Source of the DNA: an uncultured Schlesneria sp.
GTDB taxonomy: Bacteria > Planctomycetota > Planctomycetia > Planctomycetales > Planctomycetaceae
Assembly (NCBI GenBank): GCA_903904835.1
Contig: CAIVEI010000060.1
Coordinates: forward strand, 1 to 64,000
Reading direction: 5' to 3'
Length of the DNA: 64,000 bases
Shown here: one piece after another, positions 1 to 64,000 of the stretch
How the letters are laid out: each line of letters starts with the position of its first letter
Position numbering within the stretch: position 1 is the stretch's first letter
Notes under the pieces: model-generated
The model's database searches: none
Seen by the model: the letters and a program-made list of their open reading frames with translations, nothing else
What the model was told of the DNA's origin: nothing
Made by a program: the position numbers and the translations under genes

Positions 1-54
1 GGGTTGGCTGCATCCGTTGATGCAGTGCCAGAGGTTTTTTCAGGAGGCCCCTTC

Positions 55-378
55 ATGGGCAAGAAACTGTACGTCGGGAATTTGGCCTACGGAGTTACCG
101 ACAGCCAGTTGGAACAGCTGTTCGCAGCGCATGGTGCCGTGCAGTCGGCACAAGTGATCATGGATCGCGACACAGGTCGATCCAAGGGATTCGGTTTCGT
201 CGAGATGAGCAACTCAGCAGAAGCCGAGTCAGCGATCAACGCTTTGAACGGAGTCGAGAAAGACGGTCGGGCAATGACCGTTAACGAAGCACGACCGAAG
301 GCAGAAGGTGGCGGAGGCGGTGGTGGCCGTGGCCGTAGTGATTACGGAGGCGGTGGTGGTGGTGGCCGTCGCTACTAA
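55..378 (+). CDS. RRM-domain RNA-binding protein with glycine-rich C-terminus
   Basis: Translation from ATG at 55: MGKKLYVGNLAYGVTDSQLEQLF...GRSKGFGFVEM contains RNP2 (LYVGNL) and RNP1 (KGFGFVEM) motifs, then a Gly/Arg-rich tail. Confidence 0.93.
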   Translation: MGKKLYVGNLAYGVTDSQLEQLFAAHGAVQSAQVIMDRDTGRSKGFGFVEMSNSAEAESAINALNGVEKDGRAMTVNEARPKAEGGGGGGGRGRSDYGGGGGGGRRY

Positions 379-402
379 TAAATAGCAGTCCCCATACAAA
401 AC

Positions 403-435
403 AAAAGCCCGGCTTCGAAAGAAGTCGGGCTTTTT
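403..435 (+). terminator. Rho-independent terminator after the RRM gene
   Basis: aaaagcccggcttcgaaagaagtcgggcttttt: GC stem with T-run, 25 bp after the stop. Confidence 0.85.
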
Positions 436-695
436 CGTACAATCAGACAAGATAAAGTGGATGCGCAGTATTTAATTAGACCACGCTCCGTGCCCAAGGC
501 TCGCCTCATAAGATTTATCGCTTGCAACCTTGAAATTAGAGCCTGTACGGATTCCAATGCTGTGGCTGATCTCAACCCAGCACTGAATTCTCGGACCAAC
601 TGACTCACCAGTCCTTTGGCCTCGATATAATGCACCGGATAGCGTTTCGACACCTCTGTACCGTCGGTCCGACAAGCGCGAAATCAGGCCTAAAG

Positions 696-995
696 ATGAT
701 CAGAATCCGAGACGTCATTACTGATAATGGGATCGTCAAAGACTCCCGACTAACAGTGGACTATTACCCAGATATCGGTCCTTCGGCTGTCGGGCCCATC
801 ATGACTGCCGAACTTGAAGCCGCCAGAGATAAGCCACATGGAGTGATCCTATCAGTTGAGGTCCAGAATGACTGGCGCGGTAAGGGATACGAACTTAAGT
901 TCCTTCAGGCCATTTTTGATCAATGGATGGACCTGCATTTTGACGCCAAGGGGAAGGGAATTGAGGAGTTCGTCGAAGCGGCGATCGAACCTTAG
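696..995 (+). CDS. Hypothetical protein (start 630 or 696)
   Basis: ORF with plausible composition (MIRIRDVITDNGIVKDSRLTVDYYPDIGPSAVGPIM...). Confidence 0.5.
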   Translation: MIRIRDVITDNGIVKDSRLTVDYYPDIGPSAVGPIMTAELEAARDKPHGVILSVEVQNDWRGKGYELKFLQAIFDQWMDLHFDAKGKGIEEFVEAAIEP

Positions 996-1103
996 TTTGC
1001 CCAATTACCGGTAATCAAAAAGCCAGAACAACACTTATTGGAACGAAGAAGAGAGCGTCGGTCGAAATGATTGCGAGGTCAAGAGACCTGCCTGCAACAC
1101 GGA

Positions 1104-1592
1104 CTACCCGTCCCGATCCAGGCACTTTCTGACTTCCGCCAGAAATTCCGGGATCGTGAATGGCTTTTGAAATAAATGTTTGTCGCCTTTCGCGGGATCG
1201 AAGTAACGATTCCAGTCGTCGGTATAACCGCTGATAAAAAGAACCTTCAGTCGCGGAGCCAATGATTGTAACGTCTCGGCTAATTGGACCCCGTCCATTT
1301 CTGGCATGATGACATCAGACAAAAGCATGTGAATTGGTTCGGAGTAATTTCGAAAAACCTGAAGCGCATCTTTACCATTCACGGCGGGCAAAACATTATA
1401 ACCGTGGTTCTCCAGGCACCTAACCATCAATCGACGGATCGAATCATGATCCTCGACGACCAGGATGGTTTCGCTTCCCCCACGATGGTTCTTCAAAGGC
1501 TGACTGGTTGCGTGATTGATTGTGACAGGATCTTCAATCGGTTTGTAGGTCGATTGTTGATCGTTTTCGATGTTCATCCCAAAACTTTCCAC
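1104..1592 (-). CDS. Response regulator receiver protein
   Basis: ETILVVEDHDSIRRLMVRCLENHGYNVLPA...MLLSDVIMPEMDGVQLA...LFISGYTDD...FQKPF: canonical REC domain. Confidence 0.93.
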   Translation of the reverse strand: MESFGMNIENDQQSTYKPIEDPVTINHATSQPLKNHRGGSETILVVEDHDSIRRLMVRCLENHGYNVLPAVNGKDALQVFRNYSEPIHMLLSDVIMPEMDGVQLAETLQSLAPRLKVLFISGYTDDWNRYFDPAKGDKHLFQKPFTIPEFLAEVRKCLDRDG

Positions 1593-1651
1593 TGAAAACT
1601 CTGAAACTTATACGGCGATCATGTACATGAAAGGTCCTTCTGAGACACTCA

Positions 1652-4477
1652 TTAATTCTTTGCTGAAAGCAGCGTACTGATGCGACTCATTAATTCGTTT
1701 GGCGAAAAAGGTTTCTGAATAAATGCGCAAGCACCAACGCCGGAAGTCTGGGTAGAAACGTCTTGCTCGCTATAGCCGCTCATCATTAAAACGGGCAGCT
1801 CGACTGACTGTTTACGCAATTCTTTCAGGACTTCCAATCCGTTTTTGCGAGGCATTGTCAGATCGAGAAGCACCAGGGAGATGTTCATTGCATGTTGATG
1901 AAAGACATCTAACCCTTCGCAACCATCCGCTGCAGTGAGAACTCTGAAACCAGCTGCCTGTATGCTTTTCACGAGAAAACTACGAACGAATTCCTCATCA
2001 TCGACAATCAGGATCGTCCCCTTTCCACTGGAAATCCGCTCGTCAGGTTCCTTCGTGCCATTCGGTGTCACGGCTTTAATGGCGGGCAACAACACTTTAA
2101 AAGTGGTTCCCCGACCCATTTCGCTGGCAACATTAATCGTCCCATTGTGGCTTCGAACGATGCCGAGAACGGCAGCCAGCCCCAAGCCTCGGCCCGTCAT
2201 TTTTGTGGAAAAGAAAGGGTCAAATATTTTAGCCAACGTTTCCTTGTTCATTCCGCAGCCGGTGTCCTCGACTTCGACGAACGCATACTCACCTGCGACA
2301 CGCTCGTCAGGAATAAATGGTGAATAGAGACTTGCCGCATTCACGTTTCGAATTCCAGTCCGCACATAAATTTCACCTGCTTGTCCCTGGAAAGCGTCGG
2401 AAGCATTGGTAATCAAATTCATGATGATTTGCTGGGCTTGAGCGGCGTCGCCCTCGAAAGAGGCTGGCTCAAGGTTCAAAAAAATCTCCACGTTCTTGCC
2501 AACGACGGTTTTCAAAAGATGAATCGTCTCATTGACCAAAAAGTCGAGTCGAACCGGCTGAATTACAAATTGCCCCTTCCCTGAATACGCAAGCATCTGA
2601 CTCGTCAATTTCGCGGCACTTTTCGCGGCACTCTCGATTTCGTCGAGGTAACAGTCGACGGGCGTTTCCTGCGGTAATTCCATCCGTGCAAGGCTTGCAT
2701 TGCCCAGCATAGCAGTCAACAAGTTGTTAAAATCATGAGCAATTCCGCTTGCCATCACGCCCAATCCTTCCAGCTTTTGGGCATGGAGCATCTGCTCTTG
2801 AAGCATGCGGCGCTCGTTCTCGGCCCGTTTGCGTTCGCTGACGTCTCGCATCAACGCGAAATTCAATTCACGATCACCAATTTTCACGTAGTTGGCACTG
2901 ACCTCGACTGGAAACACTCGGCCATTCTTTGTTCGGTGCCGGGTTTCAAGAATGATCGTGCCGCGTCTTTTGACGTCTTCAAAGTGAGCTTCCCAAACAT
3001 CGGGCTGGTAATCAGGAACCACATCCACGTCGGAAATCAACATCTCGAGCAATTCGTCGCGTGAATAGCCAAGCTGCGAGCAACAAGCGTCATTGACATA
3101 CTGTATGCGGCCTTCACGACTGATCCAAGCCACGCTATCAGCGGTGTTATCGACGCAGAATTTCATGAGTTGTAGCGACTCTGCCGCCATCTTCTGTTCG
3201 GTAATGTCGACATGACAACCAATCATTCGTGTCGGATTGCCATTCTTGTCGCGAAGTAACTCGCCGCGAGCGTTAACCCATCTCCAAGAACCGTCTTTGT
3301 GACGCATCCGAAACTCAGCGTCATAGTTTGCAATTTTTCCTGCCAAGTATTTTTCAAGACGTTCAAGTGCGATCGGCTGGTCATCAGGATGGAGACGTGA
3401 CTCCCATTCACCGCGCCGGTTCTCGATCTCATATTCAGCATAACCAAGCTGACTTTTCCACTCACGCGAGAAATAGACAGTGTTGGCCTCGAGGTCCCAG
3501 TCCCACAGCCCCATGTTCAAAGCCTTCATGGCGAACGTCAATCGCTGGTCGCTACGTTGATGCTGCTCGTCGCTTCGCTTGCGGGAAGTGATGTCACGAA
3601 TGACTCCAATAGAGTGAGTCAACTCACCTTTAGAGTTACAAATGGGCGAAATCAGCAGGTCATTCCAATATTCAGTTCCGTCTTTGCGGTAATTGCGAAT
3701 CTCAAACCTGAAATCAGTGACACGGTTTTCCGAATTGCGTTTTACCGCAAGGGATTGTGAATCGGCCAATCCTCCTTGGAAAGGATGCCATGTTTGCCCC
3801 AGCATTTCTGATTGAGAATAGCCGGTAATTAACTCAAACGCCTCGTTGACCCATTGAATTTTCTGGTCGACATCCATGATGATCACGCCCTGAGAGACCG
3901 CCTTTAACGCGAGATCGCTCAACAGCCATTTGTTTTCCACCAGTTTTTGTTCCGTCACGTCGATCAAAACAACCTGGCAGGCAGTACGGTCTGAAGAAAG
4001 GGAAGCTTCCAATCGGACATCGTTCCTCTTTCCTCCGTCTCGCGTCATCGTTAGATCTGCAGACTCGGTGGTTCCCGTTGCAAAAACCTCCGCAAGAATC
4101 CTGGCAAAACATAACTGATCTGTTTTGGTTAATAACAAATCGAATTTGCTTCCACGCAATTGTTGGACATTATTACCAACGAACTTCGACGCAGCGAGAT
4201 TCACGTCGACAATGACTCCGTCTGAATTCAGATTGAAGTAACCGACAGGTGCAGAGTTGAACAAGTCAACATAACGTTTTAAGCCAGCTTCGATCTCGGT
4301 CCTTGCCGCGCAAAGTTGCTCATTCCGTATCTCGATCTCGATCTCACGGACTTGCAACTCGTGTTGAAACCGTCGCAATTCGTCTTCCGAGAGGTTTTTG
4401 TCAATTGAAGGATTTTCCTTCAATCGCATTTCAGCGGCACGTCTCAACAAAACGGGCTCGTTTTCAAAAAGATTCAT
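1652..4477 (-). CDS. Multi-PAS hybrid sensor histidine kinase with C-terminal receiver domain
   Basis: Several PAS/PAC segments, H-box GIAHDFNNLLTAMLGN, N-box NLITNASDA, G-box DTGCGMNKETL, C-terminal REC (ILIVDDEEFVRSFLVKSIQ...LLDLTMPRKNGLEVL). Confidence 0.95.
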   Translation of the reverse strand: MNLFENEPVLLRRAAEMRLKENPSIDKNLSEDELRRFQHELQVREIEIEIRNEQLCAARTEIEAGLKRYVDLFNSAPVGYFNLNSDGVIVDVNLAASKFVGNNVQQLRGSKFDLLLTKTDQLCFARILAEVFATGTTESADLTMTRDGGKRNDVRLEASLSSDRTACQVVLIDVTEQKLVENKWLLSDLALKAVSQGVIIMDVDQKIQWVNEAFELITGYSQSEMLGQTWHPFQGGLADSQSLAVKRNSENRVTDFRFEIRNYRKDGTEYWNDLLISPICNSKGELTHSIGVIRDITSRKRSDEQHQRSDQRLTFAMKALNMGLWDWDLEANTVYFSREWKSQLGYAEYEIENRRGEWESRLHPDDQPIALERLEKYLAGKIANYDAEFRMRHKDGSWRWVNARGELLRDKNGNPTRMIGCHVDITEQKMAAESLQLMKFCVDNTADSVAWISREGRIQYVNDACCSQLGYSRDELLEMLISDVDVVPDYQPDVWEAHFEDVKRRGTIILETRHRTKNGRVFPVEVSANYVKIGDRELNFALMRDVSERKRAENERRMLQEQMLHAQKLEGLGVMASGIAHDFNNLLTAMLGNASLARMELPQETPVDCYLDEIESAAKSAAKLTSQMLAYSGKGQFVIQPVRLDFLVNETIHLLKTVVGKNVEIFLNLEPASFEGDAAQAQQIIMNLITNASDAFQGQAGEIYVRTGIRNVNAASLYSPFIPDERVAGEYAFVEVEDTGCGMNKETLAKIFDPFFSTKMTGRGLGLAAVLGIVRSHNGTINVASEMGRGTTFKVLLPAIKAVTPNGTKEPDERISSGKGTILIVDDEEFVRSFLVKSIQAAGFRVLTAADGCEGLDVFHQHAMNISLVLLDLTMPRKNGLEVLKELRKQSVELPVLMMSGYSEQDVSTQTSGVGACAFIQKPFSPNELMSRISTLLSAKN

Positions 4478-4755
4478 TTCAAATTGCCCATTCCTTGTCC
4501 ACGAGTGGCGACCTTGGGTTCGCCCCGACTCCCCAGGCGAGTGAGAGGTCCGTCAACTTGATTAAGAGAACGTCAATATGGTTGTCTATCGTTCGATAGT
4601 ATATCAGACGAATGGCGAAATATTGATTATGTTTTTCTTTGAACGAGTGTAACCGAAACAACGAACACCGTGTCTCAAGAGTCATTTATTTAGAAATACC
4701 GTAAACTGATTGTTTTCCATCGAGTATCTTCGGTGAGAACGCTTAGCCCCCCAGG

Positions 4756-5256
4756 ATGACCGAGAGAGAAATGGCTGAAGCCTACGACGACCGAAGCGGA
4801 CAATTTGCTGGCGGGATCGTCGAGAAAGAACCGGAGACCGGGCTGCCGGCATTACTTCATTCAGTCACCGCAACATCTTTTGAGTGGGACATCGAGTCGG
4901 ACAAGTTTGTACGTCATTTTTCGAAGGAACCGGCGTTCCCTGCAAATCGTGATCTGCCTGAATCGTTGAATCAAGTGAGAACGGTGGTCTATCCCATTGA
5001 TCTCATCGGTTTTGATGCAGCATTCGATTCACTGTTGGCAAACGGCTCTGATTACCACAACCTTTTCCGTGTCATCCGACTGGATCGCACGATCGTATGG
5101 CTCGAAGAATGGGGGCAATTGGAACGGGACGGACACGGTACACGACAAAAGCTAAGGGGATTCTCGATCAATGTGACCGACCGAATGCGGTCGTTTTGCG
5201 AATTGGAAGAACTAAACCGTTTCTTCGGCTCGCGATTGACTTGTGTGCAACCATAG
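4756..5256 (+). CDS. PAS-fold protein
   Basis: ATSFEWDIESDKFVRHF...VVYPIDLIGFDAAFDSLLANGSDYHNLFRVIRLDRTIVWLEEWGQLERDGHGTRQKLRGFSINVTDR resembles a PAS_3/PAC segment. Confidence 0.65.
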   Translation: MTEREMAEAYDDRSGQFAGGIVEKEPETGLPALLHSVTATSFEWDIESDKFVRHFSKEPAFPANRDLPESLNQVRTVVYPIDLIGFDAAFDSLLANGSDYHNLFRVIRLDRTIVWLEEWGQLERDGHGTRQKLRGFSINVTDRMRSFCELEELNRFFGSRLTCVQP

Positions 5257-5733
5257 CCAACATGTTTGCTAATGTTTTCGAACTTGAGCTAAAGATTTTT
5301 CCCTGCCGTCAGTTCGAGAAGAAGAATCCGAGGAACGACTCTTGAGGAACTTGACGTCGGAAGCGTCGCCAAAGTTCCTCGGGTTCATGGAGCGGTAGCT
5401 CCTGGCGAACCGCTTGTAGCGGCTCTCGCGCTTCCGGTGGACGTCGGGGTTGGCTTTTGAAGAGTTGAACGCCTCTTCAGGTTAAGCTGGCTGGGATAAC
5501 CGAACCGAACGATCTAAGGCATCGTCGCGGGGTTTTCTTTTTTGCCGGTCGCGGCCATCATGCTCAACTGATAAAATCAGGGGAGTGTAATTGACGGCTT
5601 CCGTGGATCCCTCAAAAAATATTGGATTTCCCTGGAAGCAGTGCATTGTCACAAGTCCGGCTCTGCAATGCTGCTGGATGTTTTTGCCTGGCCCCGTTTT
5701 CAGAAGTCGTTTTTGTGAGGACTCAGATTTTCC

Positions 5734-6945
5734 ATGTCGAAAGGTAACGTGCTGATCGGTCAGTCGGGCGGACCGACTTCCGTGATAAATTCGTCACTGG
5801 CGGGAGTGATAGATGCTGCAAGAAAAAGCGAACGAATTGGTCGAGTCTTCGGCATGCGGTATGGAATCGAGGGGGTCTTGAATGATTACCTCGTCGATCT
5901 CGGCAGCGAATCGCCGGAAGTCCTCGATAGACTTCGAACGACTCCCGGAAGTGCACTCGGGTCAAGCCGCCTGAAACTGAAAGACGAACATTTTCCTGCT
6001 GTTCTTGAACAACTGAAGAAATATGACATTCGTTACTACTTCATGATTGGCGGCAATGACACCATGGATACGATCCACCGTGTCACACAGTACGCCAATG
6101 ATAACGGTCATGAGATGATCGGTGTCGGAGTCCCCAAAACGGTCGACAATGATCTTCACGGTACCGACCACACTCCGGGTTATCCGAGTGCGGCTCGCTA
6201 CGTCGCCTTAAGCGTCTTGCAGGCCGGAATTCTGGCCCGAGACATGCAGAAAGTCGATCAGTTTGTCATCTATCAATCAATTGGCCGCAGCGCGGGTTGG
6301 CTGCCTGCTGCCGCCGCTTGTGCTCATATCGCAGACAAGACACCGCCGCACATCCTGCTTTTGCCCGAACGGACGTTCGAACGTGACAAGTTCATGTCGG
6401 CAGTGGCCGAGGCTCATAAATCACACGGATTCGTCAGCATCGTCTGTGGCGAAGGAATTACCTACGCCGACGGGACACCTGTCAGCGTTTCGCAGACGCA
6501 TGACAAGTTTGGCAACGTCGAATTCGGAGCGATGGGTGGAACAAGCGCCGCCATGATGCTGCACCGTTTGATCTGTGACGAATTTGGCTGGCGAGGCGAA
6601 TTCCAGGTGACAGAATCGTTGCCAATGTGCTCGGCCGACCGTGGTGTGAAACTCGACTTTGACGAGGCATTTGCCTGCGGGCAACAGGCTGTCAAGCTGG
6701 CAACCACCGGTGTTGGTGGCGTCATGGTCACGATGAATCGACGAAATCAACCTCGCGAAAAATACGAAATTGATTTCGGCACGATCTCACTCAGTGAAGT
6801 TGCCAACCACGAGCGACCAATGCCAGACAGCTTCATCACGTCAGACGGTTTCGGAGTCACCGATGAATTTCTGGACTATGTCTCGCCTCTCGTTGGTGAA
6901 TTGCCGACGTATGCGACGCTGGTAGCAAATCGGGCGAAACCGTAA
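5734..6945 (+). CDS. 6-phosphofructokinase, probably PPi-dependent type
   Basis: MSKGNVLIGQSGGPTSVINSSLAGV...YFMIGGNDTMDTIHRV...VGVPKTVDNDLHGTDHTPGYPSAARY: PFK motifs with the GGNDT/PKTxDND pattern. Confidence 0.92.
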   Translation: MSKGNVLIGQSGGPTSVINSSLAGVIDAARKSERIGRVFGMRYGIEGVLNDYLVDLGSESPEVLDRLRTTPGSALGSSRLKLKDEHFPAVLEQLKKYDIRYYFMIGGNDTMDTIHRVTQYANDNGHEMIGVGVPKTVDNDLHGTDHTPGYPSAARYVALSVLQAGILARDMQKVDQFVIYQSIGRSAGWLPAAAACAHIADKTPPHILLLPERTFERDKFMSAVAEAHKSHGFVSIVCGEGITYADGTPVSVSQTHDKFGNVEFGAMGGTSAAMMLHRLICDEFGWRGEFQVTESLPMCSADRGVKLDFDEAFACGQQAVKLATTGVGGVMVTMNRRNQPREKYEIDFGTISLSEVANHERPMPDSFITSDGFGVTDEFLDYVSPLVGELPTYATLVANRAKP

Positions 6946-6986
6946 CAAAAACTCAATCACTACGAAGGCAATAAAGGAACCTGCAC

Positions 6987-8000
6987 GTGATTTTAGACCG
7001 ATCGCCTTATTCCGATTTCAACCTCATCACGGATATGGTCGCTGCTGCGAACGTGATCCGAATGTTTGATACGTCGGTCGTTAAAAAAACTGCCGCAGAG
7101 ATTAATGCAGTCGGAAAATTGTTGATTTCAGGCGAAGGTTCAAGTCGCATGTTTCCGGCGAAAAGCGCGATCACACACGCGCGACGAATGGGTTGGCTTT
7201 TTTCGATTGCCACCGAAGGGGGACGACAGTCACAAGAGTATCGTCTGGACGACTGGGCCGTACTCGGTGTGTCAAACTCAGGTCGCACGGCCGAGGTCAT
7301 TCGCCTGTTCAATACCCTCAAAGCCGCAGGCAATCCGCATCGATACAGTCTGACAGCAAGCCCTGCGTCAATTCTCGAGTCACTTGCCTCCAGCGGCCAC
7401 GTATTGAATTGCGGAAAGGAAGGTGCTGTCGCCGCAACGAAAAGCGTCGTCGAACAAGCTCTTTATTGTCGCGCCATCATCGAATCAATCGCTGGCGAAG
7501 AAACACTCGCAGGACGCTTATCATCCTTGGCAGATCAGTTCTTAGAAGCACTCGCCCTGCCGATTGATCACGAAATTGCCAAAAAGGTCGCACGGGCAGG
7601 TTCCATCTACTTCGCCGGTCGAAACGACGGCGTCGCAGAAGAACTGACGTTGAAAACGAACGAGATCACTCGTAAACGAGGCGACTATCTGGAAGGAACC
7701 TATGCCGTTCACGGGATCGAAGAATCGATGCAAGCGGACGACGTTGTTGTCTGGATCGAACCCTTCGAAGAATCTGAACAAAAATTCTACGACGTACTCG
7801 TCAAAGGTGTCGGCATGACCGTCATCGCCATCGCGTCACGACCAACATTGTTCCCAACAATCCAAATTCCTGACGCTGGCGACCTGGCAAGTTTCGTCCA
7901 ACTCGCCGCAGGCTGGAACCTGCTGGTTGAAGCAGGCCTGCAACTCAACATCAACATCGACAAACCCCAACGAGCCCGAAAAGTCGGCAACGAATTTTAG
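6987..8000 (+). CDS. SIS-domain sugar isomerase/deaminase-like protein
   Basis: LISGEGSSRMFPAKSA...WAVLGVSNSGRTAEVIRLFNTLK...AATKSVVEQALYCRAI: two SIS-like segments. Confidence 0.85.
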   Translation: MILDRSPYSDFNLITDMVAAANVIRMFDTSVVKKTAAEINAVGKLLISGEGSSRMFPAKSAITHARRMGWLFSIATEGGRQSQEYRLDDWAVLGVSNSGRTAEVIRLFNTLKAAGNPHRYSLTASPASILESLASSGHVLNCGKEGAVAATKSVVEQALYCRAIIESIAGEETLAGRLSSLADQFLEALALPIDHEIAKKVARAGSIYFAGRNDGVAEELTLKTNEITRKRGDYLEGTYAVHGIEESMQADDVVVWIEPFEESEQKFYDVLVKGVGMTVIAIASRPTLFPTIQIPDAGDLASFVQLAAGWNLLVEAGLQLNINIDKPQRARKVGNEF

Positions 8001-8120
8001 TGCTCGCGTTCGTGATTGAGGCAACGACCGAATGCACGTTTCCGCGGGTAACGATCTTTATGCTCGCGTTCGGGATTGAGGCAATCCTTGGATGCACCTT
8101 TCCGCGGATCACGCCCATTC
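8001..8120. repeat. Two-copy imperfect tandem repeat, 60-bp period
   Basis: tgctcgcgttcgtgattgaggcaacgaccgaatgcacgtttccgcgggtaacg at 8001 and tgctcgcgttcgggattgaggcaatccttggatgcacctttccgcggatcacg at 8061. Confidence 0.85.
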
Positions 8121-8208
8121 GAAATATCGAAAAACATTGATTTGTTCTACCGATTGATTAGACTATTCGTTTGGTTCAGAACGGTCAGTTGCCCCGGGAG
8201 AAGTTGAA

Positions 8209-9510
8209 ATGTTTTCATTTCACGGCCAGTCTCAGCGTTTTTGTGATCGATTTCCACGTCGAGATTTCTTCCGGATCGGGGGACTTGCGATTGGTGGGCT
8301 GACGCTTCCAAAGTTGCTTCAAGCTGAGCAGGCTTCTGCCGGACGAGCGACCGGCAAGTCGATCATCAACATTTACCTGGCCGGCGGACCCACGCACCTC
8401 GATACATTCGATCTCAAACCAGCGGCCGCTCGCGAGTTTCGCGGTGAGTTTCAGCCGATTCCGACCAATGTACCCGGAATGCAGATTTGCGAGCTGATGC
8501 CAAAGCTTAGTCAGGTCGGAGACAAGTTCTCGGTGATCCGTTCAATCTCGGGGCTACGCGATGAACATGCTCCTCAACAAAGCGATTCGGGATGGAGCGA
8601 ACAATCATTAAGAAATATGGGCGGACGACCTGGGATCGGTTCTGTCATGTCCAAACTCTGGGGACCGTCGCAGACAACGGTCAATGGCACCGCTCCGACA
8701 TTCGTCGATTTGACCGGATGGACGAAGACAGGTTTCACGGGTCAGATCAATGCGGGATTTCGACCAGATGGCGAAGGCCGGCAGAACCTGAGTCTCAATC
8801 AAACGGTTAGCTTGCGTCGGTTGGATGATCGTAAAGCTCTTCTTAGTGGACTTGATCGACTGCAACGGAACGTTGATCAATCAGGCATGCTGACCGCGAT
8901 CGACAGTTATACAGATCGTGCGGTTGGCATCGTGACGTCGGGCGAACTCGCCAAGGCGATGGATCTGCGACAAGAAGACCCCCGACAGTTAGAACGATAC
9001 GGTGCAAAAAACGGGAACGAAAACCAACGCTTTATTCTGGCACGGCGGTTGATCCAGTCGGGTGCTCGATGTGTTTCGTTCTCGTGGGGAGGCTGGGATA
9101 CTCACGGTGACAACTTCAACGCGATGCGTCGCCAGTTACCACCATTAGACCAGGGGCTGGCGGCACTGATCGATGACTTGGATGCTCACGGACTCCTGGA
9201 AAGCACGATCATCATGATGTCGGGTGAATTCGGACGAACTCCGCGCGTTAATAACACAGCGGGTCGCGACCACTGGGCACGAGCCTCATTCTTCTTCCTG
9301 GCCGGGGGCGGGTTACGACACGGACAGATGATCGGTGCAACCAGTCGCAACGGCGAAGAACCGATCGAACGACCGATTCACATTCAGAACGTCTTCCATA
9401 CAGTATACCACCAGTTGGGAATCGACTCGAATACGGTAGTACTCACCGATCCGAACGGTCGACCTCAATACCTCGTCGAAGACAGAAAGTTGATTACTGA
9501 ACTGCTTTAG
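8209..9510 (+). CDS. DUF1501 (sulfatase-like) family protein
   Basis: CDRFPRRDFFRIGGLAIGGLTLPKLL... SIINIYLAGGPTHLDTFDLKP...GEFGRTPRVNNTAGRDHW: DUF1501 signature. Confidence 0.93.
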   Translation: MFSFHGQSQRFCDRFPRRDFFRIGGLAIGGLTLPKLLQAEQASAGRATGKSIINIYLAGGPTHLDTFDLKPAAAREFRGEFQPIPTNVPGMQICELMPKLSQVGDKFSVIRSISGLRDEHAPQQSDSGWSEQSLRNMGGRPGIGSVMSKLWGPSQTTVNGTAPTFVDLTGWTKTGFTGQINAGFRPDGEGRQNLSLNQTVSLRRLDDRKALLSGLDRLQRNVDQSGMLTAIDSYTDRAVGIVTSGELAKAMDLRQEDPRQLERYGAKNGNENQRFILARRLIQSGARCVSFSWGGWDTHGDNFNAMRRQLPPLDQGLAALIDDLDAHGLLESTIIMMSGEFGRTPRVNNTAGRDHWARASFFFLAGGGLRHGQMIGATSRNGEEPIERPIHIQNVFHTVYHQLGIDSNTVVLTDPNGRPQYLVEDRKLITELL

Positions 9511-9518
9511 GACTTGGT

Positions 9519-10412
9519 TCAGCCGGCGGCTCGCATTTCCAATTCGACGGCGCTGACAGCGACGATGGCAATTCCTAATTTGTCGGCGAGCTCGATCACC
9601 TCGGGCTCGTCGAGAATGATCGTCTTGTCGCTTTCGATAGCCAGCACTCGACCACCCGATTCGTGCATGGTTCGAATGGTCTGCACTCCGATCGTGGGCA
9701 CGTCGAACCGCATGTCCTGTTTCGGTTTGGCCGCCTTGACGACAGTGAAGCCACCCCTTCGACAGAGTTCTGCCGACCGACGGATCGCCCGGTCAGTCCC
9801 TTCAATTGCCTCCACGGCAATGACTGCCATGTCGTGGACGATCACCGACTGACCAACGTCCAGTCGACCCATTTCTTTGGCCAATTCCCAGCCGAAGCGG
9901 ATGTCTCGCCATTGAGACTCCGTCGGCTTACGTTTCGTCAGGAAACCGTGTTTCACGAGTAGCTCCGGACAGTAATCGAGGGCGGAATCGAAGAAAATAT
10001 TATCGCGTTCAAATTCACGAATCACAGCAAGTAACAGGGTGTCATCCTTACGATCTCGTTTTGCGTAACAGAGCCACATGTGGATCGTTCGCCAGTCGGG
10101 CATTAACCGAAGTATTCGAAATGGCTGGAATAGAACTGTCTTTTCAATTTTACCTGCCATGACGACACGATTAATCCGCGCCTTCTTGAACAGGCTGATC
10201 GCTCGACCAACACGAGCCAGCGGCGCTTCAACGTAGGAATGACAGATTGTACGAAGTTCAGGTGGTGCCATTCCCATCACACCGACACCATAGACCTGGT
10301 GGCCCTGGTCTCTCGCCGCTTCTGCGAACGAAATCGGAAACCGACCGGCGCCAGCCAGTAGACCGACTCGACGTCCGCTCGTTTTCAATTCGCTGTCTGA
10401 GGCTCCGTCCAT
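9519..10412 (-). CDS. lpxI: UDP-2,3-diacylglucosamine diphosphatase LpxI-like (DUF1009)
   Basis: VGLLAGAGRFPISFAEAARDQGHQVYGVGV...RVVMAGKIEKT...; next to lpxD. Confidence 0.87.
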   Translation of the reverse strand: MDGASDSELKTSGRRVGLLAGAGRFPISFAEAARDQGHQVYGVGVMGMAPPELRTICHSYVEAPLARVGRAISLFKKARINRVVMAGKIEKTVLFQPFRILRLMPDWRTIHMWLCYAKRDRKDDTLLLAVIREFERDNIFFDSALDYCPELLVKHGFLTKRKPTESQWRDIRFGWELAKEMGRLDVGQSVIVHDMAVIAVEAIEGTDRAIRRSAELCRRGGFTVVKAAKPKQDMRFDVPTIGVQTIRTMHESGGRVLAIESDKTIILDEPEVIELADKLGIAIVAVSAVELEMRAAG

Positions 10413-10495
10413 GGAGTCCAGGCCCTTCTATTCAATTCTTTAAATGGGAAATCTCATCCTGAGTTTCCGTGATATCGATTAATCGCTCGATACAC

Positions 10496-11587
10496 TTAAC
10501 CCGCAGCGCGCAGGCCATTCGCATCGGTTGGCACTTTCAATTTCTCCAGCTCTGCCACTAGAGTAGCAACTTGTTTTTCCAAATCCTTCAATTGATCTTT
10601 CATGTCAGGCAAACGCCGCATCGCAACCACGAGCCGCTTCTGTTCCATTTCATGAGTTGCTGGGGCACCGAGCCAGGTTTCTCCCGCCGGGACATCCTTC
10701 ATGACCCCGGCTTTGGCTCCAACAGTACATCCCGTATGCAACTGGGCATGGTCGCGGATTCCAACCTGGCCACCGAGGCGCACGTAATCGCCCGACCGGC
10801 ATGAACCTGCCATCCCCACTTGTGAAGCAAACACATTGTGCCGTCCCACTTCGCAGTTGTGTCCAATCATGACGAGGTTATCCAGCTTTGTTCCCTCACC
10901 AATCACGGTCGGACCGATCGCCCCGCGATCGACTGTCGCGCAGGCACCAATCTCAACATCATCGTGGATATGAACCGTTCCGAGTTGTGGGATCTTCTCG
11001 AACTTGCCTGAAGCAAACCGGTAACCGAAGCCATCAGCGCCGATAACCGCTCCGCTATGAATGATGACGCGACTACCCACGACGACGTCGTGGTATAAGA
11101 CGGCGTTCGCGTGCAATATTGTGTCGTTCGCAATCCGACAACCGGCTCCCACCACGACCCCTGGATGAAGATCACAATCCGAACCGATCACAACGTCTTC
11201 ACCAATGACAACACCCGCCGCCACATGACAATTCGATCCTAACTGGGCCGTCGGATGGATGTGCGCATGAGGGGAAATACTTCGCTCAGGCCGTTGGCGA
11301 ATCTTTCGAAACAGCGGCAATATCTTTTGAAACGCCGCTTGAGCGTCCGTGACGATAATCATCGAAAAACCGACAGGTCCCGTGAGCAACGCAGCAACAT
11401 TCCCCTCCATTATGACCGCACCGGCTCGACAATCTTTCAGTCGACTGACCTGACTACTGTTCATTACAAACGTGACGGCAGAAGGACCGGCTGCTTCGAT
11501 CGCGTTCGCATCGTCAATCGTGCGAGCCCTATCGCCGTGAATCAATCCGTTCAGCACAGCGGCCAATGTTTCCACCGATTCAGTCAC
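10496..11587 (-). CDS. lpxD: UDP-3-O-acylglucosamine N-acyltransferase LpxD
   Basis: Hexapeptide-repeat left-handed helix; FGYRFASGKFEKIPQLGTVHIHDDVEIGACATVDRGAIGPTVIGEGTKLDNLVMIGHNCEVGRHN. Confidence 0.94.
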   Translation of the reverse strand: MTESVETLAAVLNGLIHGDRARTIDDANAIEAAGPSAVTFVMNSSQVSRLKDCRAGAVIMEGNVAALLTGPVGFSMIIVTDAQAAFQKILPLFRKIRQRPERSISPHAHIHPTAQLGSNCHVAAGVVIGEDVVIGSDCDLHPGVVVGAGCRIANDTILHANAVLYHDVVVGSRVIIHSGAVIGADGFGYRFASGKFEKIPQLGTVHIHDDVEIGACATVDRGAIGPTVIGEGTKLDNLVMIGHNCEVGRHNVFASQVGMAGSCRSGDYVRLGGQVGIRDHAQLHTGCTVGAKAGVMKDVPAGETWLGAPATHEMEQKRLVVAMRRLPDMKDQLKDLEKQVATLVAELEKLKVPTDANGLRAAG

Positions 11588-11858
11588 GCGGCATCCTTTC
11601 CACGGAAGTCACTAATCGACACAATCACTCATGATTCAAGTACGATGTTTGTATCGGAAATTCGCAGAATCGGGCAAGACCGATCGACGACTGGCGATTT
11701 TACAAAAAATCGGCTATTTCTAGGATCACATAATTAAGTTGAATAAGAAGGGTTAGCGCTGCATCAAAGTGGTTTCTTGCAGTGTTGCGGTGCGGCTCTG
11801 AAAATCAACCCATATTTTGCTAACTTTTGATGAACTTTAAGCGTAAGGAGCCATCAAA

Positions 11859-12230
11859 ATGGCGGTGCGTGGCATTCGAGGAGCAACCAGCGTCGAAACG
11901 GATGTGGCTGAAGAAATTTTGTCAGCGACGCGGGAGTTGCTAAACGAATTGCTCAAATCAAATTCAATCGTCGAATTCGACGAAATCGTTTCTGCCATCT
12001 TCACGACCTCACCGGACCTGACATCCACATTCCCTGCCGAAGCGGCTCGTGCCATCGGCATGAAGCAGGTGCCGCTGCTTTGTGCGTCAGAAATCGCGGT
12101 CCCCAGCAGCCTGCCGCGCTGCATTCGAGTTCTGCTGCACATTAACACAGACAAGAAGCAGTCAGAAATTGTCCATGTTTATCTGCGAGAGGCGAAACGA
12201 CTTCGCCCGGATATGGCCAGCGCCCAATAA
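11859..12230 (+). CDS. aroH: Monofunctional chorismate mutase, AroH type
   Basis: [33 protein letters not shown]...[60 protein letters not shown]. Confidence 0.93.
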
Positions 12231-12247
12231 ATCGACGACGGGAATCG

Positions 12248-13660
12248 TTACTGACTTTTGGTATCGTCCAATTCGCCGGTCCGATGCTTCCGGCGCTTGA
12301 GCGCACTGATTTCATCGACTGAGAGAAATCCCCATCGAAGCGACTCGTCCTGAATATATTGCTTGCCGAGAGTCAGCGCCGTTCTCGCCTTGTTCAATTC
12401 CATCCCAAGATAGAACGCGTGTTCGGCAGTTAACGAGCCAACCGAGGCGTTCATCTGATCGAAGACTTCATAGGGGTCGGAACCGTGCCAGTAGCCGTCC
12501 CGGTTCATGAGATGGATCTGCCCACCTTCGGCGAAAACGCGAAAGTTAGGATCGGTCAATCGGCTGGCAAGTTGTCTCAATCCGTCCTCGCCGATGGTAC
12601 GAAGCTTGGGATCACGAAGCATGACAAGCTGACCCCCGAGATGTTTTGGAAGAACTCGATTTTCGATGCTATGCCGAACGAGACGACGAGCCAGATCAAA
12701 TTCGCGAATTGCCGTACGCCCCCAATTGATCACTTCCGTCGCTAGCACACTTCCGATCCTGAGTTCTTCGCATATTGCCGCCAGTAAGAAGTTGATCCCC
12801 GCACTGTCGACTTCGGTCAATTCCGTCAAATTACCGATCCCCATCATCATCGTGGCGGAGGGATAGCGGCGCCTCGTTTCATAATACCGCTGAAGAGACG
12901 CAGCAAAACCAAAACCGATTGGCTCGAGCACGGGATCAAGCCGAAAGGTTCGATGAGATTCCCGAAGTCGGCTGCAAGTTGCGTCCCAAGAGCCAATATC
13001 TCGTACCTCATCAGGTATCACCACGAACTCGACAGGAAGTCCGCACGCCCAGCCCACGTTCGAACCATTACAACTCAGAACCAGTTCAGCACCAGCCTCA
13101 ACTGCCGCTTCAACTTCCGACTGCTCAAAACTGTCGACGGAAACTCGAAAACCTTCCGATCGCAATTGTTTGACGGCCTGAGCAATCCCGGTCCACGACT
13201 CTCCAGGAATACAACCGAGATCGATCACATCCGCGCCCGATTGACGGTATGTATTCGCAATGCGCAAAAGTTCTTCGGCAGACAGTCGTGGCGCGTGGTT
13301 AATCTCGGCAAGGATTTCGATGGAATGGTCCACGAGCAACGGTGGAGGCCGCCCCCCACGACCAAAGAATTCCGGGAGATCAAACAAATCTTTTGGTCCA
13401 AGAGTGAACGGAACCCCAAATTGAGCGGACAATAACGAAAGATCGCCACCACACCAGCCAGGAAGAATGATTCGAGTGACACCCTCTGGAACCACAAGCT
13501 TCCGCTTCACCCAGTCAACATGCATTAATGCCGCGACCGAGATCCCCAGAACCGAGATCTCATATTCAAAGCCGACTCGTTCAGCTAACGGTCGCAAAAC
13601 TTCTTTGAGCGACGGTTCTGCCAGGCGACCTGTCACAAAAAGTATTCGTTCGCGCGACAT
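12248..13660 (-). CDS. Dihydropteroate synthase-related protein (DUF6513-like N-terminus)
   Basis: MSRERILFVTGRLAEPSLKEVL...; central DHPS-like TIM barrel segment (GADVIDLGCIPGE, VSVDSFE, GIGNLTELTEVDSAG); ATG at 13660. Confidence 0.8.
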   Translation of the reverse strand: MSRERILFVTGRLAEPSLKEVLRPLAERVGFEYEISVLGISVAALMHVDWVKRKLVVPEGVTRIILPGWCGGDLSLLSAQFGVPFTLGPKDLFDLPEFFGRGGRPPPLLVDHSIEILAEINHAPRLSAEELLRIANTYRQSGADVIDLGCIPGESWTGIAQAVKQLRSEGFRVSVDSFEQSEVEAAVEAGAELVLSCNGSNVGWACGLPVEFVVIPDEVRDIGSWDATCSRLRESHRTFRLDPVLEPIGFGFAASLQRYYETRRRYPSATMMMGIGNLTELTEVDSAGINFLLAAICEELRIGSVLATEVINWGRTAIREFDLARRLVRHSIENRVLPKHLGGQLVMLRDPKLRTIGEDGLRQLASRLTDPNFRVFAEGGQIHLMNRDGYWHGSDPYEVFDQMNASVGSLTAEHAFYLGMELNKARTALTLGKQYIQDESLRWGFLSVDEISALKRRKHRTGELDDTKSQ

Positions 13661-13722
13661 GGTGGAGACTACTGACCAGGGCAGTGACCAACCCAATCGA
13701 TGGTCGCTGGCCCCTGGTTTGA

Positions 13723-14652
13723 TTATTGAATGATGTTCTCTGAACCAGGTTCGTCGACCCGTGGAGTCTGTCCGCCTCGAAGAACACTGTTCCCCTTGAA
13801 GAGCGTTCTCTGATCGATTGGAATCGGATTCAACCAGTCCGACTCTTGAAATTGCCCGCTTTGAGCATACGCCGTCAACGCATTTTTGTAACAGGCCAGT
13901 TCAATTTGTTCGAGCGGAATACCTCGCTCTTCGGCCAGCTTCGCAGTCTTCGGAACGGCAAGTACGTCTGACTTTCCCCAGTCGGCTGAACTGTCGACGA
14001 TCACCCGGTCAGCCCCGGCAACTTTCAAAATATCGACCATCCGCGCGTTACCCATCTTGGTACCGGGATAGATTGTGAAGCCACACCAGTAACCGCGATC
14101 CAGAACTTCGCGATAAGTCTCTTCGTTATTGTGATCGATGATGACCATATGAGGAGCAATTCCATGCTCTTCAATGACATCCATCGTACGATACGTCCCC
14201 TGCTTTTTATTACGATGAGGGGTATGGATCAGAACCGGAAGTGCGACCTCTTTAGCCAGTTCAAGCTGCAACCGCAAAAACTTTTCCTCGGTCGCAGTCT
14301 GGTCGTCATAACCAATCTCTCCGATCGCCACAACCCCTTCTTTGGTCGCGAACAAGGGAAGCAGATCCATCACCTGTTCGGCCAGAGGTTCATTATTCGC
14401 TTCCTTGGAATTGAGACCAATCGTGCAGTAATGCCGAATTCCGAATTGAGCCGCCCGAAATCGTTCGAATCCCACAAGGCTCGAAAAGTAATCCTTGAAC
14501 GAACCAACTTCCGTTCGCGGCTGCCCCTGCCAGAACGCAGGTTCGATGATCGCCCTGACACCTGCCGCTGCCATCGACTCGTAGTCGTCGGTCGTTCGAG
14601 ACACCATATGAATGTGAGGGTCAATGTAGATTGCCACAGTTTTAAGATTCAC
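13723..14652 (-). CDS. TatD-like metal-dependent hydrolase
   Basis: IDPHIHMVSRTTDDYESMAAAGVRAIIEPAFW...VVAIGEIGYDD...LPVLIHTPHRNK...VIIDHNNE. Confidence 0.85.
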   Translation of the reverse strand: MNLKTVAIYIDPHIHMVSRTTDDYESMAAAGVRAIIEPAFWQGQPRTEVGSFKDYFSSLVGFERFRAAQFGIRHYCTIGLNSKEANNEPLAEQVMDLLPLFATKEGVVAIGEIGYDDQTATEEKFLRLQLELAKEVALPVLIHTPHRNKKQGTYRTMDVIEEHGIAPHMVIIDHNNEETYREVLDRGYWCGFTIYPGTKMGNARMVDILKVAGADRVIVDSSADWGKSDVLAVPKTAKLAEERGIPLEQIELACYKNALTAYAQSGQFQESDWLNPIPIDQRTLFKGNSVLRGGQTPRVDEPGSENIIQ

Positions 14653-14668
14653 TTTCTAGCTTACGATT

Positions 14669-15400
14669 TCAGATCACTGAGGCTTGAGTTACACTTTCAG
14701 CCGGCTCCGAGAGGAAGCGAAATCCGTGGAGTCCAAGCTTTGCAAATGTCCAGACCTCATTGGCGCTGAATTTCTTCGTTTGGCCATTGACGTCCCAGAC
14801 CAGCGTCATTCTTCCAATCTTATCACGCTCAAGACGCGCTCCCTCCGGGGCGGCAACGATCCAATCAAATCCAGTTTGTGCGGGGTATTCGACGGTTTGC
14901 CCGTCGCTTTCGAGTTTGACCGAATGTACGTTGTGTGGTTCCCACGACAGCAAGCCGACGCCAGGTGCTCCAGGGAACGACATTCCATAGATGGTGACAG
15001 GGTTCCCCTTCATTGATCCGTATAGATAAACCTCGTCGGCCTGAATACCACCAAAGTAAGGGATCTGGTCTCCCGTTAGCATCTTGCCTGAAAACCGCTG
15101 TTGATTCGCGAGTAACGCAAGCGCAACGGGGTGATTCACACCAATCAGCTTGATTTCGGAACTAGTAACCCATGCAACCCATTCGGCTTGGATTGATCGC
15201 AAGACCCGATTTACTCGTCCATAAGCTGCCAGAGCACCCTCTTCGTCAACAGCGGGTGCGACAATATACAGCGACCATCGGTCTTTCTCGGCAGGCTTCA
15301 CCCAGCAGGCAGCGCGGACCTCAAACCCCGCATCGCCAAGTCGGCCAAGCAGTCGCATTCCGTCTTCAATTTTATCTTCTACCAATATGACTGAATCCAT
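14669..15400 (-). CDS. Uncharacterised protein overlapping and downstream of a HEPN gene
   Basis: MDSVILVEDKIEDGMRLLGRLGDAGFEVRAACWVKPAEKDRWSLYIVAPAVDEEGALAAYGRVNRVL...; its 5' end overlaps the HEPN ORF by 22 bp. Confidence 0.75.
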   Translation of the reverse strand: MDSVILVEDKIEDGMRLLGRLGDAGFEVRAACWVKPAEKDRWSLYIVAPAVDEEGALAAYGRVNRVLRSIQAEWVAWVTSSEIKLIGVNHPVALALLANQQRFSGKMLTGDQIPYFGGIQADEVYLYGSMKGNPVTIYGMSFPGAPGVGLLSWEPHNVHSVKLESDGQTVEYPAQTGFDWIVAAPEGARLERDKIGRMTLVWDVNGQTKKFSANEVWTFAKLGLHGFRFLSEPAESVTQASVI

Positions 15401-15807
15401 CGGAACACCCCGTCTGGGTTATGACTGACCGCTTCGTACAATTGTTTGGCTTCAGCCTCCGACTTTTGTTCATAACGAGATGACTCTTTCCAATCTTTCG
15501 TCACTCCCCAAAAGTCCGAAAGTGTCAAATTCGCTCCGCAAGACTTGCCAAAAGCTGCTTCCAACCCTGCCAAAATCATGAGTTCTTCGAGGTCATGAGT
15601 CCAGCATTTAGCGAGTTTCTTCAGATATTCTTTGTCTCCGAATATTGCTGCCGACTCGCCCAAGTGTCGAAGAAGACACGCTTTGAGGGAGCATTCGATG
15701 ACATAACCACAAAGGTAAAAGGCACCGGTCCATCTCGCTTTTTCTAAAAGAACTTCGGCATCAACGAGTCTTGCTAATGCCAGTTCTTGAAGCTGAGTTC
15801 TGTCCAC
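15379..15807 (-). CDS. HEPN-domain protein
   Basis: LALARLVDAEVLLEKARWTGAFYLCGYVIECSLKACLLRHL...THDLEELMILAGL...WKESSRYE: HEPN family pattern. Confidence 0.82.
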   Translation of the reverse strand: MDRTQLQELALARLVDAEVLLEKARWTGAFYLCGYVIECSLKACLLRHLGESAAIFGDKEYLKKLAKCWTHDLEELMILAGLEAAFGKSCGANLTLSDFWGVTKDWKESSRYEQKSEAEAKQLYEAVSHNPDGVFRWIQSYW

Positions 15808-15953
15808 GACATTACTTTCCGCACCCGGGTTAAGTCGTCAGGCTAATAATCTGATCTAAAGAAATTGTGGTTTCGCTTGCCTCACAGTGAATAATAGCCC
15901 GCGAACAATGACGAAAAAAGGATCTCTAAATCAGCCACTGAAACCGAATGAAT

Positions 15954-17162
15954 CTATTTCACCACAGAAAACTTGTGGACCGTCTTCTGGTGATAGGTCT
16001 CGCCTGGATTCAATCGTGTTGTGGGGAACTCAGGACGATTTGGTGAATCCGGAAAATGCTGAGTCTCCAGGCAGAAAGCTCCGTGCTTGACCGCGTTGCC
16101 GGTTTCCGGAGTCCCGGCAAGATGATTACCCGTGTAAAGCTGAACGCCAGGCTCTGTTGTTGAGATCTCCATCACGCGACCTGACTTCGGTTCGACAATC
16201 TTCGCCGTCGGGCGAAGCTGACCCGGCTTGCCGTTTACCACGTAACAGTGATCGTAACCACCGCCACCATTCACCGGTTGATCAATTCGTGCACCGATGG
16301 CAACGGGCTTCGTAAAGTCCATGCACGTTCCGGCAACAGCGGCGAGCTCACCAGTCGGAATCGAACCTTCATCAACAGGAAGATACTTGTCACAGAATAG
16401 CGTCAATTCATGATCCACAACGGTCCCATTGGCCGCTCCTGCAAGGTTCCAATAGGCATGGTTTGTCAGGTTCAGCACCGTCGGCTTTTTGTCGACGGTG
16501 GCTTCATAGTCGAGCGTCAGTTCGTTGTTGTCGTTCAGCGAATACGTCACAACGGTTTTGAGAGATCCTGGAAATCCTTCTTCGCCATCGGGACTTGTGT
16601 ACGTCAGCTTAACTCCGGCAACCTTATCATCTGAGAATGGTTCGGCCTTCCAGAGTTTCTTCATGAAGTGCTCTTTGCCCCCATGCAGATGATTTTCACC
16701 GTTGTTGACAGCTAACTCGTACCTCTCGCCATCGATCGAAAACTTCCCTTTGGCGATACGATTGGCGTATCGACCACAGATCCCACCAAAATAGGGACCG
16801 TTGATCAGGTACGCCGCCGGGTTATCGAAGTGCAGCGTCACGTTGGCGAACTTACCTTCACGATCGGGTACTTCCACCGAAGTAATAATTCCACCTCGGT
16901 TGATCAGACCGACTTTCATTCCGTTTCGGTTACGCAAGCTGAACGATGTGATTTCATTGCCATCTTCGGTCTGACCGAACGGTTCGCTTTGAACGGTGAG
17001 CATTGGTTCTTCCGCAGAGTTAGTTTCGTGAGCCTTGGTTGGATTGCTGGCGTGAGCACTAGGTGCTGCTGGTTTCGTCACTTTTCCCTCACACCCGATT
17101 ACTGTCAGCCAGCCGCTGAGCAACAACCCTGTCGCCAGCCGTCGAAACGGAGTTTTTATCAT
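15954..17162 (-). CDS. Galactose mutarotase (aldose 1-epimerase), predicted lipoprotein
   Basis: GLINRGGIITSVEVPDREGK...NRIAKGKFSIDGERYELAVNNGENHLHGG...LTNHAYWNLAG; N-terminal MIKTPFRRLATGLLLSGWLTVIGC with a lipobox-like Cys. Confidence 0.93.
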   Translation of the reverse strand: MIKTPFRRLATGLLLSGWLTVIGCEGKVTKPAAPSAHASNPTKAHETNSAEEPMLTVQSEPFGQTEDGNEITSFSLRNRNGMKVGLINRGGIITSVEVPDREGKFANVTLHFDNPAAYLINGPYFGGICGRYANRIAKGKFSIDGERYELAVNNGENHLHGGKEHFMKKLWKAEPFSDDKVAGVKLTYTSPDGEEGFPGSLKTVVTYSLNDNNELTLDYEATVDKKPTVLNLTNHAYWNLAGAANGTVVDHELTLFCDKYLPVDEGSIPTGELAAVAGTCMDFTKPVAIGARIDQPVNGGGGYDHCYVVNGKPGQLRPTAKIVEPKSGRVMEISTTEPGVQLYTGNHLAGTPETGNAVKHGAFCLETQHFPDSPNRPEFPTTRLNPGETYHQKTVHKFSVVK

Positions 17163-17258
17163 CGTGCATGATCCTGATGGTTCGTGAAGTGGAGAAACTC
17201 GTTGAACCGTTATCTTGGGTTCCACCCGGCAGGGATGCAAGTCTCCGACAGGGAACAA

Positions 17259-18683
17259 TCAGACGAAAAGCTCTTGAACCGCCCGCCCCGCGAGTAGCTG
17301 ATGCGGACGATTCAGCGAATCGTAAAGAACAAGTTCCGGCGAAACACCAAGTGCATGATACATTGTCGCGACAAGATCATGCGGCGAGATCGGGTTTTCG
17401 CTCGGGTAAGCCCCCCGGTTATCACTCGCTCCATAAACCTGACCGCCAACTACGCCACCCCCTGCCATCAGGCCGCTGTAACAATAAGGATGATGCTCAC
17501 GTCCTGCGCTACCATTAATCACCGGTCCACGACCAAACTCGCCGACCCACACCACCAACGTTTCATCAAGTCGCCCCGTTGCCGCAAGGTCGTCCAGCAC
17601 GGCACTCAATGCCCGGTCCGCAGGCGGAATCAGGTCGTTCTTCAGCCGATTGAAGTTGTTCCCATGCGTGTCCCAGAAGTTCTGGCCATCGTTTTGCCAA
17701 TTGACCGAAACGAACGGAACCCCCTGGTCGAGCAACCGTTTTGCAAGTAATACACATTGTCCATGCGTGTTTCGTCCATACCGGTCTCGCGTTTCAGCGG
17801 TCTCTTGATCGAGATCGAATGCCCGACGTACTGACGACGATGTCAGCAATCCACATGCTTGCCGCTGTTGAGCCGAAAGTCGATCGGATTGGGCTGTCTG
17901 ATCAACGGATCGACGCTGAGCATCAATCGAAGCGAGTAAATTCTGTCGTCGAAGCAACCGATCCGGCGACTGGCCTTCAATCAGTGCCAACGATGGAACT
18001 TGCCAGCCTGGAACGTTCGGGTCACCCGACACCAGGAATGGATCGTACTGGCGACCTAACCAGCCGGAATGCTGACCGGGAGCCTGTCCGCCGGGAGCCG
18101 CAGGATGATATGCCATCCAGGGAAGCGTGACGAATGAAGGTAATGCACCAATCGATGGACGCAGCTTCGACATCACGCAACCGATATGAGGCGAATCACG
18201 ATCGCTTGGCGGGGCAGCATCGCTCTTGTTTGTCGGAGGAAGGTGGCCTGTCAAAATGGTGTGCCCGCTCGACAAGTGAGCCGGGTCGTCATGTCCCAGC
18301 GATCGGATCACCGCCAGCTTGTCGGCGCGCTGAGACAGCATGCGAAAATTCTCGGAAAAATCGATTCCGGGAACATTCGTCGCAATCGGCTTGAACGGAC
18401 CGCGAATCGTCTCGGGAGCAAGCGGCTTCGGATCAAATGTGTCAAGTTGACTTGGCCCGCCCCACATGAACAACAACAAACACTGTTTCGCCCGACCAAA
18501 ACCGTCGATCGATTCAAGTCGATTTGCGGACGGCGCATCGTTCGCCCGAAGAACCGACCCGGACGCCCAGCCCGCCGATCCAAACAAGCTCGCCTGAAGC
18601 AGTGTTCGCCGGGCGAACAGCGGCGGCAAATGGGATGACGACGATACAGGACCGGTGGGGACCATCATGACTGACCTGTGCAA
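17259..18683 (-). CDS. DUF1501 family protein
   Basis: ARRTLLQASLFGSAGWASG...CLLLFMWGGPSQLDTFDPKPLAPETIRGPFKPIATNVPGI...GEFGRGPVINGSAGREHHPYC. Confidence 0.94.
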   Translation of the reverse strand: MHRSVMMVPTGPVSSSSHLPPLFARRTLLQASLFGSAGWASGSVLRANDAPSANRLESIDGFGRAKQCLLLFMWGGPSQLDTFDPKPLAPETIRGPFKPIATNVPGIDFSENFRMLSQRADKLAVIRSLGHDDPAHLSSGHTILTGHLPPTNKSDAAPPSDRDSPHIGCVMSKLRPSIGALPSFVTLPWMAYHPAAPGGQAPGQHSGWLGRQYDPFLVSGDPNVPGWQVPSLALIEGQSPDRLLRRQNLLASIDAQRRSVDQTAQSDRLSAQQRQACGLLTSSSVRRAFDLDQETAETRDRYGRNTHGQCVLLAKRLLDQGVPFVSVNWQNDGQNFWDTHGNNFNRLKNDLIPPADRALSAVLDDLAATGRLDETLVVWVGEFGRGPVINGSAGREHHPYCYSGLMAGGGVVGGQVYGASDNRGAYPSENPISPHDLVATMYHALGVSPELVLYDSLNRPHQLLAGRAVQELFV

Positions 18684-18826
18684 CGGTCACATGATTCATT
18701 CATCGCGATCAGCATCCTTTGTGGAATGAATCGCGACCCGATACTCATGCGACCTGTTTAAGGCAAATTCCTGGCGGGACGTATTAGGCAGGCTTTATGC
18801 ATTGTGGCGTATCAACCAGGGGGACG

Positions 18827-20548
18827 TCAACGCGAAGGGCTATTCTCATCTCGCGAAACAACGGCTGTCAGCGCCTCCCGCAACGATTGGCCTGTCCTTA
18901 AACGCACCTCGCGTTTCCCGATTGCCACGACAATTTGTTTCTGACGAATCTGTTTTACGGTTCCCGTCAGATCACCAACGGTAAATTCGTCCCCTTCATG
19001 AAGCTCTGTCCGCTTGTTTTTCGACGCATCGAAGAAAAAGGCGAGTTTCTTCTGGCCTACGATGAAGATGGTATCTAACCGAGTGTATTCCGCTTCGTCA
19101 TCCTGCACGTCAAGCTTGAGTGGCAGTGTTGTTGACTGAGGCGGCGTGTCAGTGTCGGTAACAACTAACGAGACGGTTGTCTCGCCGGGTGAAATGGTAT
19201 CGCCCGGAGTCCACTTCAATTCGCCTGACTTTTCATCGATCGTCAATCCTTCGGGCGATTGGCTACCGAGCTTCCAGCGGAACTGGGGCAACGGAGCATC
19301 TCCTGCTGTAATTTCCGGCCGAAAACTCCAGCCGCGGTTGAGATACACAACCGGCGGCTTGGCCGCCGCGAGCTTCGGAGCGGCAGTCCCTTCCTTGAGG
19401 CGGATTGTGATCGTCTCTTTCAAACACCCTTCCGGCGCAGAGGGATGACGCACCTCAATTTCAACAGGGTATTTGTCCGGTTTGACATCCGGCCCTGGCT
19501 TCCAGGTCAGTTTACCGGACTTGTCGAGCTTTAAGTCAGCCGGCGGCGTTCCGGCAAGGGAGAATACCGGCTTACCTTTCAACGTGTCGTAACCCAGCGC
19601 TCCAATCGTGAATTCGATAGGCTTACTTCGGACAAACGGCTTGTCTGTTACCGGCGCCAGCTTCAACTTATACGGAGGAGCCGGCTTCACGAAGACGTTC
19701 GTGGCAATCAATTCAGCGAACTCTTCCAGCGTACGATCGGGTTGATCCGGTTTGAGCGGCACATGCTCGACCTGCGTCTTTATTGCATGTGATGCGGGTG
19801 CTGTTCGATTCACTCCTCGAACAACAGTCCAGGTCTGGCCCTCGATTTCCGTCACGTTCAGAAATTCGTTCTTGATCTGAATTCGAAATCCAGGCTTCTT
19901 AGGAAAACCTTCCAAGTCGGTCACTTGAATGGTTGTGTCGTCTTCAGATACATCCGCTGCCAGACTCGTCTGCGGGAACAGAGTCCGACGTGGTGGAGCA
20001 TCAATTAGTGCCAAACCTTCTGCTTGCAACGTCACCCTCAGAAATGGATCACCTTCAAATTCTTTGGTCGAGACGTGCAGCGACGTGATGCGGTGCAAAA
20101 GATTGGTGCGATAGAACAAGTCAAGAAACCGAACCAGTTGTTCGTACCGGGCATCCATTTCCAGTTTGACCGCCACGGAAACAAAATCGTTCCCCTTCAC
20201 CATTCTCTGATCGGGGGTCACTTTCGGATCCTCGATTTCGCATAACTGAGCCAGATCCGTCACCCATTCAAGGTAGAGCCGCTGAGCGTTCAACGCATCG
20301 GGCCGTTTGGACTTTCCTGGATCAGGAGGAAGGCTGATTAACTTCGCATCGGCCAGAGACTTTTTGGCTCGAACCAGCATCAGTTCCTGATCTTCTTTTT
20401 CTTTGACAGACTTTTTCAACCGCGCGAGCGTGTCACTGCGAGTCTGAAAGGGATCAAGGACCGCAGACGCGACCCAACCGCCACCCTGCCATGTGACGAC
20501 AGTTGCAAGCAATACACCCAGGATGATTTGTTCGCGACGTTGCATCAT
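18827..20548 (-). CDS. PilO-like membrane protein with Ig/cadherin-like repeats and a PilP/GspC-like C-terminus (inferred)
   Basis: N-terminal TM plus coiled coil and ferredoxin-like segment, then two repeats each with TFxxGxLxWxPG-type strands (SGKLTWKPGPDVKPDKYPVEIEVRH; SGELKWTPGDTISPGETTVSLVVTD), C-terminal LHEGDEFTVGDLTGTVKQIRQKQIVVAIGKREVRLRTGQSL. Confidence 0.6.
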   Translation of the reverse strand: MMQRREQIILGVLLATVVTWQGGGWVASAVLDPFQTRSDTLARLKKSVKEKEDQELMLVRAKKSLADAKLISLPPDPGKSKRPDALNAQRLYLEWVTDLAQLCEIEDPKVTPDQRMVKGNDFVSVAVKLEMDARYEQLVRFLDLFYRTNLLHRITSLHVSTKEFEGDPFLRVTLQAEGLALIDAPPRRTLFPQTSLAADVSEDDTTIQVTDLEGFPKKPGFRIQIKNEFLNVTEIEGQTWTVVRGVNRTAPASHAIKTQVEHVPLKPDQPDRTLEEFAELIATNVFVKPAPPYKLKLAPVTDKPFVRSKPIEFTIGALGYDTLKGKPVFSLAGTPPADLKLDKSGKLTWKPGPDVKPDKYPVEIEVRHPSAPEGCLKETITIRLKEGTAAPKLAAAKPPVVYLNRGWSFRPEITAGDAPLPQFRWKLGSQSPEGLTIDEKSGELKWTPGDTISPGETTVSLVVTDTDTPPQSTTLPLKLDVQDDEAEYTRLDTIFIVGQKKLAFFFDASKNKRTELHEGDEFTVGDLTGTVKQIRQKQIVVAIGKREVRLRTGQSLREALTAVVSRDENSPSR

Positions 20549-20551
20549 TCA

Positions 20552-22045
20552 CTACTTTGAACCGGGAGTTTGCGGATTAGGCTTGCCGGTAGCCGACGTT
20601 TTGCCACTAGGCGGAATCAAATCCATATCGAGTTCGAAACGGCTCGCGTAATCGCCGTCACGACTTGCCGTAATCGGTTTCGGACGAATCCCGTTCCGGA
20701 ATTTCGGCAAGTCTGCCAGTCGAGCCAACATCTGCTCGGCATCAAACCGAGTCCGCGCATTTCCGAATGCAGTCAGCTTGGCCACCACATCACCGATACT
20801 CGGGTCGAATTTGTAGTCCGAGATGACCAGTTTTTCGGTCCCGTTCATCACCTGATACAGCTCGGCCATCTGCTGCAACTGATTCGTACTGCGGTTTCGC
20901 CAATCGTCCAGAGCTTTCGCTCCTACGAAGACCGGCTCTCCCTCTTTCAAATTTCGTTTCAAGACATTTTCACGACTGAGCGTCGCCTCAATCTCTGCAT
21001 CGTAACTCGCCAGACTTTGCTGGACGACTCCGGTTCCAAGAGCCGTGACAAGCAATCCCGCTGCTGCGGCCGCCGCGTAAAGCGGTTTACGAGGGTCTCG
21101 CTTTGGAGGTGGTTGACGAGGATGAAGCAGGTCAAGCTTCGGGGTCAGCGAACCACCCTGGATCAGTGCCAGTCCCGCCGCGATCGAGTATTCCGATGAG
21201 GGACCTTCCGGTTTCACCGAACCCAATGAAATGCCGCTGTCGCGCCAAGGATCAAATCGCTCGACCGGACACTTCCACCGCTGACCGAGCGCCGCAGGGA
21301 GCTCTCCCACATCGTTATCGTCGCCGATCACCCAGGCTCGCTGCAGTGTCCCTTCCGGCAACCACGCCTGAACCTGGACCAGCACGCGAGACACCTCGGC
21401 CAGCATCTTCGAAACAGGAGGAATATCGGCGACCGACGACCAACGAACTGCGTGAGCCGCAATCAATTGACGCTGGGAAACGACCGCCAGTTCCATCCGC
21501 GCCCGGTCTCGCAACACGACCAGACTCGCCCCCGCAGCGTCCAGCGACTTACGAGCTTCGCCACGAGCAATCAATTCGGTCAGGCAGAGTGAACTGAGCG
21601 TCAACTGAACCAGTTCAAGCCCGGATTCTTCGAGTAGCTTCTTGATTGGGTCAATCGTCGTTTGTAGTGCCGTCGCCAGCCAGACTTCTTTTTGAGCCAC
21701 CCCTTCACGAAGCGGAAGAGGCAGAAAGTCCAACAGCAACTGGTCGATTGACTGAGCCGATCGGGCAGCCGCTTGAAAACGAACCAGCGTCGGAAGTTCT
21801 GCATCCGAAACCTGGGGTAACTCAAGCAGCCTCAGTACGGCATCTTCTCGCGGAAGAGCCAGAGCGACTTGTTTCGCGTTAACACCAAACCGCTTGAGCG
21901 TTTCGCGCAACCAGACTGACGTCGGCGGTTGCTCGGGCCAGTCAACGCTGAAGGCACCAAGAACTCGCGGACCTGCCGCTGCGGGCGAGAGCTCAATCCC
22001 GGTCAGTCGATGTCGATCCCAACTTAAGGCCAACAAATCGGCCAT
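20552..22045 (-). CDS. PilM (actin-like)/PilN-like fusion, type IV pilus or GspL-like
   Basis: N-terminal PilM-like region (VALALPREDAVLRLLELPQVSDAELPTLVRFQA...) followed by a TM (AAAAAAGLLVTALGTGVV) and PilN-like coiled coil. Confidence 0.65.
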   Translation of the reverse strand: MADLLALSWDRHRLTGIELSPAAAGPRVLGAFSVDWPEQPPTSVWLRETLKRFGVNAKQVALALPREDAVLRLLELPQVSDAELPTLVRFQAAARSAQSIDQLLLDFLPLPLREGVAQKEVWLATALQTTIDPIKKLLEESGLELVQLTLSSLCLTELIARGEARKSLDAAGASLVVLRDRARMELAVVSQRQLIAAHAVRWSSVADIPPVSKMLAEVSRVLVQVQAWLPEGTLQRAWVIGDDNDVGELPAALGQRWKCPVERFDPWRDSGISLGSVKPEGPSSEYSIAAGLALIQGGSLTPKLDLLHPRQPPPKRDPRKPLYAAAAAAGLLVTALGTGVVQQSLASYDAEIEATLSRENVLKRNLKEGEPVFVGAKALDDWRNRSTNQLQQMAELYQVMNGTEKLVISDYKFDPSIGDVVAKLTAFGNARTRFDAEQMLARLADLPKFRNGIRPKPITASRDGDYASRFELDMDLIPPSGKTSATGKPNPQTPGSK

Positions 22046-22190
22046 GAGACATCCTCAATGCAATTCGAAATTTAATGCAGAACAAAAAATCAGACTATGC
22101 ACTTAATCATATGCCACGCGACCCCGAAATTCCCGACGAATGAACGAATTCAGGTCCCATTCAGAATCGCCTTTAAACGGCCGCCAGTCT

Positions 22191-22253
22191 CGTAGTAGAG
22201 GCTTCCAGCCTCCACAAATATTTTTTTGTCTGCGGCTGGAAGCCGCAGCTACG
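22191..22253. repeat. Imperfect inverted repeat
   Basis: cgtagtagaggcttccagcctc (22191-22212) versus reverse complement of gcggctggaagccgcagctacg (22232-22253). Confidence 0.8.
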
Positions 22254-22467
22254 GGATGTGACTCGCCGTATTCAATTTACAAAAAACAACCTCCGTGCGA
22301 TTGAATGTGCTGCCAGAAATCCGAAACCGGCAGAATCTGCCGTACGGATACTCTACGCACACTCATCCCATTCTACTTATCGGCGATGCTCGAAGAACAC
22401 AGGGAATCGAAGCCGGAAATCCTCATGGAATCACAGGGAAACGGTAGATTCACACGAGCAAGATTTT

Positions 22468-22641
22468 GAAACACAGAGGCGCAGAGGTCACAGAGAAGGA
22501 GGAGCAAGAAAAATCCCGGGAGGGGATTTCTTTGCTCCAAACAATCGTCGATTATTCAACAGGGACGACGTTCAAAATCCGAGTCCTCCTCTTCCTCTGT
22601 GTTCTCCGTGCCTCCGTGTTCTCTGTGCCTCCGTGTTTCAA
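22468..22641. repeat. Inverted repeat, CACAGAGG family, copy 1
   Basis: gaaacacagaggcgcagaggtcacagagaagga ... cttcctctgtgttctccgtgcctccgtgttctctgtgcctccgtgtttcaa. Confidence 0.8.
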
Positions 22642-22702
22642 TCTCTTCTCTTGAAATCGTCGTCCGTCTTCGATCCCTCTTCAACATGTGGTTTCATCCA
22701 TG

Positions 22703-22790
22703 TTCGAAAAAAAGTTGGCTAAGTTGGTCAAGTTCCCTTTTTTGTAGGGTTTGCGAGGGTTTGAATCTGGTCAAGTTCACGAAGATTTCG
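22703..22790 (-). pseudogene. Degenerate copy of the 3' end and downstream flank of the AAA ATPase gene
   Basis: ttcgaaaaaaagttggctaagttggtcaagttcccttttttgtagggttt closely matches ttcgaaaaaagttggcaaagttggtcaagttccctgttttgtagcgttt at 23199. Confidence 0.55.
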
Positions 22791-22832
22791 CCCATTCTCG
22801 TAGGTGGCTCTTGAGTGAAATTCAAAAACGTT

Positions 22833-22964
22833 CAGCCACAGATGAACACAGAACCACACAGATGAATTGGAGCAAATCCCATGAAAGCCGGTTGAAAGAC
22901 TCCTTTACCTTTATTTTCCTGTTTTGCATTTTTCCGTGTGCTTCTGTGTTCATCCGTGGCAAAA
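22833..22964. repeat. Inverted repeat, CACAGA family, copy 2
   Basis: ttcagccacagatgaacacagaaccacacag ... ttccgtgtgcttctgtgttcatccgtggcaaaa. Confidence 0.8.
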
Positions 22965-23222
22965 ACTCTTCGCTCTTTGTCACCCCTCGTGGATCGACAA
23001 CGGTACCGCTCGATGCAGAAAAACATGGGCAAAGACAAGGATGTTAATCCTGTGGTTCTTCCCAGCACAGCCGGTCGATGCACGTCGGATGATGGGTTCA
23101 GAAGAGGGATACCGATCGCGCGTTGATCTGGTGAGCCGGACCTTCGTTGCTTTTTGTTCAAAATATTGATCCCTCCCCTATCCGTCATCTCACCGAACTT
23201 CGAAAAAAGTTGGCAAAGTTGG

Positions 23223-24386
23223 TCAAGTTCCCTGTTTTGTAGCGTTTTTAAGAGCTTTCGCCTTGTCCGCTTCCGCACAGATTTCGGCCATCGTCTTGAA
23301 TTCGAGCGTTCTGGTCTTCACCGCAGGGGAGCCGGAAATGACCGGTACTGTCAGCGGATCTGGCATGCGCCAAAACCATCGCCCGTCGGACTTCTTTTCC
23401 TTTCCTTTGATACCACCCAACAGGATCAGTGCGCGCATCAATGTCTTCTCACTGATGTCATGTCCAGCCGCATCCTCTTTCAGGACGCTGGTATAAACAG
23501 GTCCGTCATTCAATCGCTTTTTCAGCCAATCGGACGCCCGCGACAATTCACTTTTCGCCGCCACCTGATGCAATTGCTCGGTTTTCGTCGCGTCAGCCAC
23601 GTATTGTTCTGCGGTCTGACGAACCCACTCGTTTTCCCAAAAGATCCGCTGATTCTGAATCGTAAAGCCGATACCGGGGGGAGTTTCACACAGGTTGGTT
23701 TTTACGGGCAACAGGACTCTTCGACCCGGTTCATCGGGATCACGCACAATCGTCCAGACCGAACGAGCCACCTCGGCGAGGACCGGCGACATTGGCGTCC
23801 AATTGCCCCGTTTTTCTTTATCAATCTTGGACGGCGTGGCGATCAACAGGATCGCCGCTCCCGATCGCTCCGCCAGATCTGTCAGCTTCGCCAATGTTTC
23901 TCGGATTTTCGCGTCGTTGCGACCGTTCGTCGCACCAAGAAAACTCTTGGCGGGATCAATCACGATCAGACGACAAGGAGAACCCGACTCACGCAGTAAT
24001 GAGAGATACAATTCGAGCGATTCAATTTGAGCATCGTCATCAAGCCGGCTTCGTGTAGAACCCGGTTTTTCTGAATTGGCATTCGTGTCATTGACGACGA
24101 TGTTGACCAATGGAAGCTCGGCTTTCGCAGCCTCCAGACGATTGCGAACCACGCTGGCGACGCCATCTTCGCCCGAAAACAGAATGACCTGACCCGGCTC
24201 CCCCTGATCCGCAACGGTAAAACCACGCTCACCCCGAGTCAATTTGGCAATGGCATCCATCGCAAACAGACTTTTCCCAACACCCGGCTCCCCCGTGAGT
24301 AGTGTTAGTTGCCCCTCAGGGATCACCCCCTTCCAAACCCACCCCTGCGGCGTCGCAGGAATATCGCTCAACTTTTCCAGATTCAT
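23223..24386 (-). CDS. RepA-like / AAA_25 family ATPase
   Basis: Walker A TGEPGVGKSLFA; Walker B-like CRLIVIDPAKSF; C-terminal winged-helix-like ASDWLKKRLNDGPVYTSVLKEDAAGHDISEKTLMRALILLGGIKGKEKKSDGRWFWRMP; start at MNLEKL (24386). Confidence 0.88.
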   Translation of the reverse strand: MNLEKLSDIPATPQGWVWKGVIPEGQLTLLTGEPGVGKSLFAMDAIAKLTRGERGFTVADQGEPGQVILFSGEDGVASVVRNRLEAAKAELPLVNIVVNDTNANSEKPGSTRSRLDDDAQIESLELYLSLLRESGSPCRLIVIDPAKSFLGATNGRNDAKIRETLAKLTDLAERSGAAILLIATPSKIDKEKRGNWTPMSPVLAEVARSVWTIVRDPDEPGRRVLLPVKTNLCETPPGIGFTIQNQRIFWENEWVRQTAEQYVADATKTEQLHQVAAKSELSRASDWLKKRLNDGPVYTSVLKEDAAGHDISEKTLMRALILLGGIKGKEKKSDGRWFWRMPDPLTVPVISGSPAVKTRTLEFKTMAEICAEADKAKALKNATKQGT

Positions 24387-24433
24387 TCGAGTTCTCCCGG
24401 TCAATCCAACAGACAAAGCCAAAACACACACCA

Positions 24434-24462
24434 ACATTACACAACAGTATTTGCCGTGTCAA
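24434..24462 (-). promoter_or_regulatory. Sigma70-like promoter for the AAA ATPase
   Basis: On minus strand TTGACA-17 nt-TAATGT, about 50 bp upstream of the chosen ATG. Confidence 0.55.
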
Positions 24463-24530
24463 TATGTTTTTTCTATTAACTTTGTCGTATTTACGTTTCT
24501 CGTGGAGTGACGAGGTTTTGAAAACGGGGA

Positions 24531-24580
24531 ATCGTTTGCGCGTTGAACCAGGCGAGCCGTGGTGCGTTAGCCCCCGGAAT
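24531..24580. repeat. Dispersed repeat (GGCGAGCC-GTGCGTTAGCCCCCGG family), copy 1
   Basis: 46/50 identical by eye to 26531-26580. Confidence 0.85.
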
Positions 24581-24707
24581 CTATTCTTCAATAGATTCGT
24601 CGCGTTCTTCGTGGTGATTTCCGCCAATCTCCGCCGCCCAACGCTCAACGTAACGCAGGCGTGCGACGTACTTGGCGTTCACCGAATTGAATCAGTCGAT
24701 TCGGTCT

Positions 24708-24788
24708 ATCACAGAGGAACTGAGACACGGAGGAGTGACCAATCTCGTTCTCATCCATCTCCGCGTCTCCGTGGCTCTGTGAGAGATC
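24708..24788. repeat. Inverted repeat, CACAGAGG family, copy 3
   Basis: atcacagaggaactgagacacggaggag ... ctccgcgtctccgtggctctgtgagaga. Confidence 0.75.
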
Positions 24789-24870
24789 AATTCTTCGATC
24801 GGGACAAGATACCAAATAATAATTGGACCTATTCCCGTTTCTTGTTCCTAGAGAACTATATGCAACGCGT

Positions 24871-25160
24871 GTCCGGTCTTTACGCCAAAGGCGTTTCCAA
24901 TCAATGCCCAAGGTCGGGAGCGTCAGCGAGCGCACCCTGGGTCAGCCCCAAAAAAGAGTGTTCTACACCAGAGGTGTTACATCGATCTTTTTCCATTTCA
25001 CGTACCTGATGATCCATTTAAAAATCGCGGATCTGTGTTGTTCGAAGAATGATGTAACCCTGGTGGGGTAAGACCGACCTCAAACAACGCAACCCATGGT
25101 AGATCGCAAGCGATCTACCATGGGTTTTGATATGAAACGCCGTTGGCGTAAAGACCGGAC
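24871..25160. repeat. 290-bp non-coding element bounded by 27-bp terminal inverted repeats
   Basis: gtccggtctttacgccaaaggcgtttc (24871-24897) and gaaacgccgttggcgtaaagaccggac (25134-25160); 26/27 match as inverted repeats. Confidence 0.85.
25091..25126. repeat. Perfect hairpin inside the 290-bp element
   Basis: aacccatggtagatcgc-aa-gcgatctaccatgggtt: 17-bp perfect arms. Confidence 0.95.
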
Positions 25161-25213
25161 ATGGCTATTGCATGAACGCGAAGCCAACGCCCCGCTGGCC
25201 GCTGACGCCGATG

Positions 25214-25915
25214 TTAGTTCCGCTTGCGCTTGAGGGAATACACCAAAGCCACCAGGCCACCCAGCCCGGCCAACACTGCGGTTGATGGCTCGGGGACTGC
25301 TGCTGTTGCTGATGGGACGGTGAGGACTTCGCTGATTCCGTACAAATGCTGTTGTGTTGAGTTAACAAGCGTGGATGGTGAATATATCCAACTCAAATCG
25401 ATAACGCCGGAATTACCATGAAATGGGGATGTACCACCGACCGGGCGAACCCCAGATCCCTTCGAGCCATTGTAATTGGTTCCGGACCACACGCCGCCTA
25501 CTGTTGATACCCCCTGGATATCTTCGCTGATCGAATGCAAGAGAGTGCCGGACCAAAGGCCTGACGTGTTATCAGAAGCTGTTACTTTGGTACCATCGAC
25601 GAGATAGACGGGGATACTCGACGTGGTGCTGTCTCCAATGTGATCAATGGCGTTGACAGTCGAAGTCGAAACGATTGCCGTCCATGTGATGCTGTTCCCG
25701 TTATACGTCGTCCCGGAGGCCTCCGACTGCACAAGATTATCGTACGTGGTGAAAGTGGTATCCGTCGCTTTAGTTGTACCATCCGTCACAAAGACGATTC
25801 GGAATTGGTCCCCTGGATTCAGCCCGCTGGGGGCGGAAATGGAGCCGGCAGATGCAGTGCCGGCAGCGAGAGAGGTGGCGACAATCAATGTCAAAACAAA
25901 GCGACACAATTTCAT
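25214..25915 (-). CDS. PEP-CTERM sorting-domain protein
   Basis: Signal peptide MKLCRFVLTLIVATSLAAGTASA; C-terminus VPEPSTAVLAGLGGLVALVYSLKRKRN. Confidence 0.92.
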   Translation of the reverse strand: MKLCRFVLTLIVATSLAAGTASAGSISAPSGLNPGDQFRIVFVTDGTTKATDTTFTTYDNLVQSEASGTTYNGNSITWTAIVSTSTVNAIDHIGDSTTSSIPVYLVDGTKVTASDNTSGLWSGTLLHSISEDIQGVSTVGGVWSGTNYNGSKGSGVRPVGGTSPFHGNSGVIDLSWIYSPSTLVNSTQQHLYGISEVLTVPSATAAVPEPSTAVLAGLGGLVALVYSLKRKRN

Positions 25916-26452
25916 AGACAAACTTCCCATTACGAGCACAAATGGTATGCCAACGCCGAAAGCCTCGAAAACCGATTCGAGCAACACTGGCAGTCAGGTC
26001 TTGATCCAGATTTTATTTCATTCTGTACATCTTTGCTCTATTTTCGGTTCGTGAATGGAACCGCGCGTACATTTTGCGGCGGGACATTAAACACTTCATT
26101 AAAATTCGGCAAGACGACTTGCTTCAAACAGAATTCGGAAATGATCCCCTCGTGTATAGACCTGTCGACGTGGAAATCATAAGACCTGTGGTGGCAGTTC
26201 CTGCCGCAGTTTCCACGATGATTGCAGATCGGCAGACAACATGTTTCTCATAAGTGGTCAATCTATCTACGGTGGGTATTTGGCCAAAAGGTTTGCTACC
26301 GATGACGATTCTCGGGGTTCCAAAAAGTCCGATGCACATGGTTCTCGATAGGTAAATGGAATTTCGAATGAGAGATCTCACTCGTTTTTTTCGAAAAAGT
26401 CGAAAAAAATAAAAAAACCGGAAAATGATTGGTTTGATTATGTAAAACGGCC

Positions 26453-26704
26453 GGCAGTCCGTATTCGTCGAATAAAGAATCCGGGGGCCGACGGTTGATG
26501 CGCGTCGGACGATGGGTTCAGAATTGGATCATCGTTTGCGCGTTGACCGAGGCGAGCCGGGGTGCGTTAGCCCCCGGACTCTTCGTCCGTAACATTCGAG
26601 GACGGAGTTATCCACGCAAACGCGGAAGTGGATTACGCAAACGACGGGCAGTCCGTATTCGTCGAATAAAGAATCCGGGGGCTGACGCACCCCGGCTCGC
26701 CTCG
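26453..26704. repeat. Composite dispersed repeat: 36-bp exact direct repeat plus 30-bp inverted repeat
   Basis: ggcagtccgtattcgtcgaataaagaatccgggggc at 26453 and 26647; cgaggcgagccggggtgcgttagcccccgg (26548-26577) inverted at 26675-26704 with one mismatch. Confidence 0.9.
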
Positions 26705-26850
26705 ACTGTTTTTTTTCGTGTTTTCCGTGGTTCAAATTCTTTTCGTGATTGCGTTGCGGGTGAAGCCCGCGTCAGGCCAATTCGGTTTCGTAGAATGTAA
26801 AGAGCAAATTGACGAGTCCATTCAGCGCATTCGTGGTCGTAAGAAAGGAT

Positions 26851-26924
26851 GTTTCGCACGAAGGCGCGAAGTCACGAAGAAGATAAACAATCAAATTCTT
26901 CCCTTCGCGCCTTCGTGTGAGAAC
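26851..26924. repeat. Inverted repeat, related family, copy 4
   Basis: gtttcgcacgaaggcgcgaagtcacgaag ... cttcccttcgcgccttcgtgtgag. Confidence 0.8.
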
Positions 26925-27288
26925 ACATTTACATTCGTTTCATCAGGCCAGGCCTGATGCTCCCCTGGTAAATCTTCGCGGCACGCGATGAAACAAATCG
27001 TTAGTACGCATTTGTGGAATTCGATTTGAGTTACCATCGACTTGATGGCGGGAATTATTTTCGGTATCAATCTTGTAAGAACTTTTTGACGGATCAGACC
27101 ATCACTCGATGGAGTTGCCAAGGTTGGCACAAACGCGCAACGGCAGACTCCTCGACTCTTTTGTGATAGATGGTTTTTGAGTTTTACTGCGACCAGTGTG
27201 TGATGGTCGTCAGCATTTCGATCAGCATGCTATTTCCAATACGGCAACTCGGCAATTTGGGTTTCACCCCTTTTAAGGAATCGCTCCG

Positions 27289-28248
27289 ATGAGACTTGGC
27301 AAATTGGCAGGACTCGGCTTGTTTCTGTTCACGATCGTTCTCGCGGGAAACTTCCCTGCATCTGGTCAGGACACATCGGCCGTTGATGGGGCCATCAAGG
27401 AACGACTGGCCGGTTTCCTGAAGGCCTACAACAGCCGCAACGCCGCAAACTTGTCTGACTTCTTCACAGATAACGCTCGATTGATCGATGTCGACAATCG
27501 CGTTATTCAAGGTAAGGCCGAGATCGGTAAACAGTTTGCTACGGGGTTCGCTGTTTCCTCGAATTACACACTGGAATCGACGATCGAGTCGATCCGATAC
27601 ATCTCGGACGATGTTGCTCAGGTCGAGGGGGTCTCGACGCTGAAGGCACCCAATGAAGCGGCCATCGTCAACCGCTTTACGTCGCTGGTGTCGAAGAAGA
27701 ACAACGTCTGGAAGCTGGCTGAAATTCGTGATCTGCCATCTGCACCCGAAGATGTTTTGCCTGCCGATCGCCTGAAGGAACTGGAATGGATGATCGGTGA
27801 CTGGGTCGATCAAAAAGGTGATATGAAGATCTTTACATCAGTCAAATGGGGTGAAAACAAGGCATATCTGACACGGACCACGACATATAATGCCGGAGAA
27901 CCAGACAGTTTCAGCAGCTTGATGGTGCTGGGCTACGACGGTCAAAGCGGTCAGATTCGTTCCTGGCAGTTTGATTCCAACGGCGGACGTGGAGAAGCGG
28001 TCTGGAATCGAGCCACCGATGACTCGTGGATTCTCCACGCATCAGGCTGCCAGGCCAACGGATCACCGAACTCGATGACTCAAGTCGTGACCATTGCAGG
28101 CAAAGACGCCTTCACAACCCGGTCATACGATCGAATCATTGGCGGCGAAATTGCCCCGGACCTCGATCTGGTGACATTGGTACGCAAGGCACCAACCGTC
28201 GGCGGTGCTCCAGCAGCAAAGCCGGTCACCCCGGCCCCAGCTCGTTAA
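27289..28248 (+). CDS. Secreted NTF2-like (SgcJ/SnoaL-type) protein
   Basis: Signal peptide; IKERLAGFLKAYNSRNAANLSDFFTDNARLIDVDNRVIQGKAEIGKQFATGF; paralogous to 53511..54611. Confidence 0.85.
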   Translation: MRLGKLAGLGLFLFTIVLAGNFPASGQDTSAVDGAIKERLAGFLKAYNSRNAANLSDFFTDNARLIDVDNRVIQGKAEIGKQFATGFAVSSNYTLESTIESIRYISDDVAQVEGVSTLKAPNEAAIVNRFTSLVSKKNNVWKLAEIRDLPSAPEDVLPADRLKELEWMIGDWVDQKGDMKIFTSVKWGENKAYLTRTTTYNAGEPDSFSSLMVLGYDGQSGQIRSWQFDSNGGRGEAVWNRATDDSWILHASGCQANGSPNSMTQVVTIAGKDAFTTRSYDRIIGGEIAPDLDLVTLVRKAPTVGGAPAAKPVTPAPAR

Positions 28249-28359
28249 TCGTCCTGATGCGAGACGCTTCCCAACCGCTGTTCGTGTCAACTCTTTATCG
28301 GAAGATGCGACCGATCACGTGGATTTCCACCACCGACTTTGCTTCAGGGTGTTATCGAT

Positions 28360-31002
28360 ATGTCTAAAAGAGTTGCTCTTTATCTGATGATCGCGACCTG
28401 CCTGTCGTGGGCAACGACTCCCGCATATGCCCAACGTGGACGCATGGGGGGCGGCGGTGGTGGGATGGCCCGTCCTGCTGGAGGTGGCGGCGGTATGGCT
28501 CGCCCAATGGGTGGAGGGGGAGGCATGGCTCGCCCTGCTCCGGCTCAGATGTCACGTCCCGCGATGCCAAGCCGGCCTGCAGGCATGCCGAACATGGGTA
28601 ACATGTCCCGGCCCAGTATGCCGTCGGGGATGACACGTCCATCGATGCCAGGTGGTGGGATGGCCAACCGCCCGAACATGGGGGGCATGAATCGCCCCGC
28701 TTCGCTGCCCGGTGGGCTTGGTGGCGGCGGGATGGGGAACATGAATCGCCCAGGCATTGCAAATCGCCCGACGACCATGCCTGGCCAGATTGGCGGCGGG
28801 GCGGGTGGATTGAATCGACCTGGAGGTGGATTTGGAAGCGGACTGCAGCCAGGCGGCGGACTCGGAGGTATTAATCGTCCGGGAATGGGTGGTGGTGGCG
28901 TATCAACGCTACCCGGACAAATCGGAAACCGTCCCGGAGGTGGGCTTGGAAATATCAATCGACCCGGGATCGGTGGACCCGGCGGAGTGACAACGTTGCC
29001 CGGCCAGATCGGCGGCAATCGGCCCGGTTTGGGAGGGAACGGCGGAATTGCGACTCGGCCTGGTCTAGGCGGAAACGGCGGAATCGCGACGCTGCCAGGG
29101 GTTGGAACCCGTCCCGGTTTGGGGGGTAATGGAGGAATTTCAACTCTTCCAGGGGTTGGAAACCGTCCCGGAGGTGGGAATTGGGGCGGAAACGGCAACG
29201 GAGGAATCGCGACGCTGCCAGGGGTTGGAAACCGACCCGGTGGTGGGAATTGGGGTGGAAATGGTAATCGCCCTGGATGGGGTGGAAACGGGAATGGCGG
29301 CATCGGTAACGGTGGCATCGGCAATAAACTGCCGCCGTGGAACAACAATAACAACACCCGTCCCGGACTGGGGAACGGTGGACTTGCTGGAGGCAACCGA
29401 CCCTGGGGCAACGGTAACAACAACGGGATCGGAAACGGCAACAACTTCATCAACATCAACAACAACCACAACAATAACATCGTGAACCGGCCCGGAGGCG
29501 GGAATTGGGGTGGAAATGGGAATTGGGGCGGCAACGGCGGCAACTGGGGTGGAAACGGCAATTGGGGCGGCGGGAATTGGAACAACGGTGGTAATTGGAA
29601 CGGTGGCGGAAACTGGGGCGGCGGTGGAGGTAATTACTGGGGTGGAGGCGGAGGCTGGGGGGGCGGAGGCGGTGGTTGGTACGGTGGTGGCGGAAACGTC
29701 ATCAACAATAACTTCTACGGGCCTGGCTGGAGCGGTGCGAACTACGGTAACTGGTATCGAGGCGGCTACGGCAATTTCTGGGGCGGTTTCGGCGCGGGCA
29801 TGCTGACCTCGTGGGGTATGAATGCGTTGTTTTACCCTCGATATGCCTATAGCAGTTACGGGTACTACCCATCGGCGTGGTCAGCCCCTATCTACGGAAG
29901 CTGGGGTTTGAACTCGCTGTCATCAAGCTGGATGTATTCCGGTTACGCCAACCCGTATCTGACACCGGCAACTCAAACCGTCGTTATTCAGCAACCGCAA
30001 CCGGTTGTTGTGGAGGTCGTGGGAGGTAATACGACACCGACGACTCAAGCCTCAACTCAGCAGGTCGTTGCTTACGATTACTCCAAGCCGATTGATACAA
30101 CGACACCTCCATCGGACCAGTCTGCTGCTGAATCAGCACAGAAAGTTTTTGAATCGGCGCGAGATCGTTTCAAAGCGAATGACTTTGGTGGTGCACTTAC
30201 CCTGGCCGACCAGGCCTTGTTAGAACTGAAAACGGACCCGGTCCTTCACGAATTCCGGGCTCTTTGTCTGTTCGCATTAAAGCGATATGACGAAGCGGCC
30301 GCAGTGAACTACGCCGTTCTTTCGGCAGGTCCAAGCTGGGACTGGCCTACGATGATCAATCTCTATTCAGGAGTCGATGTCTACACGGCTCAACTTCGTG
30401 ATCTCGAAGCCTATTCAAAGCAGAATCCGAACTCGGCTGCGGCTCATTTTGAACTTGCCTACTTGTATATGGCTCAAGGTTCCAAAGAAGCGGCTGCCAA
30501 GAAATTTAATGAAGTTGCGGCACTTCAGCCTGCGGACAAACTTTCTGTCCAACTTGCAAAAACATTGGACCCTTCCGCTGAGCGGAAGGAAATTCAGCAG
30601 AAAATGATTGCCGAGGCACCTGCTGTTCAGCCAACTCCAGGCCCCGACGGGAAAGTTCCCGATGGGGCTGCTCAACAAGCTGCCCCCCCTCCACCACCGA
30701 AAAACCTGGTCGGAACGTGGACTGCATCACCTGACCCTAAGGTCAAAATCAATCTGGTGTTGAAAGAGAATGGTGAATTCTCATGGGCGGTCACTCAGGA
30801 TGGCCGAACTCAAACAATTACCGGTACCCCAGGCGAAGCGGCATTTCAGGACGACGTCCTGGTGCTCAGCCAGAAAGAAGGACCTCCTTTGGCAGGCAAG
30901 ATTGCATACGACGCAGCCAAAAAGGAATTTTCATTTAAGCCGCCAGGTGCCCCGGACGACGCACCCGGCTTGACGTTCACGGCTGAGCCGAGTCAGACAT
31001 AG
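28360..31002 (+). CDS. Secreted Gly/Asn-rich low-complexity protein with TPR-like and C-terminal beta domain
   Basis: ATG at 28360 (MSKRVALYLMIATCLSWATTPAYAQ signal peptide); long GGGG/NRPG/NGN tract; TPR-like AQKVFESARDRFKANDFGGALTLADQALLELKTDPVLHEFRALCLFALKRYDEAAAVNYAVLSAGPSWDW. Confidence 0.88.
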   Translation: MSKRVALYLMIATCLSWATTPAYAQRGRMGGGGGGMARPAGGGGGMARPMGGGGGMARPAPAQMSRPAMPSRPAGMPNMGNMSRPSMPSGMTRPSMPGGGMANRPNMGGMNRPASLPGGLGGGGMGNMNRPGIANRPTTMPGQIGGGAGGLNRPGGGFGSGLQPGGGLGGINRPGMGGGGVSTLPGQIGNRPGGGLGNINRPGIGGPGGVTTLPGQIGGNRPGLGGNGGIATRPGLGGNGGIATLPGVGTRPGLGGNGGISTLPGVGNRPGGGNWGGNGNGGIATLPGVGNRPGGGNWGGNGNRPGWGGNGNGGIGNGGIGNKLPPWNNNNNTRPGLGNGGLAGGNRPWGNGNNNGIGNGNNFININNNHNNNIVNRPGGGNWGGNGNWGGNGGNWGGNGNWGGGNWNNGGNWNGGGNWGGGGGNYWGGGGGWGGGGGGWYGGGGNVINNNFYGPGWSGANYGNWYRGGYGNFWGGFGAGMLTSWGMNALFYPRYAYSSYGYYPSAWSAPIYGSWGLNSLSSSWMYSGYANPYLTPATQTVVIQQPQPVVVEVVGGNTTPTTQASTQQVVAYDYSKPIDTTTPPSDQSAAESAQKVFESARDRFKANDFGGALTLADQALLELKTDPVLHEFRALCLFALKRYDEAAAVNYAVLSAGPSWDWPTMINLYSGVDVYTAQLRDLEAYSKQNPNSAAAHFELAYLYMAQGSKEAAAKKFNEVAALQPADKLSVQLAKTLDPSAERKEIQQKMIAEAPAVQPTPGPDGKVPDGAAQQAAPPPPPKNLVGTWTASPDPKVKINLVLKENGEFSWAVTQDGRTQTITGTPGEAAFQDDVLVLSQKEGPPLAGKIAYDAAKKEFSFKPPGAPDDAPGLTFTAEPSQT
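29040..29285 (+). repeat. Internal in-frame tandem repeats in the Gly-rich gene
   Basis: Repeated units encoding GGNGGIATLPGVGNRPGGGNWGGNGN. Confidence 0.8.
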
Positions 31003-31204
31003 CTTGTGCAGCGGCCCGTCGCACTCGTTAACCGCGCCTCGAAGAGAAGCGGGCACGGGGCGGCAGAAGTGACGTCAACCGAGGCGACATTTCTCTTTGC
31101 CTTATTGCCAAAAAACGCCGCGGGGCAACGTTTGAAGAAATCGGCTGGACGCCGATGCGCCTGCGCCGCTGGCTGCGGGTTAAACGATGAATCCGCACCC
31201 AACG

Positions 31205-31924
31205 TCATTCAATGATTAGTTGATCGGCCTTGCAGATCACTTCGTATGCGGTGACGCTGTCCTCTGCCGCTCGAAGTTCATCGGTGAACCCAGGGGTCTG
31301 CAATAATCGTCCGAGCCTTGCTAACACGTGCAGATGCGTTCGTGAATCGCGACAGACGACCAGGAAGAACATATCAGTCATGACGTTGTGAGGAGCGCCA
31401 AACGCGATGCCTGAGGGTAGCCGCCCGAACGCAATCACCGATTGACCAAGAGCATCAGGCAGTGGATTGCGTGGGTGAGGTATTGCCACACCATTTTCAA
31501 ACGCGGTTGATAAGACAGCCTCTCGCTCTTGAACGGCAGCCAGTAACGCCGCCGGCTGCCAGACTTCCCACGTTCGACCAGCCAACTCGACAAGACCTTC
31601 CAGGACAGATCGCTTCGTGCGAGCCTCAAGCGGAACCATCACTGTTTCCAGACGAAGTAATGCTGAGATGGGATGAGGATTCGTGAATTCTGGCGAACGA
31701 TGCGTTTGTTCGAGCACCGCCAGCTCGCGATCTGTGTACTCACGCATCTCTTGTTCGAGCCAGTGCGTGATTTCCGTGGGATGGAATTGCCACTCTCCAC
31801 CCATCTTCCGTCCGGGGATTCTCCCTCGATTGACGAGCTTTTCGATTTCACGTCGGTCTCGTCCAAGTTGACGAGCCAGCTCTTCAAGGCTGAACCAATC
31901 TCGCGACATGTTTCGGCCAGACAT
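31205..31924 (-). CDS. Excisionase-type HTH fused to PTS IIA (PtsN-like) domain
   Basis: MSRDWFSLEELARQLGRDRREIEKLVNRGRIPGRKMGGEWQFHPTEITHWLEQEM, then IIA-like ...VQEREAVLSTAFENGVAIPHPRNPLPDALGQSVIAFGRLPSGIAFGAP with PHP histidine motif. Confidence 0.87.
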   Translation of the reverse strand: MSGRNMSRDWFSLEELARQLGRDRREIEKLVNRGRIPGRKMGGEWQFHPTEITHWLEQEMREYTDRELAVLEQTHRSPEFTNPHPISALLRLETVMVPLEARTKRSVLEGLVELAGRTWEVWQPAALLAAVQEREAVLSTAFENGVAIPHPRNPLPDALGQSVIAFGRLPSGIAFGAPHNVMTDMFFLVVCRDSRTHLHVLARLGRLLQTPGFTDELRAAEDSVTAYEVICKADQLIIE

Positions 31925-32043
31925 TCAAGGGGCGGGATAAACCGTAGGCGGGGAAATCTGCAGGGTGATCAGGCGATCTGTTTTCATCGCCCGATCACAT
32001 TCTTGGCAATCCTTTGCAACGACGTCATCTATTGCCTCGGCAT

Positions 32044-32985
32044 CTACTGCTTCGGCGTCGCGACTCGAAGAGACATCCCCTTCACAGCAGCGTGCGATTG
32101 TTCGATCAAGTGCGTGTAATTCGACTTCCACACATTACCCGACCAGACCTGAATGTCAAAGTAACCAGCGTACCCGGAAGACTGGAATGCTTGAATCAGG
32201 TCAGGTAATGGAATAATCCCATCACCCGGCATTCGGCGATCCTGTTCGGAGTTTGGCAAGCGGTTACTATCGCTAAGCTGGACAATATTGGTAAGCGGAG
32301 CAATTTCGGCAATTCGTTCTTGCAATCGAGGTTCTTCCCACAGGTGGTATGTATCGAATGCCAACCCGACTTGTGGCCGATCGACTGCGGACAAAACTTC
32401 CAGCGTCTGGTCCAGCGAATTCAAGAATGTCCAGCGTTTGTTGAAGTATCGGTGCATCGGCAGCAGCGACAAATTGACAGGTGTCCGTTCTGCGTGCTCT
32501 GCCAGACGTCGCAGCCCATCGACAACAAGCCTGATGCTATGACGATCGGTATGCCCATGCCTGGACCCGCCGACAACGACAACCGTCTTGGCACCGACAA
32601 TCACAGCCTGATCAATCGCCTGACAGCCGTCCTCAATGGCTTCAAGATAGCTGAAGCCACATCCTCCCGTGAAGCCGCCGGCGAACGACAAGGACGATAC
32701 AGGCAACCGGGCCTTTGCGAGCGCCTCGGCGGCATGCCGTTCACCAAACTCGGTCAGCTTTGGTCGCCACAAGCCGATTGCATCGAATCCTGCTTGTTTG
32801 AGTTGCGACACTTCTTCCGCCAACGACCACTGGAGCGTGGTTAATTGACTGAGCGAGATTCTGAACGGAGCAATAGTCTTTTGCGCTGCCGCATGAAAGC
32901 CTAACAAACTGGTCAAGTCGGAATCCAAAGTGGAGCTTTGAACGCCGTGATCGGAAATCGGATTATTCACTCTTGCGTCTCTCAA
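32044..32985 (-). CDS. Sugar phosphate isomerase/epimerase (TIM-barrel AP-endonuclease 2 family)
   Basis: LAEEVSQLKQAGFDAIGLWRPKL...LSLLPMHRYFNKRWTFLNSLDQTLEVLSAVDRPQVGLAFDTYHLW...IVQLSD. Confidence 0.87.
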   Translation of the reverse strand: MRDARVNNPISDHGVQSSTLDSDLTSLLGFHAAAQKTIAPFRISLSQLTTLQWSLAEEVSQLKQAGFDAIGLWRPKLTEFGERHAAEALAKARLPVSSLSFAGGFTGGCGFSYLEAIEDGCQAIDQAVIVGAKTVVVVGGSRHGHTDRHSIRLVVDGLRRLAEHAERTPVNLSLLPMHRYFNKRWTFLNSLDQTLEVLSAVDRPQVGLAFDTYHLWEEPRLQERIAEIAPLTNIVQLSDSNRLPNSEQDRRMPGDGIIPLPDLIQAFQSSGYAGYFDIQVWSGNVWKSNYTHLIEQSHAAVKGMSLRVATPKQ

Positions 32986-33167
32986 GAGTATGGGTCAACG
33001 AGGATGAAAGGATTGTCCTCGCAGGGATGATGGTCTGTTAATGAAGTCCCAGACCACACGGGGCAGAATTGTGCCCGACAGATGCACGCTTGCCAAGAGC
33101 AGCAGGCAAGTTTTATTGAGATAAGAAAATGATGGTTGCCTTGACGAGCACATCTGGCTTGACACGA

Positions 33168-34853
33168 TCATTCATCAAACTTGACCAAGTGTTCGTCTTG
33201 CATTCGGAACACCGAATGATTCTTGCCTGATCCACGCGGCAGGGTTCGTGGCTCTCGATCGCGCGGTGATTCGATCGAACGAAGTGGAACCAGCAACAGA
33301 TGCGGTGCAACCCCGATCACAACGGTTGCAATCGCAGCGATCACGCTGGCGACCAAAGGACCACGACCGCCGACAAGGGTTGGTCGAGTGAGCGCCGATT
33401 CCAGCAGCATCTCGCGCAGCAGTCGTATGACACTCGCTGAGACAATCACCGTTGCCACGGTCCCGACTATCAGAACGATGCGTAAGCCGGCATAAGGAGC
33501 GAAGATACTCGAGGTCTCTTTGAGATGAACATTGCTTGCGGCCAACAAGATCATCCAACGACTCCAGAAACCCGCCGTCCAGGGACTGCCGATCAGACTC
33601 GTCAAACAAACGGTCAGAACGATCGCAGCGACCGGCGCATATCTCCCAAGCCCCTTCAGGTCTTCCAGAAACTCGATTCCGCGATCAGTTCGCTCAAGAT
33701 GATTGACGATCCAGACAATCCCCCCGCACGCGAAGAGTCCCGCGAATTGTGATAACACGATCAAACCGATCGTTTCGTTCTGTTCAGCGAAGGCACCCCA
33801 GCGAGCGGCTGGATATTGAAGTTCCATCATCACCGTCATCACACCAACTCCCAGCCAGGCGCTCTGCAATAACACCAGGCAGGCCAGCCATCGTGGAACC
33901 GCTTTCACATTGGCCGAAAATCCTCTGAGGGCCATCACGGACGAAATCACAAAAGTTGAAAGACACAACACGCTCATCAATACAACCAGCGGTTGCCCAA
34001 GCCCCACAAACACGCGGCCGCAAAGGCGAGTCAGCACGATTGAACCGGTCAATGCCCCGATCAACATCGTCAGACCACTCGACCGAAAAGCACGAGAGCG
34101 CATGTCAGGCCTGAATCCGAATTGGAATGGAACCAGACCCATCCGCATCGCGAGACTGAAGACAACCAACCCGGTCGACAAAAGCAGTAGTTTTGATGGC
34201 GCGCCAATCGAATTCTCCGTATCACCGGGATCGTAAGCATCAAGCAGCACCATTCGAACTCCGTCGAAATGCGTTGTGGCCACGCAGTTCGTCAGAAGGG
34301 CAACACCCAGCCACAGCCATGCCGATGACAGGAAGTCAAATCCGACTTGAAACCGCTCATGACTCTGAAGCGGTCCCACCGAACTCATGGACACCAGTGC
34401 CGACTCAGCGGGTGAATCAGAAGCTCGACGCAGGGCGAGTGTGGCGAGACTGAGGATTTCCAGCGACAGACCGAGGTTCAAAAAATCGTTTGATCGCGCA
34501 ACGAGCATTAGCCCGGCAACGACAAACAGTAAAAAACCATAGACCTTTGAACGGTCATCAATGTGGAATGGTGATTCAAACAAAGCCACGCCGGCGAGCA
34601 GCCCAAACGTCAGCACCAGCCACTGTTCCCAGACGGCCAATGGGTCGTTGATCCAGATTCGATTGAGATTCAAAGTATCAGGCGAAGGAGATGGCGTCAG
34701 CGGATCCATAAAAAGCCCGCAAGCCCCAATGAATAACGAAAACAGAAAACACCATTTCCAAAATTTTGGAAAGCGAAACCGCAACATCGGTCCTGAGACC
34801 ATTGCCAGACCTCCGGCGGCGAGCAATAGCGTCGGCGGAGTAGGAAGTGACAT
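33168..34853 (-). CDS. NuoN/antiporter-like polytopic membrane protein
   Basis: Multiple predicted TMs; SNDFLNLGLSLEILSLATLALRR resembles the NuoN/MrpD core; start ATG (MSLPTPPTLLL) overlaps the preceding stop as TAATG. Confidence 0.7.
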   Translation of the reverse strand: MSLPTPPTLLLAAGGLAMVSGPMLRFRFPKFWKWCFLFSLFIGACGLFMDPLTPSPSPDTLNLNRIWINDPLAVWEQWLVLTFGLLAGVALFESPFHIDDRSKVYGFLLFVVAGLMLVARSNDFLNLGLSLEILSLATLALRRASDSPAESALVSMSSVGPLQSHERFQVGFDFLSSAWLWLGVALLTNCVATTHFDGVRMVLLDAYDPGDTENSIGAPSKLLLLSTGLVVFSLAMRMGLVPFQFGFRPDMRSRAFRSSGLTMLIGALTGSIVLTRLCGRVFVGLGQPLVVLMSVLCLSTFVISSVMALRGFSANVKAVPRWLACLVLLQSAWLGVGVMTVMMELQYPAARWGAFAEQNETIGLIVLSQFAGLFACGGIVWIVNHLERTDRGIEFLEDLKGLGRYAPVAAIVLTVCLTSLIGSPWTAGFWSRWMILLAASNVHLKETSSIFAPYAGLRIVLIVGTVATVIVSASVIRLLREMLLESALTRPTLVGGRGPLVASVIAAIATVVIGVAPHLLLVPLRSIESPRDREPRTLPRGSGKNHSVFRMQDEHLVKFDE

Positions 34854-35308
34854 TATTCTTTGATCTTTCGATAGACGAACCCGCAGGCGACTAATGCCGT
34901 AACACACGAAGCTTTCAAGGCAAACAGCGGCCACGGACGCCACCAAGCCCCGCTAAAAACCTCCCAGATGTCCGAGAAGCCAAATAACACGAACCAGACT
35001 GAAGAAATTGAACCAAGTCGTCGATGCCGTCCGCTAAGTCGACTCTTCCTGAAAACAAGAACACCGACAATCATCCAGAAGGCTGCTTCGAGAGTATTGA
35101 AAATCGCGAGACCGTCCATCAACGTTTCCCTTTTTGGCATCCATTCGATAATCCTTCTTTTACTTGTTTGATTCGTGCTTGGATATTCGTCTTGATTCAT
35201 GCTTGTGTCGAGTCTGGGAAAATCGTGATCCAGACTCGTCCATCGAGCGTTACGGATGGTGTCGGGCCCCGAATTGATGTGACAAATAGTAAGACTCCAA
35301 CATTTCAA
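34853..35308 (-). CDS. Small membrane protein, translationally coupled to the NuoN-like gene
   Basis: AFWMIVGVLVFRKSRLSGRHRRLGSISSVWFVLFGFSDIWEVFSGAWWRPWPLFALKASCVTALVACGFVYR; stop overlaps next start (true start may be internal). Confidence 0.6.
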   Translation of the reverse strand: MKCWSLTICHINSGPDTIRNARWTSLDHDFPRLDTSMNQDEYPSTNQTSKRRIIEWMPKRETLMDGLAIFNTLEAAFWMIVGVLVFRKSRLSGRHRRLGSISSVWFVLFGFSDIWEVFSGAWWRPWPLFALKASCVTALVACGFVYRKIKE

Positions 35309-35335
35309 TTACGACATGAAGTATGTTCCTGATCA

Positions 35336-36847
35336 TTGATTCTGTCGTTTTCACTTGGGTTCTTTAAGCACCCGTGGAACACTGAGGAGCTTCGAGTGAG
35401 CAGACTTCGGCTGAAAATTGGGCCTGTGATTCAGAATGCGGAAGACGTGAAACGACGCGTCGAGCGCGAGCTTCCTCAACACACAGGTTTGGTGAGTCTG
35501 GCTGCGGGGGTCGCGACGGCTGCCCGAGACGCAGAACACGTTGCCCAGCGACTTCGTCGTCCGTTCGGGTTGCATCGCTTGCCGGCGGCGTTTCTCGCGC
35601 TGGCACTGTTCCTGCTGATCATCTGGATTTACATCCTGTTTTTTCGCACGACGACGTTGAAAATCGCGCTACCAGACCGTGATTTTCGCGATCTCAAATC
35701 ACGAATGTCGCAGGACAATCGAGTCCAGATTCAATTTACAGAAGACATTGTTCCCGGTTCCCGAGAAGCGATCGAGAAAGTGGAACGTGGAGAAGCGGAC
35801 TTGGGCTTTGTTCAAGGCGGCCTGGAAATTCCAGTCGATTTGCCGCGGCTCGAAACGCCCAATCCCGAATTGGTTCTCTGGTTTCTTCGAGACTCCATCA
35901 CCGATCTGGGCTCGGTTCGAAAAATATTGACCTCCACCGAAGGGGCCGGAAGTCACACGGTCGCCTTGAGTTTTCTGGAGGCGTGGAAGCTTAAAGGAAA
36001 AGCGAGCTTTGTCCATGACTGGAAACCATTGACCGACGATGATCGCTACATGATACCTGACGACATTGACGCTGTTTTTGCCGTGAAAGATCCGTCAGAC
36101 CCAAAAGCTCTTCTGGCAGCAGAACGCCTGGCGGACGCAGGTTTTCGGCTTGCTTCGCCCGACATCGGGGCTCGTGTTGCCCAACTGGAATATCTTAGTT
36201 CTCATGTCGTTCCCGCCGGGTATCTGCGCAGCATTCCGCCATTTCCTCCACAGGCCGTTTCCACCTACAGCGTGAAAACCTATCTCATCGCCAGAAAACG
36301 AATGACGCCAAGAATGCTGGCCGCTGCAAGCCATCTGCTTGACGGCCAACCCGCTTCGATGTCCGATGGCCGTTACGAGCCGAACCTGGACAAAGCGAGC
36401 GAGTTGTTTCAAGGGGTCGATGCGTTTCTCGGAATCATCATCAATCTTGTCCTCGCGTTTCTCGCCTTAACAGGTCTCGAAATGATGGCCTATCGAAAGC
36501 GGTTTCACGAACTCAATTCACTGGTCAGCTTGATCAGTATCCATCAAAGTTCAAAAGACGTTCTTGGAGTGACTGATCTGCTTATCAGAAGAAACCACCT
36601 GCTGTACCTCAGCCTTTGCAGTGATCTTCTGGGCCTGGTCAGCATGATCGGCGGATACTACACGCAAGAAAATTCGTCGCTGTTGTTCAGCGGCCTGCCC
36701 GAGATCATTCATCAACGTTGCGACGGACTGAAGATCAATATTCAGCTCAAGATTCTGCACGCGACGATTAACACAGGACCAATTGAAGCAGCGGGTGCGG
36801 CGACGGTGGCAGCGGTGGCAGCGGTGGCAGCGGTGCCGCCTGCGTAG
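35336..36847 (+). CDS. Membrane-anchored TAXI-like periplasmic binding protein
   Basis: TM (FLALALFLLIIWIYILFF), then LKIALPDRDF...GSREAIEKVERGEADLGFVQGG..., a second TM (GIIINLVLAFLALTGLEMMAYRKRF); start uncertain. Confidence 0.65.
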   Translation: MILSFSLGFFKHPWNTEELRVSRLRLKIGPVIQNAEDVKRRVERELPQHTGLVSLAAGVATAARDAEHVAQRLRRPFGLHRLPAAFLALALFLLIIWIYILFFRTTTLKIALPDRDFRDLKSRMSQDNRVQIQFTEDIVPGSREAIEKVERGEADLGFVQGGLEIPVDLPRLETPNPELVLWFLRDSITDLGSVRKILTSTEGAGSHTVALSFLEAWKLKGKASFVHDWKPLTDDDRYMIPDDIDAVFAVKDPSDPKALLAAERLADAGFRLASPDIGARVAQLEYLSSHVVPAGYLRSIPPFPPQAVSTYSVKTYLIARKRMTPRMLAAASHLLDGQPASMSDGRYEPNLDKASELFQGVDAFLGIIINLVLAFLALTGLEMMAYRKRFHELNSLVSLISIHQSSKDVLGVTDLLIRRNHLLYLSLCSDLLGLVSMIGGYYTQENSSLLFSGLPEIIHQRCDGLKINIQLKILHATINTGPIEAAGAATVAAVAAVAAVPPA

Positions 36848-36873
36848 CTGGGTTTGGGGTTGTTTCGTGGCGT

Positions 36874-36961
36874 GAAGAATGGGACCTATGGGACTTATGG
36901 GACCTATGGGACTTATTTCTTCGTCCCATCAGTCCCATACGTCCCATCAGTCCCATTCTTC
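36874..36961. repeat. Inverted repeat built of GGGACNTAT units
   Basis: gaagaatgggacctatgggacttatgggacctatgggac ... gtcccatcagtcccatacgtcccatcagtcccattcttc. Confidence 0.9.
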
Positions 36962-36972
36962 GATTTCTCACA

Positions 36973-38001
36973 CTACCGATATCGGTCAAGCTTCTGCGAC
37001 AACCGTGAGCTTGCCATGACTTCGCGGTTCACGACATGTGATGGCGTTCGTCCTTGCGCGACGTCGATCAAACTTCGACAGGCGCTACTTCCAATACTCT
37101 GAAAACATTCGTCGGTCCAGCAGATCGCGTGTGGGGACACAATCACATTGTCGAGCGCCAACAGTGGGTCGGATGTCGCGATCGGTTCGACGTCAAAAAC
37201 ATCCAGGCCCGCTCCGGCAATCCGACGTTGCGTCAACACCTCGGTTAACGCCCTCTGATCGACAATCGGCCCGCGAGCCACGTTGATCAGGTACGCGTTT
37301 GGCTTCATCAAGCTCAGCCGATCTGCATTCAGCAGATGATGGGTTTCGGACGTTAACGCACAGCAGACGACAACGTAGTCAGACTCTTTCAACAGTGTCT
37401 CGAGCGACACAAGATCGACACCCTCAACCGGTGTTTTCAGAAACGGATCGAATCCGAGATGTCGCATCTCGAATGGAGCCGCCAGTTGAAACACTTCGCG
37501 ACCGATATTCCCGACGCCAATCACTCCCAATGTCCGTCCGCGAACCCCCTGCCCCATGTAGTTCAATTTCTCGCCCCAGCGTCCTTCACGAGTCAACCGG
37601 TCTTTGATCAACAATTGATGCGACAGAGCCAGCAACAACGTCATTACTGACACGGCAACAGGGCGACGAACACCATCCGGTGTAATCGTGAGCATGACAC
37701 CAGCCTCGGTGCAGGCCTGGACGTCCACGTTGTCATAGCCAACACCAAATCGAGCAACGATCGATAAGCGATCTGATTGCGAAAGCGTTTCCGCCGTGAC
37801 TTTCGAGGCGAGGACCAGCAAGCCGTCATAGCCCGCAATCTGATCAGCCCGCAGCACCGGTCGATTCTCTGGCAAAAATTCCCAGACGACGTTTGGCGCA
37901 GCGTCGATCAGCTCCAAGCCAATATCACCGAACCCGATCGTTCCGTCGGGCTTGAGAAAGTCCCGAGTTAACCCGATCCGAAAGGGAGTTCGAACGGTCA
38001 T
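36973..38001 (-). CDS. D-isomer-specific 2-hydroxyacid dehydrogenase (phosphoglycerate dehydrogenase-like)
   Basis: RTLGVIGVGNIGREVFQLA...ARGPIVDQRALTEVLTQRRIAGAGLDVFDVEP. Confidence 0.92.
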   Translation of the reverse strand: MTVRTPFRIGLTRDFLKPDGTIGFGDIGLELIDAAPNVVWEFLPENRPVLRADQIAGYDGLLVLASKVTAETLSQSDRLSIVARFGVGYDNVDVQACTEAGVMLTITPDGVRRPVAVSVMTLLLALSHQLLIKDRLTREGRWGEKLNYMGQGVRGRTLGVIGVGNIGREVFQLAAPFEMRHLGFDPFLKTPVEGVDLVSLETLLKESDYVVVCCALTSETHHLLNADRLSLMKPNAYLINVARGPIVDQRALTEVLTQRRIAGAGLDVFDVEPIATSDPLLALDNVIVSPHAICWTDECFQSIGSSACRSLIDVAQGRTPSHVVNREVMASSRLSQKLDRYR

Positions 38002-38076
38002 CACGCAGGCTCCTGCACACAACCTTGAGCACGATTTTCAGGTAAAAATCGAACAGAAGTGGTTCACGACTTGGGC

Positions 38077-38511
38077 TCAAACAGTTTTGGCGGGTCCGAC
38101 AATCGCGCGCCAATCGACTCGTTTGGCATCCCCCCAAAGTCCTTCGAGATCGTAAAGTTCACGGGCATCGGGAAGGAATGAGTGCAACACGATGTCACCC
38201 CAGTCCTGCAGAATCCATGAACTCTGTTCATACCCTTCGGTCGCGGGAGGCTTGTGACCGCGTGCTTTCATTTGCACTCGGACTTCGTCCGTCAGCGCGT
38301 GCATCTGCCGGGTGCTGGTGCCGGTCGTGATCACGAAAAAGTCCATGATCGCCGTGATTCCGGTCAGATCGAGGACGACTGTATCCTTACCGCGATACTC
38401 TTCGCACAGCTTGGCAATGTGGCAGGCGTCTTCCAAACTGCGCTGCAATCGGTTCTTGGAACTGGGGGTGGCGACGGCGGCGGAAATAGCAAACTCCAGG
38501 GATCGAATCAA
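38077..38511 (-). CDS. rsfS: Ribosomal silencing factor RsfS
   Basis: YRGKDTVVLDLTGITAIMDFFVITTGTSTRQMHALTDEVRVQMKARGHKPPATEGYEQSSWILQDWGDIVLHSFLPDARELYDLEGLWGDA. Confidence 0.95.
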   Translation of the reverse strand: MIRSLEFAISAAVATPSSKNRLQRSLEDACHIAKLCEEYRGKDTVVLDLTGITAIMDFFVITTGTSTRQMHALTDEVRVQMKARGHKPPATEGYEQSSWILQDWGDIVLHSFLPDARELYDLEGLWGDAKRVDWRAIVGPAKTV

Positions 38512-38834
38512 AACTCACAAGGCATTTTATCAATTTGCGGACGGTTCACCTCAAATAAGTTGAGGTGATGCTGAACACAATCGTACATTCTCTTTTGCAA
38601 TTAGTTTAGCAGACAACGCACGTTTGTACGAGGTTCACCCGAAAGTTCAAGGACATTGTCTGGAACTTCGAAGTGCAAAATAGACGATTTTCGCTGGGGA
38701 ATACGGAAAAGTCGAATCAGTTAAGCGCGACCTCAAATCGAAAGTATCACAACCCAGAAAAGCAGAACCGCATCTGCCAGTAAAGCCGAGGCGATGGCGG
38801 CAAGTCGGACCGAGACCGTTGATTCCGCGAACCA

Positions 38835-39200
38835 TCAATGGGCAAAGAGACCTCCGACGACTCCTGCTGCAGCGGCGACAATGACGAACGGGACCACGAA
38901 ACAGAGCGGCGCAAAGAGCACAGCCAAACCTGCTGGCCAGCTCGAACGGAAGCTTGCGAAAATAGACCACGCGATCGACGGAATGGAACCCAATATCGCC
39001 GCTCGAACGGCGGCTGAAATGGCAGCGTCTCGTTCCGCAATCGTGAGAACTTCGCGCCGCAATACCTGCCGCTGCTCACGTTCACGGATTTCGTAGTCGT
39101 CCAGATATTCGCGGACTCGCTGCAACTGGTCTTCACGCATGTGCCAACTCGAAACAAACGATGTCGCAACAAACTCAGATTTGTGATGTTTTCGGACCAA
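38835..39200 (-). CDS. Small membrane protein
   Basis: Charged N-terminal helix (REDQLQRVREYLDDYEIREREQRQVLRREVL) plus hydrophobic C-terminal half; start may be 39140. Confidence 0.55.
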   Translation of the reverse strand: MVRKHHKSEFVATSFVSSWHMREDQLQRVREYLDDYEIREREQRQVLRREVLTIAERDAAISAAVRAAILGSIPSIAWSIFASFRSSWPAGLAVLFAPLCFVVPFVIVAAAAGVVGGLFAH

Positions 39201-39274
39201 AGCATATCGCGAACGTCACCGAGAATCACCAGCCCGCAGCCACCCCTTGCGATATATTTTTATTTATTATTTTA

Positions 39275-39304
39275 TTGACATTTTGACGTAACGAGCGGTA
39301 AAAT
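39275..39304 (+). promoter_or_regulatory. Sigma70-like promoter
   Basis: TTGACA-18 nt-TAAAAT within an AT-rich tract, about 70 bp upstream of the ATG at 39377. Confidence 0.55.
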
Positions 39305-39376
39305 ATTCGGTAAAGATGAACTGCTCTTCCAAGACCATTTTTTCCATCGCTTACCAGTTTATATCGGGCATTTCAC

Positions 39377-39715
39377 ATGCAATCGCAAAAACGAACGAAC
39401 ATTCAGCTCAATCCGGCATCGACCAGGCGTCGTCCCAATTCCAAAACAGCAATTGAGTTATCAAACATTTCAGCCGATGAATCGTGGGAAGAATTCCATG
39501 TTGAACTTGCTCTCGCGTTCCACTGGTTAAGAAACCGGCTCAAGGGGAAAGAAGTCCGTTGCGCAACAGTCCTCGAAGAAGCGACGAGGAAACGTATTAC
39601 ACGCGCAACACTTCGTCGGGCATTTTTGCTTTTAGGCGGACTTTCTCGAAAAGAAAAAAAGAAAGACGGGAGATGGTATTGGAGGTTGCCACCATCATCG
39701 ACACCGGAAAAATGA
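39377..39715 (+). CDS. Stand-alone paralog of the C-terminal domain of the RepA-like ATPase
   Basis: WLRNRLKGKEVRCATVLEEATRKRITRATLRRAFLLLGGLSRKEKKKDGRWYWRLP matches WLKKRLNDGPVYTSVLKEDAAGHDISEKTLMRALILLGGIKGKEKKSDGRWFWRMP. Confidence 0.75.
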   Translation: MQSQKRTNIQLNPASTRRRPNSKTAIELSNISADESWEEFHVELALAFHWLRNRLKGKEVRCATVLEEATRKRITRATLRRAFLLLGGLSRKEKKKDGRWYWRLPPSSTPEK

Positions 39716-39724
39716 CGGATCTCG

Positions 39725-39788
39725 GGGTGCCACGGTTTTACCGTCTTCGGTAAGGCCGTGCTCTTCGAACACGTTATTGGTCCATGAA
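39725..39788. repeat. Dispersed repeat (GGGTGCCACGGTTTT family), copy 1
   Basis: gggtgccacggttttaccgtcttcggtaaggccgtgctcttcgaacacgttattgg; second copy at 46131. Confidence 0.85.
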
Positions 39789-39903
39789 GCCGCAACCCGT
39801 AGCATGGGCTTCAGCCCGTGCGACAAAACATCTTGTGCGTTCTAAGTCAAACACTACACAAAAAGACAGCCTCGGAGCGATGTTGGCGACTTTCGAAGAA
39901 ATC

Positions 39904-39934
39904 CTGAAACTTGACTCAATGAGTCAAGTTTCAG
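39904..39934. repeat. 31-bp palindrome
   Basis: ctgaaacttgactca-a-tgagtcaagtttcag: 15-bp perfect arms. Confidence 0.95.
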
Positions 39935-40013
39935 ACCCGACGAATTCCAAAACTGTGCCACCCACTATCGTCACTTTGTGGCACGACGACATTTTTCATC
40001 AACCCGACAATTC

Positions 40014-40982
40014 TCACTTTCCGCCCAGTTTCTGGAACGAACCGACCGTCGTCCCCGACGGAACGTTAAGTGGCCCGGTCAGAACCGCATGAGGTCCGAT
40101 ATGACAATTGTCTCCGATCACGACCGCCCCGCTGATATGCGTGAATGGCTCGATGATTGTGTCGGCTCCAATCTGAACCTGCGGATCAATAAACGTCTGT
40201 TCGGGAACAACGATTGTCGTTCCATTCACCATCCAGCGCGACATCGCCGCCTGAAGTAAGGTACGGGTCACTTGAGCCAATTGTTCTCGCGTGTTCACAC
40301 CCAACGCTTCGACCATATCGAATGCTTCAAGAGCCACGATGGTGCGTCCTTCGTCTTTAAGAACGCGAGGGCAATCGGTCAAGTAATACTCGGCTTGGCT
40401 ATTATTTGGGCGAATTTTATCGAGAGACGCGAGCAATCCCTGCGAATCGAAGGCGTAGCAACCGGTATTAATCTCTTGAACTTTCTTTTCTTCCGGTGTG
40501 GCATCTTTCTCTTCGACAATCTTTTCGAACTGGCCGTGCCCGTTTCGGATAATCCGGCCAAGCCCGAAATTCGCCTCGGTCACGGCAGTGCCGATCACGC
40601 ACGCAGCCCCCTGCTCGCGTTGAGTCTTGAGCAACGACTCCAGCGATTCACGCTTGAGCAGCGGTGTGTCGCCTGCCAGCACCAGGACGGGGCCGTGATG
40701 CGATCGAATCTGTTCCTGACACATCATGACCGCATGCCCTGTCCCTTTCTGCTCGGCCTGCAACGCGAACTCGATATCGGGATGCTTCGACAATTCTGCC
40801 TGAACCATTTCTGCACGATGCCCAACGATGGCGACGATTCGGGTCACGCCCGCTGATCGCGCTGCGTCGATGACATACTCAATCATCGGTCGGCCACAAA
40901 CATTGTGCAGTACTTTCGGGAGCGCCGACTTCATTCGCGTGCTTTTCCCTGCCGCCAGAATGATCGCCATCGAACCAGACAT
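40014..40982 (-). CDS. N-acetylglucosamine-1-phosphate uridyltransferase (GlmU N-terminal type, short)
   Basis: MAIILAAGKSTRMKSALPKVLHNVCGRPMIEYVID...LQAEQKGTGHAVMMC...LVLAGDTPLL; only a short hexapeptide tail. Confidence 0.9.
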   Translation of the reverse strand: MSGSMAIILAAGKSTRMKSALPKVLHNVCGRPMIEYVIDAARSAGVTRIVAIVGHRAEMVQAELSKHPDIEFALQAEQKGTGHAVMMCQEQIRSHHGPVLVLAGDTPLLKRESLESLLKTQREQGAACVIGTAVTEANFGLGRIIRNGHGQFEKIVEEKDATPEEKKVQEINTGCYAFDSQGLLASLDKIRPNNSQAEYYLTDCPRVLKDEGRTIVALEAFDMVEALGVNTREQLAQVTRTLLQAAMSRWMVNGTTIVVPEQTFIDPQVQIGADTIIEPFTHISGAVVIGDNCHIGPHAVLTGPLNVPSGTTVGSFQKLGGK

Positions 40983-41333
40983 GACTGAATGCTCCTGATT
41001 AATTGATAAGTTTTACGGAAACAATTCGCGAGGGAATCGATTCCGAGCCGACCCACGGGATGCTGTATCCCGCAGCCGCGTTCCATTTCGTTGTCAAAAT
41101 CTTCCTGAAAACATGCGAACGGAAATGTGTCTGTGCAACTCGCCGCCGTTCACGTTGCCGCGAATCTTAGCAAAGTCGTCTCTGATGTGCAGAGACTCGT
41201 TAACACTTCAGATCGACGCAAACCGCGCCGATAAGAACTTCCCGCTTGCGTTGCGGCCCTGGTTCGTTGAAGATATCAACACCTGCCGATGAATCCGCCT
41301 TGATTTTCGCTGTCAGACAGCTTTCACTCAGTT

Positions 41334-44300
41334 ATGAAACTGGATCTGGCAGCCCCGCCGTTATTCCTCGCCGAGCTTCGCATGAACATGACTGACCCGA
41401 TTTCGCAGATTCGTGCTTTTTTCATATGTTCCGCCCTTTTGTCGGTCGTCCTGACCAACGATTCGGTAATGGCCGATTCGACTTCAACAACGGGGTCCCC
41501 GACGCCAATCCCTTCGTTTGAAGCGGACATACGTCCAATCCTCAAAGCGTACTGCCTCGACTGTCACGGGGGAGCCGAAAAACTTTCAGGCGGTCTGGAT
41601 CTTCGTTTACGACGGTTTCTCGTCACCGGCGGCGAAAGCGGAACGGCGATTCAGCCAGGTATGCCGGCAGACAGCCTGATATTGCGCCGCATTATCTCTG
41701 GAGAAATGCCGCCAGGTGAAAAGAAAGTTCCCGCCGACAAAGTTCAAATCATCGAACGCTGGATTGCAACAGGCGCTCCAACGGCCCGGGAAGAACCTCT
41801 CAAGCTGGACCCAGGAATCGGCATCACGAGCGAAGAACGAGCTTATTGGGTCTTTCAGCCAATCCGCCGACCAGATGTCCCCAGCGTCAAAGCTGCGAAC
41901 CTTGTCAGAACACCAATCGATTCGTTCGTGCTCGCCAGACTCGAATCGACTGGCCTCAGCTTGAATCCAGAGGCCGACCGATTCACGCTCTTGAAACGAG
42001 CCTATTTTGATCTGATCGGGCTTCCCCCCACGCTGGAAGAGACACAGGCGTTTCTGAATGACGAGTCACCCAGCGCTTACGATGCCATGCTCGAGCGACT
42101 CCTTGAATCCAAGCATTACGGCGAGCGGTGGGGGCGGCATTGGCTGGATGTGGCGGGATATGCTGACTCAGAAGGGGACGGAAACACCGACACAGTCAGA
42201 CCTTATATCTACAAATATCGGGACTACGTGATTAAATCACTGAACGCCGACAAGCCGCTGAATCAGTTCGTGATCGAGCAACTTGCCGGTGATGAATTGC
42301 TGACTCCACCCTATAAAAACATGTCTCCGGAAACGATCGAAACTTTAGTCGCCACCGGCTTTCTTCGGATGGCTGCTGACCCGACAGCCAGTGGTCAGGG
42401 CGATCCCGACACATCACGAAATCTGGTCGTGGCCGATACTATTAAGATTGTTTCATCCTCGTTGTTGGGACTCAGCGTCGGGTGTGCCCAGTGTCACGAC
42501 CATCGATATGACCCGATCCCTCAGTCTGATTACTACCAGTTGCGAGCGGTTTTCGAACCCGCGCTGAATTGGAAGGGCTGGATCATTCCACGTGATCGAG
42601 TCGTTTCTCTTTACACCGATGCTGACCGGGCAAAAGCCGCAGAAGTTGAAGCGGACGCAGGTAAATTGCAGGCCGCATACAACGAGAAGCAGGCAAAACT
42701 CGTCTCTGAAGCGTTCGACAAGGCGCTGGAAAAATTTCCAGAAGACCAGCGTGAAGTTCTACGTGAGGCATTCAAAACGCCAGACGACAAGCGGACCGAC
42801 GAACAGAAAAAGCTGGTCGCCACGAATCCCGGGCTGAACGTGAACCCTGGCGTCCTGTACCAGTTCAACGCAGCGGCGGCTGAAGAACTGAAAAAGGATA
42901 TGGCAGCCATCCAGGCCAAACGAGCCGAAAAACCGAACGAAGATTTTATCAGCGTATTGACCGAACCGGCCGGGGCTCCGCCGGTCACGAACATCTTTCA
43001 TCGCGGAGATCATCGCCAGCCGACAAGCATCGTGAAACCGGCCGACTTGACGATCGCATCTCCAGTTGGTGAACGGTTCGAAATCCCCGAACATGACGCA
43101 GCTCTTCCATCGTCGGGTCGTCGGCTTGCCTGGGCCAGACATCTGGTCAACGGCCAGCACCCACTTTTGGGACGAGTCCTTGCCAACCGCATCTGGCTGA
43201 ACCACTTTGGTAAAGGGATCGTCGACACACCAGGTGAATTCGGAGTACTCGGAAGTCGTCCAACGCACCCCGAATTGCTTGACTGGCTGGCAGACGAGTT
43301 GGTGCGTCAGGGTTGGAGTCTGAAACGACTGCATAAGCTGATCATGACCTCGTCCGTCTATCGTCAATCCTCCAGACGCATCGATCAGACAGCCGCCTCG
43401 ATCGATTCTGACGGGGCACTTTACTCCCGCTTCAGCGTAAGACGACTGGATGCCGAAATCGTTCGAGATCGGATGCTCGCCACAAACGGTCGACTCGACA
43501 AAACTCAATTCGGTCCACCGGTTGAAATCGTCGAAGACTTTGCAGGCCAGGTCCACGTCAAAGCGGATTCTGCACGACGCAGCGTTTACATCCAGAGCCG
43601 ACGGAGCAAGCCTGTCTCATTATTGTCCGCGTTCGATGCACCTGTCATGTCGGTCAATTGTGACCGCCGAATCAACAGCACGGTCGCACTGCAATCGCTG
43701 ATGCTTATGAACGGCGATTTCACCATGAAACAAGCCGAACAATTGGCGAAGCGATTGAGACTGGAAACCCCCAACGATCTTGACCGCGACTTAACCCGTC
43801 CATTTGAAAATCGATTCCCCAGTCGGCAAGCCGCCTGGCAGTATGGTTATGGATCGATCGTCGATGCTCCTTCAGAGAGTCCCACACAGCCCCCGACCGT
43901 CCAGTTTCAACCATTCGCATTCTGGTCGGACTCGCGATGGCAGGTATCAAGTGCGTTTCCTGATCCCGTCGTCGGACATGCATTTCTGCATGCGTCAGCC
44001 GGACATCCTGGTAACAACCAGCAACGATCGGTCATCCGCCGGTGGACCGCCCCCGAGAGCGGAACAGTCGCGATCAACGGCTCATTAAAGCATCATTCAG
44101 AATCGGGCGATGGAGTTCGTTCGAGAGTCATTTCCAGCCGCAAAGGGCTCGCCGGGACGTGGTCGTCGAAGACAAACACCGTTGAGACCAACGTCGCGAG
44201 AATCGAGATCCAGCAAGGAGACATACTCGATTTTGTCACCGATTGCCTGGAGGCCGATACCAGTGACTCGTTCGATTGGGCATTCAATCTTCAATTGACT

Positions 44301-44573
44301 GGCGAAGCAGGCCAGGAAAAAGGGCGTTGGGATTCTGTCGCTGATTTTCATGGTCCGCTGACGACTTCGGCACCTCAGCAGATCGCTTATGTATGGCGAC
44401 TTGCCTACTGCCGCCCGATCACTGCCGACGAATTGGAAATAGCCTGTCAGTTTCTCGATCAGCAATTGCAAACATTACGGGCGAGCGGAGCCAAGGGTGA
44501 TCACGAGTTAATCGCGTTCTCCAGCCTGTGTCAGCAAGTCCTGAGCAGCAACGAGTTTTTGTATGTCGATTGA
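41334..44573 (+). CDS. PSCyt1/DUF1549/DUF1553 (PSD1) cytochrome-type protein
   Basis: SFEADIRPILKAYCLDCHGGAEKLSGGLDLR (c-type haem CxxCH), YWVFQPIRRPDVPSV..., FDLIGLPPTLEETQAFL, HPLLGRVLANRIWLNHFGKGIVDTPGEFG. Confidence 0.94.
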   Translation: MKLDLAAPPLFLAELRMNMTDPISQIRAFFICSALLSVVLTNDSVMADSTSTTGSPTPIPSFEADIRPILKAYCLDCHGGAEKLSGGLDLRLRRFLVTGGESGTAIQPGMPADSLILRRIISGEMPPGEKKVPADKVQIIERWIATGAPTAREEPLKLDPGIGITSEERAYWVFQPIRRPDVPSVKAANLVRTPIDSFVLARLESTGLSLNPEADRFTLLKRAYFDLIGLPPTLEETQAFLNDESPSAYDAMLERLLESKHYGERWGRHWLDVAGYADSEGDGNTDTVRPYIYKYRDYVIKSLNADKPLNQFVIEQLAGDELLTPPYKNMSPETIETLVATGFLRMAADPTASGQGDPDTSRNLVVADTIKIVSSSLLGLSVGCAQCHDHRYDPIPQSDYYQLRAVFEPALNWKGWIIPRDRVVSLYTDADRAKAAEVEADAGKLQAAYNEKQAKLVSEAFDKALEKFPEDQREVLREAFKTPDDKRTDEQKKLVATNPGLNVNPGVLYQFNAAAAEELKKDMAAIQAKRAEKPNEDFISVLTEPAGAPPVTNIFHRGDHRQPTSIVKPADLTIASPVGERFEIPEHDAALPSSGRRLAWARHLVNGQHPLLGRVLANRIWLNHFGKGIVDTPGEFGVLGSRPTHPELLDWLADELVRQGWSLKRLHKLIMTSSVYRQSSRRIDQTAASIDSDGALYSRFSVRRLDAEIVRDRMLATNGRLDKTQFGPPVEIVEDFAGQVHVKADSARRSVYIQSRRSKPVSLLSAFDAPVMSVNCDRRINSTVALQSLMLMNGDFTMKQAEQLAKRLRLETPNDLDRDLTRPFENRFPSRQAAWQYGYGSIVDAPSESPTQPPTVQFQPFAFWSDSRWQVSSAFPDPVVGHAFLHASAGHPGNNQQRSVIRRWTAPESGTVAINGSLKHHSESGDGVRSRVISSRKGLAGTWSSKTNTVETNVARIEIQQGDILDFVTDCLEADTSDSFDWAFNLQLTGEAGQEKGRWDSVADFHGPLTTSAPQQIAYVWRLAYCRPITADELEIACQFLDQQLQTLRASGAKGDHELIAFSSLCQQVLSSNEFLYVD

Positions 44574-44621
44574 GACAAGTTGCTCAGAACCAAGTAAAAC
44601 CAACGCACAAGTGAGATTTCC

Positions 44622-46094
44622 ATGACAACGGATTTACCAATGAACACGACAAGCCATTGCTGCGGCACACGCCGACAATTTCTGGCGACCAATGCATTTG
44701 GAATCGGCAGCTTTGCTCTCGCGTCATTGCTTCGCGACGAGGGGTTACTGGCATCTCCGCCTGGTAAGCCGCGCGATGTTCAATCAAATGATCTGAAGCG
44801 GCGGTCACCTCCATCGGCCCCGCAGGCGACAGCCATGATTTCCATGTTCATGCACGGCGGACCGGCTCACATGGACCTGCTTGACCCCAAACCTGAACTG
44901 ACGAAACATCATGGTCAGGATTATAGTGGAGAGGTCGCCTATAGTTTCGTCAACCGGGCCAGCAAGAAGCTGTTCGGCAGCCCGTGGAAATTCGCCGCAC
45001 ATGGCCAATGCGGTACCGAAGTCTCGGAACTTCTGCCTCATACAGCGGGTATTGTCGACGACATTTGCGTCGTTCGATCGATGCATACGGGCCACAACGG
45101 GCACGAGGTGTCAATCCGATATTTTCACGGAGGTATTCCCGCAGTCACCGGTCGACCGACGTTAGGCAGTTGGATTGTTTATGGGTTGGGGAATGAAAAC
45201 CAGAACCTACCGGCGTACCTCGTCCTGGCTGACCCCGGCGGCCATCCGGTTGACGGAACTTTCAACTGGTCCAGCGGATTCATGCCGCCGTTATTCCAGG
45301 GAACCGTGCTGCGAGCCGAAGAACCACGGATCTTCAATCTCGACCCGCCACCGCAGTTGCGTGGTCCCCTGCAACGACAGAATCTCGACTTGCTGGCACG
45401 CCTGAATGCAAAGCATCTGGAACAACATCCTGGTGAATCGGATCTGGAAGCCCGTATCGCCAGTTATGAACTGGCGGCTGCAATGCAGACCGAAGCAAAG
45501 GAAGCTCTGGATATCACTCAAGAACCAGAACACATTCATAAGCTATACGGCCTCGACCAGCCACATTCTCGCGAATACGGGACGCGCTGCCTGATCGCTC
45601 GGCGACTTGTCGAACGGGGCGTTCGGTTCGTGCAGATGTTTCTCGGTGGCCAACCATGGGATACTCATAGCGACATCCGCAAAAACCTCCCGGCGATTTG
45701 CCAGCGGACGGATCAACCTGCGGCAGCTCTTGTCACCGACCTGAAACAGCGAGGGATGCTCGATTCGACCATCGTCCATTGGGGCGGCGAGATCGGACGC
45801 CTTCCGGTCAGCGAAGGGGATCTTTCCGAAGGAAACGGCCGCGATCACAACGGACAGGGATTTTCCATCTGGCTGGCAGGCGGAGGTTTCAAACCTGGAA
45901 TGACCTATGGCGAGACAGACGAAGTCGGCCACCGGGCCGCTGTGAATGTCGTCACACCGAACGACTTCCAGGCCACGATTCTCCGTCAATTGGGTATCGA
46001 TCATTCGAAGCTGCTGTATCAATTCAATGGCCGAGAACAGCAGATTACCGACGGAAGAACCGCCCGTGTCGTTTCAGAAATCCTGACGAGCTGA
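44622..46094 (+). CDS. DUF1501 family protein paired with the PSCyt1 gene
   Basis: CGTRRQFLATNAFGIGSFALASLL...AMISMFMHGGPAHMDLLDPKPEL...GRDHNGQGFSIWLAGGGFKPG. Confidence 0.94.
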   Translation: MTTDLPMNTTSHCCGTRRQFLATNAFGIGSFALASLLRDEGLLASPPGKPRDVQSNDLKRRSPPSAPQATAMISMFMHGGPAHMDLLDPKPELTKHHGQDYSGEVAYSFVNRASKKLFGSPWKFAAHGQCGTEVSELLPHTAGIVDDICVVRSMHTGHNGHEVSIRYFHGGIPAVTGRPTLGSWIVYGLGNENQNLPAYLVLADPGGHPVDGTFNWSSGFMPPLFQGTVLRAEEPRIFNLDPPPQLRGPLQRQNLDLLARLNAKHLEQHPGESDLEARIASYELAAAMQTEAKEALDITQEPEHIHKLYGLDQPHSREYGTRCLIARRLVERGVRFVQMFLGGQPWDTHSDIRKNLPAICQRTDQPAAALVTDLKQRGMLDSTIVHWGGEIGRLPVSEGDLSEGNGRDHNGQGFSIWLAGGGFKPGMTYGETDEVGHRAAVNVVTPNDFQATILRQLGIDHSKLLYQFNGREQQITDGRTARVVSEILTS

Positions 46095-46130
46095 GATTGA
46101 AGATTGATCCGATGAGGAATTTTGTGCTGC

Positions 46131-46232
46131 GGGTGCCACGGTTTTGGAGTCTTCGACAAAGCCGTGCTTTTTGGACACGTTATCGAAACATGAAGACACG
46201 GCTTAACCGAAGAAGGTAAAACCGTGGCACCC
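46131..46232. repeat. Dispersed repeat (GGGTGCCACGGTTTT family), copy 2, itself an inverted repeat
   Basis: gggtgccacggttttggagtcttcgacaaagccgtg ... cacggcttaaccgaagaaggtaaaaccgtggcacccc. Confidence 0.88.
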
Positions 46233-46443
46233 CGCTTTTTCCCACGACCATGTCGAAGACGCCATGATCCATGTCGAAGACTCCATGATCGTGGTATCCG
46301 AATTCTTGGTTGCGACAAATCATGTGAAACGTTTCAATTTGGATTTGATCTCGCGCGGCGTGACGAGTTTTGGTATAACCTTTTTCGCTTGGTGGACGCC
46401 TGTGTTCGCAAAGACGCCTTCTCTCCCTGCAGGAGATTTTCTG

Positions 46444-47682
46444 ATGATGTCTGCTCGACTTTTAAATTGGACTGCCGTTCTGGTTGTGGTCTCGGCGGCA
46501 ATCATTGCCCCGTTTTCCGTTGGAGCGTGCCCATTCTGCTCGGCCCCTTCCCTGACGCTGACTGAGCAGGTTGCTCAATCAGACGCAGTCGTGTTGGTGA
46601 AATGGGTGGGTGGCCAACCCGCCAAGATTTCCGACGCGGGATCGACCGAATTCGAAGTCGTCGACATCGTTCATCAGCCCGACGGTGGAAAGTTGGCCAA
46701 AGGTAGTAAGATCAGCCTCGTCCGTTATCGATCAGCGAAACCGGGCGACCAGTTCATGCTGTTCGGTACAAAGGTCGAATCGGCCATCGAATGGGGCAGC
46801 CCGCTGGAAGTTAGTAAGCAGGCTTACGAGTACATGCGGAACTCGCCGAAACCAAGCCTTCCCGCCGGCGAACGATTGGCGTTCTTCCTGAAGTATCTGG
46901 AAACCGAAGACAAGATGATTTCGGATGATGCTTTCGGCGAATTTGCCAATGCCGCCTATGCCGATGTTGCCAAGCTGGGAAAACAATTGCCGCGTGAGAA
47001 GCTGCGAAAGTGGCTCACCTCGAAAGACGTGTCTCCTGGACGAACGGGCCTGTACGGCATGATGCTGGGTCTTTGCGGTAACGCTGATGACGCCAAGCTG
47101 ATGGAAGAAAAGATTGTCGAACAGACCGACGATTTTCGATTGGGTGTCGACGGAATCATGGGGGGCTACCTGTTGCTGACAGGCGACAAGGGTTTGGAAC
47201 TGATCGAAAAACAGAAATTGACCAACTCAAAAGCCCCTTTTAGTGAGACGTACGCCGCCATGCAGGCGCTACGGTTCATGTGGCAATATGGTGATGGTCG
47301 CATCTCGGTTGATCGATTGCGTCAGTCGATGCGGCTGCTGCTCGACCGACCGGAACTCGCCGACCTCGTCATCGCCGATTTGTCACGAATGAAAGACTGG
47401 TCCGTTCAGGATAAGTTGATGTCGCTGTATGACGCCCCGGAAAATATCCCCTCGGTGAAACGAGCCATAGTCCGGTACATGCTGTCGAGCACCAAAGACA
47501 CGGGCGAAAAGAAGCCTGACGCAACGGCCGCAACGGGTGCTTCTGCTGGTCCATCCGTAGCAACGAGTGAACCTGTCGAACTGCCGGCTCACGTCCTGAA
47601 AGGCCAGAAATGCCTGGAAGAACTCGAACAGAAGGACCCAAAAACCGTTAACGAAGCAAAGCGGTTTTTCCTGCTGAAGTGA
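46444..47682 (+). CDS. Secreted protein with N-terminal CPFC motif, paralog 1
   Basis: Signal peptide then ACPFCSAPSLTLTEQVAQSDAVVLVKWVGG; paralogous to 47883..49133. Confidence 0.8.
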   Translation: MMSARLLNWTAVLVVVSAAIIAPFSVGACPFCSAPSLTLTEQVAQSDAVVLVKWVGGQPAKISDAGSTEFEVVDIVHQPDGGKLAKGSKISLVRYRSAKPGDQFMLFGTKVESAIEWGSPLEVSKQAYEYMRNSPKPSLPAGERLAFFLKYLETEDKMISDDAFGEFANAAYADVAKLGKQLPREKLRKWLTSKDVSPGRTGLYGMMLGLCGNADDAKLMEEKIVEQTDDFRLGVDGIMGGYLLLTGDKGLELIEKQKLTNSKAPFSETYAAMQALRFMWQYGDGRISVDRLRQSMRLLLDRPELADLVIADLSRMKDWSVQDKLMSLYDAPENIPSVKRAIVRYMLSSTKDTGEKKPDATAATGASAGPSVATSEPVELPAHVLKGQKCLEELEQKDPKTVNEAKRFFLLK

Positions 47683-47749
47683 GGAAGATAAAGCGAGTCG
47701 GGCGGTGTAAACCCCCGGATTCTTTTTGTTTTTCATTGCGAATCAAGAG

Positions 47750-47846
47750 GGGGTCGGGCGTTCAAATTTCAAAATTGGCCGAGCAACTCGATTAACAAAT
47801 GGAAATCGCTTTAACGGCCAATTTTGAAATTTGAACACCCGACCCC
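47750..47846. repeat. Long hairpin, 32-bp arms with one mismatch
   Basis: ggggtcgggcgttcaaatttcaaaattggccg (47750-47781) and cggccaattttgaaatttgaacacccgacccc (47815-47846). Confidence 0.95.
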
Positions 47847-47882
47847 AGAACGACCACGCCACCCATTACACTGGGGATCGAG

Positions 47883-49133
47883 ATGCCACGGAATCGGCGT
47901 TTTTCATTGATTGGATTCGTTGCCTGTATCACAGCCGCCGCTGCCTTTGTCGTTCATGCGTGCCCGTTTTGCCCGCCGACCGATGCGACGCTCAGCGAAA
48001 AGCTTGCTCAATCTGAGGCGGCGTGCGTCGTAAAGTTTCTGAGTTCTGTGGACGGTGAAGAACTGTCAATGCAGAAGACGACGTTCGAGGTCCTGAAACA
48101 AGTCCGTCCTTCGGATTCGTACAAGCCCTCGGCAAAAATCGAAATACCAATCGGTGTCACAGGAAAACCTGGCGATCTATTCCTTTTGATGGGCCAACTG
48201 AAAAACGACGAGATGGAATGGGGTCTTCCCATCGAAATGGACGAGTTGGGTCGTGAAGAAAAATATCTTCGGAGCGCGCCATCTCAAGAAAGTCCTCCCG
48301 TCGAACGACTCGCTTATTTCTTGAAATTTCTCGACGACAATAACAACACCATTTCGACAGATGCGTTCAGTGAATTTGCGAAGTCGAAATTCGAGGATGT
48401 TGAACAACTCGCTCCGCAGATTTCGCGTGCCAAAGTGAGAGCCTGGCTGGAAGATCCGAACCCTCAACTGATCGTTCGTCGTGCGTTTTACGGGATGTTG
48501 CTTGGACTGTGCGGAAACGACGCCGACGCTGAATTTCTCAAGCAAAAAATCCAGACGATGGACGCCAATAACAACCGGATCGGCGTCGAAGGATTGATGG
48601 GGGGGTATCTGCTGTTGCGAGGTAACTCAGGATTGCAGTCAATGATCGAACAAAAAATTGACTCCTTACCTGCAACGTTGTCGAACGATGATCCCCGGCT
48701 TTCCGATCTGAATGGTTTTCGAATGACGCTCAGTTTTTTGTGGGATTACCGGCGAAGTCAGTTTGGTGAAGAACCCCTTCGCGCGGCCATGCGACGGTTC
48801 CTGGACCGTCCCGAACTTGCCGACTTGGCCGTCAAAGATTTGGCTCGCTGGAAAGACTGGAAACCGCTCGATCAATTGATCGCCGCCTACGGTCGTGAGC
48901 CCTGGGATTCCCGATCGGCTAAAGAAAAGGTCGTCGCGTACGCTCTCAGTTGCCGGAAAGACATCCCCGCCGGTGCCGGTGCGAAACTGCCAGAACACGC
49001 GGCTAAGGCTCAGTCGTTCCTTGACAGCCTTGACCCGGAATTCGTCCAATCGGTGAAACAAGCGGGAGGTGGTTTGGCACCGCCAAACAAAACGGCTCCA
49101 AAAGCCAAACAGCCCGACACGACATCCAATTGA
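47883..49133 (+). CDS. Secreted protein with N-terminal CPFC motif, paralog 2
   Basis: Signal peptide then ACPFCPPTDATLSEKLAQSEAACVVKFLSS; shares FYGMLLGLCGN/GLMGGYLLL/RFLDRPELADL segments with paralog 1. Confidence 0.83.
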   Translation: MPRNRRFSLIGFVACITAAAAFVVHACPFCPPTDATLSEKLAQSEAACVVKFLSSVDGEELSMQKTTFEVLKQVRPSDSYKPSAKIEIPIGVTGKPGDLFLLMGQLKNDEMEWGLPIEMDELGREEKYLRSAPSQESPPVERLAYFLKFLDDNNNTISTDAFSEFAKSKFEDVEQLAPQISRAKVRAWLEDPNPQLIVRRAFYGMLLGLCGNDADAEFLKQKIQTMDANNNRIGVEGLMGGYLLLRGNSGLQSMIEQKIDSLPATLSNDDPRLSDLNGFRMTLSFLWDYRRSQFGEEPLRAAMRRFLDRPELADLAVKDLARWKDWKPLDQLIAAYGREPWDSRSAKEKVVAYALSCRKDIPAGAGAKLPEHAAKAQSFLDSLDPEFVQSVKQAGGGLAPPNKTAPKAKQPDTTSN

Positions 49134-49178
49134 AACCGTTATTCAGCCCCTGAATCAGGGTGAAGAGAAGAAAAAAAC

Positions 49179-50360
49179 ATGTTTGACCTACCCGCGATTC
49201 AATCAGCGATTCGTGACAGCAAACTCGACGGCTGGCTGCTCTACGATTTTCGAGCCAGCAATATACTTGCTCGACGCATCCTGCAGTTTCCCGACGGTCC
49301 TGCTGGATCACGTCGATGGATGTATTTTATTCCAAGTGAAGGGTCGCCGAAGAAGTTGGTCCATCGCATCGAATCCGGTGCGCTCGACCATCTGCCGGGA
49401 GACAAACTGGTCTACCTGAAGTGGCAGGAGTTTGAAGCGGGTGTCGCCAGTCTGGTCGCAGGCCGCAAACGGGTGGCGATGGAGTATTCTCCACGTAACG
49501 GCAACCCCTATATTTCTCGCGTTGATGCGGGAACCGTTGAACTGGTTAAGGCCAGTGGAGTCGACGTCATTCCTTCAGGCGACCTGATTCAACTGTTCGA
49601 AGCGGTCTGGGATGACGATCAATGGGCCATGCACCTTGAAGCAAGTCGCCACACCGATTCAGCCTATGTCGTGGCGTGGAGTTTCATCGCCAACGAGATC
49701 CGATCACGCGGTGAGACATCCGAAGCGGCCGTTCGCGATGTGATTATGGCTCATTTCGCGAAACATGGCTTGACTACATATCATCCGCCGATTGTCGGAG
49801 TGAACGCCAATAGTGGCGATCCACACTATGAAACGGGAACGGCTCCGATCCGAAAAGGGGACTTCGTCCTCGTCGATCTATGGGCCAAGCTCGACAAGCC
49901 ACGAGCCGTTTACAGCGATTTGACCCGCACCGGCTTCGTCGGTGACACTGTTCCTGCAAAATACGAAGCGATTTTTCAAATCGTCGCGGCAGCACGCGAT
50001 GCCGCCATTCAACTCGTTCGCGATCGATTCGCAGCAAAACAAGTCTTACAGGGTTTCGAAGTCGACGACGCAGCTCGGCGAGTCATCGAAAAGGGAGGCT
50101 ACGGCGAGTACTTCGTTCACCGAACGGGCCACAGCATCGGCCAGGAAACACATGGTAACGGAGCGAACATCGACAACCTGGAAACCCACGAAACCCGCCG
50201 CATCCTCCCCGGCTGCTGTTTTTCGATCGAGCCGGGAATTTACCTTCCTGAATTCGGTGTCCGCAGCGAAGTCGATGTCTTCGTCGATCGAGCAGGCCAC
50301 GTCCACGTCACAGCCGGCGAACTTCAAACATCGGTGATTCCGATCCTGAAAGATTTTTGA
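49179..50360 (+). CDS. M24-family aminopeptidase (Xaa-Pro peptidase-like)
   Basis: GDPHYETGTAPIRKGDFVLVDLWAKLDKPRAVYSDLTRTGFVG...VHRTGHSIGQETHGNGANIDNLETHETRRILPGCCFSIEPGIYLPEFGVRSEVDVFV. Confidence 0.94.
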   Translation: MFDLPAIQSAIRDSKLDGWLLYDFRASNILARRILQFPDGPAGSRRWMYFIPSEGSPKKLVHRIESGALDHLPGDKLVYLKWQEFEAGVASLVAGRKRVAMEYSPRNGNPYISRVDAGTVELVKASGVDVIPSGDLIQLFEAVWDDDQWAMHLEASRHTDSAYVVAWSFIANEIRSRGETSEAAVRDVIMAHFAKHGLTTYHPPIVGVNANSGDPHYETGTAPIRKGDFVLVDLWAKLDKPRAVYSDLTRTGFVGDTVPAKYEAIFQIVAAARDAAIQLVRDRFAAKQVLQGFEVDDAARRVIEKGGYGEYFVHRTGHSIGQETHGNGANIDNLETHETRRILPGCCFSIEPGIYLPEFGVRSEVDVFVDRAGHVHVTAGELQTSVIPILKDF

Positions 50361-50408
50361 TGAGTTTGATCAGTCACTCGGCACTTCAAAAAATTTAGGG
50401 ATACGACC

Positions 50409-51410
50409 ATGCGAGCCAATTCCATATTTCTTGTGGTAGCATCGTATTTGAGTATTTTCATTGGCGGCATGAATGCCCGTGTTCTGGCCGAGGACCAGCC
50501 GGCCGACGATTTGACTGCTGTCAATCAACACGCCGCAACTGGCACCAAGGTCGAGCCTGTTGGAAAACGGGCAAGCCCGACCGAAAGCCGACTTGCCTTT
50601 GAACTGCTGCTCGCAGAAATGGCGTCGAAACATGGCTATGGACTTGAGCAAGGTCAGCGTGTGCGTCGGATTGCACCCCCATTTCCGGAGGCCCGAGTAA
50701 CTTATTGCAATCCTGCACTCCCGTTGGAGATGAAGGCCAACCCGAATGTAACCGTCGGCGTGTGGTTTGTTTGGGACGGTGAAAAACTGCGGCAACGGGG
50801 AATGACAATTGGAGCCGCCTACCGATTGAAAGACATCATCCAGTACGGAATCAAGATTAACCCTCATGAGATTGAAGGACCGAAGGAATTCCTCGAACAC
50901 CATTTGGAAGGTGACTGGGTAATTCGATCCGTTGTGGAGGAAGAACACTTCTTGCAGGAACTCGAGAACATTCTGCAAAAGGAGTTCGATCTTCCCGTGC
51001 GACTGGCTTTTGCCAAACGAGTGCGTGAGGTCTATGTTGCCAAAGGGAAATACCACTTCGCCTCTGTAACTCGGAACGAAAACGACGCAGGACCTGACAA
51101 AACGGGCAATGTTACAAATGACCGGATCGAGATCTACGGCAGCGAGCGGAGCAGTCTCGGCGGCGGAGCCAGCGGCGAACTTAAGGATTTTCTGTCCTGG
51201 GTTGAAAGTTGGATCAATGTCTCGATCGTCGACGAAGTGTCAGAACCACCTGCAAAAGAAATCACTTGGCACTCCAATCAGCCACGATTAACGATATCAG
51301 GAAGTCACAACTCCGAATTGGTGCTGAAAAACATTACCGATCAAACCGGCATCACGTTTACGAAGGATCTTCGCGTCGTTCGCCGACTGCTCATCGAACC
51401 GCTGGAGTAA
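50409..51410 (+). CDS. Secreted hypothetical protein
   Basis: Signal peptide MRANSIFLVVASYLSIFIGGMNARVLA; a C-terminal fragment recurs at 59950-60078. Confidence 0.7.
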   Translation: MRANSIFLVVASYLSIFIGGMNARVLAEDQPADDLTAVNQHAATGTKVEPVGKRASPTESRLAFELLLAEMASKHGYGLEQGQRVRRIAPPFPEARVTYCNPALPLEMKANPNVTVGVWFVWDGEKLRQRGMTIGAAYRLKDIIQYGIKINPHEIEGPKEFLEHHLEGDWVIRSVVEEEHFLQELENILQKEFDLPVRLAFAKRVREVYVAKGKYHFASVTRNENDAGPDKTGNVTNDRIEIYGSERSSLGGGASGELKDFLSWVESWINVSIVDEVSEPPAKEITWHSNQPRLTISGSHNSELVLKNITDQTGITFTKDLRVVRRLLIEPLE

Positions 51411-51574
51411 TCTCAGCGACCCAGACAACTTCTTTCTGAAGGAGCCATACCTTTCAGTGGCTCGATTCCAGCAAGTTTTCTCACTCGCGGAATACAAAGT
51501 GATCATGACCTAAGATTCACGATCGCAGGTCTGGGTTGATGATCTCCCCATTTTTCATTTTTCGATGCCAATTC

Positions 51575-53455
51575 TTACTTCTTGAAGTCCAGTCCTGGAT
51601 CGTCTGGAGCTCCGCCGTACAGCTTGAAGTTGAAGCCGTTGTCCGACAGCACGACAAGCCCGGGCATCTGGGCGCCGTCGGCTCGCTCGAGGACGAGGAC
51701 TGCGCCGTCCACTGAGTATTTCCCTCCGAATTCCTGCTTCTTTCCTGCTTGCTCGTATGACCACGTGAACTTTGAATCGGAGGTCAAGTCGAGGGAAAAG
51801 GTTGAACCATCAGGGCGCTTGGCCGTCCATTTGCCAACGATCTTTGCCGCATCAATGGATTGCGGTGCGACAGGTTGATCGGCTGACGATTGAGTATCAG
51901 GCGGTTGGGGCGTGGGCTGGTCTGTTCCTTTTGCTGCTGGATCGTCCTGCACGAGTTTGAGAAGTTGCGCCGAGAGTTGATCGTTCGGCAGCAGTTTCAC
52001 CACGTCTTCGTACTGTTTGCGGGACGCGTCGGGGTGTCCGCACGCGAGATAGTGGTAAGCCAGAACAAACCGCGCATCGGCTGCGGACGGATTGGCTTTG
52101 ACGTAACCCTCCAGAGCCCTCAGTTGTTCGGTATACGTTGCGACATTGGCGTACATGCTACCCAAGGTCGTCCAGTCCCATCCGGGTCCGGCTGACAGCA
52201 CGGCGTACAGAGTTGCCGCCGCCTGCTTGTAGTCTTTCGTCGCAAATAAAATGAGAGCACGAAATTCGTGCAATGCGGCGTCTTTCGGCAGGACTTTGAT
52301 CGCCGCGTCGATTTCGCTTGATGCTGTGGCATAGTCTAACTGCTTAAATGCGGTGCGGGCCGATTCCATGTGAGCGGTCCCCTGCTGCACTTCAGGCGAT
52401 GTCGTCTGATTATTGACTGCGGGAATGGCAGAACCAGAGGCATCCACTATCGTTGTCGCGGTGTCGCCAGGTTGCTGGTTGATCACGGTGATGGGCTGCG
52501 AGTAGTCGTAGTACGCCGGAGCATTGCCGCCACTGACATAGTAGGGATTGCTATAACTTGCATAGCCTGAGTTATACATGATCGAGCCGAGTGCCCAGGC
52601 ACCAAGCCCCCACGCAATCGGAGCGGCGTACCAGGGACGTCCCCAATATCCGCCCCAGCCGCCGTGCCAGTAACCACCCCAGCCGCCATTCCAGTAGCCG
52701 CGGTTGTATCCGTTCGCGTAACCGTGTGCCCAGCCATTCCAGTAACCGCCGCCCGCGGGATGGTTCCAATTGCCATTCCAATTGCCATGTTGCCAGTTGT
52801 TGTAGTACGGGCGGTTGGAGGCGATGTTAATGTTATTGTGGATGTTGTTGAAATTATTGTTACCAATCTGGCCGATGTTCGTGCGGTTGCCGATATTTGT
52901 CCGGTTACCGATGTCAGTACGATTGCCGATCCCTCCACCAATATTCGTGCGGTCGCCAATTCCGCCGTTGATGTTAGGGCGCATTCCACCCTGGTTCCCT
53001 CCAGCAAACGGATTGCGCTCACCGCTTAATCCGCCGCCAAAGCGATTTCCACCACCATCCAATTGAGGCCGATTTCCGTTACCGAAATTCTGTTGGAATG
53101 AACCTCCACCGATGGGATGACTAATCGAAGGGCTATGATTGGCGATGTTGCCGAAGTTTGGTCTCGCACCACCTCCGAAGTTCGAGCCACCGCCAATCCC
53201 GCCACCAAAGTTAGGCCGCGAGCCTCCACCAATGTTACCCCCACTAAAGCCGCCACCCCCACCGAAGTTGGGACGTGCTCCGCCACCTCCGCCGAACCCG
53301 CCTCCGCCTCCACCAAAGCTGGGACGCGCTCCCCCACCCCCACCGAAGCCCCCCCCGCCTCCTCCTCGGCCACCAAAACCGCGTGCGAAGACCGCTTCGG
53401 AAGGAATTAACATGGAGACGGACAACAGGATGGCACAGACGGAATTGATTCTCAT
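51575..53455 (-). CDS. Secreted Gly/Asn-rich low-complexity protein with TPR-like and C-terminal beta domain (paralog of 28360..31002)
   Basis: ATG at 53455 (MRINSVCAILLSVSMLIPSEAVFA); Gly/Phe/Asn tracts; TPR-like AAIKVLPKDAALHEFRALILFATKDYKQAAATLYAVLSAGPGWDW; C-terminus VGKWTAKRPDGSTFSLDLTSDSKFTWSYEQAGKKQEFGGKYSVDG. Confidence 0.87.
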   Translation of the reverse strand: MRINSVCAILLSVSMLIPSEAVFARGFGGRGGGGGGFGGGGGARPSFGGGGGGFGGGGGARPNFGGGGGFSGGNIGGGSRPNFGGGIGGGSNFGGGARPNFGNIANHSPSISHPIGGGSFQQNFGNGNRPQLDGGGNRFGGGLSGERNPFAGGNQGGMRPNINGGIGDRTNIGGGIGNRTDIGNRTNIGNRTNIGQIGNNNFNNIHNNINIASNRPYYNNWQHGNWNGNWNHPAGGGYWNGWAHGYANGYNRGYWNGGWGGYWHGGWGGYWGRPWYAAPIAWGLGAWALGSIMYNSGYASYSNPYYVSGGNAPAYYDYSQPITVINQQPGDTATTIVDASGSAIPAVNNQTTSPEVQQGTAHMESARTAFKQLDYATASSEIDAAIKVLPKDAALHEFRALILFATKDYKQAAATLYAVLSAGPGWDWTTLGSMYANVATYTEQLRALEGYVKANPSAADARFVLAYHYLACGHPDASRKQYEDVVKLLPNDQLSAQLLKLVQDDPAAKGTDQPTPQPPDTQSSADQPVAPQSIDAAKIVGKWTAKRPDGSTFSLDLTSDSKFTWSYEQAGKKQEFGGKYSVDGAVLVLERADGAQMPGLVVLSDNGFNFKLYGGAPDDPGLDFKK

Positions 53456-53510
53456 GGCTTGATTCTCTTGATGAGCCTGATGCTGCTGAATTCGTAAAGG
53501 ATGCAATTCG

Positions 53511-54611
53511 TCATTCTCCCGGGAGCGGAGACCGGCGTTTGACGATAATCTCGTTGATATCTTCGATCGACTCGCCGTCGATGATGCGGTCGATTGATCC
53601 CCAGGAAATCGTGTCGGCATCAATGGGTCGGTAGAAGTTGGTCGACGAGCCGGTTTCGCCGTTTGCAGTTGCCCCCTGCATTTTGACGATCCAGCGATCA
53701 CCCGCATTCACCCAGAATCCTGTGGAATGCCCCCCGTGCGAATCAAAGATCCATGATTGGAATTGTTTCGTCACCGCGTTCCAGCCAATGCGTACTGTTC
53801 CAGACATCGCAATCTGACCGGCGACGTTGACCTTGAATTCCTGCATCAGAAAGTTGCCATTGTCGTGCCATCGACAGACGGTGTGCACCACAGATTCGGG
53901 GCTCTCTTGAATCCATTCGCCGACCAGCCATGAGAGATCTCGTTCGAGGTGGTCGTGAGGAGACAGCGCGGATGACGGTGCGTTCCAGTCGCGGACACAG
54001 GCAAGTTGCCAATTCCCGTCGACCTTCACATGGATGGCGACGTAGACGGTGGCGTCTTCAGGATCATCCTTGGAGTCTTTGGACCGCGCTGTCCCTTCTT
54101 CAATTGCCAGCATCGGCGTGAGGACGCGGATCGATGTGATATCGACCTCCATCGAGGCGTCAGGAAAATTCTTGAACACCCCTGCGAATGCTTCTTCGAT
54201 CTTCTCCCGCCCTTTCACCACTCTGTCGTTCTCATCGATCATTTCCGCCTTCGGTGAAAACAGCGATGCCAATCCTTTGGCGTCGTGCGCGTTGTACAAC
54301 CTTGTAAACGCTGCCGCACTGGCTCGGATCGCGCGCTCCTCCGAATCGTCCGGCGGCGCCGCGCCGCGGGCAATGGCGGGCTCGACGGGCTTCTTCGCCG
54401 GGTCGACAGGCTTGCTGCCGGCGTCGACCTTGGGAACCAATTGAATTCTCTTTTTTACAGACTCTTGAGCAACGCCTCCGGCGGCGGCCCTTTGTTTGAT
54501 AAAGTCCTCTGCAAAATCGACCTGTTTGTCAGGATTTTGCGCTTGGGCGAAGTAACCTCCAAACGCAACTACTACGATCGAAGCGACGACAATTCCGCGA
54601 TTGATACTCAT
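53511..54611 (-). CDS. Secreted NTF2-like (SgcJ/SnoaL-type) protein (paralog of 27289..28248)
   Basis: ASAAAFTRLYNAHDAKGLASLFSPKAEMIDENDRVVKGREKIEEAFAGVF; C-terminal half MSGTVRIGWNAVTKQFQSWIFDSHGGHSTGFW parallels the 27289 gene. Confidence 0.85.
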   Translation of the reverse strand: MSINRGIVVASIVVVAFGGYFAQAQNPDKQVDFAEDFIKQRAAAGGVAQESVKKRIQLVPKVDAGSKPVDPAKKPVEPAIARGAAPPDDSEERAIRASAAAFTRLYNAHDAKGLASLFSPKAEMIDENDRVVKGREKIEEAFAGVFKNFPDASMEVDITSIRVLTPMLAIEEGTARSKDSKDDPEDATVYVAIHVKVDGNWQLACVRDWNAPSSALSPHDHLERDLSWLVGEWIQESPESVVHTVCRWHDNGNFLMQEFKVNVAGQIAMSGTVRIGWNAVTKQFQSWIFDSHGGHSTGFWVNAGDRWIVKMQGATANGETGSSTNFYRPIDADTISWGSIDRIIDGESIEDINEIIVKRRSPLPGE

Positions 54612-54917
54612 GGTGCCCGCTGCAAAAAAGAGAATTTGAAACGACCAGAAAAGTGCAGATGCGACACGGCCCTCAGACACGGTTATTATAATCGTGGCAT
54701 TCGTGCGACGCGAGGATCGGCGGCCTGATCAAGCTTGCAGGTCCCCTTGGTACGAGTCTTTTCTCATTTGAAATGGAAACCCCGTTTCGATTCCGTTCCA
54801 TCGAGACAGTAATGTCTAATATGTCCATCATGGATCGATTGTCTCGTCCGGATACATGCGGTCCTCGACGACAAGGGCCGGGCACATGCGAAGTTCAAGA
54901 GCCTGTTCGATCCACAC

Positions 54918-55820
54918 TCAAGACCGACCGGGCTCGGCGGTGTGTGACTCTGCATCAACCACCGGCTCCGTCGGTTCCGACACCGGCACTGCCGCTGGCG
55001 GAAAAATCGGGTTCAGCAGTTGGTCGACCAAGGAGTCCGACATCGGCCCTTTGATCCCATAATCCGACGGCCACACGCTGGGTAAATAAAGTGTCCCGAA
55101 GAGCCAGTCGATCCAGGGCCACGTCGCACTGTAGTTGCGGTCGATCGGCCCGGTCCTGGTGTGATGCCAGTGGTGGTACGCGGGCGTGGAGATCAGCCAT
55201 TCAAGCGGCCCGAACCGCCAGTTCAGGTTAGCGTGAATGAAAAACCCCCAGACCAGTCCGATCACTTTGACCAATAGAGCCACATCGCTGCCCCCCTGCT
55301 GACCCGTCGGACCCGCCAATCCCAATGCGTATAACGGCACCAGGCCACAGAAATGTCCGAAGACCATGTCGAACGGATGTGCCCTGCTGCTGACGAGAAA
55401 GTCCATCTCGCCGGCACTGTGGTGAACCGCATGGAACCGCCAGAGGAATGGCACCTCATGGCACCAGCGATGGCCCCAGTAGTAACCGACATCCACAAGA
55501 ATCAAACCCGCAAAAATGCGAGCCAAGGGAGGCAACGACGCCGCAGCCTCCTGCATGAAGCCTGGTACGTAACGATGCGCCAGCCACGCGAGCATGCCGA
55601 CCGGGAGCGCAAGCAGAACGGCTGGGACCAGACCGCTGATGAAATAGTACGCCAGGTCAACGCCAATCCCCTTGCGAAAAATCTTATGGGGTTGGATCGA
55701 GAAAACTCGCTCCAGCGGTACGAAGATCACGACCAGGATCATGAGCCAAACGCTAAGGTTAGCGATCTCGAAAACGACGGACGGTACATGCGTCATGGGT
55801 CCTGGAGCCTTTTCTGTCAA
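54918..55820 (-). CDS. Sterol desaturase / fatty acid hydroxylase superfamily protein
   Basis: GYYWGHRWCHEVPFLWRFHAVHHSAGEMDFLVSSRAHPFD...PAYHHWHHT: histidine box motifs. Confidence 0.92.
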   Translation of the reverse strand: MTEKAPGPMTHVPSVVFEIANLSVWLMILVVIFVPLERVFSIQPHKIFRKGIGVDLAYYFISGLVPAVLLALPVGMLAWLAHRYVPGFMQEAAASLPPLARIFAGLILVDVGYYWGHRWCHEVPFLWRFHAVHHSAGEMDFLVSSRAHPFDMVFGHFCGLVPLYALGLAGPTGQQGGSDVALLVKVIGLVWGFFIHANLNWRFGPLEWLISTPAYHHWHHTRTGPIDRNYSATWPWIDWLFGTLYLPSVWPSDYGIKGPMSDSLVDQLLNPIFPPAAVPVSEPTEPVVDAESHTAEPGRS

Positions 55821-56011
55821 AAAAGGAGCGGCTATCCCGCTATCTGCAAGACAAACCCTGTCCTACATGAGACGCTTCGACCGGGCGGGCGGGGACCGGT
55901 TTAATACTCGCGGAACCCTAGGGCGAGGAACTCGGTCTATTTTATGCATAATGGCCGGTTGGAACGAAGTCCCACCCGGCCTAAAAAATCTCGTTCGAGG
56001 TCCAGGACTGA

Positions 56012-56809
56012 TCAGACCATAGCGGCCTTGAGTCGTCGGCGAATGTGAACAGCCCCGACCCAGATGATTCCCAGAGCCGTCAGTGCCACGGTGGAAGGTT
56101 CGGGAACGGGGTTCATTGTCACGCCATCCAGGTAAGCGATCGGCGGCTGAGAGTTCGGGTTGCCCCCGGCTGCGACCGATAGCCCGACTGCGTAAAAGCT
56201 CAACACTTCGCTGCCGGTTGTATCGGCCGTAAATACCAGGTGTTGCTGCGTCCAAGGGGTCGAGCCTGCGCTGGGGTTGTTCATCAAATCCGAAGTCTGA
56301 TAATTGAGCTTGCTGAGGGCGAGATCGTCACCGAGACCGACCTGCCATTGATCCGTCGTCGCACCATGAGTGTTGATCTGCTGGCTGGAGGCCTGGTAGA
56401 AGGTGACATCGTACGCCTGGCCCTTTACGAAGCCGTCGAAAGTCTGGTAGAGCGCCGTACTGTACTTCGGCCCGGAGTCCACCATGAGGTAGTTACTGCC
56501 ATCAAAATTGCCACTTGGAGAAACGCCAACCTGAAGATAACCGGTGCTTTGACTGTCATTGTTGCCTGTGACGAGGAACGCCTTGGCGGAGGCATTGATA
56601 TCCAGGGTCCAGTTGGGAATGACAGCGCCGGGTGTTAAGACAGTGCCATTCGGATTGAAGGTTTCAAGTTCGGCCTTGCCATTCGCCGGAGTACTGTTTT
56701 CGAAGCTGCCGTTAATCACCATGTTTCCCGCAAGAGCAGCCGATCCGCCGACCACCCAAGCAAGGGCAATGACTGCAATCACAATCGACGTAAATTTCGC
56801 ACGTCTCAT
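56012..56809 (-). CDS. PEP-CTERM sorting-domain protein
   Basis: Signal peptide; NMVINGSFENSTPANGKAELETFNPNGTVLTPGAVIPNWTLDINASAKAF (DUF642-like); C-terminus VPEPSTVALTALGIIWVGAVHIRRRLKAAMV. Confidence 0.9.
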   Translation of the reverse strand: MRRAKFTSIVIAVIALAWVVGGSAALAGNMVINGSFENSTPANGKAELETFNPNGTVLTPGAVIPNWTLDINASAKAFLVTGNNDSQSTGYLQVGVSPSGNFDGSNYLMVDSGPKYSTALYQTFDGFVKGQAYDVTFYQASSQQINTHGATTDQWQVGLGDDLALSKLNYQTSDLMNNPSAGSTPWTQQHLVFTADTTGSEVLSFYAVGLSVAAGGNPNSQPPIAYLDGVTMNPVPEPSTVALTALGIIWVGAVHIRRRLKAAMV

Positions 56810-57183
56810 GACTCTTCTGCCTTCACAGAAACATTCAAAATACTCTGGTCGCATGGGCGTTAGAATCAACCTGATTCCAACAGCACAATACCACGCGCGG
56901 ATCACTTGGCTTGAAGTACGGAGCGTCCCCGCCAATCTCGTTAATGGACGAGAATTCGGTGCGGTTTCTACTTCAGACCCGCTTCAAGAAAGCGATCCAG
57001 AGCACTCCATGCCGAACAGATCGGTATGGCCTGAAGAGTTATGTTTCTCGGTTTCACTCATGTATCCGAGATGACAGAGTCATAGACAACTGCTCACCTA
57101 CGGCAATGGCGAATTTCGAGGAAAAAGCAAAAGCATTCGCATTTCGGCGAACCGCACGTTTATCTAACTATGCGGTATTGATT

Positions 57184-57256
57184 GTTAGCCCGATCCGCGA
57201 GCGAGGGATCATTCTTGTGTTGAAGGCAAGATCCCTCGCTTGCGCGTCGGGCTAAC
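57184..57256. repeat. Inverted repeat (GATCCCTCGCTTGCGCG family)
   Basis: gttagcccgatccgcgagcgagggatc and gatccctcgcttgcgcgtcgggctaac; solo arm also at 63582-63607. Confidence 0.88.
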
Positions 57257-57693
57257 GTCTTACGGTGTTTTTTCGCACCATTGGCATACACACGCTATCA
57301 ATCAAGACTGTGCATCGAACCAATAAGAATGCATTAATAATCCGGCACGACTTTCAGAGCCAGAATCAGCTCATTTCATTAACGACACTTGGAGAACTAA
57401 GACCTTTTTACGTTATACGGAAAACCCGATGGACCGTATCAAAAGGACCGTCGAGAAATATTCGGCAGCGCATGCATAACTTCTCCCACACCAGACACCT
57501 ACTGCTAATGCTTTTTATATCGGTAAGACGCACCGAGCCAGGTACCGTCGGACAAATTGCGAACTTGATGATTATATTGATGCCGAGCAGCTCAGGGGTT
57601 TACGATAACGAAGCGTGCTGCATCGTTTTTTCCGCCCGAAGACAAATGCTGTTGTTACGTGAGAATTTATTACTGGATGCAGAAACTATAAAT

Positions 57694-57729
57694 GGAAAGA
57701 AGCCGCCCATTCATGAGCGGCTTCTTTCC
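57694..57729. terminator. Bidirectional Rho-independent terminator-like hairpin
   Basis: ggaaagaagccgc-ccattcatga-gcggcttctttcc: 13-bp perfect stem. Confidence 0.8.
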
Positions 57730-57732
57730 GTT

Positions 57733-57810
57733 TCAAGCGATCACAACGTTTTGGCTGACCGGCATCAATTCGCCGTCATTCAACTCCAGCGTCACATTGC
57801 TAGACGAGTC
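57733..57810 (-). pseudogene. Possible C-terminal gene remnant upstream of the terminator
   Basis: Minus-strand frame reads DSSSNVTLELNDGELMPVSQNVVIA* and is preceded by an in-frame TAA. Confidence 0.35.
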
Positions 57811-57881
57811 TTAGCTCGGGGTTCCGACGCAGCGGAACGAAAGGATATCGCTGACGCCTCGTGACCTTCATGACCGGAAAT

Positions 57882-57968
57882 TCATACGACATTTTTTGTC
57901 GCGCGTCGCCGAGCACGAACAACGACGAGTCCTGCCAAACCTAAAGCCGAAAGGCCTAATGTTCCGGG
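57882..57968 (-). pseudogene. Out-of-frame PEP-CTERM tail of the 57956..58696 gene
   Basis: Frame +2 reads PGTLGLSALGLAGLVVVRARRRATKNVV*, a typical PEP-CTERM transmembrane plus basic tail. Confidence 0.7.
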
Positions 57969-58696
57969 TTACGCACGGGATGTACACCGAATGACACTCC
58001 GTCAAGAAGGACGAAGGGGGGCACACCATTCGGCGTACCGATCGCCAGGAAATTCAAAACATCACTGGTCGAATCGGCCGTGAAGGTGTATCTCTCCTCT
58101 TGCCACCCCGTGAAACCGTGTGAAACGTTATCCAACACTGCCGTACTTTTAACTTGGCTTCCGAAGGTCACTTGGACTTGCTCTGTTGTGGCGCCGGTAA
58201 AACCATGTTGTTGCGCACCTGCCCAGTAAAATGTCACATCGTAATTGGTACCAGCGGTCAAATTAGTGATCGTTTGTGAAATCCCGCCTCCCCGGTAATC
58301 CGATCCACCATCGAGTGCCAGATAATTCCCGCCGTCGGGGCTGGACGCCGTGAGCCCGTTATTAACACTTCCACCGCCTGTCCCCGGTCCCCACAGGTTG
58401 AACGTATTGTTGCTATACTCGGGGCTGTATGCGCCCGTTGTGTCGGCCGTACCTGACCCCATCAGAAACCCGTAGGTTCCATCAGTCACAGTCCATCCGG
58501 TCAGTGATGTATATCCAGCGCCGGAATACGAGGGATTAGCGAGCTGAGACGGTGCGCCTTTATAACCACCAGTGTAATCAGTAAAACTTCCGTTGGTGAC
58601 CTGCAAATTACCCGCACGACTCAAGTTAGCTGGACCGATTGCGAGAATGATCGCCGAAATTCCGATCGCAATCTGTCTTCCGAATAATGTTCGCAT
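57956..58696 (-). CDS. Secreted protein of PEP-CTERM type lacking an in-frame sorting tail
   Basis: Signal peptide MRTLFGRQIAIGISAIILAIGPANLSRA; body resembles 56012..56809 (LALDGGSDYRGGGISQTI, VTFYWAGAQQHGFTGATTEQVQV, FVLLDGVSFG); ends VHPVRNPEH*. Confidence 0.75.
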   Translation of the reverse strand: MRTLFGRQIAIGISAIILAIGPANLSRAGNLQVTNGSFTDYTGGYKGAPSQLANPSYSGAGYTSLTGWTVTDGTYGFLMGSGTADTTGAYSPEYSNNTFNLWGPGTGGGSVNNGLTASSPDGGNYLALDGGSDYRGGGISQTITNLTAGTNYDVTFYWAGAQQHGFTGATTEQVQVTFGSQVKSTAVLDNVSHGFTGWQEERYTFTADSTSDVLNFLAIGTPNGVPPFVLLDGVSFGVHPVRNPEH

Positions 58697-59382
58697 CTTA
58701 CAAACTCTTTCCATCTGATTATAAATAAAAAACGACACATTTCACTGAGCCGCGTCCGCGCGTCACGACGACAAAAAGATTCGCAGTGTTTTCTTGATTA
58801 AGTGACGAGTTCGGCCCGTTCTGATGGCCAAAACGCATCAGACCAGTTGATCTCGCCGGATCATTGGTTAGCGTCTTCGTGAGAAAGCCCGCCGAGCGTG
58901 AAATCTGCTTTAGCACTCACGCTTCAAACCGCCTTTTTCGACCCGGCTGAAACGAAGTACGAATCCAACGGGGGACGAGTCATCCGGCAAAAGCCGCACA
59001 AAGACTCACCAAATCCACCGACCTCTGTTTGTATTTCATAAATTGTTTATATATGTATAAAAAAATATAAAGATTACGTGATTGATTTTTCACAATAAAT
59101 CTCCTGCCAATCATATTAAATGGCAGAGAGGCTGTGCCGCTTCTACGCCAGAACAGCATTATTCAAGCGATTCACATCACACCAAGGCACACGTACCGGC
59201 ATGACTAGATTTGTTTCTCAACTTCCTCAATTTGTCCGGATGGCAAGAGTTCTAGACCGCCAATCCGCCTCATCCATGAAGAAAACCGGAGAAACAAGAA
59301 AAACATGACGTTATTCGGCAATCCGCATAAGCCGCATCAAAAAGGACCGCTGCGAGACATCAACGGATTCACGGCAGATCGC

Positions 59383-59700
59383 TTAAGAAAACTTCCGCTG
59401 ATCGACCCAGGCACCGAGGAAGGCACCTGCGATAGAACCAACACAAAGGCTCGCAGCAATCGCGCCTGGGATCGCCGACGATGTGTATCCGATAGAAACC
59501 GCGACCATCCAAATCACAAAAAGGACCATGACCAGAAAGTGGTCGACATCCTTTTTCCGACTTCCAAAACCGTTGCCGCAATTCACGAGATCGCCATCGA
59601 CGTGCAGAGCAATCCAAACGGGAAAAAGTGCAGGAAGCAGAAAAGCGCCACAGGCTGATCCAATCAGCATTGAACGAGTAAGCCCCGAAACGTCTTCCAT
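59383..59700 (-). CDS. Small membrane protein
   Basis: MEDVSGLTRSMLIGSACGAFLLPALFPVWIAL...HFLVMVLFVIWMVAVSIGYTSSAIPGAIAASLCVGSIAGAFLGAWVDQRK. Confidence 0.5.
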   Translation of the reverse strand: MEDVSGLTRSMLIGSACGAFLLPALFPVWIALHVDGDLVNCGNGFGSRKKDVDHFLVMVLFVIWMVAVSIGYTSSAIPGAIAASLCVGSIAGAFLGAWVDQRKFS

Positions 59701-59949
59701 TGACTTTTCGCAAATTGGTTGACAGACAGAAGAAATCACTGAATTACACCCTGAAAGAAAGCGGCCCACTTTGAAAACTAACCCGATACCCAAATTTGGG
59801 CGAATTGTTTTAGGCGCGACCTGAGAGCGAGACCAGTGCTTTTCTTAAGGAAAAATTTGGTTCACTGAGTGGATTTGTGTTCACATACCCAATTGTCTTC
59901 CGTTCTCCATCCCACCCTACTGTTTCACTAGGGAATATGACCGCGCGAC

Positions 59950-60078
59950 TGGCATGACAATAAACCACGATCAACGACGTCCGACGAGCACAATCTCGAA
60001 TTGGTTCTGAAAAATATCACGACTCAAACCGGCCTCTCATTTATGAAGAATCTTCACGGCGCTCTGTGCGACTTTACT
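59950..60078 (+). pseudogene. Remnant of a paralog of the 50409..51410 gene
   Basis: WHDNKPRSTTSDEHNLELVLKNITTQTGLSFMKNLHGALCD versus WHSNQPRLTISGSHNSELVLKNITDQTGITFTKDLRVVRRL. Confidence 0.75.
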
Positions 60079-60195
60079 TTCGGCGTCAATCCATCCCGGT
60101 CCAATTTTCTTTGTGGATTCTTGTGCGCAGCTGCCTAGAACCTCTCACTTGTTTTATCCAAAACGCCACACAAAAATCGGAAAAGACAATCTGCC

Positions 60196-61053
60196 ATGAA
60201 TCCCAACGCTTCGCACAAACTGTTCAATCGCCATCTCGTCGGCTGGCTCTGTGGTATTTCCGCTTACTTGCTGGCGTGCTCGTCCGCTTCTGCCGGTTTC
60301 GTGTTCACTTCCGGCCAAGATGCTTCGGCCAGCGGAAGTAGCGGTTACGCAGCAGTGCGGGATCGAAATTTCTCTAACGCGGGTGGCCCCAACGGCACAA
60401 CTTATATTGGAACCCAGAAGAATTTGGGCACTGGCTCGAACCAAGGAAACGTTCCCAGCACAGCCTGGTCCCAACAAACATACAGTTTCACGTACACCTA
60501 CGATCCTACAGATGGAATCGCTGCAACCATACTCACGCCAAACACGTCGGGAAACCCATACACCACTTGGCAAGGGAGCGTTTCCGTCCCCGCTGCCCCA
60601 GCCAACGAGCTTCAAATTCTCGACACCAACAGTAAAGGGGGCGATTTAATACTCACACTGAACTCGATCAATTCAGTTGGGTATGGCGGCAGTTTTACGG
60701 GATCGAATGGATCGGTCGCAGTGACTGGCGGAACTCAACAGTTTGATGGAGCAACGTGGAACGGCGCCAGCACCTACCTCAATGCCTATTTGGATGACTC
60801 CAAACTGTTCAATCAGGGGTTCGAATTGTTTGGCACGATTACCGTGGGTGCCTCGGTCAACAGCACCAATTACGGTAATAATGAAGGGAGCAAGATCGAA
60901 ATCGATCTGGCCAATGTGACAAGCTCTACGACCACCAGCTCTGCTCCAGTGCCGGAGCCAAGTACCATAACTCTCGCCGCTCTGGGCGTAGCTGCTGTAG
61001 TCGCATTACGATGGCGCAAACGAAATCCAAACGTTCTCAAGACGGCGGCTTGA
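60196..61053 (+). CDS. PEP-CTERM sorting-domain protein
   Basis: Signal peptide; C-terminus APVPEPSTITLAALGVAAVVALRWRKRNPNVLKTAA. Confidence 0.91.
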   Translation: MNPNASHKLFNRHLVGWLCGISAYLLACSSASAGFVFTSGQDASASGSSGYAAVRDRNFSNAGGPNGTTYIGTQKNLGTGSNQGNVPSTAWSQQTYSFTYTYDPTDGIAATILTPNTSGNPYTTWQGSVSVPAAPANELQILDTNSKGGDLILTLNSINSVGYGGSFTGSNGSVAVTGGTQQFDGATWNGASTYLNAYLDDSKLFNQGFELFGTITVGASVNSTNYGNNEGSKIEIDLANVTSSTTTSSAPVPEPSTITLAALGVAAVVALRWRKRNPNVLKTAA

Positions 61054-61301
61054 GCTCAACCTGGTACTCGCACCGGGCCCCAATGAACGCGACGATTCTT
61101 CACGACAGAGTCGATGGTTCACCGTTTACATCACGGATACAAGGAAATTCGTTTTACTGAGCAGGTTCGCGATTGGATAAATAGTCGGATACAACGATCA
61201 TTCGCTCGTCGCCATGCGCGGGTCAGACCTTAGAATCGATTCATGATCGCAAATCTCGGTTAATGCGTCTGCACCTTCCTGCTCGTCTTGGCATTTCTCG
61301 A

Positions 61302-62018
61302 TCAGGTGGCAGTACGTCGTCTTGAATATCGGCAAACGGCCAAACCGATTCCACCGAGACCAAAAAGGGCAAACGAAGTTGGTTCGGGGACGACGGCACT
61401 ATTCAACTGGAACGCAGTGATGAGACCTGTCGTCGCAGGCGTGCCACTACCTGTTGATGTTGGTGGGTTGCCATCACCGACGCTACGTAATTGCCCGATG
61501 TTAGTCGCACCAGCACCTGTGGGATTAACATAATTAAAGCCTGAGTCAATTACGCCATCCCATTGGATATTTGATCCGGTGCCGCTGGATGGATTTGTCG
61601 CGTAAAGATTGAGCCAGTAGGTCGTGCCAGCGGTAAGGGTGAATGCGCCGGTCCCTGTGTACGTGACGAGGGTTGGGGTCCCGCTTAACGAAGGAAGTGT
61701 CACATTCGTTGAAAGATCGTAAAGGTCAGTACCGGGATAGCCCCCAGAATTGCTATAGATCGACAGCGCAATATTTGATCCCGAAGCACTATTGAATTGA
61801 GAAAGGTAAATCTCCACGCTCGCCAGCGTCGTCGTCTGAGTCACTGTGAAACCCTCTGCGATGGAGTTGTTCGCACTTCCACCAGGTCCGACTCCATAGC
61901 CGGAATAAGTTTGGTTTCCAGCGATATCTCCGAAGATTACACCGGCTTGACAGATGCTCGTAAACAGGAGTGATACAACCATCGGACAGACAAATCGGCA
62001 AACCTTGCAATTTCCCAT
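61302..62018 (-). CDS. PEP-CTERM sorting-domain protein (choice-of-anchor-like)
   Basis: ATG at 62018 (MGNCKVCRFVCPMVVSLLFTSICQA); C-terminus VVPEPTSFALFGLGGIGLAVCRYSRRRTAT. Confidence 0.91.
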   Translation of the reverse strand: MGNCKVCRFVCPMVVSLLFTSICQAGVIFGDIAGNQTYSGYGVGPGGSANNSIAEGFTVTQTTTLASVEIYLSQFNSASGSNIALSIYSNSGGYPGTDLYDLSTNVTLPSLSGTPTLVTYTGTGAFTLTAGTTYWLNLYATNPSSGTGSNIQWDGVIDSGFNYVNPTGAGATNIGQLRSVGDGNPPTSTGSGTPATTGLITAFQLNSAVVPEPTSFALFGLGGIGLAVCRYSRRRTAT

Positions 62019-62234
62019 GGCAGAGTCCTCGTTGTTTTTTGACGTGTTTTTAAAAGCGGAAGCGTAATTCTCGTGGCGATAAGCGCACTCCAATGCACGA
62101 AGATACGTTCGCGAATTCAGAATACAATCTGTAAATTCGAATTCAAGAAAATTTCGCTCTCTTGAACGATTATTCGGATTATTTCGATTCGATCGCGAGT
62201 TACGTCGGCGTGAAATCGCATGCCAGAAGAGACA

Positions 62235-62272
62235 ACAAAAAAAGACCCCCGTCAGAGATTTTGGCGGGGGCT
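62235..62272 (-). terminator. Rho-independent terminator on minus strand
   Basis: Minus strand agcccccgccaaaatctctgacgggggtctttttttg: GC stem with T-run, downstream of tRNA-Gln. Confidence 0.7.
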
Positions 62273-62409
62273 TGTTCGCTTTCAACTTGGGATCACAAAC
62301 ACAGAACCGGCTTTATGAAAGAAGCACCGAAGTAGCATCGACGCCAAAACCGGCATTCGGTGAGATCCGAGAAGACCAGTAAGTCATTTAACTTTTAAGA
62401 CTTAAGAAA

Positions 62410-62480
62410 TTACCCGACCAGGATTCGAACCTGGACAAACAGAACCAAAATCTGTTGTGCTACCGTTACACTATCGGGTA
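62410..62480 (-). tRNA. tRNA-Gln (anticodon TTG)
   Basis: Minus strand TACCCGATAGTGTAACGGTAGCACAACAGATTTTGGTTCTGTTTGTCCAGGTTCGAATCCTGGTCGGGTA: 7-bp acceptor stem, TTG anticodon, GGTTCGAAT T-arm. Confidence 0.95.
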
Positions 62481-62745
62481 AGCCGGGGGGTAATCTATCG
62501 AATGTGTGCGGGTAGTGGCAAGGGGAGGTCTGACGGCAAGAAGTCTGATTCTTGGATTTGAACGCATCAAAGGTCCCCATTTCGTCAGATTGGACTAATC
62601 CCGGCTTGAATCTCGACTGCTATCCCACTACGATGTGTCCCCCCGTGAGCCGGCTCCCTGTTTGGGTTGAGCCGTCCGTTGGGGCATCCCAGTATTGTAG
62701 GCTCATGCTCAATTTAGATCGCCAGACCGGCGGGAGTGATTTGTT

Positions 62746-62982
62746 GTGACCATCGACAAGAGTTTGAAGCGGAAGGGGCGTCTGGCTCGCCTTCGCAGCG
62801 TTATGACACGTGACGAACGTATTACTCAAATGCAAACCGACGAGCGTTGGGCCGACGGGACCAGCCCGTTTGGTCTCCCAAAGCTGCGAGTCGTTCGTCT
62901 AGTCGTCGGTAAGAAGAAGAAAAAGAAAGCCGCCGGAGAGGACAAGAAAGACGACAAGAAGAAGGCCGCCAAGAAGAAGTAA
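62746..62982 (+). CDS. Small basic protein (TIGR04137-like)
   Basis: MTIDKSLKRKGRLARLRSVMTRDERITQMQTDERWADGTSPFGLPKLRVVRLVVGKKKKKK. Confidence 0.88.
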   Translation: MTIDKSLKRKGRLARLRSVMTRDERITQMQTDERWADGTSPFGLPKLRVVRLVVGKKKKKKAAGEDKKDDKKKAAKKK

Positions 62983-63063
62983 GCCACTGGCTTGCTTCGA
63001 ATTGGGTTGGTCTAGACCGGCGTATTGCGAGTTTTTTCGCAATTGCTTTCTGATCAGTCAAAA

Positions 63064-63110
63064 GGCAGACGGACGACTTAAAACAGGTCGATCCGTCTGT
63101 CTTCGTTTTT
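63064..63110 (+). terminator. Rho-independent terminator after the small basic protein gene
   Basis: agacggacgacttaaaacaggtcgatccgtctgtcttcgttttt. Confidence 0.65.
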
Positions 63111-63128
63111 AGTCAGCGAGGAATTGCG

Positions 63129-63440
63129 GTGGTTTCCGTGGAACAAACCGTGAACGGCCTTGTCCTGCCTGTTAAGGCTCAGCCGGGCGCCCGACGAAAC
63201 TGTGTGACGGGAGTTCATGACGGTGCACTCAAAGTTGCTGTCAGTCAGGCTCCCGAAAAAGGAAAAGCGACTGCCGCGATCATCAATATCCTGGCGGAAT
63301 CTCTGGGGATCAAGAAAAACCAGATCGAACTGCTGAGCGGCCAGTCGTCAACGCACAAAAGATTTCTGATTCGAGACATCGATTTGAATGAAATCATGAA
63401 ACGAATCTCGGACCTTCTCACCGAAGCGGACTCGGCTTAA
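63129..63440 (+). CDS. DUF167 (YggU-family) protein
   Basis: LVLPVKAQPGARRNCVTGVHDGALKVAVSQAPEKGKATAAIINILAESLGIKKNQIELLSGQSSTHKRFLI. Confidence 0.92.
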   Translation: MVSVEQTVNGLVLPVKAQPGARRNCVTGVHDGALKVAVSQAPEKGKATAAIINILAESLGIKKNQIELLSGQSSTHKRFLIRDIDLNEIMKRISDLLTEADSA

Positions 63441-63625
63441 TCGTGAACCTGGAATACCGTTTAACGGCAGCCCGACGCGCAAGTGAGGAACGAACTACCA
63501 CCGGCCTGGAATACAAATTCAACCACAAAAACACAGCCCGGCGCAGTCGCCGAATCGGCAACCGAATTATTCTCGGGCAAAGATCCCTCGCTTGCGCGCG
63601 AGCTAACGAATCATCTCAGTTAATC

Positions 63626-64000
63626 TCACGGGACGAGAACTGCCGCACCTTCAAATCGGCCCGCTCTTAGATCGGCCAGTGCTTGATTGGCCTGTCCAAG
63701 AGGATAACTGGCCGTTTTAGTGACGATGCCCATCTGTGGTGCCAGACGCAGGAATTCGATTCCGTCCTGGCGAGTCAGATTTGCAACGGAGACGAGTTGA
63801 CGCTCATCCCACAGGATCTGATACGGGAATTGCGGGATGTCACTCATATGGATTCCCGCACAAACGACTCGCCCCCCCTTACGAACAGCCTTCAAAGCTA
63901 ACGGCACGAGATCGCCGACCGGTGCGAAAATAATCGCCGCATCCAGCAGTTCCGGAGGCCTTTCATCCGATGCACCCGCCCACTTTGCGCCAAGCTGACG
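63626..64000 (-). CDS. Zinc-type alcohol dehydrogenase (MDR family), C-terminal part, runs off the window
   Basis: LALKAVRKGGRVVCAGIHMSDIPQFPYQILWDERQLVSVANLTRQDGIEFLRLAPQMGIVTKTASYPLGQANQALADLRAGRFEGAAVLVP; frame stays open to the window edge. Confidence 0.82.
   Translation of the reverse strand, partial: RQLGAKWAGASDERPPELLDAAIIFAPVGDLVPLALKAVRKGGRVVCAGIHMSDIPQFPYQILWDERQLVSVANLTRQDGIEFLRLAPQMGIVTKTASYPLGQANQALADLRAGRFEGAAVLVP

What the first reader, a model, noticed from the sequence alone, without database searches (positions are those of the whole stretch)
14669..15807. HEPN protein overlapping an uncharacterised partner: candidate toxin-antitoxin-like or RNA-targeting pair
The HEPN ORF (15379..15807) overlaps the next gene (14669..15400) by 22 bp, implying translational coupling. 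HEPN domains are commonly RNase effectors paired with an antidote, often MNT; this partner does not resemble MNT by eye. I find no clear RX4-6H motif, so the HEPN protein may be non-catalytic or use a different active site (THDLEEL and SSRYE are the conserved-looking segments).
Basis: partly seen in the sequence, partly recalled or inferred. Interest (0 to 1): 0.6.

Follow-up and report, generated by a model that had tools for sequence, protein, structure and literature searches.

The report
Two-gene HEPN toxin–antitoxin-like module
Two small overlapping genes, a probable RNA-cutting HEPN protein and an unnamed partner that probably holds it in check, travel together as a mobile unit through planctomycetes, Deinococcus and proteobacterial plasmids and prophages, always joined by the same 22-base overlap, and look like an undescribed toxin–antitoxin or anti-phage pair.

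Summary
A HEPN gene (15379..15807, minus strand, PF05168 just above cut-off) overlaps its downstream neighbour (14669..15400) by exactly 22 bp.

The pair is not a local accident. It recurs in other planctomycetes, on Deinococcus and Acinetobacter plasmids, in a Klebsiella phage, in 190 of 5,426 E. coli genomes (lambdoid prophages where read), and in every related viral contig examined. The overlap is 22 bp in all 54 distinct junctions (35 HEPN clusters below 60% identity). A Gly codon restricted to GGA/GGG places a Shine-Dalgarno-like sequence before the partner start.

Here the pair sits between two genes that are only 165-171 bp apart in the three closest relatives, so it was probably acquired.

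HEPN lacks Rx4-6H but keeps invariant E38-x3-K42, H71 and R111, the residues of a published alternative HEPN-T/AbiV active site. The partner matches no Pfam, NCBIfam or PADLOC model; its N-domain (pLDDT 92) weakly resembles MNT antitoxins but lacks MNT motifs. HEPN is broken with the partner intact at seven loci, the reverse at none.

Best reading: HEPN RNase toxin plus non-enzymatic antitoxin-like partner, probably anti-phage. Toxicity, binding and RNase activity are untested.

The parts
15379..15807 (-). HEPN gene, GTG start, 142 aa; predicted RNase toxin/effector
   Evidence: PF05168 22.7 bits; PADLOC PDC-M28A E 4e-9; PHROG 5737 E 3e-24
14669..15400 (-). Partner gene, ATG start, 243 aa; predicted antitoxin/regulator
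   Evidence: No Pfam/NCBIfam/PADLOC hit; recurrent partner of HEPN
15379..15400 (-). 22-bp coding overlap ATGG...TTGGTAG: HEPN W137..W142-stop read in one frame, partner M1..L6-V7 in the other
   Evidence: Same length in 54 of 54 distinct junctions
15408..15411 (-). GGGG, Shine-Dalgarno-like sequence in the HEPN Gly133-Val134 codons at -11 to -8 of the partner start
   Evidence: Gly133 is GGA or GGG in 54/54 junctions and 35/35 cluster representatives, against 57% elsewhere in the same genes
15815..15820 (-). GGAAAG, probable ribosome-binding site of HEPN
   Evidence: Sequence read directly
15682..15696 (-). E38-x3-K42 motif (helix-2 Ex3[KR] of HEPN domains)
   Evidence: Invariant in 21 homologues; motif described in PMC3710099
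15595..15597 (-). His71 (THDL), candidate alternative catalytic histidine
   Evidence: Invariant; PMC3710099 describes such a histidine between helix 2 and 3
15475..15477 (-). Arg111 (SRYE), the R of the degenerate Rx4-6H motif
   Evidence: Invariant in A1 and A4
15023..15400 (-). Partner N-domain, residues 1-126, a-b-b-a-b-a-b; the part shared by all homologues
   Evidence: AlphaFold2 pLDDT 92.0, pTM 0.86 with 40 sequences
14672..15007 (-). Partner C-terminal extension, about residues 132-243, lineage-specific, no known domain
   Evidence: Poorly modelled; in 8 of 249 genomes of the class, always as part of this partner where the locus was read
14653..15953 (.). Segment holding the pair between a TatD-type hydrolase (13723-14652) and an aldose-epimerase-like gene (15954-17258)
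   Evidence: The two flanking genes (94-99% identical) are only 165-171 bp apart in three relatives

Best explanation
A mobile two-gene toxin-antitoxin-like module. HEPN is a small RNase of the HEPN-T/AbiV kind that uses an alternative active site (E38/K42, H71, R111). The partner is a non-enzymatic protein whose conserved N-domain binds and restrains HEPN; its variable C-terminus may sense the trigger or add an effector. The partner start lies inside the HEPN gene behind an embedded Shine-Dalgarno-like sequence, so ribosomes finishing the toxin also make the antidote. When a phage or stress upsets the complex, HEPN would cut RNA and stop growth. Shown: pairing, fixed overlap, embedded SD codon bias, active-site residue conservation, mobility, purifying selection, asymmetric decay. 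Inferred: RNase activity, direct binding, neutralisation, phage trigger.
For: Pairing and 22-bp overlap across phyla, plasmids and prophages. HEPN codon 133 restricted to GGA/GGG (54/54; 35/35 clusters, naive P 2.7e-9). Catalytic-type residues invariant and matching a published alternative HEPN site. HEPN broken but partner intact at seven loci: G082:C174, G040:C65, G002:C223, G094:C336, G075:C82, G431:C1 and one E. coli genome; the reverse at none of 24 planctomycete loci. Probable acquired insertion between conserved genes. Both genes under purifying selection in enterobacterial copies (median dN/dS 0.085 and 0.089) and distances correlated (Mantel r 0.45, 0/5000). Neighbour of BrnTA on an Acinetobacter plasmid.
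Against: No experiment. Rx4-6H is absent, so HEPN could be non-catalytic. No structure of this HEPN was modelled here. Some frameshifts may be draft assembly errors, and the loci are not all independent. The PADLOC match is only to the HEPN component of a candidate system. Neighbours in the window are housekeeping, not defence, genes.
Confidence: 0.6

Rival explanations
1. A two-subunit anti-phage complex in which both proteins are needed for activity (partner as sensor or target-recognition subunit), without a classical toxin-antidote relation.
For: Partner C-termini vary by lineage, including a DUF3800 fusion in Deinococcus and a 110-aa extension here; common in prophages; HEPN matches a phage-defence candidate model.
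Against: The partner alone persists after loss of HEPN at seven loci, odd for a co-dependent subunit; many partners are only about 125-135 aa with no added domain.
Confidence: 0.22
2. HEPN is a non-catalytic RNA-binding or regulatory subunit, as proposed for some HEPN proteins without Rx4-6H, and the pair is regulatory.
For: No Rx4-6H; the PF05168 match is marginal.
Against: Invariant charged residues E38, K42, H71, R111 over a median 39% identity suggest a retained active site; mobile, patchy distribution.
Confidence: 0.1
3. A true HEPN/MNT (type VII) pair with a diverged but active nucleotidyltransferase antitoxin.
For: Best PDB matches of the partner N-domain are MNT antitoxin chains, E 0.005-0.012; 7AE2 chain B is named as MNT in PMC11586414.
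Against: No GSx10DxD; only V7, W33, L6, G14, W42 and Y60 are conserved, none catalytic-looking; profile comparison with 18 MNTs gives nothing (probability 0.1%); TM-score about 0.37; BolA-type folds also match.
Confidence: 0.05

Closest known systems
HEPN/MNT type VII toxin-antitoxin (HepT/MntA)
   Same: Two adjacent small genes, HEPN plus an alpha/beta partner; weak fold resemblance of the partner to MNT
   Different: Partner lacks GSx10DxD and any MNT sequence similarity; HEPN lacks the Rx4HxY active-site motif
HEPN-T (PF05168, AF0298-like) and AbiV with alternative conserved His (PMC3710099)
   Same: Ex3K, conserved R with the motif H missing, extra invariant His N-terminal to it
   Different: Co-encoded with this partner here; no partner of this kind was found in the passages of that paper consulted
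PADLOC candidate system PDC-M28
   Same: HEPN component matches PDC-M28A (E 4e-9 to 2e-6 in five members)
   Different: Partner matches no PADLOC model convincingly
PHROG 5737 / 5760 (phage families of unknown function)
   Same: The E. coli and Klebsiella pair belongs to these two families; the window HEPN also matches 5737
   Different: No function assigned; the window partner does not match 5760 on its own
Tha, a HEPN anti-phage system of S. aureus prophages (PMC11087260)
   Same: Prophage-borne HEPN defence protein
   Different: Known to me here only from its abstract; not compared by sequence

Membership tests
HEPN-T (PF05168) | Profile match above gathering score | tested here: met
   22.7 against 22 bits, marginal; E. 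coli member 27.8 bits
HEPN-T (PF05168) | Canonical Rx4-6H motif (reported lost in part of this family) | tested here: not met
   R111 is invariant but no conserved H follows at 4-6 residues; PMC3710099 notes the H is replaced in several HEPN-T
HEPN-T alternative-site subgroup (AF0298/AbiV-like) | Conserved R, Ex3[KR], and a second conserved H N-terminal to the motif | tested here: met
   E38-x3-K42, H71 and R111 invariant in 21 sequences; criterion. Position of H71 in 3D not modelled
HEPN-T | RNase activity | not testable with these tools
   Needs protein
HEPN/MNT type VII TA | Partner with GSx10DxD nucleotidyltransferase motif | tested here: not met
   No conserved G, S or D of this motif in 40 partners; invariant in 18 MNTs of the same class
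HEPN/MNT type VII TA | Partner homologous to MNT by profile | tested here: not met
   hhalign probability 0.1%
HEPN/MNT type VII TA | Partner has MNT fold | tested here: inconclusive
   Top PDB hits are MNT chains, E 5e-3, but TM 0.37 and BolA folds match too
Type II/VII toxin-antitoxin module | Conserved, mobile two-gene unit of small proteins | tested here: met
Type II/VII toxin-antitoxin module | One protein toxic, the other neutralises it | not testable with these tools
   Only indirect: asymmetric decay
PDC-M28 | First component PDC-M28A | tested here: met
   E 4e-9
PDC-M28 | Second component | tested here: not met
   No PADLOC model matched by the window partner or by five other partners, except one at E 0.048 to PDC-M02B

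The most novel reading that the evidence does not exclude
A widespread, undescribed toxin-antitoxin/anti-phage family in which a HEPN RNase with an alternative active site is restrained by a pseudo-nucleotidyltransferase, an MNT that lost its catalytic motifs and inhibits by binding alone, with the antidote start codon and Shine-Dalgarno sequence frozen inside the toxin gene across phyla and with lineage-specific sensor or effector tails on the antidote.
Probability: 0.25. Interest if true: 0.7.

Novelty: new variant of a known kind. Interest (0 to 1): 0.52.

Why it matters
It would add an antitoxin family to the large HEPN world and give a likely role to two phage protein families of unknown function (PHROG 5737/5760) carried by about 3.5% of complete E. 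coli genomes. It offers a testable case of an HEPN toxin without Rx4-6H, and of a toxin/antitoxin overlap whose dual coding (W..W-stop with M..LV) and embedded ribosome-binding codon are preserved while the proteins diverge to a median 39% (HEPN) and 26% (partner) identity.

Tried and rejected
Partner as MNT by sequence: rejected. Partner as BolA family: no PF01722 match in 40 partners; structural matches weak; profile comparison with the BolA-like partners of other HEPNs gave only a 29-column alignment at 2.8% probability. Partner profile against PDB sequences: nothing credible. HEPN profile against PDB sequences: nothing at E<=1. Foldseek against predicted viral structures: one short unnamed protein, E 0.013, probability 0.98, TM 0.42/0.57, not informative. 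C-terminal extension as a separate mobile domain: not found outside this partner nor in viral contigs. Local or artefactual overlap: rejected by 54 junctions. Papers naming the E. coli accessions or the PHROG numbers: none held. A paper on E. coli prophage defence arsenals (doi 10.1016/j.chom.2025.04.021) is not held, so prior testing of the E. coli pair cannot be excluded. DefensePredictor (PMC13092281) reports four HEPN systems; whether this pair is one of them could not be settled from the passages read.

Full report
Observation. The window lies in a planctomycete-type genome (G000, contig 60; a close homologue is from a named Planctomycetota MAG). Both ORFs are as described, on the minus strand, HEPN first. 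HEPN starts GTG at 15807 behind GGAAAG; the partner starts ATG at 15400, giving 22 bp of overlap with the end of HEPN. HEPN passes PF05168 narrowly. The partner matches nothing in Pfam, NCBIfam or PADLOC, and its N-domain homologues match no family consistently.

Recurrence. In 99 related genomes HEPN relatives were found in 23 and partner relatives in 16, and the partner hits are next to a HEPN or its remnant. Wider: a Deinococcus plasmid, an Acinetobacter plasmid next to BrnTA, a Klebsiella phage, 190 of 5,426 E. coli genomes, in the contexts read within lambdoid prophages between the replication P gene and ninE, and viral contigs. The distribution is patchy: only 14 of 343 genomes in a phylum-wide sample had any match to the HEPN profile at E<=1e-8.

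The overlap. It is 22 bp in every intact case: 24/24 planctomycete loci, 37/37 loci of the scripted set (many near-identical), 54/54 distinct junctions overall (the pattern search required this geometry, so searches are the unbiased counts). The shared string is N-TGG-N12-TGG-stop, so HEPN W137, W142 and stop share bases with partner M1, L6 and V7; the invariance of V7 and W142 is therefore partly a by-product of the overlap. HEPN codon 133, an invariant glycine at -11 to -9 of the partner start, is GGA or GGG in 54/54 junctions and in 35/35 cluster representatives, while 43% of other Gly codons in the same genes are GGC or GGT (naive P 2.7e-9; relatedness makes the true value weaker). This gives GGAG, GGGG or GGAA at Shine-Dalgarno distance. 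I read this as selection for partner translation from inside the HEPN gene.

Mobility. In the three closest relatives the aldose-epimerase-like and TatD-type genes that flank the pair (94-99% identical) are 165-171 bp apart without it; here they are 1,304 bp apart, and the intergenic sequence is replaced up to the first codons of the TatD gene. Two of these relatives carry a copy elsewhere (G001:C289, G005:C44) and the third a lone partner (G002:C223).

HEPN active site. Rx4-6H is absent. Across 21 sequences including distant HEPNs with other partners, E38, K42, H71, R111 and Y112 are invariant. Anantharaman et al. 2013 (PMC3710099) describe HEPN-T proteins (AF0298-like) and AbiV that lost the motif histidine but keep R and have a conserved His between helices 2 and 3, proposed as an alternative active site; the order E-x3-K, H, R here fits. 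This is sequence-level evidence; I did not model HEPN.

Partner fold. The N-domain (131 aa, 40 sequences) is modelled confidently: pLDDT 92.0, pTM 0.86, a-b-b-a-b-a-b. Foldseek's best PDB matches are chains of HEPN-MNT complexes (7ae9, 7ae2; E 0.005-0.012, probability 0.85-0.89, TM 0.37), then ribosomal and BolA-type folds; a full-length model gave a similar order. That 7AE2 chain B is MNT is stated in PMC11586414; for the 7ae9 chains I infer it, since HEPN is all-helical. But GSx10DxD is absent, only hydrophobic or aromatic positions and one Gly are conserved, and profile-profile comparison with 18 MNTs finds nothing. So it is not filed as MNT; a degenerate, non-enzymatic MNT remains possible.

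C-terminal tails. The window partner has about 110 extra residues, found in 8 of 249 genomes of the class, as part of this partner. In Deinococcus the tail is a DUF3800 domain (21.8 against 21 bits). Most other partners have no tail.

Which is the toxin? At six planctomycete loci HEPN is frameshifted, truncated or deleted while the partner ORF is intact, and one E. coli copy has a truncated HEPN with an intact partner. No locus was seen with intact HEPN and broken partner. Six against none has a two-sided binomial P of about 0.03 under equal risk; drafts may hold errors. This is what loss of a toxin ahead of its antidote would give.

Constraint. In the enterobacterial copies median dN/dS is 0.085 (HEPN) and 0.089 (partner), and distance matrices of the two proteins correlate (Mantel r 0.45, 0/5000), as expected for co-inherited functional genes.

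Verdict. A real, mobile, conserved two-gene HEPN module with a partner family that I found described nowhere in the held library, most likely toxin-antitoxin-like and phage-related. It is a new variant of a known kind; mechanism steps beyond sequence are inferred.

Noticed in passing
L019 1465-2217, L022 1342-2200, L023 1150-1886, L024 1468-2246, L031 1282-2188: More distant HEPN relatives are followed by a different small protein (about 105-117 aa); one has a sub-threshold BolA match (PF01722 E 0.004, cut-off not reached). A second kind of HEPN pair with a BolA-like partner is possible.
   Followed up: partly
L054 4992-6760 (Deinococcus plasmid): Partner N-domain fused to a DUF3800 domain, directly after a HEPN with the same 22-bp overlap.
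   Followed up: partly
window 14600-14660: The TatD-type gene has an altered start relative to its relatives (ATG-TTC/TTT-TAC there, GTG...GCAATCTAC here): the acquired segment reaches its first codons.
   Followed up: partly
L191 2667-3462 (E. coli Z1814): HEPN reduced to a 180-bp ORF while the partner is intact.
   Followed up: yes
genomes of the class: Classical minimal nucleotidyltransferases occur in 36 of 199 genomes of the class but not in G000.
   Followed up: no
window 12248-13696: Dihydropteroate-synthase-like protein (DUF6513, PterinBD-DUF4346, TIGR00284 below cut-off) next to the TatD-type gene; function unclear.
   Followed up: no
L053 4014-4928 (Acinetobacter plasmid): DUF6236 gene directly upstream of the pair and next to BrnT/BrnA.
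   Followed up: no
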